Source: Prochlorococcus sp. AG-402-P18
GTDB taxonomy: Bacteria > Cyanobacteriota > Cyanobacteriia > PCC-6307 > Cyanobiaceae
DNA length: 64,000 bases
Assembly: GCA_003216275.1 (NCBI GenBank)
Contig: QCJC01000005.1
Span: 62,001-126,000 of the forward strand
Reading direction: 5' to 3'
Made by a program: the position numbers and the translations under genes. The notes beneath the pieces were generated by a model. It was given only the letters and a program-made list of their open reading frames with translations. It ran no database searches and was not told the DNA's origin. Shown here piece after piece: positions 1 to 64,000 of the stretch. Numbering within the stretch: the stretch's first letter is position 1; every line of letters starts with the position of its first letter.

Positions 1-63
1 CAAAGTACAGAAAAATTAGTCTTTCAATTAAGAATTCTAGATTATTAACTATTGCCAAACAAC

Positions 64-441
<378 letters not shown>

Positions 442-469
442 TCAAATTGAACCAATATCCAAAAAGTTC

Positions 470-1819
470 ATGGAGCAAATAATCAATAAAGATGGGGTTA
501 AAAAAACCTTCTCAAAAGAGGGGATTATTAAAATCACTGAGGATATCGAACGGGCTAAATCTGAACTTCAGAGAATTACTGATAGAACATCTGGATTCCT
601 TCAAGATCAAGCTATCAAGGTAGTTCAAGAGATTCTTGAAAACGTACAATTGAGGGGGGATGATGCTCTTAAAGAATACACTTCACAATTTGATGGTTTT
701 CTTCCAGAACCATTGCAAGTTTCATCAGATTCAATATTGAATGCCTGGGAACAAACTCCCAAAGGTTTACAAGATTCACTTTTATTAGCGAAAAAAAGAA
801 TTGAGCAATTTCATACTCTTCAAGTGCCAAAAAACATTTCATACAAAGGTATTCATGGTGAGTCAATAGGAAGAAGATGGAAGCCAGTCGAAAAAGCTGG
901 GATATATGTACCTGGGGGAAGGGCGGCATATCCAAGTACTGTTCTTATGAACGCTATTCCTGCATATGTTGCTGGAGTTAAGCAAACAATCATGGTTTCT
1001 CCTGGGGATTCTCAAGGAGATATAAACCAAACAGTTCTAGCTGCAGCTCATATTGCTGGAATCAACAAGGTCTTTCGAATTGGAGGCGCACAAGCGATTG
1101 GTGCACTTGCCAATGGAACTGAATCAATCCCAAAAGTAGATGTTATTACTGGACCTGGAAATATTTATGTAACGCTGGCAAAGAAACATGTTTACGGAAA
1201 AGTAGGAATTGATTCTTTGGCTGGTCCAAGTGAGATTTTAATTATCGCTGATCAATCAGCGAAATTGGAACATATTGCTTCTGACATGTTGGCTCAATCT
1301 GAACATGATCCACTTGCTTCAGCAATATTACTAACTACTGATAAGGAATTAGCTGAGAGATTACCAAAAGAGATTGAACGTCAGTTAACAAATCATCCAA
1401 GATTTAAGATATGCAGTAAGTCCGTTGAAGACTGGGGTTTAATAGTTATTTGTGATAATTTAGAAACCTGCGTAAAATTAAGTGACGGTTTTGCCCCAGA
1501 ACATCTTGAATTACTTGTAAAAGAACCAAGAAAATTATCAGAAAGCATCAATAACGCAGGGGCAATATTTTTAGGTTCTTGGAGTCCAGAAGCAATAGGG
1601 GACTATCTTGGTGGACCTAATCATACGCTGCCAACATCAGGCACTGCAAGGTTTGCAAGCGCTCTTGGAGTAGAAACATTTATGAAAAATACTTCACTTA
1701 TAGATTTTTCAAAAGAAGCCTTTGATCATACGAAAAACGCTGTTATTAATTTAGCCGAAAGCGAAGGATTACATAGTCATGCCGAATCCATAAGAATTAG
1801 GGATTCTAAATCCTTTTGA
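470..1819 (+). CDS. hisD: histidinol dehydrogenase
   Basis: Catalyses the last two steps of histidine synthesis, L-histidinol to L-histidine with two NAD+. The 449-residue product has the family core: [16 protein letters not shown], the NAD-binding stretch [13 protein letters not shown], the zinc-ligand segment AQSEHDP, the segment [18 protein letters not shown] and a late His in [11 protein letters not shown]. These match the Gln/His/Asp/His zinc ligands known for HisD. It is about 20 residues longer than typical at the N-terminus. It converges on rpiA, and the two stop regions overlap by 14 bp. Confidence 0.97.
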
Positions 1820-2516
1820 GTGAATCAACCACAACAGCATCATCAATTATTCTCCCTACCAGAACCTCATCAGTAAGATTTACAAATAGTCCATTTTCAA
1901 GAACACCTGGAATATTGTTGATTTGTACTTCCAATGCCTGAGGCTGTTCAATACCATTCTCAAAAGTCAAGTCAATAATCAAATTACCTTGATCAGTAAC
2001 CACTGGTCCTGCTTTTTTTTCTGCCATCCTCAAAGAACCTGTTCCACCCATCATCTCTAATGTTTTTTGAACTTGTTTCCAAGAAGAAGGAAGAACCTCT
2101 ACTGGCAATTTGAAATCCAGGTTCAATTTTTGAACAATTTTTGATGAATCAACCACGACTATAAATTTTTCAGCCAAAGCAGCAACAAGTTTTTCCTGAA
2201 CATGACAGGCTCCTCCTCCTTTAATTAATTGAAAACTTGGATCAACTTCATCTGCACCATCAATTGCTAAGTCGATTTTTGAAACTGCAGAAAGCGATTT
2301 TAATGGAATACCCAATTCACTTGCAAGCACTTCACCTTGAAAAGACGTTGTCACACCTACAACTTCCTGAATTTCTCCTGATTTAATTTTCTGGCCAAGA
2401 GCCTTGATCATCAAAGCTGCAGTTGAGCCTGAACCCAGTCCAAGAACCATGCCATCTTCAATTTGTTTAACCGCGGCTTCAGCTACCGCTAATTTCATTT
2501 TAGTTTGGAGATCCAT
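1806..2516 (-). CDS. rpiA: ribose-5-phosphate isomerase A
   Basis: Interconverts ribose 5-phosphate and ribulose 5-phosphate in the Calvin cycle and pentose phosphate pathway, so it serves CO2 fixation here. The 236 residues carry the RpiA signatures [12 protein letters not shown] near residue 26, the IDGADEVD catalytic Asp motif and [14 protein letters not shown] with the catalytic Glu. Full length for the family. Its 3' end overlaps that of hisD. The next upstream gene on this strand, the HtrA protease, ends 36 bp before it, so co-transcription is possible. Confidence 0.96.
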
Positions 2517-2552
2517 TTACTTAAAATCTTTCAAATGACAGTAGCAAGATTT

Positions 2553-3767
<1,215 letters not shown>

Positions 3768-3803
3768 CTAGTAAGATTTGTAAGCCTGACGGTACCTCCC
3801 TTT

Positions 3804-3809
3804 ATTATA
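3804..3809 (-). promoter_or_regulatory. possible -10 element for the HtrA gene
   Basis: On the minus strand this reads TATAAT, about 110 bases upstream of the HtrA start and in the divergent gap with rimP. No convincing -35 is spaced correctly, although cyanobacterial promoters often lack one. Inferred from sequence only. Confidence 0.3.
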
Positions 3810-3862
3810 GGCAGGTCAAAACTCAACCGCTCGGGTCATTAGCCCGACATCGACACTGCCAA

Positions 3863-4333
3863 TTGTCTAATCAAACCGTTACAGAATTGAGAGAAATTGC
3901 ATCAAAGTCAGCAATTATCAATGGCTTTCATGTAACCGATTTTAAAATGTTTACTCATTTAAATCCTTTATCAATTCAAGTTAGTATTCGTCACCAAGAG
4001 TCTGACAAAAAAATCACTATTGAAGACTGTGCAATTCTCAGTGAATATATAGACGAAGCAATTCAAAACTCTTTTGTTCTTAATCAAGATTTTACCTTAG
4101 AGATCAGTAGCCAGGGAGTTGATGAAATCTTAACTGAAAACAGCGATTTTCAAATATTTAAAGGTTTCCCAATTGAAGTTACTTATCAGGATTTAAAAAA
4201 AAATGAACAACAAACAAATGGTTTGCTTCTAAAAAGGTCTGATAATGATCTACAAATAAATCAAAAGGGAAAAATCCAACGTATCCCGGTTGAAGATGTT
4301 ATCCAAGTTCGACTTACAACACCTTCTGGTTAA
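3863..4333 (+). CDS. rimP: ribosome maturation factor RimP
   Basis: Assists 30S subunit maturation. The 156-residue product has the RimP pattern: an N-terminal domain (VSIRHQESDKKITIEDCAILSEYIDE), the central LEISSQGVDEIL corresponding to the family's LEVSSPGxDR, and a small C-terminal Sm-like domain (GLLLKRSDNDLQINQKGK). The start is TTG at 3863; no earlier ATG fits. It lies 55 bp upstream of nusA, the standard rimP-nusA-ylxR-infB order. The usual SPG motif is degenerate here (SQG). Confidence 0.9.
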   Translation: MSNQTVTELREIASKSAIINGFHVTDFKMFTHLNPLSIQVSIRHQESDKKITIEDCAILSEYIDEAIQNSFVLNQDFTLEISSQGVDEILTENSDFQIFKGFPIEVTYQDLKKNEQQTNGLLLKRSDNDLQINQKGKIQRIPVEDVIQVRLTTPSG

Positions 4334-4388
4334 AATCTAGATATCTATTATCTAATCCAATCATTCTCATCTCTATATCCCATCCTCG

Positions 4389-5825
4389 ATGGCACTTGTT
4401 TTACTCCCAGGCTTAAATAACTTAATTGAAGACATCAGTGAGGAAAAAAAACTTCCATCACAAGTTGTCGAAGCTGCTTTAAGAGAAGCTTTATTAAAAG
4501 GTTATGAAAGATATCGAAGAACTCTTTACTTAGGTATTAGTGAAGATCCATTTGAAGACGATTACTTCAGCAACTTTGATGTTGGTCTTGATTTAGATGA
4601 AGAAGGTTACAGAGTTCTAGCGAGTAAAATTATTGTTGAAGAAGTTGAAAGTGATGATCATCAAATAGCAATTGCAGAGGTTATGCAAGTCGCTGATGAC
4701 GCTCAAGTTGGAGACACTGTTGTTTTAGATGTGACCCCTGAAAAAGAAGATTTTGGAAGGATGGCTGCAGCAACGACCAAACAAGTGTTAGCTCAAAAGT
4801 TAAGAGACCAGCAGAGACGAATGATTCAAGAAGAATTTGCTGATCTGGAGGATCCAGTCTTAACCGCGAGAGTAATAAGATTTGAAAGGCAATCAGTAAT
4901 AATGGCTGTTAGTTCAGGTCTAGGCAGACCCGAGGTAGAAGCTGAGCTTCCAAGAAGAGATCAACTTCCGAATGACAATTATCGTGCAAATGCAACTTTT
5001 AAAGTTTTTCTCAAAGAAGTTAGTGAAATACCGAGGCGAGGACCTCAACTTTTCGTAAGCAGGTCAAATGCTGGACTTGTTGTTTATCTTTTTGAGAATG
5101 AAGTACCTGAAATCCAAGAAGGTTCAGTTCGTATTGTCGCAGTTGCGCGAGAAGCTAATCCTCCCTCTAGAGCAGTTGGTCCAAGAACCAAAGTAGCAGT
5201 TGACAGTATTGAAAGAGAAGTAGACCCAGTTGGGGCATGTATAGGTGCTAGAGGAGCTCGAATTCAACAAGTAGTAAATGAACTGCGTGGAGAAAAAATA
5301 GATGTCATTCGCTGGTCTTCTGACCCTATTCAATACATTTGCAATTCATTAAGCCCTGCAAGAGTTGAAGTGGTTAGGCTTGTAGATCCAGAAGGGCAAC
5401 ATGCTCACGTATTAGTTCCCCCAGACCAACTTAGTCTCGCTATTGGTAGAGAGGGGCAGAACGTAAGGCTTGCTGCGAGACTAACTGGTTGGAAAATAGA
5501 TATAAAAAATTCCCAAGAATATGATCAAGCTGCTGAAGATTCCGAAGTTGCGGAACTAATTTCGCAAAGAGAAGAAGAAGAGTCATTACAAAGAGAAGAA
5601 GAACAAAAACTAGAAGCTGAGCAAGCTGCCAGAGCTGAGGAAGATGCAAGATTAAGAGAGCTTTATCCTTTACCAGAAGATGAAGAAGAGTATCCTGACG
5701 ATCAGTTGTCTGAAATTAATTCTGATGAAACAGAATTAATTTCTACTGAAAATGAAGTTGAAGCAGCTGATGAGCCCGAAATAAGCGAAAATGAAATAGT
5801 TTCTCAAGAGGAAGGAACCCGGTGA
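4389..5825 (+). CDS. nusA: transcription elongation/termination factor NusA
   Basis: RNA polymerase-binding factor for pausing, termination and antitermination. The 478 residues run: N-terminal polymerase-binding domain (about 1-130), S1 domain (about 135-205), two KH domains ([22 protein letters not shown] and [21 protein letters not shown]), then a Glu/Asp-rich tail from about residue 390 replacing the extra repeats found in enterobacterial NusA. The last four bases overlap the ylxR start (GTGA), which indicates translational coupling. Confidence 0.97.
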
Positions 5826-6097
5826 GTCAAAATCCCGTTCTGCGTCGATGCGTAGCTTGCAAAAAAGTTCTTAATCGCAAGTATCTTTTAAAAGTTACCA
5901 AAGACTTTCAGAATGGAGTAATTCTCTTAGATGGGATGGGTAGATCTGCTTATCTCTGTCCAACTGAATCATGTTTTGAAGAAGCTACTAAGAGAAAGCG
6001 ACTTCAGAAAGCGTTGAGATGTGAGATTCAACCAAGCGTTTTCAAAATGCTCCAAAAACAACTTAATACCTGCAATGATTCAGATACTAAGGCATGA
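5822..6097 (+). CDS. ylxR: YlxR/DUF448 RNA-binding protein
   Basis: Small basic protein of the DUF448 family, nearly always found between nusA and infB. The 91-residue product has RRCVACKKVLNRKYLLKVTK and GRSAYLCPTESCFEEATKRKRL, matching the family's RxCxxC and GRGAYxC patterns. It starts with GTG at 5822, overlapping the nusA stop by 4 bases. The family is reported to bind RNA and to affect RNase P in some bacteria; the role here is inferred. Confidence 0.92.
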   Translation: MSQNPVLRRCVACKKVLNRKYLLKVTKDFQNGVILLDGMGRSAYLCPTESCFEEATKRKRLQKALRCEIQPSVFKMLQKQLNTCNDSDTKA

Positions 6098-6154
6098 TAA
6101 TGGTTATAAATCAATTAACTCAACAACCAACTCCATAGAACAAGCACAACATTA

Positions 6155-9100
6155 ATGACCAGCAGCGGCAAAATCAGGATTTATGAATTGTCCAAGGACT
6201 TAAGCCTTGACAATAAAGATGTGCTAAATGCAGCTCGGAAACTTGCTATTTCAGCAAAGAGCCATAGCAGTTCTATTAGCAATCTTGAAGCGAATCAAAT
6301 TAAAGATTTTCTAAAAAAGAATTCGAACGTACAAACGGTTAAGAAGCCAAGTCAAACCCTAGAAAAAGAAATACTTTCTGTCAAAAAAGGGGCTATTAAA
6401 ACTCAAAAAAGCCAAAAACCAGAAATCAATAAAAATCCCTCATCTTCGGTAGCCTCAGATAATTCAAAATCCCAATTAAATCTACCACCAAAACCAAAGC
6501 AGACTTTAGTTGATTCTAAGAAAACCACTCCTTCAAATAATTCTAAACTTATTCAAGATAAAATCACTTCTAAACCAATACCTGCTCCATCCCAACCGAA
6601 TAAACCACTACCTCCTAAACCTAGAAAAGAAATAAAGCCAAAACTTCTTCCAGATCTCCAGGACAAAACTGAAAAAGTTCAAAAGATAAAAAATCAACAA
6701 ACAAGCTCATCAAATAGTCCTATAAATAGAAGTCAATTAACTAATCGTCCTGAACCCAAGCGCCCATTAGCTCCTCCAAGTAGGCCTCAACAAAATATTC
6801 AAGATAAAAAACAACCGCTGAACAATAATCAGAAGCAAAAACCTAGAACTAATCCAATAAATGTTCAACAACAAAAAATTAACTCAATAAATCCTCAGAG
6901 ATCAAAAAATCCAACAAAACAAAATCCATCTACAAGATCATTACAGCAGCCACCAAAAGGAAATACTCTTGAGCTTGTTGGTGCTCCCATCAGAAGAGAA
7001 AAACCTATTAATAAAGCTCAGACTAACGACATAACTAATAAACCAATATCACCTTCAAAGCCAGGTGTCCCTAAGCGACCAGGCACTCCTAACCGTCAAT
7101 TATTATCAAATCGTCCTAATTCAAGCAACCGCTCTGGAGTTCCTCCTCGTCCAGGTTCTCCAAATCCAAATCGTCAAGGCTCTAATAGAGGAGGAGTTCC
7201 AAATAGACCAAATCAAAATCGTCCAGGATTCAATAATCGTACGGCAGCTCCAACTCGTCCTGGATCTCCAAACAGAGGAGTAGGTCAAAACAGACCCGGA
7301 GTTCCTAATAGGACTGCAGGATCTCCCACTCGCTCTAATGGCCGTCCTGGTGTTCCAAGTGGCATGAGGAAACCAGTTGCACCAAGTGAATTGATGCAAC
7401 TACAGAAACCACAAGCCAGGCCAAGTGCGCCTCCAAAAAGAAGGGCTGATTCCGCAGCTAGTCCTAAAACAAAGAGAGAAAATTCAGAAGGAGCAAGACC
7501 ACCAGTTAATAGGCCACAACCATCTGCTCCAAAGAAACCTGCCCATAGACCTGGAGGCACTACAGCACCAAGGAGAACAGGAAGGCCAGACTGGGACGAT
7601 AGTGCAAAGCTTGATGCTTTAAGAAATAAGTCGCCGCAAAAACAACGTCAAAAAGTTCACATTATTGGAGAGAATGATGACGCTCTTACAACTGAGACAA
7701 GCGGGTTCGCAGGGGAACAACAAGCTGTAGTTCTCTCTGCTAGCTTAGCTAGACCTTCTAAACCTAAATCAGGGAAGAAAAATTCCGGTAAACCTTTAAC
7801 CGCATTAAAGAAGCGTAAAAAAGAAACAACACGACAAAGACAACGAAGAAGGGCAATGGAATTAAGAGCGGCTAGAGAGGCAAAGCTTGTTAGGCCTGAA
7901 ATGATAGTTGTTCCAGAGGATAATCTGACAGTTCAAGAACTTGCAGACATGTTGAGTGTTGAGAGTTCTGAAATAATAAAATCTCTATTTTTTAAAGGAA
8001 TTACAGCTACTGTCACTCAATCTTTAGATCTAGCAACCATAGAAACTGTTGCTGATGAATTTGGTGTCCCTGTTCTTCAAGATGATGTTGAAGAAGCGGC
8101 GAAAAAGACTGGGGAAATGATTGAGGAGGGAGATTTAAAACACCTAATTAGACGTCCACCTGTCGTTACTGTGATGGGTCATGTTGACCATGGCAAAACA
8201 TCCTTACTCGATGCTATTAGAAAAGCAAGAGTTGCAGCGGGAGAAGCTGGAGGTATTACTCAACATATTGGCGCTTATCAAATTGAAACTGAGCATGATG
8301 GTTCAACCAAGAAATTAACCTTTTTAGATACACCTGGGCATGAAGCCTTCACAGCTATGAGAGCTAGAGGAACCAGGGTTACTGATGTTGCGATTCTGGT
8401 TGTAGCAGCAGATGATGGAGTTAGGCCTCAAACCCTTGAGGCTATAAGTCATGCACGGGCTGCACAAGTTCCTATCGTCGTAGCGATTAATAAAATCGAT
8501 AAAGAGGGCTCATCCGCAGACAGAGTTAAACAAGAATTATCTGAGCAAGATTTATTATCAGAAGAATGGGGTGGGGATGTAGTCATGGTTCCTGTAAGTG
8601 CTGTTAAAGGAGAAAATATAGACAAACTTCTGGAAATGATTTTGCTTGTCACTGAAGTTGAAGATCTGCAAGCAAATCCGAAGAGACTTGCGAAAGGTAC
8701 TGTCATTGAAGCCCACCTAGATAAAGCGAAAGGGCCTGTTGCAACGTTACTTGTTCAAAACGGTACTCTGAAGTCGGGAGATGTATTAGCTGCTGGCCCA
8801 GTACTAGGAAAAGTACGAGCAATGGTTGATGAAAATGGAGCAAGGCTCAAAGAAGCAGGTCCTTCTTGTCCAGTAGAGGCACTTGGTTTTAACGAAGTAC
8901 CTACTGCAGGTGACGAATTTGAAGTATATCCCGACGAAAAGGCTGCAAGATCTGTTGTAGGAGAACGTGCTACAGATGCTCGTGCTGCAAGACTTGCTCA
9001 GCAAATGGCCTCCAGAAGAGTATCCCTTTCTGCTATGTCTGGACAAGCCAGCGAGGGTGAGCTGAAAGAGCTCAATATTATTCTCAAAACTGATGTCCAG

Positions 9101-9679
9101 GGAAGTCTAGAGGCAATCCTAGGCTCTCTGGAACAGCTGCCAAAAGACGAAGTACAAGTAAGAGTTTTGCTATCAGCTCCTGGAGAAATAACTGAAACTG
9201 ATGTTGACTTAGCTGCCGCCTCTGGTGCGGTAATTGTAGGATTTAATACATCAATGGCTTCTGGTGCTAAAAGAGCAGCTGATGCTAATAGCGTTGACGT
9301 AAGAGACTATGAGGTTATTTATAAGTTATTAGAAGATATTCAATTAGCCATGGAGGGACTTCTAGAACCGGAGATGATAGAAGAAAGCCTTGGGAATGCT
9401 GAGGTAAGAGCCATATTTTCAATTGGCAAAAGTGCAGTTGCAGGATGTTATGTCACAAATGGAAAAATACAACGAAATTGTAAGGTTAAAGTTAAAAGAG
9501 GAAAAGAAATTGTTTTTGAAGGAGATCTCGATTCACTAAAGAGAAATAAAGATGATGTTAAAGATGTATCAACAGGTTTCGAATGCGGAATAGGTTGTGA
9601 TCGTTTTGCGAACTGGGAAGAGGGTGACCAAATAGAAGCCTTCAAGCTCGTCACACAAAGAAGAAAATTGACTAGTTAA
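6155..9679 (+). CDS. infB: translation initiation factor IF-2
   Basis: GTPase that brings initiator tRNA to the ribosome. The 1174 residues split into a short N-terminal helical domain ([19 protein letters not shown]), a long low-complexity region rich in Pro, Asn, Gln, Arg and Lys (about 60-560) with imperfect [10 protein letters not shown] repeats, a second IF2N domain (about 580-645), and the G domain with G1 GHVDHGKT near residue 676, DTPGHEAF and NKID. Beta-barrel and C-terminal domains follow. The N-terminal extension is long and compositionally biased, as in other cyanobacteria. Last gene of the rimP operon. Confidence 0.97.
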
Positions 9680-9718
9680 CTTACAAACGAAATATATTTA
9701 TTAATTATATCTAGATCT

Positions 9719-9997
9719 CTAATCATCAGACTTTCTATTCCTGTCTTTAATAAGTAAAAAACCAAAAATTACCAAAGCAGTTGCCTGGATCCCAAAATCA
9801 TTAATAGAAACAGTATCTCCTGTAAGGATTTTGCTAAACATAATAAAAAACCCCAAGGCAGCAGATCCAAAAAGAGCTATCCATACAGCTCTTCTTAGTC
9901 CCCGAAAAGGATTTTTAGACTCCTTCAAAAGGCGAGATTTTAAATTTGGATCCAAATTGGATTCAGGCTTATTAGGATTATTCAAAAACAAATCCAA
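9719..9997 (-). CDS. DUF3493-type small membrane protein
   Basis: The C-terminal 65 residues (KNPFRGLRRAVWIALFGSAALGFFIMFSKIL ... ATALVIFGFLLIKDRNRKS) look like the cyanobacterial/plastid DUF3493 family, with two hydrophobic helices after an FRGLRR motif. Members are linked to photosystem II accumulation in algae and plants, which is family knowledge. No ATG is available. The frame stays open to 10081 but that part is simply the antisense of the tRNA gene. In-frame TTG codons at 9995-9997, 9989-9991 and 9983-9985 are the plausible starts, so the 5' end is uncertain. Confidence 0.7.
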   Translation of the reverse strand: MDLFLNNPNKPESNLDPNLKSRLLKESKNPFRGLRRAVWIALFGSAALGFFIMFSKILTGDTVSINDFGIQATALVIFGFLLIKDRNRKSDD

Positions 9998-10018
9998 AAG
10001 TGATAATTTAATTCTAAT

Positions 10019-10090
10019 GCCGGTGTAGCTCAGGGGTAGAGCAACTGATTCGTAACCAGTAGGTCGGTGGTTCAATTCCACTCATCGGCA
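10019..10090 (+). tRNA. tRNA-Thr (anticodon CGT)
   Basis: A 72-base cloverleaf. The acceptor stem is GCCGGTG paired with CATCGGC (one G-T), the D arm is GCTC/GAGC, the anticodon loop TTCGTAA gives anticodon CGT (reads ACG), and the T loop is GGTTCAATTCC. The discriminator base is A and CCA is not encoded. The bottom pair of the anticodon stem is A-C. Confidence 0.93.
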
Positions 10091-10350
10091 TAAAGTTATT
10101 ACATGGCTTTAAAGAGAATTTCCTTAGAGAAGAAGACCTATCGATAAAGCAATGAATCTAAAATTTTCTCTTTTATGAAACCTAGACAACTTCCGAAATA
10201 ACTAAGGACATTCTCTTAGAGAATAACTGTGACTAATGATTCGAAGAAAAGCTTTTGGGTATTCTCTTCATAACGAAAGTGATCTTGATATGTTAGGGTC
10301 TTAGCGCTTTAAATGTATGTCATCGGTTTTTTCCCTTACAAATAAAGGTT
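10091..10350. other. intergenic stretch with short TTCTCT palindromes
   Basis: A 260-base gap between tRNA-Thr and folE. It holds several variants of a TTCTCT/AGAGAA motif, including the palindrome ATTCTCTTAGAGAAT at about 10211-10225. I see no convincing reading frame. It may contain the folE promoter and leader. Confidence 0.4.
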
Positions 10351-11097
10351 ATGACTTCTACTGCTCCAAATGAGAATATTAAGGATAATTTAAAAGAACA
10401 GATTTCTTGCAAATTAGTCTCAGAAATAATTCGTGAACGTATACAAGCAAACGGAGCCAGATTCCATGCAAATGATAATATTTCAGATTTCATTCAGCCA
10501 GGAGAACTAGAGACCCTTGAGAGAGAAGTTGCTACCAGAGTTAGAGATCTCCTCAAAACTTTATTGATTGATGTTGATAATGACCACAACACTCAAGAAA
10601 CTGCAGAACGAGTTTCTAGAATGTATATCAATGAAGTATTCAAAGGCAGGTATCACCCTCAACCCAAAGTTACTAATTTTCCTAATGATAGAAATTTAGA
10701 TGAGATTTATACACTTGGTCCAATAACTGTTAGATCAGCGTGTTCACACCACTTTGTTCCAATCCTTGGAGATTGCTGGATAGGGATCAAACCAGGAGAA
10801 AAAGTTATTGGGATTTCTAAGTTTGCAAGAGTAGCTGATTGGGTTTTTTCTAGACCACATATACAAGAAGAAGCAGTCATGATTCTTGCTGATGAAATAG
10901 AACGTTTATGCGAACCTAAAGGCCTAGCCATACTTGTTAAAGCTCAACATTATTGTATGAAATGGCGAGGGGTAAAAGAACCAGAAACCAGCATGATCAA
11001 CTCCATTGTTAGGGGTGATTTTCGGCATGATGCAAGCTTGAAGCAAGAGTTCTTCGAACTTGTTAAGCAGCAATCAAATTTCGGTAAAAATTACTAG
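10351..11097 (+). CDS. folE: GTP cyclohydrolase I
   Basis: Converts GTP to 7,8-dihydroneopterin triphosphate, the first step of tetrahydrofolate and pterin synthesis. The 248-residue product has the FolE core: TAERVSRMYINEVFKGR, the zinc ligand segment ACSHHFVPILGDCWIGI, GISKFARVADW and the second Cys segment AQHYCMKWRGV. The first 45 residues are a variable N-terminal extension. It stands alone, divergent from nothing and followed by a convergent gene. Confidence 0.96.
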   Translation: MTSTAPNENIKDNLKEQISCKLVSEIIRERIQANGARFHANDNISDFIQPGELETLEREVATRVRDLLKTLLIDVDNDHNTQETAERVSRMYINEVFKGRYHPQPKVTNFPNDRNLDEIYTLGPITVRSACSHHFVPILGDCWIGIKPGEKVIGISKFARVADWVFSRPHIQEEAVMILADEIERLCEPKGLAILVKAQHYCMKWRGVKEPETSMINSIVRGDFRHDASLKQEFFELVKQQSNFGKNY

Positions 11098-11149
11098 ATC
11101 AACTAAAGGAAGAAGTATTAATTAAATTTAGAACCTTTGAAAAACTCTC

Positions 11150-11632
11150 CTAGAGAAAAGAGGGATCCAAAAGTGATGGTCGATAAGAAAGCAAAAATGG
11201 TTTTTTATCGCTCTTAACTGCAACAATTACATCCTCACCCGTATGCCAGATCCATTGTTGTTGAGGAGATCCACCTTCAATATCAACGTTTGTTCCAACT
11301 GGAGAACCAAAACGATACCTTAGTCCTGCTAACACTTCCGTCATGTTTTCGTTGTCGATTTCATAAGCAAGTTGTTTTAATCCATCCTTCTTTTCAATTC
11401 GGACTCTAAGAGCCTCTACAGGCAAACCACTTATTTGAAACTCTTTCACTTCAAACAGATTCTCATTTGTTTTTTCTCTGATCGGAATTAAAGATACACC
11501 AAGATGATTCTCTACGTTCACCAGATCCATTCCCCATTTTAAGTCTTCAACACATGCATAAACTGGTTGAGAAAAAACTTGAATGAGAAAACTAAAAACT
11601 ACGATAATTATATATTTGTAAGCTTTAGTCAT
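11150..11632 (-). CDS. secreted protein of unknown function
   Basis: The 160-residue product starts MTKAYKYIIIVVFSFLIQVFSQPVYA, a clear signal peptide with an Ala-X-Ala-like cleavage site (VYA before CVEDLKWG). The mature part has no motif I recognise; a repeated W/G pattern (QQQWIWHTGEDVIVAVKSD) suggests a small beta-rich periplasmic protein. The frame is open to 11779 but the ATG at 11632 gives the signal peptide. It follows the porin gene on the same strand, 155 bases later, and could share its transcript. Confidence 0.75.
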   Translation of the reverse strand: MTKAYKYIIIVVFSFLIQVFSQPVYACVEDLKWGMDLVNVENHLGVSLIPIREKTNENLFEVKEFQISGLPVEALRVRIEKKDGLKQLAYEIDNENMTEVLAGLRYRFGSPVGTNVDIEGGSPQQQWIWHTGEDVIVAVKSDKKPFLLSYRPSLLDPSFL

Positions 11633-11787
11633 AATTAAGAATGAAATCTCTTTTAGGCTTGATAATAATAATCTAGATATGAAAAATCCTTTATTTAAAC
11701 TCTTTATAAGATATATCTCGGAAATTGAGATTGCAATATTGATATTGTCTACTAAACAGCTGATTAAATACTGATACAAACATCTTA

Positions 11788-12987
11788 TCAGAACTTGAAA
11801 GTAGTTTTTAGTAAAGCTCCATTAACATCTTCTTTACCATCTTTCTCTATAACAAAGACAGCGGGAGTAACTTTGATATTATCGCTCACTGCAAAATCAT
11901 AAAAGACTTCCCAAGCTAAAGGGTCATCATAACCATCATCATCTCTATGAGTTTCGGCTGTCCCAATGCCAAAACCTAAATTATTTCCATCTATAAAGGC
12001 GTTATTCCACAAAAAACCAACCATCCAGGTAGTTCCTTCTTCCACTTTATTCATTGAAGTATCAGGACTATCTTCGTTGTCAGGATTTTTCCAACCCATT
12101 CCTGCACTTATACTATAGTCGTTTGCAAATTGATAGCTACCACTAACTCCGAAGGAAGAATAATCGTCAATATCAGGAGTACTATCGGTTTTTCCATTAT
12201 CAGCCTGTGTGTATGCAGCTGCAATAGTAAATTTCTCATCAACCCATGCTAACTGAGTTGTTATATGATCCTTTCCTTCATCAGCTAAAAACCCAATAGA
12301 TGAACTTGATGCATCTTCTGAAACAAAAAGTGCAGAAGCAACTATTTTTGCATTAGTCCAAGTAATGCCTGCACCAGCTCCCATCTTTTTTGAATAAGTA
12401 TCGTTAGCACCTGCCTGATTTAGAACGAATAAGACGCCATCGCCTGGGTAAGTACTTGGCCATACTCCAAGTAAGTCATCTTGTCGAAGCTTGGGTCCAA
12501 AAGTTACTTGGATATCTTCTCCAACAGGGAATTGATAATAAGCCTTATGAAGTTCTAATGAATTATTACTACTAAAAGCAGTATCTAATCTTGACTCTCC
12601 CATCATTCCGAAAGGTTCCATCATGGCAAAATTGCCGATACGAACGGCAGTTTTAAGCATATCTTGACCAGTAAAACTAGTCATAAACATCAATTTTTTA
12701 TCGTAATGAAAAACTGTTCCATCATTTTCCTTGGAAGCACCCATACCACCCATACCACCCATACCACCCATACCAGATTCGCTCAATCCATCAACTCCAC
12801 CCAAAACAAAAGTCGTTTTACCCATAAACATTGTCGAGGGAAATGAATCACCCATATTCATATGACCACTTTGGTGATCATGATGATCTATATGAGAACC
12901 ATGGTCTTCTCCGCCTGCTTCAACAACTGATGGGATCAGAAGTCCTAATGCAGCTGGGAAAAGGAGTAATTGAGAAAAAAGTTTCAA
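11788..12987 (-). CDS. outer-membrane porin-like protein with His/Met-rich N-terminus
   Basis: The 399-residue beta-barrel protein starts [M]KLFSQLLLFPAALGLLIPSVVEA, nearly the same leader as the porin at 36410-37420. The mature N-terminus is rich in His and Asp (GSHIDHHDHQSGHMNMGD), then comes (GGM)n, then alternating short strands, with a final Phe (KTTFKF) typical of outer-membrane barrels. Start: no ATG exists; the TTG at 12985-12987 matches the paralogue's Met exactly, while a TTG 15 bases upstream would add five residues. The usual N-terminal SLH domain of cyanobacterial porins is absent. The neighbours suggest zinc or other metal passage, which is inference. Confidence 0.82.
   Translation of the reverse strand: MKLFSQLLLFPAALGLLIPSVVEAGGEDHGSHIDHHDHQSGHMNMGDSFPSTMFMGKTTFVLGGVDGLSESGMGGMGGMGGMGASKENDGTVFHYDKKLMFMTSFTGQDMLKTAVRIGNFAMMEPFGMMGESRLDTAFSSNNSLELHKAYYQFPVGEDIQVTFGPKLRQDDLLGVWPSTYPGDGVLFVLNQAGANDTYSKKMGAGAGITWTNAKIVASALFVSEDASSSSIGFLADEGKDHITTQLAWVDEKFTIAAAYTQADNGKTDSTPDIDDYSSFGVSGSYQFANDYSISAGMGWKNPDNEDSPDTSMNKVEEGTTWMVGFLWNNAFIDGNNLGFGIGTAETHRDDDGYDDPLAWEVFYDFAVSDNIKVTPAVFVIEKDGKEDVNGALLKTTFKF
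12738..12771. repeat. tandem 9-base repeat (ATACCACCC)
   Basis: Four back-to-back copies of a 9-base unit inside the porin gene, encoding GlyGlyMet repeats on the minus strand. A unit length divisible by three means slippage would change protein length without a frameshift. Confidence 0.8.
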
Positions 12988-13020
12988 AGCAACAAAAAAC
13001 AAAAAGCTAGCAGAACTATA

Positions 13021-13200
13021 AATACTAGTTAGATGGATAGAATTTATATTGACAGTCTCGTATAGTCGATGATTTGTGTGCCTTTTGTCACAAAAGCTGA
13101 ATTATCTTAGGTGATTTCTCAGGTGCCATTGTTGTTACTAAATACTTATGAAAAATTAGGAGTAAATGAAAAACGGGATCCTCATGCACTCCTTTTTTTA
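13021..13200 (+). ncRNA. candidate small RNA ending in a terminator
   Basis: The 297-base gap between the divergent porin and DUF3721 genes carries a plus-strand terminator-like hairpin: AGGAGT (13158-13163) and ACTCCT (13188-13193), with an inner ATG/CAT pairing, then seven T (13193-13199). No gene precedes it on the plus strand, so a transcript ending here would have to start inside the gap. A TTGACA sits at 13049-13054 without a good -10. It could equally be a terminator read from the other side. Confidence 0.35.
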
Positions 13201-13284
13201 ATGTATTTATTGAAATCAATCATGACAAATTGTCCCTATTAGTTATTCTTGAGCTAGAAGAACTAGATAAAGCTAGCCAACCAA

Positions 13285-13533
13285 ATGATCAATCTTAAAT
13301 CTACTTTCTCCACAATTATTATTGCCATATCCTTTTCACTAATGGGATGCTCTGACAACTCTCAGAAAAGCGCTACTCCTGCACTTTTTGAAACAAAAGC
13401 AGAAGCCGAAAAAGCAGCAAAGGATTTCAATTGTACAGGAGCTCATAAAATGGATGACTACTGGATGCCTTGCAAAAGTCATGAAGAGACAGGAGAAAAT
13501 AAATCCCATCATGGCAACCACCATCATCACTGA
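13285..13533 (+). CDS. DUF3721 lipoprotein with His-rich tail
   Basis: The 82-residue protein has a signal sequence and lipobox (SFSLMGC, with Cys about residue 22), so it is probably membrane-anchored. One DUF3721 motif follows (AEKAAKDFNCTGAHKMDDYWMPC), then a tail ending HHGNHHHH. The family is small, mostly marine cyanobacterial and uncharacterised. The two Cys plus the His tail suggest metal or redox binding; that is inference, supported by the zinc genes nearby. It lies 12 bp upstream of a second DUF3721 gene. Confidence 0.82.
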   Translation: MINLKSTFSTIIIAISFSLMGCSDNSQKSATPALFETKAEAEKAAKDFNCTGAHKMDDYWMPCKSHEETGENKSHHGNHHHH

Positions 13534-13545
13534 TATTTTCAGGAA

Positions 13546-13989
13546 ATGAAAACTCCAAATATCACCCATCAGAGCAATTCCGAAGGTTCTTCGCATTGCG
13601 GGAGTAAGCCAAAAAAAATTGCTTTTGGAATAGCTCCACTTGGATTCATATCCATTGGCATTGTTCCTATGGGAATTATTACTATTGGGATTGTTCCCAT
13701 GGGAGTCGCTTCCATAGGCGTAGTAGCCATGGGAGTTGTAAATGCATCAATCGTAGGAATGGGAATATTTTCCGCGGGGATAACAACTATGGGTCTAAAG
13801 GTATGGAGTCCAGAGAATAAATCTATTCAGGAATCAATCAATCGCTCTAACTCTACGTCTTCAAAAAATATATATGCTTATCCAACTAAATCTGAAGCAG
13901 AAATCGAAGCCAAAAAGCTCGGTTGTATTGGTGTCCATAAAATGGGGACTTTATGGATGCCTTGCGCAACCCATATCAAAACGGACTAA
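13546..13989 (+). CDS. hydrophobic Gly-repeat protein with C-terminal DUF3721
   Basis: The 147 residues have three parts. A Cys/His N-terminus (about 1-25) is followed by a striking hydrophobic stretch (about 26-85) built of roughly 10-residue repeats around IGIVPMG and variants. A C-terminal DUF3721 motif then follows (EAEIEAKKLGCIGVHKMGTLWMPC). The repeat period looks more like a membrane-embedded or beta-solenoid repeat than ordinary TM helices. An AGGA at 13541 supports the ATG. Probably co-transcribed with the preceding DUF3721 gene. Confidence 0.8.
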   Translation: MKTPNITHQSNSEGSSHCGSKPKKIAFGIAPLGFISIGIVPMGIITIGIVPMGVASIGVVAMGVVNASIVGMGIFSAGITTMGLKVWSPENKSIQESINRSNSTSSKNIYAYPTKSEAEIEAKKLGCIGVHKMGTLWMPCATHIKTD

Positions 13990-14120
13990 TCTTTAAGCTA
14001 TAAATAATTTACTTTTTTTTGTATTAACTAATTAGGAATAAATCTAAAGTAAAGACAAACTTATTGACCTTTTCAATCCAACTTTGGTTTCATTATCGTT
14101 TAATTACTTATATAGATTAT

Positions 14121-14738
14121 CTAAGAATAAATATCTTCAACTAGCGTTGATCCCTTCTCACAAATTTGTTGCTGTGAGGGGAAATCCTTAACTGAACAAC
14201 AACACTGACCTTTATCTGAATTATTTATCCAATTAATTATCCCTGTTCGAATTGGTTGAGGACATATTTCTCCCGCTTTAAGGTGATTAATTTCATCGCT
14301 TGTTAAAGGGTCGCCATGTTCAAAAAAAAGAGATTCTTTAAGCCTGAAAGAACATGTCTCATCCCATTGATCAAAACAGTTAATGTGATTTATAAAATCA
14401 TTCCAAGCTTCTTTTATTGATTTATACCCCTTCCTTTTTAACTCTTTTTTAAACACAGCCTTAATAAATTCATTAAAATTTTCTAGTTCTCTAGATGTAA
14501 AAGATGGAGTTTTTTGATCTTTAAGAACTGGCAATTCAATCTTTTCCTCTATTGATTGAAGTCTTTTTTCAATCAATAGGAATCGTGACTCAATTGTATT
14601 AACAGGTAGATTCTCTATTTGGTTAATAAAACAATCAGATACAAAACTAACCAATGACTTCCCTGAAATTCGGGCGCTCTCCTTAATCTTCTTTAAGAGT
14701 TTTGGGTCAATACTTACATTGAGTTGAGTTCTCTTCAT
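14121..14738 (-). CDS. ribbon-helix-helix protein with Cys-rich C-terminus
   Basis: The 205-residue product begins MKRTQLNVSIDPKLLKKIKESARISG, a ribbon-helix-helix DNA-binding pattern (beta strand then two helices, residues 1-45). A predicted coiled coil follows (about 55-75, IEKRLQSIEEKIELP). The C-terminal half holds spread-out Cys, including a CCC triplet (KGQCCCSVKD) and ICPQP, which could bind a metal or cluster. No known full-length family is recognised. Its position between DUF3721 genes and znuB suggests a metal-linked regulator, which is inference. Confidence 0.72.
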   Translation of the reverse strand: MKRTQLNVSIDPKLLKKIKESARISGKSLVSFVSDCFINQIENLPVNTIESRFLLIEKRLQSIEEKIELPVLKDQKTPSFTSRELENFNEFIKAVFKKELKRKGYKSIKEAWNDFINHINCFDQWDETCSFRLKESLFFEHGDPLTSDEINHLKAGEICPQPIRTGIINWINNSDKGQCCCSVKDFPSQQQICEKGSTLVEDIYS

Positions 14739-14898
14739 GAGTTAATCAATGAAAGGGTGGAAAATATCCAATTAACTAATATTTTATTGAATTCAAAACC
14801 ATATCGTTAGGATTTTCAGATTTCTTGATCTTTAAGAACCTATCTCTTTTCATCCATCCAGAAAATACCTCTTACAAGCAATAAGAGTAAAAATAAAT

Positions 14899-15684
14899 CT
14901 ATCTATTGCTTGGTAGCAAAATCAATGAAATCACACAAAGAACACTAATCAAAGGTCCAGGAGGCAAATTCAAAATCATAGCCAGCGAAAAACCTATCAG
15001 AGATAAAATTAATCCAAATATGGAAGATCGAGCCATCGCTATCCATAGAGATCTTGCTTTCTGTAACCCCCACAAAGTTGGAGTTGAAAGTAAAGCAATA
15101 ACGAGAATGACTCCCACTGCAGACATTGAGCTCACTATGACAAGTGCCGTAGTAAAACCAAGCGCCAAATTTAAAAAAGATACATTAACTCCACTTGAAG
15201 CAGCTCCTTCTGGATCTAGACCAATATGTACAAGCTTGTCGTAACCAAAAAGCATCAAGCAAATAAATACCGAGAAAGCGATCAATGTTCTTATCAGATC
15301 ACTCAAATTTGCAGTTAATAAATCTCCAAATAAAACAGCTTCCAAATCAATCCTGATCCCCAGTAGAGGTATAAGCAAAACACCGAGTCCCATCGAACCA
15401 GCAAGAATTGTATTCATTACGGCTTCATAATTTTGATTTTTTTTATTGGTCAAGCTTTCGGCTGCAATAGCTCCTACCAATCCGCTCATGACTCCACCAA
15501 TAGAAGGATCCATACCAAGCGCCATAGCCAAAGCAAGACCTGGCAGAACACAATGCGAAATTAAATTAACTTGAAGAAGCCTTTTATGAGTGATCAATAC
15601 AGTTCCCATAGCAGGGCAAAGTATTCCTGAAAAGGAAGTTATCAAAAGAGGAATTATCCACCAATTTGTATAAAAAAAAGACAT
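14899..15684 (-). CDS. znuB: zinc ABC transporter permease (ABC-3 family)
   Basis: Inner-membrane channel of the zinc importer. The 261 residues have about eight hydrophobic segments and the ABC-3 features GTVLITHKRLLQVNLISHCVLPGLALA and AVGVILVIALLSTPTLWGL. It is separated from znuC by the regulator gene and points away from it. Full length for ZnuB/MntB-type permeases; the zinc assignment rests on the His-rich ZnuA and the Zur-like regulator. Confidence 0.9.
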   Translation of the reverse strand: MSFFYTNWWIIPLLITSFSGILCPAMGTVLITHKRLLQVNLISHCVLPGLALAMALGMDPSIGGVMSGLVGAIAAESLTNKKNQNYEAVMNTILAGSMGLGVLLIPLLGIRIDLEAVLFGDLLTANLSDLIRTLIAFSVFICLMLFGYDKLVHIGLDPEGAASSGVNVSFLNLALGFTTALVIVSSMSAVGVILVIALLSTPTLWGLQKARSLWIAMARSSIFGLILSLIGFSLAMILNLPPGPLISVLCVISLILLPSNR

Positions 15685-15737
15685 TAAGCCAATGATTCAG
15701 TATGGTCAGTAAGAGAGATCCAGCGAAGATCTTGCTA

Positions 15738-16142
15738 ATGAGTACAAGCAAGCCTGAAATCACTAAAAGACAAGAACAACTGCTCAATGAACTTAAGAGA
15801 TGTACTGATGAATTGAGTGGTCAGGAACTGCATAGGCAACTTCATAATGGTGAAAAGACAATGGGACTGACGACGGTCTATCGAAACCTACAAATACTAG
15901 TAAAGCAAGGTTTGATTCGTTCGAGACATCTTCCCAACGGTGAGGTTCTTTATGCTCCAGTTGAAAGAGATATTCATCATTTAACTTGCGTAAGCTGTGG
16001 TGAAACCAAACGCTTGAAGGGATGTCCGGTCCAAGCAATGGATCTGTCGAAAAAGACTTCTAAAAACTTTGAGCTTTTGTTTCATACTCTTGAGTACTTT
16101 GGTCTCTGCCAAAATTGTTCTCAGCAATTTAATGCTGGATAA
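15738..16142 (+). CDS. zur: Fur-family regulator, probable Zur
   Basis: Metal-sensing repressor. The 134-residue product has a Fur winged helix (LSGQELHRQLHNGEKTMGLTTVYRNLQILVKQGLI), then HHLTCVSCGETKRLKGC and a late LCQNC, the two CxxC pairs forming the structural zinc site. The frame is open to 15702; the ATG at 15738 (MSTSKPEITKRQEQLL) is the better start. Location between znuB and znuC argues for Zur rather than Fur or PerR. It is divergent from znuB with a gap of only 53 bases. Confidence 0.88.
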   Translation: MSTSKPEITKRQEQLLNELKRCTDELSGQELHRQLHNGEKTMGLTTVYRNLQILVKQGLIRSRHLPNGEVLYAPVERDIHHLTCVSCGETKRLKGCPVQAMDLSKKTSKNFELLFHTLEYFGLCQNCSQQFNAG

Positions 16143-16165
16143 GATTATTTGAATATGAATCAAAC

Positions 16166-16864
16166 CTATAACTTCCACCTCAAATAATTAATTGAACTAA
16201 GTTTTTCTTGAACTTCCTGAGGTCTGCCAGAAGCTAAAATAATTTTATCTAAAGCAACAACCTTGTCATAGGCATTTAAAGACGTTCCCCAGTCGTGACT
16301 ACTAACAAAAACCGTGAATCCCGAATCCGCTAGCTGACGAATGATTAGCAGGAAATCTTCTTTTGCCGGAGGATCGAAGGCGGAGCAAGGTTCATCAAGA
16401 AGAAAAATTTTAGCTGGATTCATTAAAGTTTTTGCAAGTAGTGCTCTTTGTTGCTGTCCACCAGACAAAGCATCAAGTCTTCTTTTTGCTAAATGAGATA
16501 TTCCAACACGTTGAAGAGCAGCCTCTAACTCACAACAAGTTGATTTCGAATGATTAACTCGACCTAATGAAACTAATCCTTGAACTGTGATAGGAAAATG
16601 CCAATTCAACTTTCCTCGTTGAGGCATTAAAGCGACTTGAGATCGATTATTAATTAATGGTTTCCCTCCAACAGTTATTTCTCCTTGATCTGGTTTGCTG
16701 TTCCCTTGAAGCAAACTTAATAATGTGGACTTTCCAGCACCATTGGGACCAACAAGAGCAGTCAAAGTACCTGGCTCAAGCTTAAGAGAAACCTTACTTA
16801 AAGCAGGTTTGATTTTACTGGAATAGGAATATGTCACATTTTCAGCAATCAAACAAGACATCAA
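16166..16864 (-). CDS. znuC: zinc ABC transporter ATP-binding protein
   Basis: Energises the zinc importer. The 232 residues have Walker A GPNGAGKST, the Q-loop LMPQRG, the ABC signature LSGGQQQRALLAK, Walker B IFLLDEP and the H-loop His in FVSSHDWG. The start is ATG at 16864; the next ATG (one codon in) is equally possible. It is transcribed away from znuA, and the Zur-like box lies between them. Confidence 0.93.
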   Translation of the reverse strand: MMSCLIAENVTYSYSSKIKPALSKVSLKLEPGTLTALVGPNGAGKSTLLSLLQGNSKPDQGEITVGGKPLINNRSQVALMPQRGKLNWHFPITVQGLVSLGRVNHSKSTCCELEAALQRVGISHLAKRRLDALSGGQQQRALLAKTLMNPAKIFLLDEPCSAFDPPAKEDFLLIIRQLADSGFTVFVSSHDWGTSLNAYDKVVALDKIILASGRPQEVQEKLSSINYLRWKL

Positions 16865-16912
16865 TTAGAGGATTTGCTGACAAGAAACATAATATACTTG
16901 CCAATCTCAAAT

Positions 16913-16931
16913 GAAAATGATTATCGTTTTC
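16913..16931. promoter_or_regulatory. Zur-like operator between znuC and znuA
   Basis: A 19-base imperfect palindrome, GAAAATGATTATCGTTTTC, with the ATGATTATC core typical of Fur/Zur boxes in cyanobacteria. It sits 48 bases upstream of znuC and 23 bases upstream of znuA, so one dimer could control both. Position and symmetry are seen; binding by the neighbouring regulator is inferred. Confidence 0.72.
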
Positions 16932-16954
16932 TGGATACGTTAATTTTCGATTAA

Positions 16955-18463
16955 ATGTCAAAATTGTTCAATCAACACATCAAGAGTAAATCAATATTCA
17001 ATAAAACAGTTCTTAAGAGCTCTTTTCTTGCTGGAGCATTTTTATTTTCGGGAATTAATCAGAGTGCACAGGCAAATTCAAAACCAATTGTTGCTGTAGA
17101 GCCATTAGTCTGCGATGTCGTTTCTGCGATTGCACCTCCCTCAACGCCCGTAACCTGCTTAATTGACAGAAAACAAGATGTTCATGATGTCAAGATCACT
17201 CCAAGACAGGCTCAAACACTAAAAAGTGCAAACCAAGTATTTACTCTTGGTTCAGAGATGACCCCTGCAATCAAAAAATGGTTAGATAATCCCTTAACTG
17301 TTGTTGTGGGCGTAAGTGCAATAGAAATAGACGATCATCATGACGATCACTCAGCTACTAAGGATGATGACCACGATGATCATTCAGCTGCTAAACATGA
17401 CGATCATGATGACCACGATGATCATGGAGACAGCCATGGAGAAGGGGCTTTTGAATGGGCTGGAGTTTTTGATCTTTCAGCAGGAACATACAAATGGTCT
17501 TTCGCCAAAGTCGATGGAGACTATGCTGATCCTGCAATGAAAATGGTTATCCTCAACTCTGGTGATATTGAAGCATCAGAAGAGCTTGCTAAAGAATTAT
17601 TAGGATCTAAGAATTCAGAAACCAAACGTAATGATGACAAACTTGTTGCGCAGGAAAAAGCATATTTTCTTTCATTTAATGAGAAGAAAGACATCACAAC
17701 ATTTACTGTAGAAATCAAAAAAGCCGGTAAATATACATTCTTTACTGAGCATATGCCGTTTGAGTTTGAAGCTGACGAACATTTCTTTAAAGACATATCA
17801 GGCGACGATGTTGAACCGATAGCTCAAGTCCCAGATGAAGGCGATCATCATCATCACCATGATCATGGCGGGTTAGATCCTCACATCTGGCATGATCCAC
17901 ATAACATCATCAAGATGGGAAATGTAATCTCTAAAAATATCAACAAGAAAATTTCCTTCTTTGACAGAGAAACTAAAAAAGTTTTAAAAGAAAGAACTCA
18001 ATCTGTTAATTCCATTTTGGAAAATCTAGACTTATGGACTCAAAAACAAGTTGCCACAATTCCTACTGATCGAAGGACAATTGTTTCTAAGCACAAAGCA
18101 CTCGAATATTACGGAGATGCATTTGGCTTGAAGACTTTGAGTCTATTAGATTTCCTTGGTGATTCTTCCAGCCTTAGACCGGAGACTATTTCAACAATAA
18201 TAGCTGAGCTCAAAGAAGAAAACGTGAAAGTTTTATTCGCTGAGCAAAAGCCTCCTTCAAAACTATTGAAAAACTTGAGCAGACAAACTTCCACCCCTAT
18301 CGCAAGGAATCCAATCTATGTTGATGGTCTAATGCTAGAAGGGAATACTGTCTCGGTCGCCGTACACAACACATGCACAATTGTTGATTCACTTGGTGGA
18401 GAATGTGATAAAAAGGAGGGTGAAAAACTTGAAAGTGAATGGAATTTTTTAACCAAGCCTTAA
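16955..18463 (+). CDS. znuA: zinc-binding ABC transporter protein ZnuA with an inserted domain
   Basis: Periplasmic zinc receptor. The 502 residues are far more than the usual 300-330. Order: signal peptide (about 1-40), lobe 1 with a ligand-type His77 (QDVHDVKITP), a His/Asp-rich loop (about 125-162), an inserted domain (about 165-295, FEWAGVF ... DPAMKMVIL ... FFTEHMPFEFE), a second His run (DHHHHHDH), LDPHIWHDPHN, IVSKHKALEYYGDAFGL, and the LFAEQKPPS segment that holds the last ligand in this family. The inserted domain recurs in the COG0523 GTPase at 18845. A Zur-like box precedes it. Confidence 0.93.
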   Translation: MSKLFNQHIKSKSIFNKTVLKSSFLAGAFLFSGINQSAQANSKPIVAVEPLVCDVVSAIAPPSTPVTCLIDRKQDVHDVKITPRQAQTLKSANQVFTLGSEMTPAIKKWLDNPLTVVVGVSAIEIDDHHDDHSATKDDDHDDHSAAKHDDHDDHDDHGDSHGEGAFEWAGVFDLSAGTYKWSFAKVDGDYADPAMKMVILNSGDIEASEELAKELLGSKNSETKRNDDKLVAQEKAYFLSFNEKKDITTFTVEIKKAGKYTFFTEHMPFEFEADEHFFKDISGDDVEPIAQVPDEGDHHHHHDHGGLDPHIWHDPHNIIKMGNVISKNINKKISFFDRETKKVLKERTQSVNSILENLDLWTQKQVATIPTDRRTIVSKHKALEYYGDAFGLKTLSLLDFLGDSSSLRPETISTIIAELKEENVKVLFAEQKPPSKLLKNLSRQTSTPIARNPIYVDGLMLEGNTVSVAVHNTCTIVDSLGGECDKKEGEKLESEWNFLTKP

Positions 18464-18474
18464 CTATTCAAGGC

Positions 18475-18510
18475 TTAATCCTGTCTACCTTGAGAGCTAG
18501 ACAGGATTAA
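18475..18510 (+). terminator. 13-bp hairpin after znuA
   Basis: Perfect inverted repeat TTAATCCTGTCTA (18475-18487) and TAGACAGGATTAA (18498-18510) with a 10-base loop, 12 bases past the znuA stop. The following bases are AT-rich without a long T run, so it may be a partial terminator or an mRNA-end stabiliser before the downstream genes. Confidence 0.6.
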
Positions 18511-18517
18511 ATTTAAA

Positions 18518-18835
18518 GTGTTGACTAACAAAGGATTTAAAGCTTACAAAAAGTATTGGGAGGATCAAGCCTCTTTCATGGATAAAGCACCTTGGCATAA
18601 AGATAAGATCTTAAAACTGACTTTATCAACTGATTACGGTGATAATCTAAAAGAACTTCAATTTTCAACTCACTCACTTAAAGAAGAGAATGGGAAACCT
18701 ACATTAAGAGTACAAGTTCCATACAATTACAATGAACTTGATGACTTCGAATTCAAATCACTAGAACTATTAGGTGTCAATAAGAATTGGCTCACTGATA
18801 TTTGTTTTGACAAGTCCCATTGTTCACATAGTTAA
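18518..18835 (+). CDS. small soluble protein of unknown function
   Basis: A 105-residue product without membrane segments; the second half ends DICFDKSHCSHS, with Cys and His that could bind metal. I recognise no family. The start is uncertain: GTG at 18518, TTG at 18521 or a later ATG. It sits between znuA and the COG0523 gene, 9 bases before the latter, on the same strand, so a shared transcript and a zinc-related role are plausible but unproven. Confidence 0.65.
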   Translation: MLTNKGFKAYKKYWEDQASFMDKAPWHKDKILKLTLSTDYGDNLKELQFSTHSLKEENGKPTLRVQVPYNYNELDDFEFKSLELLGVNKNWLTDICFDKSHCSHS

Positions 18836-18844
18836 TTAGAGACA

Positions 18845-20227
18845 ATGAGCACCAAACAAAAAGTACCCGTAACCATCCTGACCGGATTCCTAGGATCTGG
18901 AAAAACAACTCTACTTAATCGAATCCTGAGCGAAGAGCATGGTAAAAAAATAGCTGTTATTGAAAATGAATATGGTGAAGTTGGCATTGATCAGGGATTA
19001 GTAATCAATGCTGACGAAGAGGTTTTCGAGATGTCTAATGGTTGCATCTGCTGCACCGTTCGGGGAGATCTTATTCGTGTACTTGGAAACCTGATGAAGA
19101 GGCGAGACAAATTTGACTATGTCTTAGTCGAAACTACTGGCCTTGCTGATCCTGGTCCCGTAGCTCAAACATTCTTTATGGATGATGAAATTCGAGATGA
19201 ATTCTCACTTGATGGCATAGTCACACTTGTGGATGCAGCCCATATAGAGCAACAACTTGGTCGAAATGATGAGAGTTCAGAACAAGTTGCCTTCGCAGAC
19301 GTCCTTGTCCTAAATAAAACTGATTTAGTTACAGATGAATCACTTGATAAGTTGGAGTCACGGCTACGTGATATGAATCGTATGGCTCGTGTGATACGCA
19401 GTAAGCAAGCAGACGTCTCAATTGATACTGTGCTTAATCTAAGTGCGTTTGATCTAGATCAAGTACTTAAGCGTCGCCCTACTTTTCTTGAACCAGAGTA
19501 TCCATTTGAGTGGACAGGTGTATTTTCACTGGAGAAAGGTTGCCATGAACTTACGCTCGAAGAAGGTCCAGACCCTACCATGTCTCTTGTCCTGTTATCA
19601 GACCAAGGTAAGGATGAGACATCTCTCAATACAGGCGCTGAATCATGCGTGAGACTCTACGCAGAACAAGAACAACCTTTAAATCCAGGCGACATAATCC
19701 CCGTTGGGAAGCATGTGAGCCTTCAACTTCAATCCAAAGGTACTAAGTCCTTCCTTATAGAAGTTGACAAGACAAGGGATATAGGTCTATTCACTCAACA
19801 TACAGCCGAGGAATTCAATTTAAAAATAACTAAAGTAAAAACCTCAACTACTGACGAAATAACTAATAATAAGAAAATCTCTATGATTTCTCCGATAGCT
19901 GAGCGAACATGGGTAGCAGAACACGAACACAATGACGAAGTGGGATCATTTGCTATCGAGCGGATAGGTGATGTAGATCCGGAAAGACTCAATAGATGGC
20001 TAAGTCGACTCCTATCAGAAAAAGGGGTGGATATATTCCGCACGAAAGGATTTATTAGTTATGCGGGTGAATCTCGGCGAATAGTTTTCCAAGGAGTGCA
20101 TATGCTCTTCACCGCTCAACCTGATAAGGAATGGGGCAATGAACCTCGCCGCAACCAACTCGTCTTTATCGGTAAAAATCTTGATGAAGCGGAAATGAGT
20201 AGAGAGTTTGACAAATGTCTGGTATAG
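18845..20227 (+). CDS. COG0523 (CobW/ZigA-type) GTPase with an inserted domain
   Basis: Putative metal chaperone of the G3E GTPase family. The 460 residues carry Walker A GFLGSGKTT (14-22), the metal-binding CxCC at 67-70 (NGCICC), a VETTGLADP segment, NKTD, and a C-terminal CobW_C domain ending at 460. Between them (about 217-328) sits an extra domain (FEWTGVF ... DPTMSLVLL ... LFTQH) matching the insert in ZnuA. COG0523 genes near Zur/ZnuABC are associated with zinc-starvation responses. The stop overlaps the start of the WD40 gene by 13 bases. Confidence 0.92.
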   Translation: MSTKQKVPVTILTGFLGSGKTTLLNRILSEEHGKKIAVIENEYGEVGIDQGLVINADEEVFEMSNGCICCTVRGDLIRVLGNLMKRRDKFDYVLVETTGLADPGPVAQTFFMDDEIRDEFSLDGIVTLVDAAHIEQQLGRNDESSEQVAFADVLVLNKTDLVTDESLDKLESRLRDMNRMARVIRSKQADVSIDTVLNLSAFDLDQVLKRRPTFLEPEYPFEWTGVFSLEKGCHELTLEEGPDPTMSLVLLSDQGKDETSLNTGAESCVRLYAEQEQPLNPGDIIPVGKHVSLQLQSKGTKSFLIEVDKTRDIGLFTQHTAEEFNLKITKVKTSTTDEITNNKKISMISPIAERTWVAEHEHNDEVGSFAIERIGDVDPERLNRWLSRLLSEKGVDIFRTKGFISYAGESRRIVFQGVHMLFTAQPDKEWGNEPRRNQLVFIGKNLDEAEMSREFDKCLV

Positions 20228-21285
20228 AAGCATTTAGTCCGAAGGGAATGCTTCATGAAGGTTGGTCTAGTCAAGTTGACGACTACGCGATTGTCTGCGG
20301 CTGGGCACTACAAGGTAAAACTTTTTTAGTAGGTGATGTTGCTGGTGGGCTTTATGCATTTGAGGGGAAAACTGGAAAGCTCATTTGGCAAGTAAAAGAC
20401 ATTCATAAAGGTGGCTTACTAGCAATGTCTATTCATCCAAATGGAAATACTTTTGCAACTGCTGGCCAGGATGGACATGTGTATATATGGGAAAGCCAAG
20501 AGGGTAAGTCAACTAAAAATTTGGAACTTGGGAAAGGATGGGTTGAGCACATCAAGTGGTCTTCAGACGGAAAATTTTTAGCAGTAGTTTTTACTAAATA
20601 CGTCTATGTTTTTGATGAAAAAGGTCAAGAGCAATGGAGATCAGAGGAGCATCCCAGTACTGTCAGCGCGATTGCTTGGTCTAATTCCAATGAATTAGCA
20701 ACAGCATGCTATGGCCAGGTAACTTTTTTTGATGTAGTTAGCGACAAGCTCAATCAAAAGTTGGAATGGAGAGGTTCACTTGTCTCTATGGTGCTTAGTC
20801 CCGATGGAGACATAGTGGCATGCGGCAGTCAGGATAATTCTGTTCATTTCTGGCGTCGTTCAACCGATCAAGATTCAGAGATGACAGGCTATCCAGGCAA
20901 ACCAAGCCACCTAGCTTTTGATCAAACTGGCACAGTTCTTGCTACCGGGGGTAGTGATCGAGTGACAGTTTGGAGTTTTCAAGGCGATGGTCCTGAGGGC
21001 ACGGTGCCAGGAGAGTTAATGCTTCATACGGAACCAATTTCTTGCCTTGCTTTCTCACATAGTGGAATGCTTCTAGCTTCTGGTGCCAGAGATGGTTCGG
21101 TGTTTTCTTGGTTTCTCGACAAAGATGGTCAGGGTGATCCAGTTGGTGGTGCATTTGCAGGTAACCATGTAAGCCAAATAGCTTGGCATCCTGATGACAG
21201 TGCCTTGGCTGCAATAAATGCAAACGGAGGAATTACGGTTTGGGAGTTTAAGGTTCGGACAAAAATGGCACCTCAAGGATTCTAA
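20215..21285 (+). CDS. WD40-repeat protein
   Basis: The 356 residues form WD40-type repeats, with GH/SD-to-W units such as GNTFATAGQDGHVYIWE, GDIVACGSQDNSVHFWR, GTVLATGGSDRVTVWS and GMLLASGARDGSVFSW; about seven blades, one propeller. No signal peptide, so probably cytoplasmic. The start ATG lies within the 3' end of the COG0523 gene (13-base overlap), so the pair is translationally coupled. A protein-interaction scaffold for the GTPase is a reasonable inference; the family alone says nothing about function. Confidence 0.88.
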   Translation: MSGIEAFSPKGMLHEGWSSQVDDYAIVCGWALQGKTFLVGDVAGGLYAFEGKTGKLIWQVKDIHKGGLLAMSIHPNGNTFATAGQDGHVYIWESQEGKSTKNLELGKGWVEHIKWSSDGKFLAVVFTKYVYVFDEKGQEQWRSEEHPSTVSAIAWSNSNELATACYGQVTFFDVVSDKLNQKLEWRGSLVSMVLSPDGDIVACGSQDNSVHFWRRSTDQDSEMTGYPGKPSHLAFDQTGTVLATGGSDRVTVWSFQGDGPEGTVPGELMLHTEPISCLAFSHSGMLLASGARDGSVFSWFLDKDGQGDPVGGAFAGNHVSQIAWHPDDSALAAINANGGITVWEFKVRTKMAPQGF

Positions 21286-21306
21286 TAAAGTCAAAATCTC
21301 TTACTT

Positions 21307-21342
21307 CCAATAGATACTCGAGAACTCCTCGATTGCTATTGG
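21307..21342 (+). terminator. hairpin after the WD40 gene
   Basis: CCAATAG (21307-21313) pairs with CTATTGG (21336-21342), with an inner TCGAG/CTCGA stem and a 5-base loop, 21 bases after the stop. No strong T tract follows, so it may mark the 3' end of the zinc operon rather than be a classical terminator. Confidence 0.5.
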
Positions 21343-21434
21343 CTAGAAAAGTAAAAGTTCAACAAGAGGAGTTTTTACTGATGTATAAATATTCCACATA
21401 ACTTATATATGGTTATATCCCACCTGAGGACTCA

Positions 21435-21578
21435 ATGAAAAAAACAATTCTTTGGCTTCAAGAATTACTCATTTCAATGGGGAATGCTCTATTTCATCCT
21501 TATAAAGATAATTCACCTCCAAGTTTTGAGGCACAGCCTTTCAGCGATGACCCGTATAAAAACCGAGGAATTGCGTAA
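21435..21578 (+). CDS. 47-residue hypothetical protein
   Basis: Reads MKKTILWLQELLISMGNALF followed by a polar, Pro-rich tail (HPYKDNSPPSFEAQPFSDDPYKNRGIA). The N-terminal 20 residues could be an amphipathic or membrane helix. A GAGGA at 21426-21430 lies just before the ATG and a hairpin with a T tract follows at 21606-21635. I do not recognise the family. Confidence 0.6.
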   Translation: MKKTILWLQELLISMGNALFHPYKDNSPPSFEAQPFSDDPYKNRGIA

Positions 21579-21605
21579 GTTAAGGTCAAAATTGTTTTAA
21601 AGTTC

Positions 21606-21635
21606 AAAGAGGGGTTCAAGTGCATCTCTTTTTTA
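21606..21635 (+). terminator. terminator after the 47-residue gene
   Basis: AAAGAG (21606-21611) pairs with CTCTTT (21626-21631), loop of 14 bases, continuing into a run of T. It is 27 bases past the stop of the small gene. Confidence 0.5.
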
Positions 21636-21705
21636 TTAGCTATTTACGACAAGAATAAGTAACGAACGAACCATAAAAAATTAGAGAATGTGCTTTAATG
21701 GTCTT

Positions 21706-21861
21706 ATGAATACACCGATCAAGAAGAAGTTCAGCACTAGCAATCCTGGCGTTAACTTACAAAAAGCGGCCAACAAAAAACCTACTTGGCATTTCGAAGT
21801 AGAAGGTAGCGGTCAAAGAAAGAGATATTTAAGATCTCTAAAAGAAAAAACTGCAGCTTAA
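21706..21861 (+). CDS. 51-residue basic hypothetical protein
   Basis: Reads MNTPIKKKFSTSNPGVNLQK, then a Trp-containing middle (KPTWHFEVEG) and a basic end (GQRKRYLRSLKEKTAA). No membrane segment. Unknown family; the coherent frame, ATG and composition suggest a real gene. Confidence 0.5.
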   Translation: MNTPIKKKFSTSNPGVNLQKAANKKPTWHFEVEGSGQRKRYLRSLKEKTAA

Positions 21862-22011
21862 TTTACAGCCTTTAATTAAAACAACTTCATTTAAATCAAC
21901 CTAGCTAATTACCAGCTAAGAAAAAGGAAAGTCCATCTAACATTTGTATTGAATGGTACTTTCAAGCGTTTGAAATTATCCAGAGATCAGAAAACCTTGA
22001 AAAAAAATTCT

Positions 22012-22644
22012 ATGAATTTGATAGCTAGTTATAGAAATAAAGGTTTTGAATCTGTTGCTGATGGTGTGATGTCGTTTTTTGATCGTCGCACGGACTTACA
22101 TCGCAATGGAATCGCCTTCAGTAATGGGTCAAATAATGATTCAGATCCTTCAAAAATTTCTACTGATATCAGCCTTGTAGCAATAGATCGAACTGATCCA
22201 GAGTCATTTGCTTTATCTGAAGTAATAGTAAGGGGAGTCAATGCTGGTCTTCAAAAATACCTACAAGAGCGACCACTTTTTAGAGAATGCGCTCCTGAAC
22301 AATCCCTATTTGTTAATCCCATTTTCAACCTACAACGTTATGCTCCTGGTGAGGGGTTTAAGAAATGGCACTGTGACTGGACTGTTAGCGAAGAAGCGAC
22401 CGAACCAGTTCACCGAGTCTTAGCATGGATTCTTTATTGCAATGATATTGATTCAGGAGGAACAGAATTCCACTGGCAGGAATATCATGAGAAAGCTGAA
22501 CGTGGAAAACTAGTTATTTTTCCCGCTGGGCTTACACATATTCATAGAGGCCGAGTCAATAAAACTCATCCAAAAACTATTGCGACCGGATGGATAAATG
22601 CTGGTTCGAGAGATTCCTATATTTCTAGATTGGCTCGCGAGTAA
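22012..22644 (+). CDS. 2-oxoglutarate/Fe(II)-dependent dioxygenase
   Basis: Prolyl-hydroxylase-type (P4Hc-like) double-stranded beta helix enzyme. It has the Fe ligands HxD in KKWHCDW and a distal His in FPAGLTHIHRGRV, followed by KTHPKTIATGW with a 2-oxoglutarate-binding basic residue. The substrate is unknown. The ATG at 22012 gives 210 residues; the frame is open to a TTG at 21949 that would add 21 residues. A lone gene among small unknowns. Confidence 0.85.
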   Translation: MNLIASYRNKGFESVADGVMSFFDRRTDLHRNGIAFSNGSNNDSDPSKISTDISLVAIDRTDPESFALSEVIVRGVNAGLQKYLQERPLFRECAPEQSLFVNPIFNLQRYAPGEGFKKWHCDWTVSEEATEPVHRVLAWILYCNDIDSGGTEFHWQEYHEKAERGKLVIFPAGLTHIHRGRVNKTHPKTIATGWINAGSRDSYISRLARE

Positions 22645-22877
22645 ATTACTAATTACTTATTTTATTCATTTTATAAGATCTCTCATAGTGCAAATCCAAT
22701 CTGTTTGCCTCCAATTCGATAATTAATCACGAGCTCAGATCTAGATTGATAATAATTTTTGAAGAAACCTCAACAGGTTGGGAGTGTATTGTGTATCATC
22801 GTATGACGTTCAGCTCAATTTGAGTCGCAGTTAGATTCAAGCCATGGAACGGGGACTTGAACAATGAAATCACTTCA

Positions 22878-23018
22878 ATGGCTGAGCTAACTTACAGAGG
22901 ACTCAAGTACACTCAAAATAAATCCGCCAAGGGGTCACAAGATGTGCACTTGCAATATTGTGGTCATGAAATTATGAGTAAAAGAATCCATGAAGCAATG
23001 AAAGCTGAGATGGGTTAG
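22878..23018 (+). CDS. DUF4278-like 46-residue protein
   Basis: Begins MAELTYRGLKYTQNKSA, matching the YRGxxY opening of the small cyanobacterial DUF4278 family, and contains a single Cys-Gly-His (YCGHE). Function unknown. The upstream ATG at 22864 stops after seven codons, so 22878 is the start. Confidence 0.55.
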   Translation: MAELTYRGLKYTQNKSAKGSQDVHLQYCGHEIMSKRIHEAMKAEMG

Positions 23019-23193
23019 CTAAAAAAGCAAAAGACATATTCCTAATGAAAGTATAAAAAGTATAATTTTTATTTATACTTTATTAATTTATTATTTTTAA
23101 AAATAAATAGTCAAATTTATTTAATTATTTTGAATCAACAAATACAGATTTAACTTATAGATTCCTTTAGTTATATATTTTTTAACTTTCAAC

Positions 23194-23391
23194 ATGCAAT
23201 ATGAGCCAGGAACAATCGATTGTCATGTCTTTTTAGAATGCAAAGAGCAAATAGAGAAGATGCTACTGAGATTACACAAAGTAGAAAATACTGAGCATAT
23301 TTGTGGCCAACTTCAATCTATCTATCAACAAATAGAAGGTATGCACGAATTGAAAAAAGTTAAGCGGAAAAAAATTCTTTCTAATCAATAA
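23194..23391 (+). CDS. 65-residue hypothetical protein
   Basis: Soluble, helical, with Cys at residues about 10, 16 and 37 (TIDCHVFLECKEQIEKML ... TEHICGQLQ) and a basic tail. The pattern slightly recalls small metal-sensor or coiled-coil proteins, but I cannot assign a family. The stop codon lies inside the perfect 42-base palindrome at 23385-23426. Confidence 0.55.
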   Translation: MQYEPGTIDCHVFLECKEQIEKMLLRLHKVENTEHICGQLQSIYQQIEGMHELKKVKRKKILSNQ

Positions 23392-23426
23392 TTAGAAATT
23401 AAATTAATTTAATTTCTAATTATTGA
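23385..23426. terminator. perfect 42-base palindrome, probable bidirectional terminator
   Basis: Arms of 21 bases (23385-23405 and 23406-23426) are exact reverse complements with no spacer, AT-rich. It includes the stop codon of the gene at 23194-23391. In RNA it would fold with a 4-base loop. Confidence 0.6.
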
Positions 23427-23490
23427 TAGATTTTTAATTATGTATCAATTAAGTCTTAACTTGTTCAACTAAATTAACTATAACTGTTAT

Positions 23491-23560
23491 ATCAGAAAAC
23501 CCGTTCCAAAGTTTTCTGTAGGGAGGTCAGCACAACTGGGAAGGGTTTTGACCTCCCTCC
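23491..23560. ncRNA. candidate structured RNA with two alternative folds
   Basis: In an AT-rich gap, a GC-richer block holds hairpin 1 (CAGAAAAC 23493-23500 with GTTTTCTG 23511-23518) and hairpin 2 (AGGGAGGTCA 23520-23529 with TGACCTCCCT 23549-23558). A competing pairing, AAAACCC-TTCC (about 23497-23508) with GGAA-GGGTTTT (about 23539-23549), would disrupt both. There is no reading frame. Strand and transcript ends cannot be set from sequence. Confidence 0.45.
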
Positions 23561-23599
23561 CCAATCTTAAATTATAGATTGTTTACATTAAAAAATTTT

Positions 23600-23824
23600 C
23601 TAATTAAGTCCTATTTGCAAAGTTCCCCAAAGATCAAAAGCTCCAAATAAAAAAGCTATAAAAACCAAGTCCCATGCCTTCTGCTTTATAGCCCACGGTG
23701 CAAAAAAGACCTCACCAATCCCATGAAGAGCTGCTCCTACTCCTAAATGATCTAAAACCAAAAGACCATGAGATATTAGAAATAATCCGCTAGCAAAATA
23801 TCTAAAAAGTGTATCGTAAGTTAT
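23600..23824 (-). pseudogene. small membrane protein gene lacking a normal start codon
   Basis: The frame encodes a coherent 74-residue hydrophobic protein (TYDTLFRYFASGLFLISHG ... GIGEVFFAPWAIKQK ... LFGAFDLWGTLQIGLN) with two or three membrane segments. No ATG, GTG or TTG exists before the conserved-looking part; the codon in the expected place is ATA at 23822-23824, with an in-frame stop a few codons upstream near a 9-A run. Either a decayed start, use of a rare start, a sequencing error, or translation from an internal TTG giving a shorter protein. Confidence 0.5.
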
Positions 23825-23828
23825 GAGT

Positions 23829-23939
23829 TTAATTTTTTTTTATGTTCGAAAATGTTATAGCTGTTGCAGGTATAGATTTGAAAGTTTTAACCATTGCATT
23901 AACCAAAAGTTTTTTATCTTTAATGCTTGATTTAGCCAT
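23829..23939 (-). CDS. 36-residue hypothetical protein
   Basis: Reads MAKSSIKDKKLLVNAMVKTF, then SIPATAITFSNIKKN; a basic small protein ending in the 9-A run. It sits just upstream of the membrane frame at 23600-23824 on the same strand. Weak support: ATG and composition only. It could be the displaced N-terminus of that gene after a frameshift, although its content does not look membrane-like. Confidence 0.35.
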   Translation of the reverse strand: MAKSSIKDKKLLVNAMVKTFKSIPATAITFSNIKKN

Positions 23940-24161
23940 AGCTAGTAGAATTATGTATAGTTTAACTTATTAATATTTTTTAGAATCTTATGTATCATTA
24001 ATTGCTTTGTGAGCTAAAGAAAATAAAGTATATTTAATTCTTTTTAGTATATTTAAACACTTTTCCTCTTTCTTTAATATAATTAATTCCCTAAAAGTGA
24101 ATTAATTAATACAGTGATAAATATTGATTCTAGTAATGTCTGAAACAAATAAAAATTTTTG

Positions 24162-24671
24162 ATGGAACTCAAATTTGTACCCATTAATGTTTTTAGAGAG
24201 ACTCCAGCAGTAACTTTTTTAGATGCTAGTGTTAAAGCTTCAAATGGTAGTGATATTGTTATTCATAGAGGAGGAGCGACTTCACCTCCCGATTTAAATG
24301 GCTTTGAGCAATATTATGTGCACCATCATCAAATAGATAATAATCTTGTGCTTGAGGGAGATAGAACTTTCACACTTTTAAATCCTCTTTGGGATGAGCC
24401 TCATCACATTGTTTATCTTCACAGATTCATGGGTGCACTTAAAATCCCTATCGGTACATTTCATAGATCAATATCTGGGAAACATGGAAGTATTGTTATA
24501 AACCAGGCAATTAGAGATGAACAATTTGAACCAAGTAACGAATTTAATCCCATAAGTATTGAAAATAGAAGTGATCTGGAAAAAGCAAAAGCAATAGAGC
24601 CTATTATTTGGTTATGGAAAGATGGAAAAATCCAGAGAATAAAAGATTCAATGTTTCTAAAAGTAGCTTAA
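24162..24671 (+). CDS. cupin-like conserved protein
   Basis: The 169-residue product lacks membrane segments and has a cupin-style His arrangement (EQYYVHHHQIDNNLVLEGDRTF, then PHHIVYLHRFMGALKIPIGTFHRSISG). This resembles cupins that bind a metal in a beta barrel. Substrate unknown. A TTG directly precedes the ATG; I use the ATG at 24162. Isolated between short genes. Confidence 0.65.
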   Translation: MELKFVPINVFRETPAVTFLDASVKASNGSDIVIHRGGATSPPDLNGFEQYYVHHHQIDNNLVLEGDRTFTLLNPLWDEPHHIVYLHRFMGALKIPIGTFHRSISGKHGSIVINQAIRDEQFEPSNEFNPISIENRSDLEKAKAIEPIIWLWKDGKIQRIKDSMFLKVA

Positions 24672-24718
24672 CTAGAAGAAGCTTCTAATAAAGTTATATT
24701 GATTTAAGATGTTAGAGT

Positions 24719-24829
24719 TTAAGAGATATTTATCTTAGATACTATTTCCAGTAATAGAACAAATATTACGCCTGACATAGCAATTCTTCCATGAACTATC
24801 TCGGTTCTGCTTAGTCTTTTAAAAGACAT
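24719..24829 (-). CDS. Hli/LHC-motif small membrane protein
   Basis: The product carries RTEIVHGRIAMSGVIFVLLLEI, the chlorophyll-binding ExxxGRxAMxG helix of high-light-inducible and LHC proteins, with His in place of the usual Asn (HGR, as in some plant LHC helices). The ATG at 24829 gives 36 residues, normal for a one-helix protein. The frame is open further (ATG at 24895 or 24952), which would add a second hydrophobic segment. Role: photoprotection or pigment handling at photosystems, from family knowledge. Confidence 0.72.
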   Translation of the reverse strand: MSFKRLSRTEIVHGRIAMSGVIFVLLLEIVSKINIS

Positions 24830-25023
24830 GTACTTAAAACAAGTTGACCTGTTTATAACAAACCAAATAAATAGAACAAGTATTAAAAAATGCATTTTAA
24901 TGTTAATTAAATTAATTACTTTTATCCATAACAAATAAAAGTTACTGTCCAAAAGATCTTGTATCTGTTACTACAGACTTAAAATAGTATGATAAATATT
25001 TATTAAAAAAGATTTATCAATAA

Positions 25024-25173
25024 ATGAGTCCGCTCTTTAAATGCCTTGGCTGTGGACAAAATATCGAAAGGTCAACAAAGACTTTTTGGAAAAAGAAAGG
25101 TCATATTCTTTGCTCTACTTGCCAGGACAAAATAGATAGAGAAACTGCTTTTACTCAAACAAAACAAACTTAA
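25024..25173 (+). CDS. 49-residue zinc-ribbon protein
   Basis: Two CxxC pairs (FKCLGCGQN and LCSTCQDK) separated by 20 residues form a probable zinc ribbon, in a Lys-rich context. Function unknown; such ribbons often bind nucleic acid. Its stop overlaps the stop of the convergent urtE by a few bases. Confidence 0.65.
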   Translation: MSPLFKCLGCGQNIERSTKTFWKKKGHILCSTCQDKIDRETAFTQTKQT

Positions 25174-25877
25174 ACACTAAGGAATTTCTCTACTACAGAT
25201 TTACTTAATTCACTCGTTGAGCCATTAGCAACTATTCCTCCGCGTTGCATTGCATAATATCGATCTGCTTGCCTCACAAAATGAAGATGTTGCTCGACCA
25301 ATAAAACTCCAACACCAGTCTGACTAATGATCCTTTTAACTGCTGACTCAATATCTTGAACGATATTAGGTTGTATTCCTTCGGTTGGTTCATCAAGTAA
25401 AAGCAACTTTGGTTTTCCAAGTAATGCTCGCGCAATTGCAAGTTGTTGCTGTTGTCCTCCACTTAAGTCTCCTCCTTTTCGAGCTAGAAATTGTTTTAAA
25501 ACAGGAAAAAGTTCATATACAAGCTTATCAATCTTTTTATTCTTTGCTAATCCTCCAGGCAAAGCTTCCAATCCAAGTTGAAGATTTTCTTCTACGGTTA
25601 GATAAGGTATTATTTCTCTTCCTTGAGGAACATATGCAATTCCAGAACGTGCTCTTTGATGAGGGGGCTTTCTATTTACTAAATCTCCATTAAAAATAAT
25701 CTCTCCACACCTTGGTGTTAGTAAACCTATTAAAGATTTAAGCAAAGTTGTTTTACCTACTCCATTTCGACCAATAAGACATATCATCTCACCTTGATTG
25801 ATATTCATATCAACATCTCGAAGAATATGACTCTCGCCATAGTAGGTATTCAAGCCTTTTATCTGAAGCATAGTCAT
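25170..25877 (-). CDS. urtE: urea ABC transporter ATP-binding protein UrtE
   Basis: Second ATPase of the urea importer. The 235 residues have Walker A GRNGVGKTT, Q-loop YVPQGREI, signature LSGGQQQQLAIAR and Walker B LLLLDEPTEG, closest to LivF-type subunits. Start ATG 25877 overlaps the urtD stop by 4 bases; the in-frame ATG two codons on is also possible. Last gene of the transporter. Confidence 0.94.
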   Translation of the reverse strand: MTMLQIKGLNTYYGESHILRDVDMNINQGEMICLIGRNGVGKTTLLKSLIGLLTPRCGEIIFNGDLVNRKPPHQRARSGIAYVPQGREIIPYLTVEENLQLGLEALPGGLAKNKKIDKLVYELFPVLKQFLARKGGDLSGGQQQQLAIARALLGKPKLLLLDEPTEGIQPNIVQDIESAVKRIISQTGVGVLLVEQHLHFVRQADRYYAMQRGGIVANGSTSELSKSVVEKFLSV

Positions 25878-26629
25878 TCTTCCTCCTCCTCAGGTTTTCC
25901 TAGATAAACCTCTATGACTAAAGGATCTTTTTGTATGTCGCTCATAGATCCCTCTTTCAAAACATGACCTTGATGTAAAACACTAACAGGGCAATCAAGT
26001 CTACGAATAAATTCCATATCATGATCAATAACTAATACAGTATGATCGCCAGCTAAAGATTTAAGGAGATCAGCAGTTAGATCTGTTTCTTCATCAGTCA
26101 AGCCAGCCACAGGTTCATCAACAAGTAAAAGATCAGGGTCTTGACCAACTAACATCGCTATCTCAAGCCATTGTTTTTGACCATGAGAAAGCGCTCCAGC
26201 CCTGATATTGGCTTTTGATTGAAGGTTGACAATGCTCATCAAATGTTGAATTTGATCTAAATGTTGAACCTTCAAACTATTAATTAATAATGAAAAAGGT
26301 GTTTTAGGTCTGCTAATTGACAGAGCTAAATTTTCTTGTACAGATAAATTCTCAAATATCCTAGGACTTTGAAATTTCCTTCCAATCCCTTTACGCGCGA
26401 TACGAAACTCTTTTTGACCAATCAACGATTTTTCTTTAAAAATCACATCACCCTTTGTCGGTGCTACTTTACCAGTAATTACATCCAAAAATGTAGTTTT
26501 ACCTGCTCCATTGGGACCAATAACTGCTCTAAGATCTCCGTTATTCAAAACCAGATTAAGATCTCTGAGTGCAAGAAATCCTTCAAAATTAACTGAAATT
26601 TGTTTTAGCTCTAGCAATGGATAATTCAT
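25874..26629 (-). CDS. urtD: urea ABC transporter ATP-binding protein UrtD
   Basis: First ATPase of the urea importer, LivG-like. The 251 residues have Walker A GPNGAGKTT, the LivG-type FENLSVQENLALS segment, signature LSHGQKQWLEIAM and Walker B LLLVDEPVAGL. It overlaps urtC upstream and urtE downstream by 4 bases each, which indicates tight coupling. Confidence 0.94.
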   Translation of the reverse strand: MNYPLLELKQISVNFEGFLALRDLNLVLNNGDLRAVIGPNGAGKTTFLDVITGKVAPTKGDVIFKEKSLIGQKEFRIARKGIGRKFQSPRIFENLSVQENLALSISRPKTPFSLLINSLKVQHLDQIQHLMSIVNLQSKANIRAGALSHGQKQWLEIAMLVGQDPDLLLVDEPVAGLTDEETDLTADLLKSLAGDHTVLVIDHDMEFIRRLDCPVSVLHQGHVLKEGSMSDIQKDPLVIEVYLGKPEEEEE

Positions 26630-27753
26630 GATTTCACCTCACCTTGTTCATTGACTTCAAGACTTGGATATGTCTCTAGTTTTTTATTAATCCCAATTAA
26701 AAAAAGTAATTTCTTTAGACCGCCTTTTCTGATCCATCCTAGAACCCCTTCTGGAAGAGCTGTTACAACAAGAATAAATAATCCACCTTGAATAAACATC
26801 CAGCTTGCTGGTAATGCTTCACTCACCAAACTTTTTGCATAATTAATTAAAACAGCTCCAAGGATTGCACCTAATAAAGTTCCTCTACCACCCACTGCAA
26901 CCCAAATGACCATTTCTATAGAGAAAGGTACCGTCATAAATTGAGGAGAAACTATTCCGGATTGAACTGTATACAAAGCTCCTGAAATTCCAGCTAATCC
27001 TCCTGCTATTGAAAAAATTATTGTTTTAAACATTACTGGATTATATCCAGTGAAGCGAACTCGAGCTTCATCGTCTCTAATTCCAATAAGGATATTTCCA
27101 AATCTATCCCGAACAATCCATCGCGCAAAAAACCATGCAAGTATTACGAGAATAGCTGATATCCAAAAAAACCATCTTTGCATTATTTCTGAACCTACCA
27201 TTTGTCCAAAAAGTTGAGTCACGTCTGTTTTTAAACCATTTGTTCCATTAATCAATTTCTGTTGCCCATTAAAAAAATTGAAGAAAACCAAAAGAGCCGC
27301 CTGTGTAAGAATTGAAAAATAAACACCTTTAATTCTATTTCTAAAAACTAAATACCCAAGAAGACCAGCAATTATTGCCGGTAACAACCAAATGGAAATA
27401 AGAGTAAAAATTGAGCTTTTAAAAGGTTCCCAGAAAAATGGAAGTTTTTCGACTCCATATAAACCAAAAAACTCGGGAATTCCATTTGGAAATTCTCCTG
27501 CACTATTGAGTTGGAGGAACATCGCAGCACAATATCCACCAAGAGCAAAGAAAATTCCTTGACCTAAGCTCAACATCCCAGTGAATCCCCAAATCAAATC
27601 AACCCCAAGAGCTACTATTGCAAGAGATAAATATCTTCCTAAGAGATTCAATCTAAAAACAGGAAGTAGTGAGGGTGCAGCAATAATTAAGGCAATAATT
27701 AACACCCAAATAGTTAAGTTAATCCAACTTTTTTTTGTAGAAAAAATACTCAT
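26626..27753 (-). CDS. urtC: urea ABC transporter permease UrtC
   Basis: Inner-membrane subunit, LivM-like. The 375 residues have about nine hydrophobic segments and LGVDLIWGFTGMLSLGQGIFFALGGY, GVYFSILTQAALLV and the EAA-type loop IRDDEARVRFTGYNP. It starts 3 bases after the urtB stop and overlaps urtD by 4. Confidence 0.94.
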   Translation of the reverse strand: MSIFSTKKSWINLTIWVLIIALIIAAPSLLPVFRLNLLGRYLSLAIVALGVDLIWGFTGMLSLGQGIFFALGGYCAAMFLQLNSAGEFPNGIPEFFGLYGVEKLPFFWEPFKSSIFTLISIWLLPAIIAGLLGYLVFRNRIKGVYFSILTQAALLVFFNFFNGQQKLINGTNGLKTDVTQLFGQMVGSEIMQRWFFWISAILVILAWFFARWIVRDRFGNILIGIRDDEARVRFTGYNPVMFKTIIFSIAGGLAGISGALYTVQSGIVSPQFMTVPFSIEMVIWVAVGGRGTLLGAILGAVLINYAKSLVSEALPASWMFIQGGLFILVVTALPEGVLGWIRKGGLKKLLFLIGINKKLETYPSLEVNEQGEVKS

Positions 27754-27756
27754 AAA

Positions 27757-28914
27757 TCAAGACTCCACCATTCTTCCTTTTTGAGGAAACATCCCAGTTG
27801 GTCTGAATTGAAGGAATATAACGATTAGAGCAAATATCATTACTCTAGCCATGCTTGTTGTCGCAAAAAAATCTATTGTTGAATAAATAGGGGATGGCAT
27901 GTCTGGCCAAATGGTCAGAAGTCTTCCTGCTCCTATCAAATCGGTCATTATTCCAATAGAGAAAGAAGCAAGGATTGTTCCTAACAAATTGCCCACTCCA
28001 CCAAGAACAACAACCATAAAACATCCCACGATGTAATTTCCACCAACATTTGGTCCCACAGAGCCAAGAAGTGAAACCGCTACTCCTGCAACACCAGCCA
28101 ACCCAGATCCAATTCCAAAAGTAATAATATCTACTGTTTCTGTTGATATACCTAAACAATCACTCATAGGTCTATTTTGAGTTACTGCTCTAATTCTTAT
28201 TCCCCAAGCTGTTTTATCAAGAAAGAAAATAACTACTAAAACAGATATTAAGGTAATAAGGATTATTAAAAGACGAGTTTTAGGAAAAGTAATCCCAACA
28301 AAATCAATTCCACCTCTCATCCAAGAAGGAGCTGTAACATCAACATTCCTTGCACTAGCGCGACTAAGTTTGCTTACTAAAGAAGATAAAATACCTCCTG
28401 TTGCTACACCTAATAAAGCTGAGAATCCCCAAATCGATGCTCTTATTAATTTACCTTTTGCACCAGAAAGTAAGTCATCAGAAATAAATAATGGTGAAAA
28501 CAATCCAAAGAAAAGTGCTATTACCAAACCACTTGCATAGGCCAGCGGAACACTTCTAACAAACTGTTGAAGGATTAGGCTAACTCCCCATGTAGCTAAA
28601 AGTGTTTCAAGAGGACTTCCATAGAGACGTCTAATAACTGTTCGTTCTAAAAGAATCCCAACTGTTCCACTAACCAAAAAAGCAATCCCAATTGCAACTA
28701 TGACATACGAATCATAAAAGGGTTTTAAGAAAGAAACTTGTTTAAAAATTAATTGGGTTATGTATGTTGAATAAGCACCAAGCATCATCAATTCACCATG
28801 AGCAAGATTGATGACACCCATCAAACCGAAGACAATTGCTAGTCCCAGCGCTGCGACAAGCAATACTGAGCCAATAGCAACGCCATTAAAGAGGCTTTCA
28901 AGTAAAAGTTGCAC
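27757..28914 (-). CDS. urtB: urea ABC transporter permease UrtB
   Basis: Inner-membrane subunit, LivH-like. The 385 residues include GLMGVINLAHGELMMLGAY near the start, RRLYGSPLETLLATWGVSLILQQ and AVTQNRPMSDCLGI. Longer than LivH because of an internal hydrophobic insertion (about 125-185), as usual in UrtB. A stem-loop separates it from urtA. Confidence 0.94.
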   Translation of the reverse strand: MQLLLESLFNGVAIGSVLLVAALGLAIVFGLMGVINLAHGELMMLGAYSTYITQLIFKQVSFLKPFYDSYVIVAIGIAFLVSGTVGILLERTVIRRLYGSPLETLLATWGVSLILQQFVRSVPLAYASGLVIALFFGLFSPLFISDDLLSGAKGKLIRASIWGFSALLGVATGGILSSLVSKLSRASARNVDVTAPSWMRGGIDFVGITFPKTRLLIILITLISVLVVIFFLDKTAWGIRIRAVTQNRPMSDCLGISTETVDIITFGIGSGLAGVAGVAVSLLGSVGPNVGGNYIVGCFMVVVLGGVGNLLGTILASFSIGIMTDLIGAGRLLTIWPDMPSPIYSTIDFFATTSMARVMIFALIVIFLQFRPTGMFPQKGRMVES

Positions 28915-28942
28915 TAGCTTGGTTGTATTTTTTAAAGAAATA

Positions 28943-28964
28943 AGGAGCCCGAAGGCTCCTTACT
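28943..28964 (-). terminator. C(UUCG)G stem-loop between urtA and urtB
   Basis: On the transcribed strand: TAAGGAGCC, TTCG, then a G and GGCTCCTTA; about nine base pairs closed by a UUCG-type loop, 27 bases after the urtA stop. The tail is only moderately T-rich (TTTCTTT), so partial termination or 3'-end protection of urtA is likely, leaving the permease and ATPase genes less expressed than the binding protein. Confidence 0.65.
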
Positions 28965-28991
28965 AGATTCTATTTATAAGTCAAAAATGAA

Positions 28992-30269
28992 TCACATTTT
29001 ATATTTTTCACCTTTCTTAGGATCAGTCCAATCACAAGCGTAACCTTTGGAACTTGGATGTTTTTGGTTCCATGCTTGTGGTTCAACTACTCCTGTTTCT
29101 TCGAGGATTGTAAATCCACCTGCTGAGTTGATTTCACCAATTCTCACCGTTTGAGATAGATGATGATTAGGCATGACTTCTACTGGCCCTTGTGGAGCAT
29201 CGAATGTCTGACCGACTAAAGCTTCTCTAACAGCATTGTCATCAAATGTACCAGCATCTTCAACTGCTTGCTTCCAAAGATAAACCATGTTATATGCAGA
29301 TTCTTGTGGATCAGCTACAACACGATCACTACCCCATCTTTTCTTAAAGCTCTTTGCAAATTTCTTAGAGGCTGGAGTATCAATAGACATCATGTAGTTC
29401 CAGGCTCCAAAGTGACCCTCAAGGAACTCAGGTCCAATAGTACTAATCTCTTCTTCGGCAATGGAGTAGTTCATTACATAGTAACCATTCGAAGGAGTGA
29501 TTCCTGCGTCTTGGATTTGTTTGAAGAACGCAACGTTTTGATCACCATTCAAAGTATTAATGATTATCCCGCCATCTGGAAGAGCAACTTTTATCTTCGA
29601 GATGATAGGTGCTACCTCTGTATTCCCTAAAGGAAGATAATCTTCTCCTACAACCTTTCCGCCAAGTTGCTTGACTTGTGCTTTAGTAATTGTATTAGAA
29701 GTTCTTGGGAAAACATAATCAGAACCAACTAAGAAGAAATCTCCTCCTGCAGCTGGTGAGCGCTTATACATGAAATCTGTAGCAGGCTCAGATTGCTGAT
29801 TAGGAGTCGCTCCAGTATAGAAAATGTTATTAGAACACTCTTGTGCTTCATATTGAATTGGGTAATAAAGGAATGCATCTTTAGATTCATAAACAGGAAG
29901 CATTGCCTTACGACTTGCAGAAGTCCAGCCACCAAATACAACTGGTACTCCATCTTGATCGATTAACTTCTTAGATTTCTCAGCAAAAGTAGGCCAATCA
30001 GAAGCCCCATCCTCAACGATGTATTCAATTTTATAGCTTTTACCGTCTACTGTTACACCGCCAGCAGCATTAATTTCCTCAATAGCCATTTTCTCTGTAT
30101 CAACAAGAGTTGATTCGGAGATTGCCATTGTCCCAGATAAGGAATGGAGAATTCCCACAGTTACGGTGTCATCAAAGTTGCCTGAGGTATCTGATCCACC
30201 GCAAGCAGTGACAGTTACGGCTAATGAGGCAGTAGCTAAACCTGCAAAAATGCGCTTTGAAAGCTTCAT
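28992..30269 (-). CDS. urtA: urea ABC transporter substrate-binding protein
   Basis: Periplasmic urea receptor, probably lipid-anchored: signal sequence with lipobox TVTAC (Cys about residue 23). The 425 residues have the family segments VGILHSLSGTMAISESTLVD, VVFGGWTSASRKAMLPV and the Tyr/Trp-rich ligand region (FLYYPIQYEAQECSNN). First gene of urtABCDE, with an NtcA box upstream. Confidence 0.95.
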   Translation of the reverse strand: MKLSKRIFAGLATASLAVTVTACGGSDTSGNFDDTVTVGILHSLSGTMAISESTLVDTEKMAIEEINAAGGVTVDGKSYKIEYIVEDGASDWPTFAEKSKKLIDQDGVPVVFGGWTSASRKAMLPVYESKDAFLYYPIQYEAQECSNNIFYTGATPNQQSEPATDFMYKRSPAAGGDFFLVGSDYVFPRTSNTITKAQVKQLGGKVVGEDYLPLGNTEVAPIISKIKVALPDGGIIINTLNGDQNVAFFKQIQDAGITPSNGYYVMNYSIAEEEISTIGPEFLEGHFGAWNYMMSIDTPASKKFAKSFKKRWGSDRVVADPQESAYNMVYLWKQAVEDAGTFDDNAVREALVGQTFDAPQGPVEVMPNHHLSQTVRIGEINSAGGFTILEETGVVEPQAWNQKHPSSKGYACDWTDPKKGEKYKM

Positions 30270-30394
30270 GAAATACTAACTAAATTAGTTGTTTGCCCAC
30301 CTGATGGGTTTACGGAAAGTATCCAATTGAACAACACTCTTTTTGTATCAAAAGGAACACTTTGCGCTATTTCAGTGAATGAAGATGAATTTCC

Positions 30395-30408
30395 GTATCA
30401 GCGAATAC
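30395..30408. promoter_or_regulatory. NtcA-binding site upstream of urtA
   Basis: GTATCAGCGAATAC is an exact GTA-N8-TAC palindrome, the consensus of NtcA, the cyanobacterial nitrogen regulator. It lies 126 bases upstream of the urtA start, directly after the ureG stop. A weak TAG-like -10 is possible about 24 bases downstream. Consensus match seen; binding inferred. Confidence 0.75.
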
Positions 30409-30411
30409 TTT

Positions 30412-31020
30412 TTATTGAGACTTTTGTATTTGATTACACAAAAAATCTTCGATTATTTTAATTCCCTCCCCTGTCTTAGTATTTGTAAAGCACCATGGAA
30501 GAGTTCCCCTCATCAGTAAGGTATCTCTCTCCATTACGATTAGACTGGCACCTACCATTTCGGCCAAATCAATCTTATTTATAACTAATAAATCTGAACG
30601 TGTTATTCCTGGTCCTCCTTTCCTTGGAATTTTATCTCCAGCTGCAACATCAATTATATATATACAAATATCTACCAACTCAGGGCTAAAACTTGCGGCA
30701 AGGTTGTCACCACCACTTTCAACAAATACTAAATCTAATTTTGGGAATTTTTGTTCTAGCTCTTCAACCGCAATACGATTTATAGAACAATCTTCTCTTA
30801 TTGCTGTATGAGGGCATCCCCCCGTTTCAACTCCTTTTATACGTTCAGGTTCTAAAGCCTTTGAATTAGTTAAAAATTTTGCATCTTCTTGGGTATAAAT
30901 ATCATTTGTAACTACTACGATGTCTAATTTATCTTTGAGATTTTCACATAGTCTCTGAATAATAGCCGTTTTACCAGAACCTACTGGTCCGGCAATTCCA
31001 ACTCTTAATTTACTGTCCAT
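30412..31020 (-). CDS. ureG: urease accessory GTPase UreG
   Basis: Drives nickel insertion into urease with GTP hydrolysis. The 202 residues have Walker [10 protein letters not shown], the metal-binding CPH motif ([11 protein letters not shown]), [16 protein letters not shown] and NKIDLA. Its ATG overlaps the ureF stop (TAATG). Confidence 0.96.
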
Positions 31021-31691
31021 TAGCTCCTAAATAATCTTGAATAAAGTTCTACATGTGATTGTTGCGCCATCATCGCGCCAATATCACTAATCCAAATTTC
31101 TTTTGGATTCTGCTGCAATAAGTAATCTGCTTGAGACTTAATAAGTAATAAGGATTTTTTTTGAAGCTGTTGAGCTTTTGTTGGCCCTAATGACAATAGT
31201 CTTAATGCTGCACTTAATTGATTAGCAACCCAACTATATAAAAAACCCTCGACTAAATCAATTTTGGTTATCTCCCAACTTACACCAGCCCAAGCCCAAG
31301 CTATCGGCCATATAAATTTTTTTTCCTTATCAGGAAGAGGATGGTCTAAATCAATGAGAAGCTGCAATAAAGATTCACCCATTTGCATTTGTTGAGATCT
31401 AATATCTGGCGAATCTCTTAATGAACTAAGCCAAGAATTCCACTCTTCAATCACAAACTTATTTTGAGCATCTTTAGTATTTTCCCAAGCAACTAAGTCT
31501 CTCATTATGCGAGGAATTGAGCTTGCCTCAATAGTTATTTGACCTCGAGAAAGCTCACTTTCAATCCAATTGAAAAGGGTTATCTCGTTATTTACTTTTC
31601 CATTTTGCACAAGCCACTCCAACCCTTCTGAGTAACTAAAAGCACCAACTGGTAATGATGGGCTCAATAATTGTAAAAACTCAAGCTTCAT
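31020..31691 (-). CDS. ureF: urease accessory protein UreF
   Basis: Helical scaffold that links UreG to the UreD-urease complex. The 223 residues begin [23 protein letters not shown], the UreF hallmark, and end with the conserved C-terminal helix ([11 protein letters not shown]). It is 21 bases after ureE and overlaps ureG. Confidence 0.95.
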
Positions 31692-31712
31692 AAAATGATT
31701 TAATAAAACCGT

Positions 31713-32153
31713 TTACTCATAAGCACCAATTTCAGGAGAAAAAGATCTTTTAAAAACTTCAATTTTAAATCCTAGTCTTTCTAGCATTTCTTTCATAACA
31801 ACATCATCTAGTAAATACAACTCTTTTTCATGCATCTCTATCTGAACATGTCTATTACCAAGATGATAAGCAGCTTTCAACAATTTTAATCTATTTTCTG
31901 ATCTGATTCCTATTAAATCTTCTTTAGCTGCCTCAACTATTACATAAATCAATGAATTCTTACTTTTCAATACCTCACCAGGTATTAATCTACCTCCTCC
32001 TCTGGGTAAATTCAAAATGACATCTATTCCATCTATAGTTGATCGCTGACCTCGAAGTTTAGTCCTCTCCTTTGCAGATAGTGAAAGGACTAGATGATGT
32101 TCAATCTCTTGAGCACCAATTCTCTCGGTGAGATAGATTAATTCGTGTGACAA
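31713..32153 (-). CDS. ureE: urease accessory protein UreE
   Basis: Nickel metallochaperone. The 146 residues show LPRGGGRLIPGEVL, then AYHLGNRHVQIEMHEKELYLLDD, which includes the conserved nickel-ligand His of the dimer interface (GNRH). There is no His-rich C-terminal tail; it ends SPEIGAYE. First gene of the minus-strand ureEFG run, divergent from ureD. Confidence 0.95.
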   Translation of the reverse strand: MSHELIYLTERIGAQEIEHHLVLSLSAKERTKLRGQRSTIDGIDVILNLPRGGGRLIPGEVLKSKNSLIYVIVEAAKEDLIGIRSENRLKLLKAAYHLGNRHVQIEMHEKELYLLDDVVMKEMLERLGFKIEVFKRSFSPEIGAYE

Positions 32154-32255
32154 TCTTCAATTATTTGTAGATTTCAATTTTAAAGGTTATGACTACTAAA
32201 TCAGACATTAATGATTTTTTGAATACTAAATGAACAAAAACAATACAACTATTCA

Positions 32256-33179
32256 ATGACAACTTCATGGCATGGGACTTGTGATCTAAGGCTTTTCAAA
32301 AAGTCGAGTTCACATAATACAGGCAATTTACAAACAACTCATCAAGCAAAATGCACTGCTCCATTGAAATTAATGAGAGTATTCAATGATAAAAATGATG
32401 GTAGATGTGAAATACCACTTCTCCATAGTGCTGGAGGAATTGTTGGAGGTGATCAACTGACAATCAACGTTACTGCAGAAGAAAATAGCAGTGCTATATG
32501 TACTTCGGTAGCGGCTCAAAAAGTTTATGGTAGTAGAGGTAGATCAAAATTAAATCCCCAAGGGAATTGGGCAAATCAAAAATGTTTTTTCCAGATTGAG
32601 AAAAATGCTGATTTTGAGTGGATGCCTCAAGAGTTAATTATCTATCAGGGAGGTCTTTTTGAACAAAACATGACTGTTAAGATTGATCATTCATCAAGTT
32701 TTTTATGTGTTGATCTTGTTCGCCTAGGACGAACTGCCGCTGGAGAAAAACTTGGTAATGGAATATGGAGATCATCTTTAGAAGTCTTTAGCGAAAATAC
32801 TGAAAGGAAAAAGTATGAATTTATTGATCGCTTAGAACTATCTGGAGAAGCCCTCAATTCTATTCATGGTTTAGAAGAACAACCAGTTTTTGGGTCGTTA
32901 ACTTGGATAACACCCAAAGGAATAAATCAAGAAGCTTTATCCGATTTACTAGTAAAGTGTCGCCACCAAAGAGCTGGACTTAAAGGATTTATGACTTGTA
33001 GCCTTCTTGAAAATGGCATATCTGCGAGATACACAGGTTCTTCTACACAATCAGCTCGATTTTGGTTTTATAGAATTTGGAGTCTTACAAGAGTTTTTAG
33101 GAAATCAAATGTGCCAGAATATATGAGAATTTGGCCAATGCAAGAGGATCCATTAACCGATGCAGAATGTTCGTCATGA
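32256..33179 (+). CDS. ureD: urease accessory protein UreD
   Basis: Scaffold that binds apo-urease for nickel loading. The 307 residues contain LLHSAGGIVGGDQLTINVTAEENSSA, TSVAAQKVYGS and WMPQELIIYQGGLF, all UreD landmarks. It is first in the plus-strand ureDABC set. I see no exact NtcA box in the 102-base divergent gap. Confidence 0.95.
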   Translation: MTTSWHGTCDLRLFKKSSSHNTGNLQTTHQAKCTAPLKLMRVFNDKNDGRCEIPLLHSAGGIVGGDQLTINVTAEENSSAICTSVAAQKVYGSRGRSKLNPQGNWANQKCFFQIEKNADFEWMPQELIIYQGGLFEQNMTVKIDHSSSFLCVDLVRLGRTAAGEKLGNGIWRSSLEVFSENTERKKYEFIDRLELSGEALNSIHGLEEQPVFGSLTWITPKGINQEALSDLLVKCRHQRAGLKGFMTCSLLENGISARYTGSSTQSARFWFYRIWSLTRVFRKSNVPEYMRIWPMQEDPLTDAECSS

Positions 33180-33228
33180 ACATTTCAACATTTTTTTGCT
33201 TGTAAAATGAAGTTGTAACTATTAAAAA

Positions 33229-33531
33229 ATGTACTTAAGCCCTCAAGAAAAAGACAAATTACTTGTAGTTACAGCAGCCCTGCTGGCAGAGCGAAGATTA
33301 AATAGAGGTTTAAAATTAAATCATCCAGAAGCTGTTGCTTGGCTTAGCTTTCAAGTACTTGAGGGAGCAAGAGATGGCAAAAGTGTCTCAACCTTAATGA
33401 ACGAGGGATCGACATGGTTAACGAAAGAACAAGTTATGGAAGGTGTGCCTGAACTTATCCCTGAAGTTCAAATAGAAGCTGTTTTCCCTGATGGAACAAA
33501 GCTGGTAACACTTCACAATCCAATTATCTAA
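33229..33531 (+). CDS. ureA: urease gamma subunit
   Basis: Small structural subunit of urease. The 100 residues begin [31 protein letters not shown] and include [21 protein letters not shown], both diagnostic. It lies 49 bases after ureD and 8 before ureB. Confidence 0.97.
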
Positions 33532-33539
33532 ACACAATT

Positions 33540-33860
33540 ATGTCTTATATAAATCCTGGAGAACTTATTCCTGAAGAAGGTTTTATCGAATTGAATAAAG
33601 GAAGAGAAGTCACAACTATAAAAGTAGCTAATATTTCTGATCGACCAATACAAATCGGTTCCCATTATCATTTCTTTGAAGCAAATAAAGGTCTAAAATT
33701 TGATCGCCAAGAAACTCTCGGCAAAAGGTTAGACATTCCAGCTGGTACTGCTATCAGATTTGAGCCAGGTGACGAAAGAGAAGTCAATCTTGTTCCTTAT
33801 GCAGGCGATTGTAAAATTTTTGGATTTAACGGCCTCATTAACGACTCACTGAAGAAATAA
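33540..33860 (+). CDS. ureB: urease beta subunit
   Basis: Structural subunit of urease. The 106 residues include [30 protein letters not shown] and [24 protein letters not shown], diagnostic for UreB. It ends 2 bases before ureC. Confidence 0.97.
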
Positions 33861-33862
33861 AA

Positions 33863-35572
33863 ATGCCTTTCAAAATTTCACGCCAAGCTTATGCCGAAAC
33901 TTATGGTCCGACGAAAGGGGATCGCGTTAGGCTTGCAGATACAGACTTAATCCTCGAAGTTGAACAAGATCATACGCACTATGGAGACGAGGTTAAATTT
34001 GGAGGAGGTAAAGTTATTCGTGATGGTATGGGACAATCACAAAAAAGTAGAGACAATGGAGTTGTAGATACAGTCATTACCAATGCACTAATCCTTGACT
34101 GGTGGGGAATTGTAAAAGCTGATATTGGTATAAAAGATGGCAAGATTGCAGGTATTGGAAAAGCTGGAAATCCAGATACTCAACAAGGAGTCAATATTAT
34201 TATTGGCGCAAGTACAGAAGCAATAGCTGGAGAGGGACATATTATTACTGCAGGAGCTATTGATAGTCATATTCATTTTATTTGCCCTCAGCAAATTGAA
34301 ACTGCATTAGCTAGTGGGGTTACGACAATGCTTGGAGGAGGCACTGGTCCAGCAACCGGTACCAATGCAACAACATGTACTCCTGGAGCATTTCACATCT
34401 CAAGAATGCTTCAATCTGCAGACGCTTTTCCAATTAACTTAGGTTTCTTTGGGAAAGGAAATGCGACAAATAAAGCAGCACTTGAAGAACAAGTTAGAGC
34501 AGGTGCATGTGGCTTAAAACTTCATGAAGACTGGGGAACGACGCCGGCCTGCATTGATTCATGCCTAAGTGTTGCAGATCAATTCGATATACAAGTTTGT
34601 ATTCATACGGATACTTTAAATGAAGCTGGTTTTGTCGAAGATACAATTCGAGCAATAAAAGGAAGAACAATTCATACCTTCCATACTGAAGGTGCCGGAG
34701 GAGGCCATGCACCTGACATTATTAAAATTTGTGGGGAATCTAATGTTATTCCAAGCAGTACAAATCCAACTAGACCTTTTACTCTAAATACTCTTGAAGA
34801 ACATTTAGATATGTTGATGGTTTGCCATCACTTGGATCCTAAGATCCCCGAGGATGTTGCATTTGCCGAATCAAGAATACGTCGTGAAACTATTGCAGCT
34901 GAAGACATCCTCCATGACTTAGGAGCCTTTTCTATTATCGCTAGTGATTCACAAGCCATGGGAAGAGTGGGAGAGGTAATTAGTCGAACTTTTCAAACTG
35001 CTCATAAAATGAAAGTCCAAAGAGGAGCCTTACCAGAGGACAATGAAAGAAATGATAATTATCGCCTCAAAAGATATATCTCAAAAGTGACTATAAATCC
35101 CGCTATAGCCCATGGAATCAGTAGTCATGTTGGCTCAGTAGAGGTTGGCAAGCTTGCTGACTTAGTCCTTTGGAAACCAGGTTTTTTTGGAATAAAACCA
35201 GACATAGTAGTCAAGGGAGGTTCTATCGCATGGGCTCAAATGGGAGATGCCAACGCTTCCATACCTACTCCTCAACCGGTACATGGACGACCAATGTTCT
35301 CCTCCTTCGGTAAGTCTATCAATCCTAGTTCTCTAACTTTCTTAAGTGAGTCAGCAATAAAAGCAGGTATACCAGAAAAGCTTAATTTAAGCAAATCTTA
35401 TGCTGCCATAACAAATACAAGAGAAATATCTAAACAATCAATGAAACTCAATGTTGCAATGCCGAAAATAGAGGTTGACCCTCAGACTTATGAAGTTTTT
35501 GCTAATGGAGAACTCTTAACTTGTGAGCCCGCCGAATCATTACCTCTTGCTCAGAGATATCTATTACTTTGA
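33863..35572 (+). CDS. ureC: urease alpha (catalytic) subunit
   Basis: Hydrolyses urea to ammonia and carbamate at a dinickel centre. The 569 residues keep the nickel ligands: the HxH of DSHIHF, the Lys that becomes carbamylated (Lys219, GLKLHEDWG), [22 protein letters not shown] and the active-site flap MVCHHLD. Full length, no missing catalytic residues. The product feeds glutamine synthetase and Fd-GOGAT. Confidence 0.98.
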
Positions 35573-35590
35573 ATTTATGTAGCATAATAA

Positions 35591-35818
35591 CTAAGCCAAA
35601 ACTCTTTCTTCGTTCTTTGTTGCAGATACTCTAAGACGTTGTTCTAACTTAGGCCCGTAAGACTCTATTCCCCAAATTTCCAAATGTGAACCTTCAGGTG
35701 CCATAGATGAAAAAATTTCTTGCGGGAAAATAGCTCTCTCTAAAAAGAATCTATCCGGACCAATACATTTAAGGACAACCAAAGTAGAAGTTAGATTTCT
35801 GTAAGAAAAATCGACCAT
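35591..35818 (-). CDS. DUF1830-like protein
   Basis: The 75 residues match my recollection of the small cyanobacterial DUF1830 family (NLTSTLVVLKCIGPDRFFLERAIFP ... HLEIWG). Soluble, beta-rich, function unknown. Convergent with ureC, 18 bases apart. Confidence 0.7.
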   Translation of the reverse strand: MVDFSYRNLTSTLVVLKCIGPDRFFLERAIFPQEIFSSMAPEGSHLEIWGIESYGPKLEQRLRVSATKNEERVLA

Positions 35819-35974
35819 AACTTAAAATTATTTGAGGGAATTAAAACAAAATTTTGATCAATTTTTTGTGATTTCCAATACCAAAGAAATATTTTAGAAT
35901 ATAAAAATTTTATAAATTTGCTCGAAGTGAACATCTAGCAATAATTGGTTTAGTTATAAAAGTGAAAAAGTTTT

Positions 35975-36154
35975 ATGATTTCAACTACTACAAGAATTCG
36001 AATCCAAAACATAGTTAATCGTTTAGAAAATAACCAAGAAGTTACATTAGAAGAAAGAATCTTTCTAAATAAATTATCTAGTGTTTCTGCTGTAGTCTCT
36101 CAATGGGTAAACTCAGCTTTGGGAATGGAGGCAAGCTCAATTGATAATGATTAA
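35975..36154 (+). CDS. 59-residue hypothetical protein
   Basis: Helical product starting MISTTTRIRIQNIVNRLENN, with a middle ERIFLNKLSSVSAVVSQWVN and an acidic end (SSIDND). No family recognised. ATG, coherent frame and lack of a competing gene support it. Confidence 0.5.
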   Translation: MISTTTRIRIQNIVNRLENNQEVTLEERIFLNKLSSVSAVVSQWVNSALGMEASSIDND

Positions 36155-36307
36155 TTTTTAGAAAAATATAGGCTTTTATATTCAAATCACATAAAACTAA
36201 ATTTTCCAAGCTCATAAACAATTTCAGTTTATCTGAGTTGTCAAGTCAGAAGATTATTTATTTGACTATTTGATAATTCGGAAATTATATCTCTTGAAAT
36301 TTAACAT

Positions 36308-36353
36308 GTAGCTTCAGATACAATATATCTTCTTGCTATGTATCTGAAGCTAC
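36308..36353. repeat. 15-bp inverted repeat upstream of the second porin gene
   Basis: GTAGCTTCAGATACA (36308-36322) and its exact complement (36339-36353), separated by 16 bases, ending 56 bases before the porin ATG. Either an operator for a dimeric regulator or an mRNA-leader hairpin; no T tract follows, so it is not a terminator. Confidence 0.7.
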
Positions 36354-36409
36354 TTCAATTGAAATTTACAAGTTAGATAATAGATAGTATTAATTTGTGT
36401 GAGGACACA

Positions 36410-37420
36410 ATGAAACTTTTTCAGCAATTGCTGGTTGTTCCAGCTGCTTTGGGTCTAATGGCTCCAGTCGCAGCCAATGCAGATACTGCATTTTCGTCAA
36501 GTACTTCTCTTTCTGGTGGTGCTGTTTTTACCATAGGTACAGTTAGTGATGGAGGTACATCCGATAAAGAAGAAGAGCTTTATATGCAGTATGCATATGG
36601 ACTTGATATAACTTCTAGTTTCACTGGCGAAGACATGCTTTACATGGGCATGGAAACAGGTAATGCTAGTGGTCCATTAGCAAATATGGATAGTGCGACA
36701 GGTGGAACTGGCGCTATTACATTGCATTCTTTATTTTATGCCTTTCCTGTTGGCGATCTTGAAGTAACAGCTGGTCCATTACTTGATCAGGATGACGTTG
36801 TTGCAGCAACAACATCTGCTTATTCAGATGCTTTCAGACTAGGCAGCATGCCTTATTCTTTGGCAGGGGGTGAAACTGGTCCTGGCATTGGTGTTGCTTA
36901 CTCCAATGACAGCGGAGTTGTAGCTTCAGTAAGCTTTGTATCTGTTGGTGGTAGCGATTCAACAGTAGGTATTGGCGCTGATGATGGCGATGATGTCTCA
37001 ACTTTCACTCTTGGCTATGACGGCGAAGGTTTTGGTGGAGGTCTTGTAATTGCTTCCAACGATGGTGAGGGTGGAACCACGGGATACGACACATTTGGTG
37101 GAGGTATCTATTACAGCCCTGAGTCAATCCCTGCAACAATCAGCATTGCATATGACACATCTGATCCAGAAACTGGTTCAGATACAACTGATTTGTTCGT
37201 TGGAATTGACTACGAAGTTGGCCCTGGAACACTAAGTGCTGCTTACAACTCAACTGATGTTGATGGTGGTGATTCTGAAGACTCAACAGGTTTTGAAGTT
37301 TCTTACAACTACGGACTTAATGACTATGTATCAATTACAGCTGGATTCTTCACTGTAGAAGATACAAGTACTGGTGATGACGACTCTGGTGTCGTTGCTG
37401 AAACTATATTTAGTTTCTAA
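36410..37420 (+). CDS. outer-membrane porin-like protein
   Basis: The 336-residue beta barrel has the leader MKLFQQLLVVPAALGLMAPV, cleaved after ANA. The mature part is acidic and Gly/Ser/Thr-rich with alternating strands, and ends with Phe (ETIFSF). No SLH domain, unlike most cyanobacterial porins. GAGGA at 36401-36405 supports the ATG at 36410 rather than the TTG at 36395. Related to the His-rich porin at 11788, but without its metal-binding N-terminus. A terminator follows. Confidence 0.85.
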   Translation: MKLFQQLLVVPAALGLMAPVAANADTAFSSSTSLSGGAVFTIGTVSDGGTSDKEEELYMQYAYGLDITSSFTGEDMLYMGMETGNASGPLANMDSATGGTGAITLHSLFYAFPVGDLEVTAGPLLDQDDVVAATTSAYSDAFRLGSMPYSLAGGETGPGIGVAYSNDSGVVASVSFVSVGGSDSTVGIGADDGDDVSTFTLGYDGEGFGGGLVIASNDGEGGTTGYDTFGGGIYYSPESIPATISIAYDTSDPETGSDTTDLFVGIDYEVGPGTLSAAYNSTDVDGGDSEDSTGFEVSYNYGLNDYVSITAGFFTVEDTSTGDDDSGVVAETIFSF

Positions 37421-37446
37421 TTTTCAAAAGTTAAATCCAATTATCA

Positions 37447-37476
37447 AACCTCCTAAATAATATTAGGAGGTTTTTT
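37447..37476 (+). terminator. rho-independent terminator of the second porin gene
   Basis: AACCTCCTAA (37447-37456) pairs with TTAGGAGGTT (37463-37472), a 6-base loop, then more T. It lies 26 bases after the stop. Confidence 0.85.
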
Positions 37477-37530
37477 ATGAGAAAAATAAATAAGTTAAGT
37501 TCAAAAAAAAACGAAAAATAGTGGATTTAA

Positions 37531-37668
37531 TTACTGACGAGAATCTTTTTTTGATTGCGAAGTATATTTCATCTGAATTAGAGTTTCATAAGGATCAAGT
37601 TCTTCTAACCTAATAATATCTTCATAAGGGTCAGCTTGACTTAAATGATTTTTATTCGATTTTTTCAT
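37531..37668 (-). CDS. 45-residue hypothetical protein
   Basis: Reads MKKSNKNHLSQADPYEDIIR, then LEELDPYETLIQMKYTSQSK. Two DPYE motifs form a short internal repeat. Hydrophilic, unknown family. Confidence 0.45.
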   Translation of the reverse strand: MKKSNKNHLSQADPYEDIIRLEELDPYETLIQMKYTSQSKKDSRQ

Positions 37669-37706
37669 TCATTTAAAAAAGATAGATATTGTATTTAATT
37701 TCTTCT

Positions 37707-37892
37707 CTATGCAGCCTTATCGGAATCCAAGCCCCTATCTCTACTTCCTTTAAACCACCTCATTTGAGGAGTACTACGATGTCCATTTGGATATAAATAA
37801 CTAAGATTTGCAAAAGAATTAGAATGAAAATCTTTTTCTATTTCACTCAAATTTTTATTAGAAGTATCAAGTTTATTTTGTCTAGATTCCAT
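37707..37892 (-). CDS. 61-residue hypothetical protein
   Basis: Hydrophilic product (SRQNKLDTSNKNLSEIEKDF ... YPNGHRSTPQMRWFKGSRDRG). No family recognised. Its start is 2 bases from the start of the divergent gene at 37895, so the two cannot both have ordinary promoters between them. Confidence 0.45.
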   Translation of the reverse strand: MESRQNKLDTSNKNLSEIEKDFHSNSFANLSYLYPNGHRSTPQMRWFKGSRDRGLDSDKAA

Positions 37893-37894
37893 AA

Positions 37895-38089
37895 ATGAAT
37901 AAATCGTTAATTTTAGTTAATCGGTCTAATCAATTAATTGACGTTCAACATGAACTTAATGGTCATTCCCAAACAAGAATAGATATCACACAGTTATACC
38001 AATTTGTAATAATAAAAAAAAAGACAGCTTTGATAGCTGCCATTTTGGATCTAAGAAAAAATTTAACTAATCAACTTAAAAGTATTTAA
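37895..38089 (+). CDS. 64-residue hypothetical protein
   Basis: A mixed hydrophobic/basic small product (MNKSLILVNRSNQLIDVQHEL ... KKKTALIAAILDLRKNL). Start nearly touches a divergent frame and its end overlaps the convergent gene at 38076. Weakly supported. Confidence 0.35.
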   Translation: MNKSLILVNRSNQLIDVQHELNGHSQTRIDITQLYQFVIIKKKTALIAAILDLRKNLTNQLKSI

Positions 38090-38360
38090 AAGGGAAAAAT
38101 ATTTTATCTGGACCTGCAAGCATAACTGAAGCCGCAATTAGAGCGGTGACTATTTGTACACCAATAAATTGTTTTTGAAGGTATCCATAAGAACCGGATT
38201 CAGAAAGCTCAACGGTTGGTTCATTCTCAGGTAAACCATAATAGTAGATTTGAAAAATCTGAAAGAAAATAACTAAGCCTGCAATAGCAGCTAAAGGATT
38301 AAATCCGCCAAATGTGATTGTTGAGAAAGGGATTGTTGAGTAAACCATTAAAAAAGGCAT
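38076..38360 (-). CDS. two-helix membrane protein of unknown function
   Basis: The 94 residues contain two hydrophobic segments (FNPLAAIAGLVIFFQIFQIYY and FIGVQIVTALIAASVMLAG) separated by an acidic loop. No family assigned; I infer a conserved picocyanobacterial membrane protein from its coherent topology. Confidence 0.65.
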   Translation of the reverse strand: MPFLMVYSTIPFSTITFGGFNPLAAIAGLVIFFQIFQIYYYGLPENEPTVELSESGSYGYLQKQFIGVQIVTALIAASVMLAGPDKIFFPFKYF

Positions 38361-38516
38361 TGCTCTTAACTTCCCATTATTAGAGCATCTATTTTAAAAA
38401 ATGCTTTAAGATCTAATAGACTGAAATCTAAAAGTAACTAAAAGAGGAGAAAAAGTTAGAAGTTAGCCCCATTTCTGCTTTCAACTCAAGAAAACCAAAG
38501 AATCGGTTTAATAAAA

Positions 38517-38765
38517 TTAATTATTTTTAGGTCTAGCTTTTGTAACTCTGATAGCACGTCCCATCCATTCAACATCTTGAAGATCATCGATAGCTTTTTG
38601 TTCTTGAGCTTCGTCACCCATATCAACGAAGGCAAATCCTCTTTTCCTTCCTGTTTCCCTCTCTAATGGCAGTTTGCAATTGGTTACTTCACCGTAGCTA
38701 CTAAAAACTCCTACAATGTCTTCGATTTCAGCATCAAATGAAAGATTGCCAATGTAAATAGTCAT
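38517..38765 (-). CDS. RRM-type RNA-binding protein
   Basis: The 82 residues form one RRM with RNP2 IYIGNL and RNP1 KRGFAFVDM, like the cyanobacterial Rbp proteins, which are cold- or stress-linked or target mRNAs to thylakoids. The Gly-rich C-terminal tail seen in some Rbp is absent (ends ARPKNN). Confidence 0.92.
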   Translation of the reverse strand: MTIYIGNLSFDAEIEDIVGVFSSYGEVTNCKLPLERETGRKRGFAFVDMGDEAQEQKAIDDLQDVEWMGRAIRVTKARPKNN

Positions 38766-38961
38766 TAGATAACGGACCTATGAAATAATAATGAATGGTC
38801 CGAAAAAGGGAAAAACTTCAACCATATGGCTAATAAACCAAAACTTGAAGAAAGCTATTTGGATAATTCAATATGATTCTAGATCTTTTTATCCCAAAAA
38901 GGTTAAAACAAAAATTTGCTTTATCGTCCTGTAAAATTAACGTATAGCATTTTTAATCTTT

Positions 38962-39138
38962 TTGACTCAAGTAACTGTTGGAGAAAACGAAGGCATTGAA
39001 TCAGCACTTCGCCGTTTTAAACGTCAAGTTTCCAAAGCTGGCATCTTTGGTGAATTGAAACGCCTTCGTCATCATGAAACCCCGGTTGAAAAATATAAAC
39101 GCAAATTGCAACAAAGACGAAGAAGCAGAAGAAGATGA
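38962..39138 (+). CDS. rpsU: 30S ribosomal protein S21
   Basis: The 58-residue basic protein reads [20 protein letters not shown], then [20 protein letters not shown] and a basic end (RRRSRRR). These are S21 signatures. It starts with TTG at 38962. It stands alone, downstream of an AT-rich gap of about 200 bases. Confidence 0.95.
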
Positions 39139-39203
39139 AGATAAATAAGATTTTCAAGAACTGTAAAATCAAAATTACTTAAAATTCCTTTCAGCTTGAT
39201 TTA

Positions 39204-39428
39204 ATGGATAGAGAAAACTGCTGGGTTTGGTTTAAAGGCTCACTTAAAGAAGGTGGAATATGGAAAGGTGGATTTACATATAAAAAAGATGAGAATCCAG
39301 GTGTTCTTATCCAAAGTCCGTCCTATATTCAATGTCGAGTCCCAGATTGGCGCATAAGCACAGTAGAGCCTATGGATAAATTTAAAGAGCCAGAAATACC
39401 AAAAAATTCTATTTGGAAAATCATATAA
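39204..39428 (+). CDS. 74-residue hypothetical protein
   Basis: Trp-rich soluble protein (NCWVWFKGSLKEGGIWKGGF ... IQCRVPDWRIST). No family recognised; the composition is gene-like. It follows rpsU by 65 bases on the same strand. Confidence 0.6.
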   Translation: MDRENCWVWFKGSLKEGGIWKGGFTYKKDENPGVLIQSPSYIQCRVPDWRISTVEPMDKFKEPEIPKNSIWKII

Positions 39429-39474
39429 ATTGCTTAATATTATCAGAAAAAACTAAACCTATTGCGATGATTGT

Positions 39475-39996
39475 TTATTGATTAATTTCCACTCCGAAAA
39501 GCGGAGAAAGATACTTCACAACAGCAGGAATAATTAATAAAACAGTTATTAATCTACAAGCATGAATTGCCGCTACTGCTGCTCCTACTCCAAACTCTGC
39601 TCCTACTAGGCTCATGCCAAGAGTACCTCCAGGAGCTGAGCCAAGCAAAGCTATTAAAGGATCAATTCCGAATAATCGGACAACTAGAAATCCAACAAAA
39701 AGACCAGTCAAAATCAAAGTAATTGTTATTAAAATTGCTGGTTTCCAAATCATTTGCAACTCAGAGAGAGTCTCTCGATTAATACCTGTACCAATAACAG
39801 TGCCAACACCAATTCCAAGCAAAGTTTTTGTACCTAAAGGCCACTGTGCAGGGTCAAATTGACCACTAATACTCAAACACCCTGCGGCCAAAATCGAGCC
39901 AAGTAGAGGAGCAGCTGGAATACCACTAAGCAACATCAAGCTTCCCAGAGCAGCTCCACTGACTGTGTATATCAGCAAAGTAATTAAAGGATTCAT
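39475..39996 (-). CDS. AbrB-like membrane protein, half length
   Basis: The 173 residues have five or six hydrophobic segments and the GxxxG-rich pattern of the AbrB/COG3180 membrane family (AALGSLMLLSGIPAAPLLGSI, GSAPGGTLGMSLVGAEFG). Typical members have two such repeats, about 350 residues; only one is here. ATG at 39996 (MNPLITLL) is the likely start although the frame is open to 40050. Function unknown; often mislabelled ammonia monooxygenase. Confidence 0.75.
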   Translation of the reverse strand: MNPLITLLIYTVSGAALGSLMLLSGIPAAPLLGSILAAGCLSISGQFDPAQWPLGTKTLLGIGVGTVIGTGINRETLSELQMIWKPAILITITLILTGLFVGFLVVRLFGIDPLIALLGSAPGGTLGMSLVGAEFGVGAAVAAIHACRLITVLLIIPAVVKYLSPLFGVEINQ

Positions 39997-40174
39997 AATC
40001 CAAAAATAAAGTCTATTTTCTTTAGTTTGATATGTTTTTTGTTTTTTCAATCAATTAATCCATATCAATTTTTATAGAACTCTTAAAACTTTGCATTTTA
40101 ACTAAATAATTATTTTACAGTCTTCATGAAAATATAGTCATCATCGAGGTTTTTACAGAAGTACTAATGCAATT

Positions 40175-40192
40175 GGGGGGGGGGGTTTTTTT
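40175..40192. repeat. G11-T7 homopolymer tract
   Basis: Eleven G followed by seven T in the gap between the AbrB-like gene and the radical SAM gene, about 90 bases upstream of the latter. Long G runs are rare in such an AT-rich genome and are prone to slippage or to sequencing error. Confidence 0.85.
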
Positions 40193-40278
40193 CTCTTAAT
40201 CCAAATCCAATCAAAAAGGCCAATAAATTGTTAGTGTTTGATTCTTGATGATTGTTTTTGGTTGCAATTAATGAACTG

Positions 40279-41892
40279 ATGAAATCTAACTTGACCTATG
40301 AATTGAATTCACTCGAACCTAAATCAGAGGTTAAGGTTTTATATGTTCGACTGCCTTGTAATCCAATTTTTCCAATTGGGCCAATTTATTTAGCTGATCA
40401 TATTCACAAATGTTTTCCAGAAATCCAACAATTAATATTAGATTTAGCTTCCATACCAATATTAGATGTAGAAAGAATTTTAATAAACACTATTAAAAGT
40501 TTTCAACCCTCATTAATTGTATTCTCATGGCGGGATATACAAATTTATGCACCTGTGGATGGAAGAGGCGGAAACCCTTTACAAAATTCATTTGAAGTCT
40601 TTTATTCTCGGAATCCTCTAAAGAAAATACGAGGTGCTTTTGGCGGTTTTCAACTTATGAGAAGCCATTATGGTGAGATATGGAGAAATCAAAAGTTAAT
40701 TAGAAAAGGCTTAAAGTATTCAAAAAAATACAACTCAAATGCAACTGCCATAGTAGGCGGAGGTGCAGTGAGTGTCTTTTATAATCAATTAAAAAAATCG
40801 CTTCCAAAAGGTACGGTTATATCACTAGGAGAGGGTGAACTATTAATCGAAAAACTAATAAGAAACGAATCAATCAAAGATGAAAGATGTTTTAAGGTAG
40901 GAGATTCAGTTAGAGAAAAAATAATTCATGAAAAACCCAATAATTTAATAAAAACAGCTTGTAATTATAATTATATTAAGTCAATCTGGCCAGAGTTTAA
41001 ATGGTATTTAGAAGGTGGAGATTTCTATATTGGAGTACAAACGAAAAGAGGATGTCCTCACAATTGTTGTTATTGTATATATACAGTTATTGAAGGAAAG
41101 AAAGTAAGAATAAACCCAGTTAATGAGGTTATTAAAGAAATCAAGCAATTGTATGAACTTGGAGTTAGAGGTTTTTGGTTTACTGATGCTCAATTCATCC
41201 CATCTAGAGGGCACATTCAAAATGCAAAAGATATTCTTCAAGAAATTCTTAATGAAGGATTACATGATATCCATTGGGCAGCATATATCAGGGCTGACAA
41301 TTTAGATGAGGAATTAACTGAATTAATGGTTAAAACAGGTATGAGTTATTTCGAGATTGGAATAACTTCCGGTTCACAAGAACTTGTCAGAAAAATGAGA
41401 ATGGGATACAACCTAAAAACAGTTCTCAAAAATTGCGAGCTTTTAGCGAAAGCAGGTTTTAAAGACCATGTTTCAGTTAATTATTCATTCAACGTTATTG
41501 ATGAACGCCCCGAAACCATTCAACAAACAGTTGCTTATCACAGAGAATTGGAAAGGATTTTTGGAGCTGATGTTGTTGAGCCATCTATATTTTTTATTGG
41601 ACTTCAACCACACACCTTATTAGAAGATTATGGCCTCAAAAATGGTTTATTAAAGCCTGGGTATAATCCTATGAGTTTGATGCCATGGACTGCTAGAAAA
41701 CTCTTATGGAATCCTGAACCAATGGGAAAAGAGTTTGGCAGGATTTGTCTAGAAGCATTTGATACAAGCCCCAACGATTTCGGCAGAGCAGTAATGAACT
41801 TATTAGAAAGAGATTATGGTATTTCCTCTCTAAATGAAGCACTAACTGTTGAAGCTAAAAATCGGCCAGTTCTTGCAAAAACCCTTCTTTGA
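40279..41892 (+). CDS. B12-binding-type radical SAM protein
   Basis: A 537-residue protein with an N-terminal cobalamin-binding-like domain (about 25-190, PIGPIYLADHIHKCFP ... AIVGGGAVSVF), then the radical SAM core with CxxxCxxC in KRGCPHNCCYCIYTVIEGK and IRADNLDEELTELMVKTGM. The frame is open to a TTG at 40252; the ATG at 40279 fits better. The class includes BchE-like cyclases and methyltransferases; substrate unknown. Its 3' end overlaps the convergent CPBP gene by 79 bases. Confidence 0.85.
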   Translation: MKSNLTYELNSLEPKSEVKVLYVRLPCNPIFPIGPIYLADHIHKCFPEIQQLILDLASIPILDVERILINTIKSFQPSLIVFSWRDIQIYAPVDGRGGNPLQNSFEVFYSRNPLKKIRGAFGGFQLMRSHYGEIWRNQKLIRKGLKYSKKYNSNATAIVGGGAVSVFYNQLKKSLPKGTVISLGEGELLIEKLIRNESIKDERCFKVGDSVREKIIHEKPNNLIKTACNYNYIKSIWPEFKWYLEGGDFYIGVQTKRGCPHNCCYCIYTVIEGKKVRINPVNEVIKEIKQLYELGVRGFWFTDAQFIPSRGHIQNAKDILQEILNEGLHDIHWAAYIRADNLDEELTELMVKTGMSYFEIGITSGSQELVRKMRMGYNLKTVLKNCELLAKAGFKDHVSVNYSFNVIDERPETIQQTVAYHRELERIFGADVVEPSIFFIGLQPHTLLEDYGLKNGLLKPGYNPMSLMPWTARKLLWNPEPMGKEFGRICLEAFDTSPNDFGRAVMNLLERDYGISSLNEALTVEAKNRPVLAKTLL

Positions 41893-42677
41893 AAGAAGAC
41901 TATTATTAGTAAAATAGCTATTCCTAAAATACTACCAATTGGATTTATCATCTCTTTTGATGGTCCTAAGAAATAATACGGGATACTGTTAGAAAAGCTA
42001 ACTAATCCAGAATCAAAAAGATACCAAATACCAACCAATCCTCCATGAAATCCTATGCACCCCCATAATGCTCCTTTATCAATAGTACGCCTTAAAGTAA
42101 GAACTAATCCAAAAAGGAAAAGACCAATTAGAAAAGGTATTAATTCTATTAAAGCAATATCTGAGCGATAATGGGCAATACTAAAAATTGCAGATTGAAA
42201 AATAATTCCTCTTTTAAGTCCAAATAAAAAAACCATTTCTTCCATTAACCAACCTCTAAAAATCAACTCTTCTGCAAAAACTATACTAAATATTAAAAAT
42301 ATTGCATTTAATATAGCGCTAAATTTTATATAGTTAATTGCATCAATCCAACCGCATACAAATGTAAATAGAAAAAACAATAATAAAAGACAAAATGACC
42401 AAAACAACCCATGAAAAAATTCTTTTAGGGCTTTAAACCTATCTTTAAAATCCAATCCTATATCTGACCATAATTGGTTAGTATTCCATCTGCTTCTACC
42501 CCAGCTTGGGAGAACTATCAAAAACAAAAAGAAAGTGATTATAGTGCCTATAATGCTTAAATTGTTTGAACTAATATCTTTGCTAAAAAGATACAAAGAG
42601 TGACTGATTAGCCACCCAGCAGGATATAAAAATATAAAAAGAGTAAATGTTGGTATCCATCGCATCTTTTGATGCAA
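41814..42677 (-). CDS. CPBP-family intramembrane protease
   Basis: The 287 residues have about eight membrane segments and the family motifs FAEELIFRGWL (EExxxR), SIAHYR and GFHGGL, the putative metal/catalytic residues of CPBP (Abi) proteases. In cyanobacteria these are often linked to membrane-protein processing; the target is unknown. The 3' end extends 79 bases into the convergent radical SAM gene. Confidence 0.85.
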   Translation of the reverse strand: MHQKMRWIPTFTLFIFLYPAGWLISHSLYLFSKDISSNNLSIIGTIITFFLFLIVLPSWGRSRWNTNQLWSDIGLDFKDRFKALKEFFHGLFWSFCLLLLFFLFTFVCGWIDAINYIKFSAILNAIFLIFSIVFAEELIFRGWLMEEMVFLFGLKRGIIFQSAIFSIAHYRSDIALIELIPFLIGLFLFGLVLTLRRTIDKGALWGCIGFHGGLVGIWYLFDSGLVSFSNSIPYYFLGPSKEMINPIGSILGIAILLIIVFFQRRVFARTGRFLASTVSASFREEIP

Positions 42678-42709
42678 CCATCGATTCCAACATATGTAAA
42701 TTGAGGATT

Positions 42710-43021
42710 TCAGCTTTCTATTTCTATTGAACTTGTTAAACCTTTTGCCTTTAAAGACTCGGAATAAAATTCAGCAGGTTCTAAGTCGCAGACTATTACA
42801 AGACCAATGCCATTATTGTGAGTCTCCAGCATGATTTTCAACGCATCCTGTTCACTTAATTGTGGCACTACCTGCCTTAAAGTTTCAACTACATAATCCA
42901 TTGTATTCACTGGATCATTATGAAGTAATACCTTGTATTTAGGAGATACTTTGCGTACTCTTTGAACTTCACGATCAATAACTGCTGTATCTCCATCAGT
43001 TTGTTTTACAGAATTAACCAT
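42710..43021 (-). CDS. clpS: ClpS adaptor protein
   Basis: Delivers N-degron substrates to ClpAP/ClpCP protease. The 103 residues contain the signature YKVLLHNDPVNTMDYVVETL and MLETHNNGIGLVIVCDLEPAEFY. Cyanobacteria often have ClpS1 and ClpS2; I do not distinguish them here. Followed 32 bases later by the CPBP gene on the same strand. Confidence 0.94.
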   Translation of the reverse strand: MVNSVKQTDGDTAVIDREVQRVRKVSPKYKVLLHNDPVNTMDYVVETLRQVVPQLSEQDALKIMLETHNNGIGLVIVCDLEPAEFYSESLKAKGLTSSIEIES

Positions 43022-43079
43022 AATTAAAACCCCAGATGAATAGCACTTTTAAAAAAAGAATTTACCATGAGAATTTCCA

Positions 43080-44303
43080 TTAAAGTTTTACGATCCTTTG
43101 CATAGCTTGTTCTACATTTTTTCTGCTGTTGAATGCAGATAAGCGAAAATAACCTTCTCCGGCCAAACCAAAGCCACTTCCAGGTGTGCCAACAACATTT
43201 GCTTCCTTGAGCAAAAAATCAAAGAAATCCCATGAACTCATGTTTTTAGGAGTTTTTATCCAGGCATAGGGAGCATTTGTAGCCCCAAACACTTCAAATC
43301 CTGCAGAAGTAAGACTTGCTTTAATAATTTGAGCATTATCCATATAAAAATCTACTAATTTCCGAATTTGAGTTTGCCCTTCCTGGGAATAAACAGCCTC
43401 TGCTCCTCTTTGAACAATGTAACTTACACCATTAAATTTAGTACTTTGGCGACGATTCCACAAAGACCATAAATCAACTTCTTCTAAACCCGCCTTGCCT
43501 TTCAAAGACTTAGGGATAACTGTAAAAGCACATCTAGTACCTGTGAAACCTGCATTTTTAGAAAAAGAGCGAAATTCGATTGCACACTCTTTTGCTCCTT
43601 TAATTTCATAAATTGAATGAGGAATAGATTCATCTTGAATAAATGCTTCATATGCAGCATCAAAAAGAATCAAAGCATTATTTTTATTTGCGTATTCCAC
43701 CCAAGATGACAATTGCTCTTTAGTGGCTACTGCTCCAGTTGGATTATTTGGAAAGCAAAGATAGATTAGATCAAATTTTTCTTTTGGTATCTCAGCCTTA
43801 AAGCCATTTTCTGAATTTATTGGAATATAACTTAAGCCTTGATATTCTCCAGCCTCGTTGGCTTTACCTGTCCTGCCTGTCATTACATTAGTGTCAACAT
43901 ATACAGGGTAAACTGGATCAGTTACGGCGATCTTATTCTCCTTACCAAGAATATCTAAAATATTACTGCTATCGCATTTTGAGCCATCCGAAACAAATAT
44001 TTCTTCTGGTGATATATCACACCCACGAGATAAAAAATCATTTTCAGAAATTCTTTCGCGTAACCACAGATATCCCTGTTCTGGTCCATACCCCTTAAAT
44101 CCTTGTTCTGTTCCCATTTCTTCAATAGCTAACTTCATCGCCTCTCTACAAGCCAAAGGAAGTGGCTCTGTAACATCGCCAATACCTAAACGTATCAAAT
44201 CAACATTTAGACTTTCCGAGTTGAAGTTTTTGATCCTTCTAGAAATCTCTGGGAAAAGATAGCCTGCTTTTAATTTCAGGTAATTAGAATTTACTTGTAC
44301 CAC
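43080..44303 (-). CDS. dapL: LL-diaminopimelate aminotransferase
   Basis: PLP enzyme converting tetrahydrodipicolinate directly to LL-diaminopimelate for lysine and peptidoglycan synthesis. The 407 residues show [30 protein letters not shown], the PLP-Lys in [16 protein letters not shown] and the C-terminal FRLSAFNSR. The standard cyanobacterial route, replacing the succinylase pathway. Confidence 0.95.
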
Positions 44304-44697
44304 TTAAAATCTTCAGGCTTTATTTTAGGATAATGCTTAAAATAGCCCCGAATCTAAAAAAATAGACGATTCTATAAATTAAGAATTAGTTTTCTAAAAA
44401 GGTTTAATCTCACGATCGATTAAATGATTTCGAAATAATGTGTTAGTATTTATTTAGAACTTTGAAACAGGGTTTAAGCCCTTATTGTTCTAAAATTAAC
44501 GTCAGTTTTTCTCGAAAACACACCTAATTAGCTCAGGAGAGTCCGTTCATTCAAGAAGGACTAAAATTAATTCAAATTTCGATCAGTAATCAAAAATCTC
44601 TTTCAAGAATTTTTGGCGTTAAAAATTTCTACCAACTTCTATTTGTATTTCGATGCAAATGAATTTAATAGGTTAAAAAAGCTCTCAATCTTTGTAT
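44304..44697 (+). promoter_or_regulatory. long leader region of rne
   Basis: A 394-base gap upstream of rne, AT-rich with small hairpin-forming pieces (a GGG/CCC pair at 44470-44481, CGATCG near 44415). No reading frame. Long 5' leaders that allow autoregulation by RNase E are established for rne in other bacteria, so such a role here is likely but inferred. Confidence 0.45.
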
Positions 44698-46617
44698 ATG
44701 CCCCAGCAAATTATCATCGCTGAGCATTTGCGAATTGCCGCTCTGCTTACTGATGAGAGAATAGATGAATTAATCGTAGCTCAAGGTAGCTACCAAATTG
44801 GAGATGTATTCTTAGGAACAGTTGAAAATGTTCTTCCTGGAATTGATGCCGCTTTTGTAAATATTGGGGAAAGCGAAAAGAATGGCTTTATTCATGTTAA
44901 CGATCTTGGCCCACTGAGATTAAAAAAAGCTACTGCAGGAATTACTGAATTACTAGAACCTCGTCAAAAGGTTTTAGTACAAGTAATGAAAGAACCCACT
45001 GGTTCAAAGGGGCCTAGATTGACAGGTAATTTAGCTCTACCAGGCAGATATCTTGTTCTTCAACCATTCGGACAAGGAGTAAACATTTCAAGAAGGATAA
45101 GCTCAGAAAATGAAAGGAATCGACTGAGAGCATTAGGCGTGCTTGTTAAGCCTCCAAGTACCGGTCTTTTGATGAGAACTGAAGCTGAAGATATCTCTGA
45201 AGAATTTCTCATAGATGATCTTGAAAATCTTTTAAAGCAATGGGAACTTATCCAACAAGCATCTGAAGAATGTAATCCACCAATTCTTTTAAATAGAGAT
45301 GAAGACTTTATTCATCGAATTCTTAGAGACCATGTGAATCAAAATATTACTCGTGTTGTTGTAGAAAGCTCTGAAGCTGTCGATCGTGTAAAAAATTTTC
45401 TTGGCAAAGATGGGAAAGATTTAGTAATTGAGCATCATAATGAATCGGAAAGTATATTAGAAAAATATAGAGTAAGTAATGCGATTACAGATGCGTTAAA
45501 ACCAAGAGTGGATCTACCTTCTGGTGGTTATATAATTATAGAGCCAACTGAAGCATTAACAGTCATTGACGTTAACTCTGGCTCATTCACCCGCTCTGCA
45601 AATTCTAGAGAAACAGTTCTATGGACAAATTGTGAAGCCGCAATCGAAATAGCAAGACAATTAAAATTAAGAAATATTGGTGGAGTAATAATCATAGATT
45701 TCATTGATATGGATACAAGAAGAGATCAACTTCAATTATTAGAACATTTTACATCTGCTATTAATGGAGACTCTGCTCGTCCTCAAATTGCACAACTTAC
45801 AGAGCTTGGACTAGTTGAATTAACAAGAAAAAGACAAGGGCAAAATATATATGAATTATTTGGGAAAACATGTCCCAATTGCCTAGGGCAAGGTCATCTT
45901 GTAAATATCCCAGATTACAATAAAAAACAAGCAACTCCACCTGAAATTGGAGTAATAAATTCAACTGCACTTATTAAACCTGAAACACAAAATCTTCAGG
46001 ACAATACAATTAAAAAGAAACGTCTATCCAAAATAAAAGATATAGAAGTTAACTTAACGAATGAAGAGAATAAATCATCTACTAATAGCCTTATATCTCC
46101 TGGTTCAGATACAATAGAAGAAGAGAATTCATTAGATAATAATAGCCAGAAACAAGAAACAATTCTCATTGGTATAAATATGACTGAAGATGAAGAAAAT
46201 GTATATAGTTCAATGGGATTAGATCCTATTTTAATTCTTGAAGAAACTCCGAAAATGACAAACTACAATGTTAAAATAATTAGACCTGGAGAGGATAAAG
46301 ATCAAATACTTGATGAAGCAAAACAATCCATAAATAATCACTCTAACAAAAAACGTAAAAAGCCTAATAAAAATATTGTTCGTATTAATAATAAAGATTC
46401 AATTCTTGAGCAATCATCAAAAAATGATGAGCTAAATACTCTCAGCGAGATCGTCAAAACGCAAGAGCTTAATGACAATTTAAGTGAAGAGAAAAATGAC
46501 GAAATTGGTTCCGAAAATATTGCAATCAATGAAAAGATAGAAGCTATTTCTAGCGAAGAAGAAGAAATCAGTGAAGACCCAAGAAGAAAAAGAAGAAGAT
46601 CATCAGCTTCCTCTTAG
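44698..46617 (+). CDS. rne: ribonuclease E/G
   Basis: Endoribonuclease that starts mRNA decay and processes rRNA. The 639 residues have the S1 domain (GDVFLGTVENVLPGIDAAFV), the catalytic DNase I-like region with VIDVNSGSFTRS and IIDFIDMD, and the zinc link CPNCLGQG. A polar, disordered tail follows, ending in RRKRRRSSASS, the basic motif known to recruit PNPase in cyanobacteria. Start ATG 44698; a TTG two codons earlier is possible. rnhB follows after 3 bases. Confidence 0.95.
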   Translation: MPQQIIIAEHLRIAALLTDERIDELIVAQGSYQIGDVFLGTVENVLPGIDAAFVNIGESEKNGFIHVNDLGPLRLKKATAGITELLEPRQKVLVQVMKEPTGSKGPRLTGNLALPGRYLVLQPFGQGVNISRRISSENERNRLRALGVLVKPPSTGLLMRTEAEDISEEFLIDDLENLLKQWELIQQASEECNPPILLNRDEDFIHRILRDHVNQNITRVVVESSEAVDRVKNFLGKDGKDLVIEHHNESESILEKYRVSNAITDALKPRVDLPSGGYIIIEPTEALTVIDVNSGSFTRSANSRETVLWTNCEAAIEIARQLKLRNIGGVIIIDFIDMDTRRDQLQLLEHFTSAINGDSARPQIAQLTELGLVELTRKRQGQNIYELFGKTCPNCLGQGHLVNIPDYNKKQATPPEIGVINSTALIKPETQNLQDNTIKKKRLSKIKDIEVNLTNEENKSSTNSLISPGSDTIEEENSLDNNSQKQETILIGINMTEDEENVYSSMGLDPILILEETPKMTNYNVKIIRPGEDKDQILDEAKQSINNHSNKKRKKPNKNIVRINNKDSILEQSSKNDELNTLSEIVKTQELNDNLSEEKNDEIGSENIAINEKIEAISSEEEEISEDPRRKRRRSSASS

Positions 46618-46620
46618 GAT

Positions 46621-47208
46621 TTGAGCACTAACAACTCAATTATTGCTGGGATTGATGAGGTAGGGAAAGGTTGCCTATTTGGACCTGTTTTTGCCGGAGC
46701 TGTAATATTAAATAGATCAAACGAATTAAACCTATTAAGTAAAGGCTTAAAAGATAGTAAAAAGTTAACGTCACTAAAAAGACAATCTTTAGTGCCTTTA
46801 ATCAAAAAACAATCGATTGCTTGGGCAATAGGACAGGCTTCTGCAAGAGAAATAGATACAGAGGGTATTCGAGTAGCTACAGAAAAAGCAATGATAAGAG
46901 CATTGCAAAAATTCATTTCACCTCCTGACTTAATTGTGGTAGATGGAGTATTACCTATTCGGCTGTGGCAAGGAGAACAAAAAACTCAAATAAAAGGGGA
47001 AAGTTACTTCCCTTCAATTGCTGCTGCAAGTGTTTTAGCTAAACATGCTAGAGATGAATTAATTAAACGTTTAGCTCAACAATATTCATTTTATGATCTT
47101 GAGAATAATAAAGGGTATGGCACTGAAATTCATAGAAATGCCCTTATTGAAAAAGGGCCAAGCAAACTACATAGAAAAAGTTTTCTCTCAAAATTAATAA
47201 AAGATTGA
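46621..47208 (+). CDS. rnhB: ribonuclease HII
   Basis: Removes RNA from RNA-DNA hybrids. The 195 residues have the catalytic IAGIDEVGKGCLFGPV (DEG motif region, with K where most have R) and IVVDGVLPI, plus SIAAASVLAKHARD. TTG start directly after rne, so the pair is an operon. Confidence 0.93.
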   Translation: MSTNNSIIAGIDEVGKGCLFGPVFAGAVILNRSNELNLLSKGLKDSKKLTSLKRQSLVPLIKKQSIAWAIGQASAREIDTEGIRVATEKAMIRALQKFISPPDLIVVDGVLPIRLWQGEQKTQIKGESYFPSIAAASVLAKHARDELIKRLAQQYSFYDLENNKGYGTEIHRNALIEKGPSKLHRKSFLSKLIKD

Positions 47209-47220
47209 TCTTTGAAGAAA

Positions 47221-47733
47221 TTAGTTTTCTTTGCACCAATCTTGAAAATCAAGAATTAATTGCTTTCCCACCCTTGCTTTAATTCCTAACAAAATTCCAT
47301 TCAATATGGACTGACCTGTTGATTCTAAAATTGGGGGGGGAATCAACCTTAACAAAGGGGGTCTGCTCACTGTTACTCCCAATACAGCTTCCCCCTCAAG
47401 TCCTGATGGTTTCGCTTCCAAAATTGCATCCAAAGTCAAGTCAAAATCATCAACAAACCCCAAACCATCCAAATGACTGTCAGTAACGAACATACGAATT
47501 GTGCTATCTGTATTTTTTACACCTATTGTTACGACAGGATTTATTTGAAGTTGAAAAACTTGAAAACTTGTGACTTCATACTTAAAGCTTCCTGGACCTA
47601 ATGGAGTCAATTTCCTAGAATCAAGCATTGCGCCAACAACTCTTTCCTGTTGTAAGAGATAATCAGAGAGTTGCTCTGCATTATGTTGAACAAATAGTTC
47701 AATTTTTTGTCGAGCATTAAAGGCAAGAGACAT
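47221..47733 (-). CDS. DUF1997 protein
   Basis: The 170 residues match the DUF1997 family of cyanobacteria and plastids (SKLTPLGPGSFKYEV-like segment and VSRPPLLRLIPPPILESTGQSIL). Soluble; function unknown. The ATG at 47733 (MSLAFNARQKIEL) is chosen; the frame is open to 47772 and would then enter the divergent pheA leader. A run of eight C in its coding strand encodes the PPP of IPPPI. Confidence 0.75.
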   Translation of the reverse strand: MSLAFNARQKIELFVQHNAEQLSDYLLQQERVVGAMLDSRKLTPLGPGSFKYEVTSFQVFQLQINPVVTIGVKNTDSTIRMFVTDSHLDGLGFVDDFDLTLDAILEAKPSGLEGEAVLGVTVSRPPLLRLIPPPILESTGQSILNGILLGIKARVGKQLILDFQDWCKEN

Positions 47734-47787
47734 TATCAAAAACTTGCTCAGCATGATCTTATCGGCATTCACCCCATTTTTTATCTA

Positions 47788-48618
47788 ATGTCAATTCGAG
47801 TGGCCTACCTTGGACCAAAAGGAACCTTTGCAGAGAAGGCCGCCAAGGCACTTGCAGAGCTTGAAAAGCTAGACTCACCTTCATTTTTACCCTGCAATGG
47901 ATTGAGATCAGTGGTAGATAATCTCGCAAATAATCTTTGTGAAGCAGCTGTAGTACCGATAGAAAATTCAGTAGAGGGTGGCGTCACCTCTACATTAGAT
48001 TCTCTTTGGAGACACAAAAATGTATTTATTCACAGGGCATTGGTTCTCCCTATAAAACACTCATTAATGAGTAGTGGATCAATATCGACTATCTCAGAGG
48101 TTCTTTCCCATCCTCAAGCCCTTGCACAGTGCAGCAAGTGGTTAAACGATCATGTCCCAAATGCAGTCCATTTACCGACAAATTCAACAGCCGAAGCTAT
48201 AAGAATGGTAAAAGGCAGCATATTTCGCGCTGCAATAGGATCAAAAGATGCAAATGAGGAATTAAATGTTCTAGCTTATCCAATTAATGATATTGAAGGT
48301 AATTGTACTCGCTTTGTCATTCTGAGTAAGAACAACATTAAAAAAGACGGTAACAAAGCAAGTTTGGCATTTTCACTTAAATCAAATAGTCCAGGTGCAT
48401 TACTTAGAGCATTAAATTGCATTGCAAATCTTGGACTAAATATGAGCAGAATTGAATCTCGACCTTCAAAAAGAGAACTAGGAGAATATGTATTTTTCAT
48501 AGATCTTGATTTGAAAAATTCAAATTATAAAGATTTTGAGAAAATCAATGAGGAGTTATCTCCTTTTTGCAGTCAAATTATTAATTTTGGGTGCTATTTC
48601 GGATCAGAAGTTGAATAG
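47788..48618 (+). CDS. pheA: prephenate dehydratase
   Basis: Makes phenylpyruvate in phenylalanine synthesis. The 276 residues start MSIRVAYLGPKGTFAEKAAK and include VPIENSVEGGVTSTLD and the C-terminal ACT domain with the ESRPSKRELGEYVFFIDL motif that binds Phe. No chorismate mutase domain. The frame is open to 47707, but the ATG at 47788 precedes the first conserved segment. Confidence 0.95.
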   Translation: MSIRVAYLGPKGTFAEKAAKALAELEKLDSPSFLPCNGLRSVVDNLANNLCEAAVVPIENSVEGGVTSTLDSLWRHKNVFIHRALVLPIKHSLMSSGSISTISEVLSHPQALAQCSKWLNDHVPNAVHLPTNSTAEAIRMVKGSIFRAAIGSKDANEELNVLAYPINDIEGNCTRFVILSKNNIKKDGNKASLAFSLKSNSPGALLRALNCIANLGLNMSRIESRPSKRELGEYVFFIDLDLKNSNYKDFEKINEELSPFCSQIINFGCYFGSEVE

Positions 48619-48619
48619 A

Positions 48620-49537
48620 TTAACCTCTTGACTTAAATACACCAAATTTCATTAGTCCATGAGAGAAAGCCCATCTCATCATCATTATTGTGGGTATTTC
48701 TCTAGCTGCTTTTAATACTGATCCAAGACCTAATCTTAAAATAGAAGAAGGTCTTCTAAAACCCTCATATATAGATTCATTCCATGATTGAATAGTATAT
48801 TTTGTCCAATCTGATGTAATTACAGAGCTTCCACAATAAGGGCTATTCAATAAATTTTTCTTAAAACTTTCAATGCTTGAAAATTCAGGATGAGTCCATT
48901 GAATAAGCAGTTGATTCATAATGAATCTCTCCAAAAAGCTCAAAGGGTTCTTAACTGAATTTTTTTGATTCCAATCTGCAATTGCCAAAACGCCCCCTGG
49001 TCTAAGTACTCTGAGCATCTCATCTGCAAACTTTTGTTTATCTGGTATATGAGGTCCTGCCTCAACACTCCAAACCCCATCAAAACTTCCTTTTTCAAAT
49101 GCCAAATCAAGTGCATTCATTACTTGAAAGTGACAATTATCATTTTGATTTGATAACTGGTTAGCTCTTTTAATTTGCTCTGGACTTATTGAAATACCGA
49201 CCACATCAAACCCATAATAATTTGACAATATTCTTGAGCTTCCTCCTATTCCACAACCAACATCCAAAATTCTGGAACCTTTGGGTAATTCATTTAAACC
49301 ACTCCATTGAACTAGTTCATGAACAAAATCTATTTTGGCTTTCCTAAAATCTTTTTTTAATCTTGGTTTTTCGTAAAAACCAAGATGGATATGTTCACCC
49401 CATAGATTTTCTAATAAACGATCATTCGTCCAGGAATCATAGGAAGATGCAACACTTTTTACAGACTCATATTTACGACTTTTCTTTAACCAAGAAATAC
49501 TAACGAAAATAAAAATAAAAATTAATAACCATTGCAT
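48620..49537 (-). CDS. MPBQ/MSBQ methyltransferase
   Basis: SAM-dependent methylation of 2-methyl-6-phytyl/solanyl-benzoquinol in tocopherol and plastoquinone synthesis. The 305 residues have an N-terminal membrane anchor (about 1-18), SAM motif ILDVGCGIGGSSRIL, WSVEAGPHIPDKQKFADEMLRVLRPGG, ADWNQ and a C-terminal REIPTIMMMRWAF. The whole pattern resembles Synechocystis Sll0418 as I remember it. The convergent pheA ends 2 bases away. Confidence 0.9.
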   Translation of the reverse strand: MQWLLIFIFIFVSISWLKKSRKYESVKSVASSYDSWTNDRLLENLWGEHIHLGFYEKPRLKKDFRKAKIDFVHELVQWSGLNELPKGSRILDVGCGIGGSSRILSNYYGFDVVGISISPEQIKRANQLSNQNDNCHFQVMNALDLAFEKGSFDGVWSVEAGPHIPDKQKFADEMLRVLRPGGVLAIADWNQKNSVKNPLSFLERFIMNQLLIQWTHPEFSSIESFKKNLLNSPYCGSSVITSDWTKYTIQSWNESIYEGFRRPSSILRLGLGSVLKAAREIPTIMMMRWAFSHGLMKFGVFKSRG

Positions 49538-49540
49538 AAT

Positions 49541-50203
49541 TTAATTATTAGTTTGATCAGCATTGGAGAAAGTGTCTTTTAAGGCAGTTCTGGCTGCGAG
49601 CTGTCTCCTCGTATGGTCAAGAAGCTCATATTCCCTATCCAATCTTTGAAAGGTATTGGTTAGCTCTAATAAACTTTGCTGCTCACTTGCTACAGGGCCA
49701 CCTAAATGTGCAGCTATCCAAAAAGATAGTTCTCTTGGGAAGTCTGGCAAAGAATCTGGGAGAAGCTTTTCTGAATCAGTAAGTTTAGCAGTAAGAGAAA
49801 CTACATCTTTTAAAGCAGTTGAAACAGAATGCTTTAATTCCTCTAATTTAGTCTGATCAGATATTGGATCATCATCAACCCAACTCACTAGCGCATTTAC
49901 AAAAGGAGTTTCACTGATAATTTCAAGTATTCGAAATCTTTGCTGACCAATGGTCACAATATTGCTTCTGCCATCTTTTGCAGTTTGATGCTTTATCACT
50001 TCAGCACAACATCCTACATCTGCCATTCTCTTTGCAATTGGATCCCATCTAACCACCCCAAAACGACTATCTGATTGCAAAACAGATTTAAGCATAACTC
50101 TGTAACGAGTTTCGAATATATGCAGTGGCAAGTACTCCTGAGGGAAGAGCACAACCTCAGGTAGTGGAAAGATTGGAAGCTCCCTAACTGAAAGTTCGCT
50201 CAA
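49541..50203 (-). CDS. LON substrate-binding-domain protein
   Basis: The 220 residues resemble the N-terminal domain of Lon protease without the ATPase and protease parts (LPIFPLPEVVLFPQEYLPLHIFETRYR near the start, GRSNIVTIGQQRFRILE). Such stand-alone proteins are common in cyanobacteria; function unknown. Upstream of the methyltransferase gene by 3 bases. Confidence 0.85.
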   Translation of the reverse strand: MSELSVRELPIFPLPEVVLFPQEYLPLHIFETRYRVMLKSVLQSDSRFGVVRWDPIAKRMADVGCCAEVIKHQTAKDGRSNIVTIGQQRFRILEIISETPFVNALVSWVDDDPISDQTKLEELKHSVSTALKDVVSLTAKLTDSEKLLPDSLPDFPRELSFWIAAHLGGPVASEQQSLLELTNTFQRLDREYELLDHTRRQLAARTALKDTFSNADQTNN

Positions 50204-50262
50204 AGAAAAATCCTATTTGATCATATCCTAGGTAATCAATCTCTTGTTTGAGGGAAAAACCT

Positions 50263-50583
50263 TTAGAGCTTAACTTCTATATCAACTCCACTTGGAAGAT
50301 CCAACTTCATTAACGCATCAATAGTCTTTGCTGAAGGGCTGTAGATATCTATAAGTCTTCTATGGGTTCTGGTCTCAAAATGTTCTCTTGAATCTTTATC
50401 AACATGAGGAGATCTAAGAACACAGTATATTTTCCTTTTAGTAGGAAGAGGAATAGGACCAATTGCAGAAGCAGCTGTTGTATCTGCTGTTTCAATTATT
50501 TTTTCACAAGACAGGTCAAGCATTCGTCTATCAAAAGCCTTAAGACGTATGCGAATCTTTTGTTGCGCTATTGCAGTGGACAT
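50263..50583 (-). CDS. rpsJ: 30S ribosomal protein S10
   Basis: The 106 residues show [49 protein letters not shown] and [11 protein letters not shown], all S10 landmarks. Last gene of the str operon, as in other cyanobacteria, separated from tuf by two hairpins. Confidence 0.97.
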
Positions 50584-50626
50584 AGGGATGTAACAAAAAG
50601 CTTAAATTTGGTTTTCGAGGTTCTTC

Positions 50627-50654
50627 TAGTTATGAACTTATTAGTTCATAACTA
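50627..50654 (-). other. 12-bp stem-loop upstream of rpsJ
   Basis: TAGTTATGAACT (50627-50638) and AGTTCATAACTA (50643-50654) with a 4-base loop, perfect. It lies 44 bases upstream of the rpsJ start and after the tuf 3' hairpin. Possible attenuator or processing site. Confidence 0.55.
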
Positions 50655-50662
50655 ATTTAATG

Positions 50663-50699
50663 TAAAGGATGACCTGAATAATTTACAAGTCATCCTTTA
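50663..50699 (-). terminator. hairpin after tuf
   Basis: TAAAGGATGAC (50663-50673) and GTCATCCTTTA (50689-50699), 15-base loop, 6 bases after the tuf stop. The following bases are T-rich but not a long run, so partial read-through into rpsJ is expected. Confidence 0.6.
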
Positions 50700-50705
50700 A
50701 CTTAT

Positions 50706-51905
50706 TCAAGCAATAATCTTAGAGACAACTCCAGCTCCAATAGTACGGCCACCCTCTCGTATTGCAAATCTCATACCTTGTTCAATAGCCACAGGAGCAA
50801 TTAACTCCCCTGTCATTTTTATTCTGTCACCAGGCATAACCATTTCAACATTACTACCGTCATCTGAGGTAAAGGCCGTAATTTGACCAGTTACATCAGT
50901 AGTACGGATGTAAAACTGAGGACGATAACCAGCAAAGAAAGGAGTGTGACGTCCACCTTCCTCTTTTTTCAAGACATATACTTCTCCTTCAAATTTCGTA
51001 TGTGGTGTTATGGAACCTTTCTTAACAAGAACCATTCCTCGTTCTATATCTTCTTTTTGAATACCTCTTAAAAGAAGTCCAACATTATCTCCAGCCATTC
51101 CTTCATCAAGAAGCTTTCTGAACATCTCAACACCAGTAACGGTTGTAAGTCTTGTGTCTCTAATTCCAACAATTTCAACTTCCTCGCCTACTGTTACTTT
51201 TCCTCTTTCAATTCGTCCAGTAGCAACTGTTCCACGACCAGTAATTGAAAAAACGTCTTCAACAGCCATTAGGAATGGCTTGTCAACTTCCCGTTCTGGC
51301 TCTGGAATAGAAGCATCCACAGCTGTCATTAATTCATCTATTTTTGTTTCCCAGTCTGTTTCACCTTCAATAGCTTTTAAACCTGAAACTTGAATGACAG
51401 GAATATCATCTCCTGGGAAATCGTAACTAGTAAGGAGTTCACGAATCTCCATTTCAACAAGTTCGATCATTTCTTCATCATCAACCATGTCACACTTATT
51501 TAGAGCAACTACTAAGGCTGGAACTCCAACCTGCTTTGCTAAAAGAATATGTTCTTTGGTTTGAGCCATGGCTCCATCTGTGGCTGCTACAACAAGAATT
51601 GCACCATCCATTTGAGCAGCCCCTGTGATCATATTCTTTACATAATCAGCATGCCCGGGGCAATCAACATGTGCGTAGTGCCTACCATCGGTTTCATATT
51701 CAACGTGAGCAGTATTAATTGTGATACCGCGCTCACGCTCTTCAGGCGCTCCGTCAATATCAGCATAATCTTGTTCTTGGGCTTGACCCTTTTTGGCTAA
51801 AACCTTTGTAATTGCTGCTGTAAGCGTTGTTTTGCCGTGGTCAACGTGGCCAATAGTACCTATGTTGACGTGAGGTTTGTTCCTCTCAAACTTCTCGCGA
51901 GCCAT
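50706..51905 (-). CDS. tuf: elongation factor Tu
   Basis: Delivers aminoacyl-tRNA to the ribosome. The 399 residues have G1 [29 protein letters not shown], then domains 2 and 3 (ending [11 protein letters not shown]). Fourth gene of the str operon. Confidence 0.98.
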
Positions 51906-51946
51906 TTTTTTTAAAGAATCGGGGGGTGGTTAGTAAATTTTAGAGA

Positions 51947-54022
51947 TCAGGAATTGCCCTGATTCTTGGAGATAATTGCCTCAGCTACGTTACGAGGAAC
52001 TTCCTCGTAAGTGCTGAACTCCATTGAGAAAATACCCCGACCTTGAGTCATTGATCGGAGTTGAGTGGCATAGCCAAACATTTCGGCTAATGGCACTTTT
52101 GCCTGGACTTTAGATTGCCCATCCTCTATGGACTGACCTTCAACCTGACCTCGTCTAGAGGACAGGTCTCCAATAATAGAGCCTAGGAAGTCCTCAGGGA
52201 CTTCTACCTCAACTTTCATCATAGGTTCAAGAAGTACTGGATTGCACTTTTTAACCCCATCTTTGAAAGCCATTGAACCGGCAATTTTGAAGGCCATCTC
52301 TGATGAGTCAACATCATGATAAGAGCCATCAACTAATGTAACTTTTACATCTATAAGAGGATAGCCAGCAATCACACCAGACTCACAAGTTTCCTTCATG
52401 CCTGATTCAGCTGGTTTTATATATTCTTTCGGAACAGATCCTCCTACAATTTTATTAACAAACTCAAATCCAGTTCCAGGCTCGCCAGGCTCAACCTCAA
52501 TTACCACATGCCCATATTGACCTTTACCACCTGTTTGTCTCGCAAACTTACCTTCACCTGAAGAACTAGCTCGAATGGTTTCCCTATAAGAAACTTGAGG
52601 AGCTCCAATGTTTGCTTCTACTTTAAATTCTCTCAACATACGATCAACAAGAATCTCTAGGTGAAGTTCACCCATACCAGCAATGACAGTTTGATTTGTT
52701 TCTTGATCTGTGCTTACTCTAAATGTTGGATCTTCTTCGGATAGAGAAGTCAGAGCTTTCCCTAGTTTTTCCATATCACTTTTCGTCTTAGGTTCAACTG
52801 CAACTGAAATAACTGGTTCAGGAATATAGAGGGTCTCAAGAACAATTGCATCTTCAGAAGCACATAAAGTATCTCCTGTTGTTGTATTTTTCAATCCAAG
52901 TACAGCTCCAAGATCTCCTGCTCGTAATTCATCTACTTCTTCTCGATCATCAGCTTTTAAAATGATCAATCTAGATATTCTTTCCTTAGCATCTTTTGTT
53001 GAATTGAGAACATAACTTCCTTTTTCAAGCACACCGGAGTACATACGAACAAAAGTCAATTTGCCATATGGATCAGCCATTACTTTGAAAGCTAAGGCAC
53101 TGAAGGGTGCTTCATCATCAGAAGGTCTAAAAGCTTCTTTGCCATTAGGTAGCAACCCTTGAATAGGAGGTACGTCAACTGGTGCGGGTAAATAATTAAC
53201 TACTGCATCAAGCAGCAACTGAACTCCTTTATTTTTAAAAGCTGAACCGCATAACATCGGCACCAGTCCATGCTTAAGAACTCCTTCTCGAATTCCAGAT
53301 TTAAGTTCTTCTACTGATAATTCTCCTTTCTCAAGAAATGAATCGAGAAGTTCTTCATCTGTTTCAGCAATTGACTCCATTAATTTTGATCGCCAATCGG
53401 AAACCAGGTCCACAAGATCTGAGGGTACCTCTGCCTGCTCTATATCTTTTCCAAGATCATCCTTATAAATATATGCCTTGTTTTCAACAAGATCAACAAT
53501 TCCCTTAAGATCATTTTCCGCTCCTATTGGTAACTGTATAGGGACTGCATTTGCTTTTAGTCTCTCTTTAATTTGACTGTGAACCTTAAGGAAATCTGCT
53601 CCAGTTCTATCCATTTTATTTACAAAGACCATTCTTGGTACTGAATACCTATCTGCCTGACGCCAAACTGTTTCAGATTGAGGTTGAACTCCACCAACCG
53701 CACAGAAAACTGCAATAACACCATCAAGAACCCTCATCGAGCGTTCTACTTCAATAGTGAAATCAACGTGACCAGGAGTATCGATAATATTGATCCTGTG
53801 ATCGTCCCAAGTAGTTGAAATAGCTGCAGCAGTAATAGTTATTCCTCTTTCTCGCTCCTGAGCCATCCAATCAGTAACAGCTGCTCCATCATGGACTTCG
53901 CCCATTTTGTGAACAACACCTGAATAGAAAAGAATCCTTTCAGTGCAAGTTGTTTTACCAGCATCAATATGTGCAGCAATCCCGATATTTCTTACTCGTT
54001 CCAAAGGAAAGGCGCGTGCCAC
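51947..54022 (-). CDS. fusA: elongation factor G
   Basis: GTPase for translocation. The 691 residues start [31 protein letters not shown] and include [18 protein letters not shown] and the later domains ([31 protein letters not shown]). Standard bacterial-type EF-G. Between rpsG and tuf. Confidence 0.98.
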
Positions 54023-54127
54023 AGAAAATACTCCGACTAAAGGGCTTTAAAATGCGCCTGGACTCTACAACTAAGCATGCTAAAAAAGAAATATTTTGAT
54101 GATTAAATTAGAAAATTTTGACCATAA

Positions 54128-54598
54128 TCAATAGCGATAATGAGCAAAAGCTTTGTTTGCTTCAGCCATTTTATGTGTCTCTTCCCTTTTCCTTACTGCG
54201 TTTCCGGCTTCATTAGCTGCATCCATCAGTTCGCCAGCAAGCTTGTGAGCCATACTTCTTCCATTTCTTGATCTGGAGAAATTTACCAACCATCTTAGTG
54301 CCATAGCAGTTCCTCTTTCCTGACGAACCTCCATTGGAACCTGATAGGTAGCACCTCCAACCCTTCTTGCTCTTACTTCTACCAAAGGTGTCACATTCTT
54401 AACGGCAGTTTCAAACAACTCAATAGGATCAGATCCTGTTCGATCATTAATCAAACCAAAAGCATCTGAAAGAATTTTTTGAGCTGTTGATTTCTTTCCA
54501 TGCTTCATTAGACGATGAACCATCATGCTGGCCAAACGATTATTGAATTGTGGATCAGGGAGAACAGGTCTTTTTTCTGCTGCGTTTCTTCTAGACAT
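54128..54598 (-). CDS. rpsG: 30S ribosomal protein S7
   Basis: The 156 residues include [42 protein letters not shown] and [42 protein letters not shown], all S7 hallmarks. It lies between rpsL and fusA. Confidence 0.98.
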
Positions 54599-54647
54599 GA
54601 GATGAAATTGTAAAAAGGGAAAAATTCACTGATTTAAAAATATTTTT

Positions 54648-55022
54648 TTATTCTTTTGGAGATTTTGCCCCATATTTAGATCTGGACTGACGACGATCCT
54701 TAACACCAGCAGTATCAAGAGTACCTCTTATAATGTGATATCTAACACCTGGAAGATCTTTAACTCTTCCGCCCCTAAGAAGCACAACAGAGTGTTCCTG
54801 AAGATTATGTCCAATACCTCCAATATAAGCAGTAACTTCAAATCCAGAGGTCAACCTTACACGAGCTACTTTTCTGAGAGCTGAATTAGGTTTTTTGGGG
54901 GTTGAGGTGTAAACCCTAGTACAAACTCCTCTTCGTTCTGGACATCCTCGCAAAGCTGGCGATTTAGTCTTTGTTTTAAGAGTCTTCCGCTCTGTTCTTA
55001 TTAACTGTTGAATGGTTGGCAT
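54648..55022 (-). CDS. rpsL: 30S ribosomal protein S12
   Basis: The 124 residues include [21 protein letters not shown], the decoding loop [17 protein letters not shown] and [16 protein letters not shown]. The Lys at the streptomycin-relevant position (PKKPNS) is the wild-type one. First gene of the str operon. Confidence 0.98.
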
Positions 55023-55087
55023 TAATTTAATTTGTGGCCGAAACTCGACCAGTTCAACAATTCTCCAGATTACTTGGTCAACGACCC

Positions 55088-55116
55088 AAATTCATAATTT
55101 TTTTAATTATGAATTT
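55088..55116. repeat. 12-bp inverted repeat upstream of the str operon
   Basis: AAATTCATAATT and AATTATGAATTT, 5-base T loop. It lies 66 bases upstream of rpsL and spans the ATG of the divergent small gene. Could be an operator or leader hairpin. Confidence 0.55.
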
Positions 55117-55306
55117 GTTTTCATCAGACAAAAAACACAATACAAATATTTTAAAGAAAGTATTGAATAAAAAACTTGATGGTCGACAAAAATGTTTAAG
55201 ATGTAACTCTAGGATCTATCAAATCAATCTAATTAGACAACTTCATAAAAATCTAATCACCGATGGCAATGCCAACCTAAAGCACTTTGTAAGCAAGGAA
55301 AAATAG
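55109..55306 (+). CDS. 65-residue basic protein of unknown function
   Basis: Starts MNLFSSDKKHNTNILKKVLN and contains one CxxC (KCLRCNSRIYQ), Lys-rich. The frame is open upstream to a GTG at 55034, but the ATG at 55109 is preferred, since the upstream part would be the antisense of the rpsL promoter region. Unknown family, ends 11 bases before gltB. Confidence 0.5.
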   Translation: MNLFSSDKKHNTNILKKVLNKKLDGRQKCLRCNSRIYQINLIRQLHKNLITDGNANLKHFVSKEK

Positions 55307-55317
55307 TACCTAACAAC

Positions 55318-58300
55318 ATGCATCAACAACCCTCAAGATCAAATTGGCCTTATTGCGATAGCACCTATCCTGATGCCTTTTCTGGGGAAAAAGATTCTTG
55401 TGGAGTTGGCTTTATAGCAAATGTTGAAGGGAAACAAAATAATTGGGTCTTATCTCAAGCATTACGCGGACTCAGCTGTATGGAGCACAGGGGCGGATGC
55501 GGCGGAGATGGTGACTCAGGTGATGGTGCTGGGATTTTGTGTGAAATTCCATGGTCATTTTTAAGGCAAGTTTGGGGCACGGCTAAACAATGCGACCCCC
55601 ATTTATCAGGAATAGGTATGATTTTCATGCCTAAAGACTCTAAAAATAGAGAAATAGCGAAGAAGATATGTGAGCAAGAAGCTGAGTTGTTAGGGATAAC
55701 CTCCAAAGGGTGGAGAGATGTTCCTGTGCATGAAGAAGTTTTAGGCAAACTTGCAAGGGAAAATGAACCCTTTATTACACAATGGCTAGTTGATGTTAAG
55801 GATAAAGAAATCAATCTTGAGGCTTTACTTTTCAGATTGAGGCAAAAGATTTCTAATCGAGCAAATATAGAATTAAAGGAGGATGAATTAGGTCTCTATA
55901 TTTGCTCTTTAAGTAGCAAAACTATTGTTTATAAAGGAATGGTTAGATCTGAAATATTAGCTCCTTTTTATAATGATTTAAAGGACGATAGATTTGAAGT
56001 TTCATATGCGGTTTACCATAGAAGATTTAGTACAAATACATTACCTAAATGGCCTTTAGCTCAACCAATGAGACTTTTAGGTCATAATGGAGAAATAAAT
56101 ACATTACTCGGCAATATAAATTGGGCTAAAGCAACAGAAACAGATATAAGTTCAGTTTGGAAAGAAAATGCTAATGATCTAAAACCTATAGTCAATAATT
56201 TATATAGTGATTCAGCAAATCTTGATTTAAATCTAGAACTATTAGTTCGAAGTGGAAGACCAATAACTGATAGTTTATTAACACTTATCCCCGAAGCTTT
56301 TAGAGACCAACCAGAATTAATAAACAAACCTGAAATAACTGCTTTTTATGAATATGCTGCAGGGACCCAAGAACCTTGGGATGGACCAGCTTTAATAGTC
56401 TTTACTGATGGAAGAAACATAGGCGCAACTCTTGATAGAAATGGTTTAAGACCAGCTCGCTATTGCATCACTAAAAATGGATATGTTGTTATGGGATCTG
56501 AAACAGGTGTTGTTGAATTAGAAGAAAATCTAATACAAGAGAAAGGTCGCTTAGGTCCTGGCCAAATGCTTGCGGTAGATTTAGAAAGCAAGAGAATTTT
56601 ACGTAATTGGGATGTTAAAGAAGAGTCAGCGAATAGATACCCATACTTAGATTGGTTAAAAGCAAATCGCATAAACCTTAATAACCAAAGTTGGGAAACA
56701 AATAATAAATTTGATAAGCAAAAATTGCTTCAGCAACAAATTGCATTTGGCTTTACTGCAGAAGATTTTGATTACATAATTAATAGCATGGCAGCAAATG
56801 CAAAAGAACCAACTTATTGCATGGGAGACGATATACCACTAGCAATACTTTCTAATAAGTCACATATTCTTTATAACTATTTCAAACAGAGATTTGCACA
56901 AGTTACTAATCCACCTATTGATCCTCTTAGAGAAAAGCTAGTCACTAGCTTAGAGATGAATCTTGGGATTAGAAAAGCACCCTTAAGGCCTAAAGCAGAG
57001 TCTGCAAGACTAATTCATATTAAATCACCAATACTTAATGAAAAAGAATTAATTTCAATAACTAAATCAGAACTTTCATGCAAGCTGATATCGACTTTAA
57101 TTCCTATTAATGATGATAAAATAAACCTCGAAAAAGGTCTCAAAAATCTATGTCAAGAAGCTGAAGATACTGTAATTAATGGTGGAGAAATATTAATCCT
57201 TTCTGATAGAGATATTAATCAAGACAACTCCTACATTCCACCTCTTCTCGCTGTTGGTGCTGTTCATCATCACTTACTTAGAAAAGGACTCAGACTAAAA
57301 ACCTCGATAATTATAGATACAGCTCAATGCTGGAGTACGCATCACATAGCCTGTCTGATTGGATTTGGAGCAAGTGCAATTTGTCCTTGGTTGACATGGG
57401 AAACTACTCGCCATTGGTGGCAATTACCTAAAACTCAAAAACTTATTTCAGATGGGAAGTTATCTAATTTATCGATAGAGATTGCTCAAGATAATGTTAA
57501 AAAAGCAATGGAAGATGGATTAAGAAAAATACTCTCAAAAATAGGAATCTCGGTTCTAGCAAGTTACCACGGAGCACAAATCTTTGAGGCTATAGGTATC
57601 GGTGCAGATTTAATTGATTTAGCTTTCAAGGGAACAACAAGTCGTATAGCAGGACTAACTTTGAGCGAATTATCACTCGAGACATTTTCATTTCATAAAA
57701 AAGCTTTCCCAGAACTAGAGCAAAAAAAACTTGATTTTAATGGATTTGTTCAATATCGAAATAGTGGAGAATTTCATTTAAATAATCCAGAAATGTCAAA
57801 AATTCTTCATGCTGCAGTGAAAGCTGGGCCTGGATATGACCACTTCAAAACTTATCAAAAACTTCTAGAAAGTCGTCCCGCCACTACCCTCAGAGATCTT
57901 CTTACATTTAAAACAGCCACCCAGCCTTTACCCCTTGATCAAATAGAAAGTGTTGAGAGTATTTGTCAAAGATTTTGCACTGGCGGGATGAGTCTGGGTG
58001 CCCTATCTAGGGAAGCGCATGAAGTTCTTGCAATAGCAATGAATAGGATTGGAGGCAAAAGTAATAGTGGTGAAGGAGGAGAGGATCCCGCGAGATTCAA
58101 TGTTCTCAAGGATGTTGACGAAAATAATCAATCAAAGACATTACCTAATCTCAAAGGACTTTTAAATGGAGATACAGCATGTTCTGCAATTAAACAAATT
58201 GCTTCTGGCCGATTTGGTGTAACCCCTGAATATTTAACTAGCGGCAAGCAATTAGAAATCAAAGTAGCTCAAGGTGCAAAGCCTGGAGAAGGAGGACAAT

Positions 58301-59907
58301 TGCCTGGGCCAAAGGTTGATGAATACATAGCAAAGCTTCGTAATAGCAAGCCAGGAGTAGCTCTTATTTCTCCTCCTCCTCATCATGACATCTATTCCAT
58401 AGAGGATCTTGCCCAACTTATTCATGACCTACATCAAATAAATCCAACAGCAAAAGTCAGTGTGAAATTAGTTGCTGAGATAGGGATTGGCACAATTGCA
58501 GGGGGAGTAGCCAAAGCCAATGCTGATGTCATCCAAATTTCAGGACATGATGGAGGGACGGGTGCATCGCCACTTAGTTCAATTAAACATGCTGGATTGC
58601 CATGGGAACTTGGATTAACGGAAGTTCATCGCTCTTTATTAGAGAATGGTCTTCGCAAAAGGGTTTTATTAAGAGCAGATGGAGGTTTAAAGACAGGATG
58701 GGATGTCCTAATTGCGGCTTTACTTGGAGCAGAAGAATATGGTTTTGGAACAATCGCAATGATTGCCGAAGGTTGCATAATGGCGAGGATTTGCCATACA
58801 AACAAATGTCCAGTAGGCATAGCAACTCAACAAGAAGGTTTAAGAAAAAGATTCCCTGGATTACCAGAACATGTCGTTAACTTTTTCATCTTCGTAGCTG
58901 AGGAAGTCAGACAATTAATGAGTCAAGTTGGAGTGGCAAAATTCGAGGATCTTATTGGCAGAACAGATCTATTAATTCCAAGAAATATAGACTTAACTAA
59001 AACAAAAGAAGTTGACCTATCTAGCCTGCTCAAACCTATAGATAATTCAACTGATCGTTCATGGTTAAGCCACGAAATCGAAGCTCATAGCAATGGAGAG
59101 GTTCTTGAAAATTCACTCCTCAAAGATGAAGAAGTTTCTAATGCAATTCAAACTCAGGGAAGCATTATTAAAGAAATTCCAATTGTTAATACAGACAGAA
59201 GTGTTTGTGCACGAATATCTGGAGAAATAGCTAAAAAGTATGGAAATAAAGGTTTTCATGGGAATTTAAATTTGATATTTAAAGGTTCAGCGGGGCAAAG
59301 CTTTGGTGCATTTATTTTAAAAGGAATGAATATTTCTTTGATAGGAGAAGCTAATGATTATGTAGGGAAAGGCATTAACGGAGGTTCCATTACGATTGTT
59401 CCCGAAATTATTAATGACACATCTAACACTCAGGTAATACTTGGCAACACATGTCTATATGGAGCAACTGGTGGGAAATTATTCGCCCTTGGAATAGCTG
59501 GAGAACGTTTTGGTGTTCGCAATAGTGGAGCTCATGCTGTTATTGAGGGCGCTGGAGACCATTGTTGCGAATATATGACTGGAGGAGTAGTTGTTGTGCT
59601 TGGAAAAACTGGAAGAAATATAGGAGCAGGAATGACTGGAGGCATAGCTTTTATTCTTGATAAAAAAAATGAACTTGACTTAAGAATGAATAAAGAAATT
59701 GTTGAGGTCCATCATCTAACTGCAACTAACCAAGAACAATTCTTAAATGACCTAATTATTGAATATCATCAGAAAACCAAAAGTCCTTTAGCAAAAAAAA
59801 TCCTCTCAGACTGGTCTTCGTGGAAAAATTTATTTAAGATTGTAGTTCCTCCAAGCGAAAAGAATAAATTAGGTATTGAGGAGGCGCTGGAGAAAGCAAC
59901 AATATAG
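55318..59907 (+). CDS. gltB: ferredoxin-dependent glutamate synthase
   Basis: Transfers the glutamine amide to 2-oxoglutarate with ferredoxin electrons. The 1529 residues begin with a propeptide, then Cys28 (DSCGVGF), the N-terminal nucleophile glutaminase. The FMN-binding synthase domain follows with HDGGTGASPL and the 3Fe-4S cysteines in CIMARICHTNKCPVGIATQ. The GXGXG repeat C-terminal domain ends the protein. The single-chain form without an NADH subunit, and the cyanobacterial setting, argue for ferredoxin. It closes the nitrogen route fed by urease here. Confidence 0.96.
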   Translation: MHQQPSRSNWPYCDSTYPDAFSGEKDSCGVGFIANVEGKQNNWVLSQALRGLSCMEHRGGCGGDGDSGDGAGILCEIPWSFLRQVWGTAKQCDPHLSGIGMIFMPKDSKNREIAKKICEQEAELLGITSKGWRDVPVHEEVLGKLARENEPFITQWLVDVKDKEINLEALLFRLRQKISNRANIELKEDELGLYICSLSSKTIVYKGMVRSEILAPFYNDLKDDRFEVSYAVYHRRFSTNTLPKWPLAQPMRLLGHNGEINTLLGNINWAKATETDISSVWKENANDLKPIVNNLYSDSANLDLNLELLVRSGRPITDSLLTLIPEAFRDQPELINKPEITAFYEYAAGTQEPWDGPALIVFTDGRNIGATLDRNGLRPARYCITKNGYVVMGSETGVVELEENLIQEKGRLGPGQMLAVDLESKRILRNWDVKEESANRYPYLDWLKANRINLNNQSWETNNKFDKQKLLQQQIAFGFTAEDFDYIINSMAANAKEPTYCMGDDIPLAILSNKSHILYNYFKQRFAQVTNPPIDPLREKLVTSLEMNLGIRKAPLRPKAESARLIHIKSPILNEKELISITKSELSCKLISTLIPINDDKINLEKGLKNLCQEAEDTVINGGEILILSDRDINQDNSYIPPLLAVGAVHHHLLRKGLRLKTSIIIDTAQCWSTHHIACLIGFGASAICPWLTWETTRHWWQLPKTQKLISDGKLSNLSIEIAQDNVKKAMEDGLRKILSKIGISVLASYHGAQIFEAIGIGADLIDLAFKGTTSRIAGLTLSELSLETFSFHKKAFPELEQKKLDFNGFVQYRNSGEFHLNNPEMSKILHAAVKAGPGYDHFKTYQKLLESRPATTLRDLLTFKTATQPLPLDQIESVESICQRFCTGGMSLGALSREAHEVLAIAMNRIGGKSNSGEGGEDPARFNVLKDVDENNQSKTLPNLKGLLNGDTACSAIKQIASGRFGVTPEYLTSGKQLEIKVAQGAKPGEGGQLPGPKVDEYIAKLRNSKPGVALISPPPHHDIYSIEDLAQLIHDLHQINPTAKVSVKLVAEIGIGTIAGGVAKANADVIQISGHDGGTGASPLSSIKHAGLPWELGLTEVHRSLLENGLRKRVLLRADGGLKTGWDVLIAALLGAEEYGFGTIAMIAEGCIMARICHTNKCPVGIATQQEGLRKRFPGLPEHVVNFFIFVAEEVRQLMSQVGVAKFEDLIGRTDLLIPRNIDLTKTKEVDLSSLLKPIDNSTDRSWLSHEIEAHSNGEVLENSLLKDEEVSNAIQTQGSIIKEIPIVNTDRSVCARISGEIAKKYGNKGFHGNLNLIFKGSAGQSFGAFILKGMNISLIGEANDYVGKGINGGSITIVPEIINDTSNTQVILGNTCLYGATGGKLFALGIAGERFGVRNSGAHAVIEGAGDHCCEYMTGGVVVVLGKTGRNIGAGMTGGIAFILDKKNELDLRMNKEIVEVHHLTATNQEQFLNDLIIEYHQKTKSPLAKKILSDWSSWKNLFKIVVPPSEKNKLGIEEALEKATI

Positions 59908-59916
59908 AAAAAAAGA

Positions 59917-60228
59917 ATGCCTATATTTATTAAGACAGAAAAGTTTAAAGATAAAACCTTAGAATTATCTAATATTGAAAGGAAAAAATTCTTATTAATG
60001 CATAAAGAATGGGTCAAAGATATTACTAAATTAGGCCATTACATCCATAGTGGATATTTAATAAATGAAAAAAAGATGCCTGGCGGTGGAGGTTTATTAA
60101 TTCTTGAAGCGAAGGATTATTTAACAGCAAAGAAGATCATAGAAAATGATCCCATGATTAAAAATAATTTAGTTATCTGGGATCTTCAAGAATGGATACC
60201 TATTGATGGAAGTAAACCTAAGTTTTGA
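59917..60228 (+). CDS. YCII-related protein
   Basis: The 103 residues resemble the YCII-like fold (MHKEWVKDITKLGHYIHSGYL, GGGGLLILEAKDYLTAKKIIENDPMI), with a conserved His/Asp pair typical of the family. Function unknown. 9 bases after gltB, convergent with lipA. Confidence 0.8.
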   Translation: MPIFIKTEKFKDKTLELSNIERKKFLLMHKEWVKDITKLGHYIHSGYLINEKKMPGGGGLLILEAKDYLTAKKIIENDPMIKNNLVIWDLQEWIPIDGSKPKF

Positions 60229-60230
60229 AA

Positions 60231-61100
60231 TCATCTTGGATGAGACATCATTAATTTTTTAACTTCTCCTGCGTGATAACTACTTCTAGTTAATGGTGAA
60301 CTAATGACCTGCAAAAACCCTAAATTATTTTCTCCCTCAAAACGGTAACTATCAAATTGAGAAGGAGATACAAATCTATTAACAGGTAAATGTTTTGGTC
60401 CTGGTGATAAATATTGGCCAATAGTTACTATATCAACTTTATTTAGATTCAGATCATAAAGAACACTCAAAATCTCTTCATCTGTTTCCCCTAATCCAGC
60501 CATTAAGCCAGATTTCGTATAAACTCTTGGCCAACCTTCACGAACTCTTTTTAATAATTCCAAAGACCTTTTATATTTTCCTTGAGGTCTGACTCTTGGA
60601 TATAGCCTTGGAACTGTCTCGATATTGTGATTTAGTACATTTGGAGCGGCATCCAAAATAACTTTCAAAGCATCCCAATTACCGCAAAGATCTGGAATTA
60701 AAACTTCAATAGAGGTAAAAGGAGATCTGCTTTGAACAGCCTTAATACATTTCAAAAATTGACTAGCGCCACCATCTTCTAAGTCATCGCGATTGACGGA
60801 AGTTATAACAACATGAGTTAAGCCCATCCTGTAAACAGCTTCTCCTAAACGATCAGGTTCTGATGGATCTAAAAGCCTTTTCGAATTATCAAATGAAATA
60901 TCGCAATAAGGGCATTTCCTAGTGCAGGCAGGTCCCATTATTAAAAAAGTAGCAGTTCCTCCTGCAAAACATTCTCCAATATTTGGACAACTTGCTTCCT
61001 GACAAACTGTATTGAGTTTTAAATCAACTAATAGATCAGCAACATTGCCAATCCTCTCTTGCTGTGGTGCCTTAACACGTAACCAGTCTGGTTTAAGCAA
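60231..61100 (-). CDS. lipA: lipoyl synthase
   Basis: Radical SAM enzyme that inserts sulfur into octanoyl groups to make lipoate. The 289 residues have the auxiliary cluster Cys in [16 protein letters not shown] and the SAM cluster [11 protein letters not shown], plus the C-terminal RSSYHAGE. Start TTG at 61100 precedes [11 protein letters not shown], the usual LipA opening. Cyanobacteria may have two copies; only this one is in the window. Confidence 0.95.
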
Positions 61101-61236
61101 AGCTCTTTTAATAACAAACTAACTTTAGAAAGAATTTCCAGATTGACTTGATTTTTTAACTTCTTCTAAACCTGATTGCTAAAAATAAGCTTAAAACTAA
61201 GTATTCGATTTTCTGGTTCATAGTAATCAAAAAAAA

Positions 61237-63018
61237 TTATTTGGAGAAGTAGCCTCTTGGAGTTAAAAATCTATTGTCTTTAATAACACTCTGACTATTA
61301 CCAATGACCAAAATAGTAAGCATATCGACCTGATCAAATGGCATGGTTTCAAGAGTATGTATTTCAATGCTTTCATCTGGCCTTCCAATCTCTCTAGCGA
61401 TAGCAACAGGTGTGCATGGTTTGCGAAATTCGATTAATAAATCAATAGTCTTTTTTAACTGCCAATCACGTTTTTTTGATTTTGGATTAAATATTGCGAT
61501 AACAAAATCACCTGTCGCTGCACTTTTTATTCTCCTCTCAATTTGATTCCACGGAGTCAAAAGATCACTTAAAGAGATAGAACAAAAATCATGCATAAAA
61601 GGAGCACCTAGTTTTGCAGCAGCCATCTGAAAAGAGCTAATACCTGGATGAACTTGAAATAAAGGCCTTGAATCAATCTTTTCATTTAGCCAAAGTTCAA
61701 GAGCCAAGCCTGCCATTCCATAAATTCCACTGTCGCCAGATGAAATAAGAGCAACCCTTACTCCCTCTTTTGCAAGATCAAGAGCGTATTGACACCGATC
61801 TTTTTCAAAAGTTAATTCTGAATCAATACGAACCTGATCAGGACGACGAATTGAATCCAAATAATTCAAGTAAGGGGTATAACCGATCCAAGCAGAGCAT
61901 CTAGTTAAAGCTCTACGAGAGTCAGAGGTAAGCATTTCCAAATCTCCAGGTCCACTGCCAATCAAATGCAATTCACCTCTATGAGGTGCAAAGGGAATTG
62001 ATACCTCGACCAATGCAATTGTTACGGCACCGCACTCATCCTCGTTGGAATAATAGATTTTTTTTTCTTGTATCAATCTTCCAGACTGAGCTCCTAACAA
62101 AATTGCGGCAGCTTCAGCTACCGAGGGAGTTCCCATTTCATTCAAAACCACATTTGAAGGAGTTGGCACGTTGACTTGTGAAAGTTCAAGGCCACTAAAA
62201 AAATAAATTGGCCATTCATTTTTTTTTGACAAATTCAATAATCCTATTTCATCATTTTTTTTATCAATAGTTGCTAAGCCAGAGATTGAAAGAGGTGATA
62301 ATCCATTTTGATTCAAAGACTCATTAATTGCTCTTTGAATGACCTTTTCATCTGTATTTCTCTCACAGCCAATCCCAATGATTATTGTCGGTGGATGCCA
62401 TGAACATATGTTCTTATTTTCATGACCTATATATAAGTCGATATTTTTAAAAGATAGTGGATCATTTTTCTCTAAAAAAGAGAAATTGGAACAACCCTTT
62501 AATTTCTGCCACAATTTTGATCCTTTGCCTTGAAAAACAATATTTTTTTGTTCTTTAGACTGACTAATCATTAACTTTCGCCAATCGACATTCTCTCCTC
62601 CTCTTTTCCAACCCCATCCTTCACCAAAACAATCCAAAGGGATTCTTCTTTCTGTAAATGAATCTGAGGTGCAAATCACTTCTGCTTCTAAAGCAGCTGC
62701 TAATTCACTAGCAAATCGATCTCCTCCTTGCTTATGGCCTCCTAAAAGAGTAATAACATTTTTAGCTTTTGAATCCATTACTAGTATTGCTGGATCATTT
62801 TCTTTAGATCTCACAAAAGGAGATATGAGTCTGACTACAGCGCCGATTGAACCTAAAAAAATTAATTTATTATTGTTCTGCCAATAATCTTTTAAAAAAT
62901 CAATTGGTGAGGATTCAACTAAACCTTCAATTTTTTTTTCTAAAGAAAGAGATGAACCATTAGATATAAAAATTTGATCTACATGTTTGCTTGCTTGTAA
63001 TCTCTCAAGCAAAGGCAA
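61237..63018 (-). CDS. CbiG-CobJ fusion, cobalamin biosynthesis
   Basis: The 593 residues combine an N-terminal CbiG half (GGHKQGGDRFASELAAALEAEVICTSDS, then IGIGCERNTDEKVIQRAI) and a C-terminal CobJ/CbiH methyltransferase half (LHLIGSGPGDLEMLTSDSRRAL, LISSGDSGIYGMAG) that methylates precorrin-3B at C17. The first canonical start is TTG 63018, but the frame upstream to about 63051 encodes SKRIAFGFSLSA, which looks like the normal opening of CbiG. The true start may be further upstream with an unusual codon. Confidence 0.9.
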   Translation of the reverse strand: MPLLERLQASKHVDQIFISNGSSLSLEKKIEGLVESSPIDFLKDYWQNNNKLIFLGSIGAVVRLISPFVRSKENDPAILVMDSKAKNVITLLGGHKQGGDRFASELAAALEAEVICTSDSFTERRIPLDCFGEGWGWKRGGENVDWRKLMISQSKEQKNIVFQGKGSKLWQKLKGCSNFSFLEKNDPLSFKNIDLYIGHENKNICSWHPPTIIIGIGCERNTDEKVIQRAINESLNQNGLSPLSISGLATIDKKNDEIGLLNLSKKNEWPIYFFSGLELSQVNVPTPSNVVLNEMGTPSVAEAAAILLGAQSGRLIQEKKIYYSNEDECGAVTIALVEVSIPFAPHRGELHLIGSGPGDLEMLTSDSRRALTRCSAWIGYTPYLNYLDSIRRPDQVRIDSELTFEKDRCQYALDLAKEGVRVALISSGDSGIYGMAGLALELWLNEKIDSRPLFQVHPGISSFQMAAAKLGAPFMHDFCSISLSDLLTPWNQIERRIKSAATGDFVIAIFNPKSKKRDWQLKKTIDLLIEFRKPCTPVAIAREIGRPDESIEIHTLETMPFDQVDMLTILVIGNSQSVIKDNRFLTPRGYFSK

Positions 63019-63078
63019 AGCGCTTAAAGAAAATCCAAATGCAATCCTTTTTGAAGTTTTTACTAATGTTTTTTCCAG

Positions 63079-63640
63079 AACGAGAGATAAAATAAATTTT
63101 TGATTTATTTACATAAGGTAGCCTCTTAAAGAAAGCTTTAGTAAAAATCAAACATCAAAAACCGTGAAATAGTCTTTAAACAAATTTATTGAAATCAATA
63201 AAAAGCTCTTATCAAGAAATAAAATAGTATTTTTACCTAGCCATTAGCATCCAATTAAACTTTGCAAAGCCAAGAAAGCCTTACATAACAATTTTTTTAC
63301 CTAATTAATATCTATAAGAAGTTAAGCCCCTAGACCTAAAAAACTTTCTTGCCTGCACTCCACGAAAGGCAAATATTTACTAATTAAGAAAAACCGTGGA
63401 TTCAATGACCACTTAAGAATAAAAGTGTAGAACATTTGTTACATGCTTCCGTAGTAACTGACTGTCTACTTTATGCTTATCACATAACCCTTATATAGGT
63501 TTTCAAGTAACTTCAAAGGTAGGTCTTGAATGCCTGAAATCTTTCACCAAAGTAATCTCACTTCATAAGTAAAATTACTTGCTAAAGATTTCACCCTAGT
63601 CTTTCCAAGATTAGGCTCCCAAACCTCGATCACATTCCTG
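63079..63640. other. intergenic region upstream of psaA
   Basis: About 560 bases without a gene. It holds short hairpins (TTGCCT 63349-63354 with AGGCAA 63367-63372). I see no frame with gene-like composition. The psaA promoter should lie here. Confidence 0.5.
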
Positions 63641-63647
63641 AAGGAAT
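63634..63647 (+). promoter_or_regulatory. psaA ribosome-binding site in a small hairpin
   Basis: AAGGA at 63641-63645 is 8 bases before the psaA ATG, a good Shine-Dalgarno. It sits in ATTCC-TGAA-GGAAT, a 5-bp hairpin that could hide it. Confidence 0.6.
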
Positions 63648-63653
63648 CACTCG

Positions 63654-64000
63654 ATGACCATTAGCCCACCAGAAAAAGAACAAAAAAAAGAACCGGTTCT
63701 CGATAAACCTATCGAAACTGATGCAATCCCTGTAGATTTTTCCAAGCTTGATAAGCCTGGTTTTTGGTCAAAATCCCTTGCTAAAGGGCCAAAGACTACT
63801 ACATGGATATGGAATCTTCATGCTGATGCGCATGATTTTGATACTCATGTTGGAGATCTCCAAGAAACCAGTAGAAAAGTATTTTCTGCTCATTTTGGAC
63901 ATCTAGCAGTCATCTTTATTTGGATGAGTGCAGCTTTTTTCCATGGAGCTCGCTTTTCTAATTATTCTGGATGGCTCTCTGATCCAACTCATGTCAAGCC
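63654..64000 (+). CDS. psaA: photosystem I P700 apoprotein A1 (partial)
   Basis: Core chlorophyll-binding subunit of photosystem I. The first 115 residues are present: a polar N-terminus ([14 protein letters not shown]...), then [47 protein letters not shown], matching PsaA, with several chlorophyll-ligand His residues. It runs off the window edge. Confidence 0.97.

What the first reader, a model, noticed from the sequence alone, without database searches (positions are those of the whole stretch)
23491..23560. Structured RNA candidate with mutually exclusive folds
Two stable hairpins compete with an 11-bp bulged pairing between AAAACCC-TTCC and GGAA-GGGTTTT in a GC-rich island within AT-rich non-coding DNA. 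This looks like a riboregulator or a pseudoknotted small RNA.
Basis: partly seen in the sequence, partly recalled or inferred. Interest (0 to 1): 0.6.

Follow-up and report, generated by a model that had tools for sequence, protein, structure and literature searches.

The report
Small RNA likely targeting glutamine riboswitches
The stretch is a conserved small-RNA gene of the ocean cyanobacterium Prochlorococcus whose exposed loop exactly matches the working core of the cell's glutamine-sensing RNA switches, so it probably shuts those switches down when nitrogen is scarce.

Summary
In detail: two stable hairpins at 23491-23560 in a GC-rich island. The 11-bp alternative helix is about 11 kcal/mol worse, so the folds are not realistic rivals; its core pairs loop 1 with loop 2 and can coexist with both hairpins (kissing). 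The element is more conserved than its flanks in 35 of 41 genomes of the genus, with a conserved promoter-like block ending at its 5' end: almost certainly a small-RNA gene of about 72 nt. Relatives in high-light Prochlorococcus keep the loop CCGUUCCA on other stems, with compensatory changes; most carry a perfect NtcA box near -41.5. The loop (CCCGUUCCA) is a perfect 9-nt complement of UGGAACGGG, the pseudoknot-forming loop of glutamine-II riboswitches, one of which lies about 640 nt upstream. In one high-light genome the only other sense sites genome-wide are two glutamine-II riboswitches. Proposed mechanism: a nitrogen-stress small RNA kisses the riboswitch loop, blocks the glutamine-bound ON fold and represses DUF4278 genes. 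The sRNA is well supported; target and direction are inferred. No Rfam family matches. It may be one of the NATL2A RNAs Yfr106-108, whose sequences I could not read.

The parts
23491..23562 (+). small-RNA gene (about 72 nt; ends approximate), 'type A' of the family
   Evidence: 35 of 41 genus genomes hold it at 87-98% DNA identity; pairwise column identity 0.95-0.99 inside against 0.58-0.81 just downstream; model R1 finds one copy per genome
23442..23455 (+). GTATCAATTAAGTC, conserved site at the place of the NtcA box of the relatives (centre about -42); imperfect NtcA match (GTA-N8-GTC)
   Evidence: identity 0.94-0.97; box position in all family types 50-54 nt before the loop
23456..23484 (+). 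promoter-like TTAACT - 17 nt - TATAAC
   Evidence: sequence and conservation; not picked up by the simple sigma-70 scan
23493..23518 (+). stem-loop 1: stem CAGAAAAC/GUUUUCUG, loop CCGUUCCAAA
   Evidence: same loop on other stems in relatives
23500..23508 (+). seed CCCGUUCCA, perfect complement of the glutamine-II riboswitch loop
23520..23558 (+). stem-loop 2 (10-bp stem, 19-nt loop), possible terminator hairpin without a U-run in most strains
23538..23545 (+). GGGAAGGG in loop 2, complementary to loop 1: internal look-alike of the target (self-kissing decoy), only in this lineage
   Evidence: absent from high-light relatives
22804..22861 (+). glutamine-II riboswitch (RF01704), proposed target; complementary site UGGAACGGG at 22845-22853
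   Evidence: 66.6 bits, E 3.2e-16; 9-nt complement
22878..23018 (+). 46-aa DUF4278-like protein MAELTYRGLKY..., gene under the riboswitch
   Evidence: PF14105 E 5e-4, below the curated cut-off for this copy; a 33-aa relative under another riboswitch scores 1.5e-9

Best explanation
The element is a trans-acting small RNA of the LLI-type/high-light Prochlorococcus clade, transcribed from its own promoter from about 23491. Its first hairpin presents the loop CCGUUCCA(AA). That loop pairs, loop to loop, with the P2 loop UGGAACGGG of glutamine-II riboswitches, several of which exist in each genome and one of which lies 640 nt upstream. In the riboswitch this same segment must pair with the 5' CGUUC strand to form the pseudoknot that holds glutamine and turns the gene ON. 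The small RNA outcompetes that strand (9 pairs against 5) and covers the region just upstream of the start codon, so it should keep the DUF4278 genes OFF. In the high-light relatives the promoter has a perfect NtcA box at the class II position, so the RNA should be made in nitrogen starvation, when glutamine is low: a coherent double lock. In this lineage loop 2 carries GGGAAGGG, a look-alike of the target that can hold the seed until a real target displaces it. Shown here by sequence: conservation, promoter block, hairpin family with compensatory changes, complementarity, NtcA boxes in relatives. Inferred: transcription, binding, direction of regulation, role of the decoy.
For: Conserved block with sharp edges, 23437-23560. 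One copy per genome in the genus. Same loop on stem types A-E; types A, C, D, E are 8/8 paired with both-sided changes at 5 of 8 pair positions. The loop pattern is confined to three Prochlorococcus genus groups apart from two odd single hits; the reversed control gives about 6 hits in 400 genomes. Perfect NtcA box GTA-N8-TAC in 26 of 28 distinct high-light type B sequences at near-constant distance while N8 varies, and in types D and E. Loop and riboswitch: 9 contiguous Watson-Crick pairs, -17.4 kcal/mol against -6.8 for the riboswitch's own strand; only 0.09% of shuffled loops reach 9 pairs. Of 12752 72-nt pieces of the window six have a GC-rich 9-nt complement to the riboswitch, the number expected from pieces overlapping the sRNA itself. 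Genome-wide TGGAACGGG sites: G367 two riboswitches plus the sRNA's own antisense strand and nothing else; G133 and G154 two riboswitches plus one other; LLI genomes two riboswitches among 4-7. The riboswitch is an ON switch whose pseudoknot is formed by exactly this segment (PMC6698751; PMC6316151), and its genes go down in N starvation (PMC2864571). NsiR4, with an NtcA box at -41.5 and a glutamine-synthetase inhibitor mRNA as target, is a precedent (PMC6316151).
Against: No transcript evidence was available. The window's own copy has only an imperfect NtcA site (GTA-N8-GTC), and its conserved upstream block did not reveal a regulon. The GGAACGGG of the riboswitch is conserved for ligand binding, so it cannot co-vary with the sRNA. 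Other sites with the 9-mer exist in LLI genomes, and a UUUGGAACGG site inside the ribosomal protein L9 gene recurs in three of nine genomes. Kissing energies are not modelled exactly. Riboswitches also occur in clades without the sRNA, and some genus genomes (G022, 96% complete) lack the sRNA but have riboswitches. One genome lacks the G of the seed (L017) and one has a changed base next to it (G012).
Confidence: 0.55

Rival explanations
1. A trans-acting small RNA whose seed CCGUUCC has other mRNA targets; the match to the glutamine-II riboswitch is coincidental.
For: Conservation, promoter and hairpin evidence hold without any particular target. LLI genomes have 2-5 other TGGAACGGG sites. 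A UUUGGAACGG site inside the ribosomal protein L9 coding region recurs in three of nine genomes, high-light and LLI.
Against: In G367 there is no other perfect 9-nt sense site in the genome. Shuffled loops reach the match in 0.09% of cases. The nitrogen link (NtcA boxes) points to the same pathway.
Confidence: 0.25
2. The RNA is the partner rather than the regulator: riboswitch mRNAs act as sponges for the small RNA, or the RNA descends from a glutamine-II aptamer (loop 1 resembles the 5' CGUUC strand, loop 2 resembles GGAACGGG).
For: Both strands of the riboswitch pseudoknot have look-alikes in loop 1 and loop 2 of this lineage. Loop-loop contact at -9.2 kcal/mol.
Against: Rfam does not score it as glutamine-II even at E 10. 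High-light relatives lack the GGGAAGGG half altogether. Copies B-E keep only the seed hairpin.
Confidence: 0.1
3. A bidirectional terminator between the upstream 65-aa ORF and the convergent minus-strand membrane-protein gene, with no regulatory role.
For: It lies between convergent genes; both strands fold well.
Against: No U-run, no terminator call. Loops are as conserved as stems (0.985-0.987), the promoter block is conserved, and relatives occur in unrelated gene neighbourhoods.
Confidence: 0.05
4. A protein-binding hairpin: the invariant loop is recognised by an RNA-binding protein rather than by another RNA.
For: An invariant loop motif on variable stems also fits a protein site.
Against: No candidate protein; the 9-nt perfect complement in a nitrogen switch would be unexplained.
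Confidence: 0.05

Closest known systems
NsiR4 (NtcA-activated sRNA of other cyanobacteria; PMC6316151)
   Same: NtcA box near -41.5 (here in the relatives) and a target linked to glutamine-synthetase control; its target gifA encodes the inhibitor IF7, while DUF4278 resembles the N-terminus of IF17.
   Different: NsiR4 is absent from alpha-cyanobacteria (same paper). Here the target would be a riboswitch aptamer shared by several mRNAs, and the RNA has a different sequence and structure.
Prochlorococcus Yfr sRNAs, especially NATL2A Yfr106-108 (PMC7368042) and MED4 Yfr28
   Same: Short, clade-specific intergenic sRNAs of the same organisms; Yfr28 is 72 nt and induced by nitrogen starvation.
   Different: Yfr28 lies by ftsZ/ftsQ in the high-light clade. 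The sequences of Yfr106-108 are in supplements I could not read, so identity with one of them is open. The Yfr103 family is 290-328 nt and multi-copy in Synechococcus CC9605 (PMC5069720), hence different.
OmrA/OmrB on btuB mRNA of E. coli (PMC11162775)
   Same: An sRNA and a riboswitch act on one mRNA.
   Different: In btuB one mRNA is involved and the two act by different pathways. Here the pairing site is the conserved aptamer loop itself, so one sRNA could reach every member of the riboswitch class.
Glutamine-II (downstream-peptide) riboswitch RF01704
   Same: The sRNA seed imitates and extends its 5' pseudoknot strand; one lies 640 nt upstream.
   Different: The element does not match the family and lacks its layout.

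Membership tests
bacterial trans-acting small RNA | independent intergenic transcription unit | tested here: inconclusive
   conserved TTAACT-17-TATAAC and upstream site ending at the element; no expression data
bacterial trans-acting small RNA | conserved structured RNA | tested here: met
   both-sided changes at 5 of 8 pair positions of hairpin 1 across family types; within the genus only one-sided changes
bacterial trans-acting small RNA | conserved unpaired seed with complement in candidate target mRNAs | tested here: met
   invariant loop, 9-nt complement in glutamine-II leaders; binding itself not testable
bacterial trans-acting small RNA | Rho-independent terminator (usual, not universal) | tested here: not met
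   hairpin without U-run in most strains; high-light type B has GAGGTCTT...AAGACCTC-TTT
NtcA-activated RNA (NsiR4-like control) | GTA-N8-TAC about -41.5 | tested here: inconclusive
   perfect in 26/28 high-light type B sequences and in types D, E; GTA-N8-GTC in the window's own copy
Glutamine-II riboswitch | match to RF01704 | tested here: not met
any Rfam family | score above gathering threshold | tested here: not met
Yfr106-108 of NATL2A | identical sequence/location | not testable with these tools
   main text gives no coordinates

The most novel reading that the evidence does not exclude
Prochlorococcus uses a family of nitrogen-controlled small RNAs that bind a riboswitch class in trans at its ligand-binding pseudoknot loop, so a single RNA overrides every glutamine-II riboswitch in the cell; in the LLI lineage the RNA also carries its own decoy of the target loop.
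Probability: 0.5. Interest if true: 0.85.

Novelty: new variant of a known kind. Interest (0 to 1): 0.7.

Why it matters
Nitrogen control in marine picocyanobacteria is an open question: they lack full-length homologues of the known glutamine-synthetase inhibitors and lack NsiR4, yet keep NtcA and several glutamine-II riboswitches of unclear purpose (PMC6316151). A small RNA that targets the aptamer itself would link the transcriptional (NtcA) and metabolite (glutamine) sensors. It would also be, as far as I know and could find, an unreported way for a small RNA to address a whole riboswitch class through its conserved core. It is testable with reporter fusions in laboratory strains.

Tried and rejected
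Competing 11-bp fold: 11 kcal/mol too weak. Known RNA family: no Rfam match above chance. Phage origin: no similar phage record. Simple terminator: no U-run. Yfr103: wrong length. Yfr19 as the high-light type C RNA: its listed homologues include MIT9301 and MIT9215, but the two genomes I take for these strains from their lengths have no type C copy, so not adopted. Full 10-nt complement UUUGGAACGG as target signature: the sites lie inside coding regions; only one (ribosomal protein L9) recurs, in three of nine genomes. Regulon of the conserved upstream block in LLI: no more matches than the reversed control. Sequences from g32 and g46 that matched the pattern do not fold as the family, and the g47 model hit has another loop.

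Full report
What is there. The window lies in a low-GC Prochlorococcus genome (genus group g1; G002, a 1,842,899-base member, looks like NATL2A from its length, which I judge from memory). At 23491-23562 on the plus strand there are two hairpins with MFE -27.7 kcal/mol, z about -3, in a GC island. Its inner six pairs join loop 1 (CCGUUCC) with loop 2 (GGAAGG) and fit both hairpins, so the sensible structure is a two-hairpin RNA with a possible loop-loop contact.

Is it a gene? A DNA search found the element in 35 of 41 genomes of the genus with strong E-values. Column identity is 0.95-0.99 inside it, 0.89 in the 60 bases before it, 0.74 further upstream and 0.66 downstream; the minus-strand membrane-protein gene next to it scores 0.94. 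The upstream block holds TTAACT-17-TATAAC, which places the 5' end at about 23491, and a conserved GTATCAATTAAGTC centred about 42 bases before it. Within the genus, stem changes are all one-sided and mostly compatible. A covariance model finds one copy per genome. Rfam has nothing.

Relatives. The model and pattern searches in 400 family genomes revealed the same loop on other stems, only in the high-light genus g18, in g28 and in the window's genus (the last with about 6 control hits, and two odd single hits elsewhere). Type B lies downstream of pstB and a 48-aa ORF, type C near other genes. Types D and E are present in up to three copies per genome, some before a 45-aa ORF, so they might be leaders rather than free sRNAs. 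The loop always starts with CCGUUCCA. Types A, C, D and E have 8 of 8 paired stems that differ by compensatory changes at five positions, e.g. GAGUUAAC/GUUGACUC against GAGUGAAC/GUUUACUC. Hairpin 2 and the loop-loop contact have no such support, and the GGGAAGGG half is missing in the high-light types.

Control. In type B, 26 of 28 distinct sequences have GTA-N8-TAC at a nearly fixed distance (centre 44 nt before the first base of the stem in 24 of them), with six different N8. Types D and E have the same box, and type C has GTT-N8-TAC. The distance fits the -41.5 position of NtcA-activated promoters, as described for NsiR4 (PMC6316151). The window's copy has GTA-N8-GTC in that place: conserved, but not a canonical NtcA box.

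Target. A search for the loop's complement near start codons in three genomes hit, among a handful of sites, UGGAACGGGGACUUGAACAAUG just upstream of the sRNA. That is the P2 loop of the glutamine-II riboswitch at window 22804-22861. Sixteen of 16 tested genomes have such riboswitches, 4-8 matches in LLI members. The sRNA segment 23500-23508 CCCGUUCCA pairs perfectly with 22845-22853, at -17.4 kcal/mol against -6.8 for the riboswitch's own 5' strand. Genome-wide, the nine letters TGGAACGGG occur in G367 only in two riboswitches and on the antisense strand of the sRNA; in G133 and G154 there is one further site each; LLI genomes have several further sites. Shuffled loops reach nine pairs in 0.09% of trials. 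Among 12752 72-nt pieces of the window, six have a GC-rich 9-nt complement to the riboswitch, the number expected from the pieces that overlap the sRNA itself. Another recurrent complement, inside the ribosomal protein L9 gene in three of nine genomes, is a lead that I did not follow.

Mechanism. The crystal structure shows that G36-G41 of the riboswitch, the segment covered by the sRNA, forms the pseudoknot and the glutamine pocket, and that the switch is ON with glutamine (PMC6698751). The downstream genes are small DUF4278 proteins, and genes under this motif fall in nitrogen starvation (PMC2864571). An RNA that takes this segment away should keep the gene OFF. With NtcA control this gives a coherent loop: low nitrogen means more sRNA and less glutamine, both OFF. 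The decoy GGGAAGGG in loop 2 of the window's lineage resembles the target loop and may tune the seed's availability; this is inference.

Status of the claim. A structured small-RNA gene: about 0.9. Glutamine-II leaders as main target: about 0.55. Repression in nitrogen starvation given that target: likely but untested. The RNA may already be in the NATL2A lists as one of Yfr106-108 (PMC7368042), in which case the RNA is known and only the target is new.

Noticed in passing
window 22804-23018 (+): Glutamine-II riboswitch with a 46-aa DUF4278-like ORF (and an overlapping 8-aa ORF from 22864).
   Followed up: yes
window 34018-34304 (-): Rfam match to 5_ureB_sRNA (RF02514, 100.8 bits), here in a Prochlorococcus genome that also holds urease-accessory and urea-transport-like genes nearby.
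   Followed up: no
L235 1501-1800, L248-L253, L255, L260, L261: Multi-copy NtcA-box leaders of high-light Prochlorococcus with the same seed hairpin, some followed by a 45-aa ORF MQKKIVKKYAELMHQAQQATGRKEA...; the second half of the leader has AAAACGGUCUU and CCGUUGAUUCC stretches of unknown role.
   Followed up: partly
L115, L127, L128 around position 1501: A UUUGGAACGG site complementary to the sRNA loop recurs inside the ribosomal protein L9 coding region in high-light and LLI genomes.
   Followed up: no
window 23604-23830 (-): Small membrane protein of about 74 aa (YDTLFRYFASGLFLISHGLLVLDHLG...), well conserved, no Pfam family above cut-off; not in the ORF list.
   Followed up: partly
window 23194-23391 (+): 65-aa ORF upstream of the sRNA; the high-light sRNA type B also follows a small charged 48-aa ORF.
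   Followed up: no
L065 1970-2070: A genome of genus g47 has CAGAAAAC...GUUUUCUG with a different loop followed by an AGGGUUUUCUG terminator-like repeat; relation unclear.
   Followed up: partly
G022, G011, G035 (L102-L104): Divergent members of the genus keep the downstream 170-aa gene but show no trace of the sRNA next to it.
   Followed up: partly
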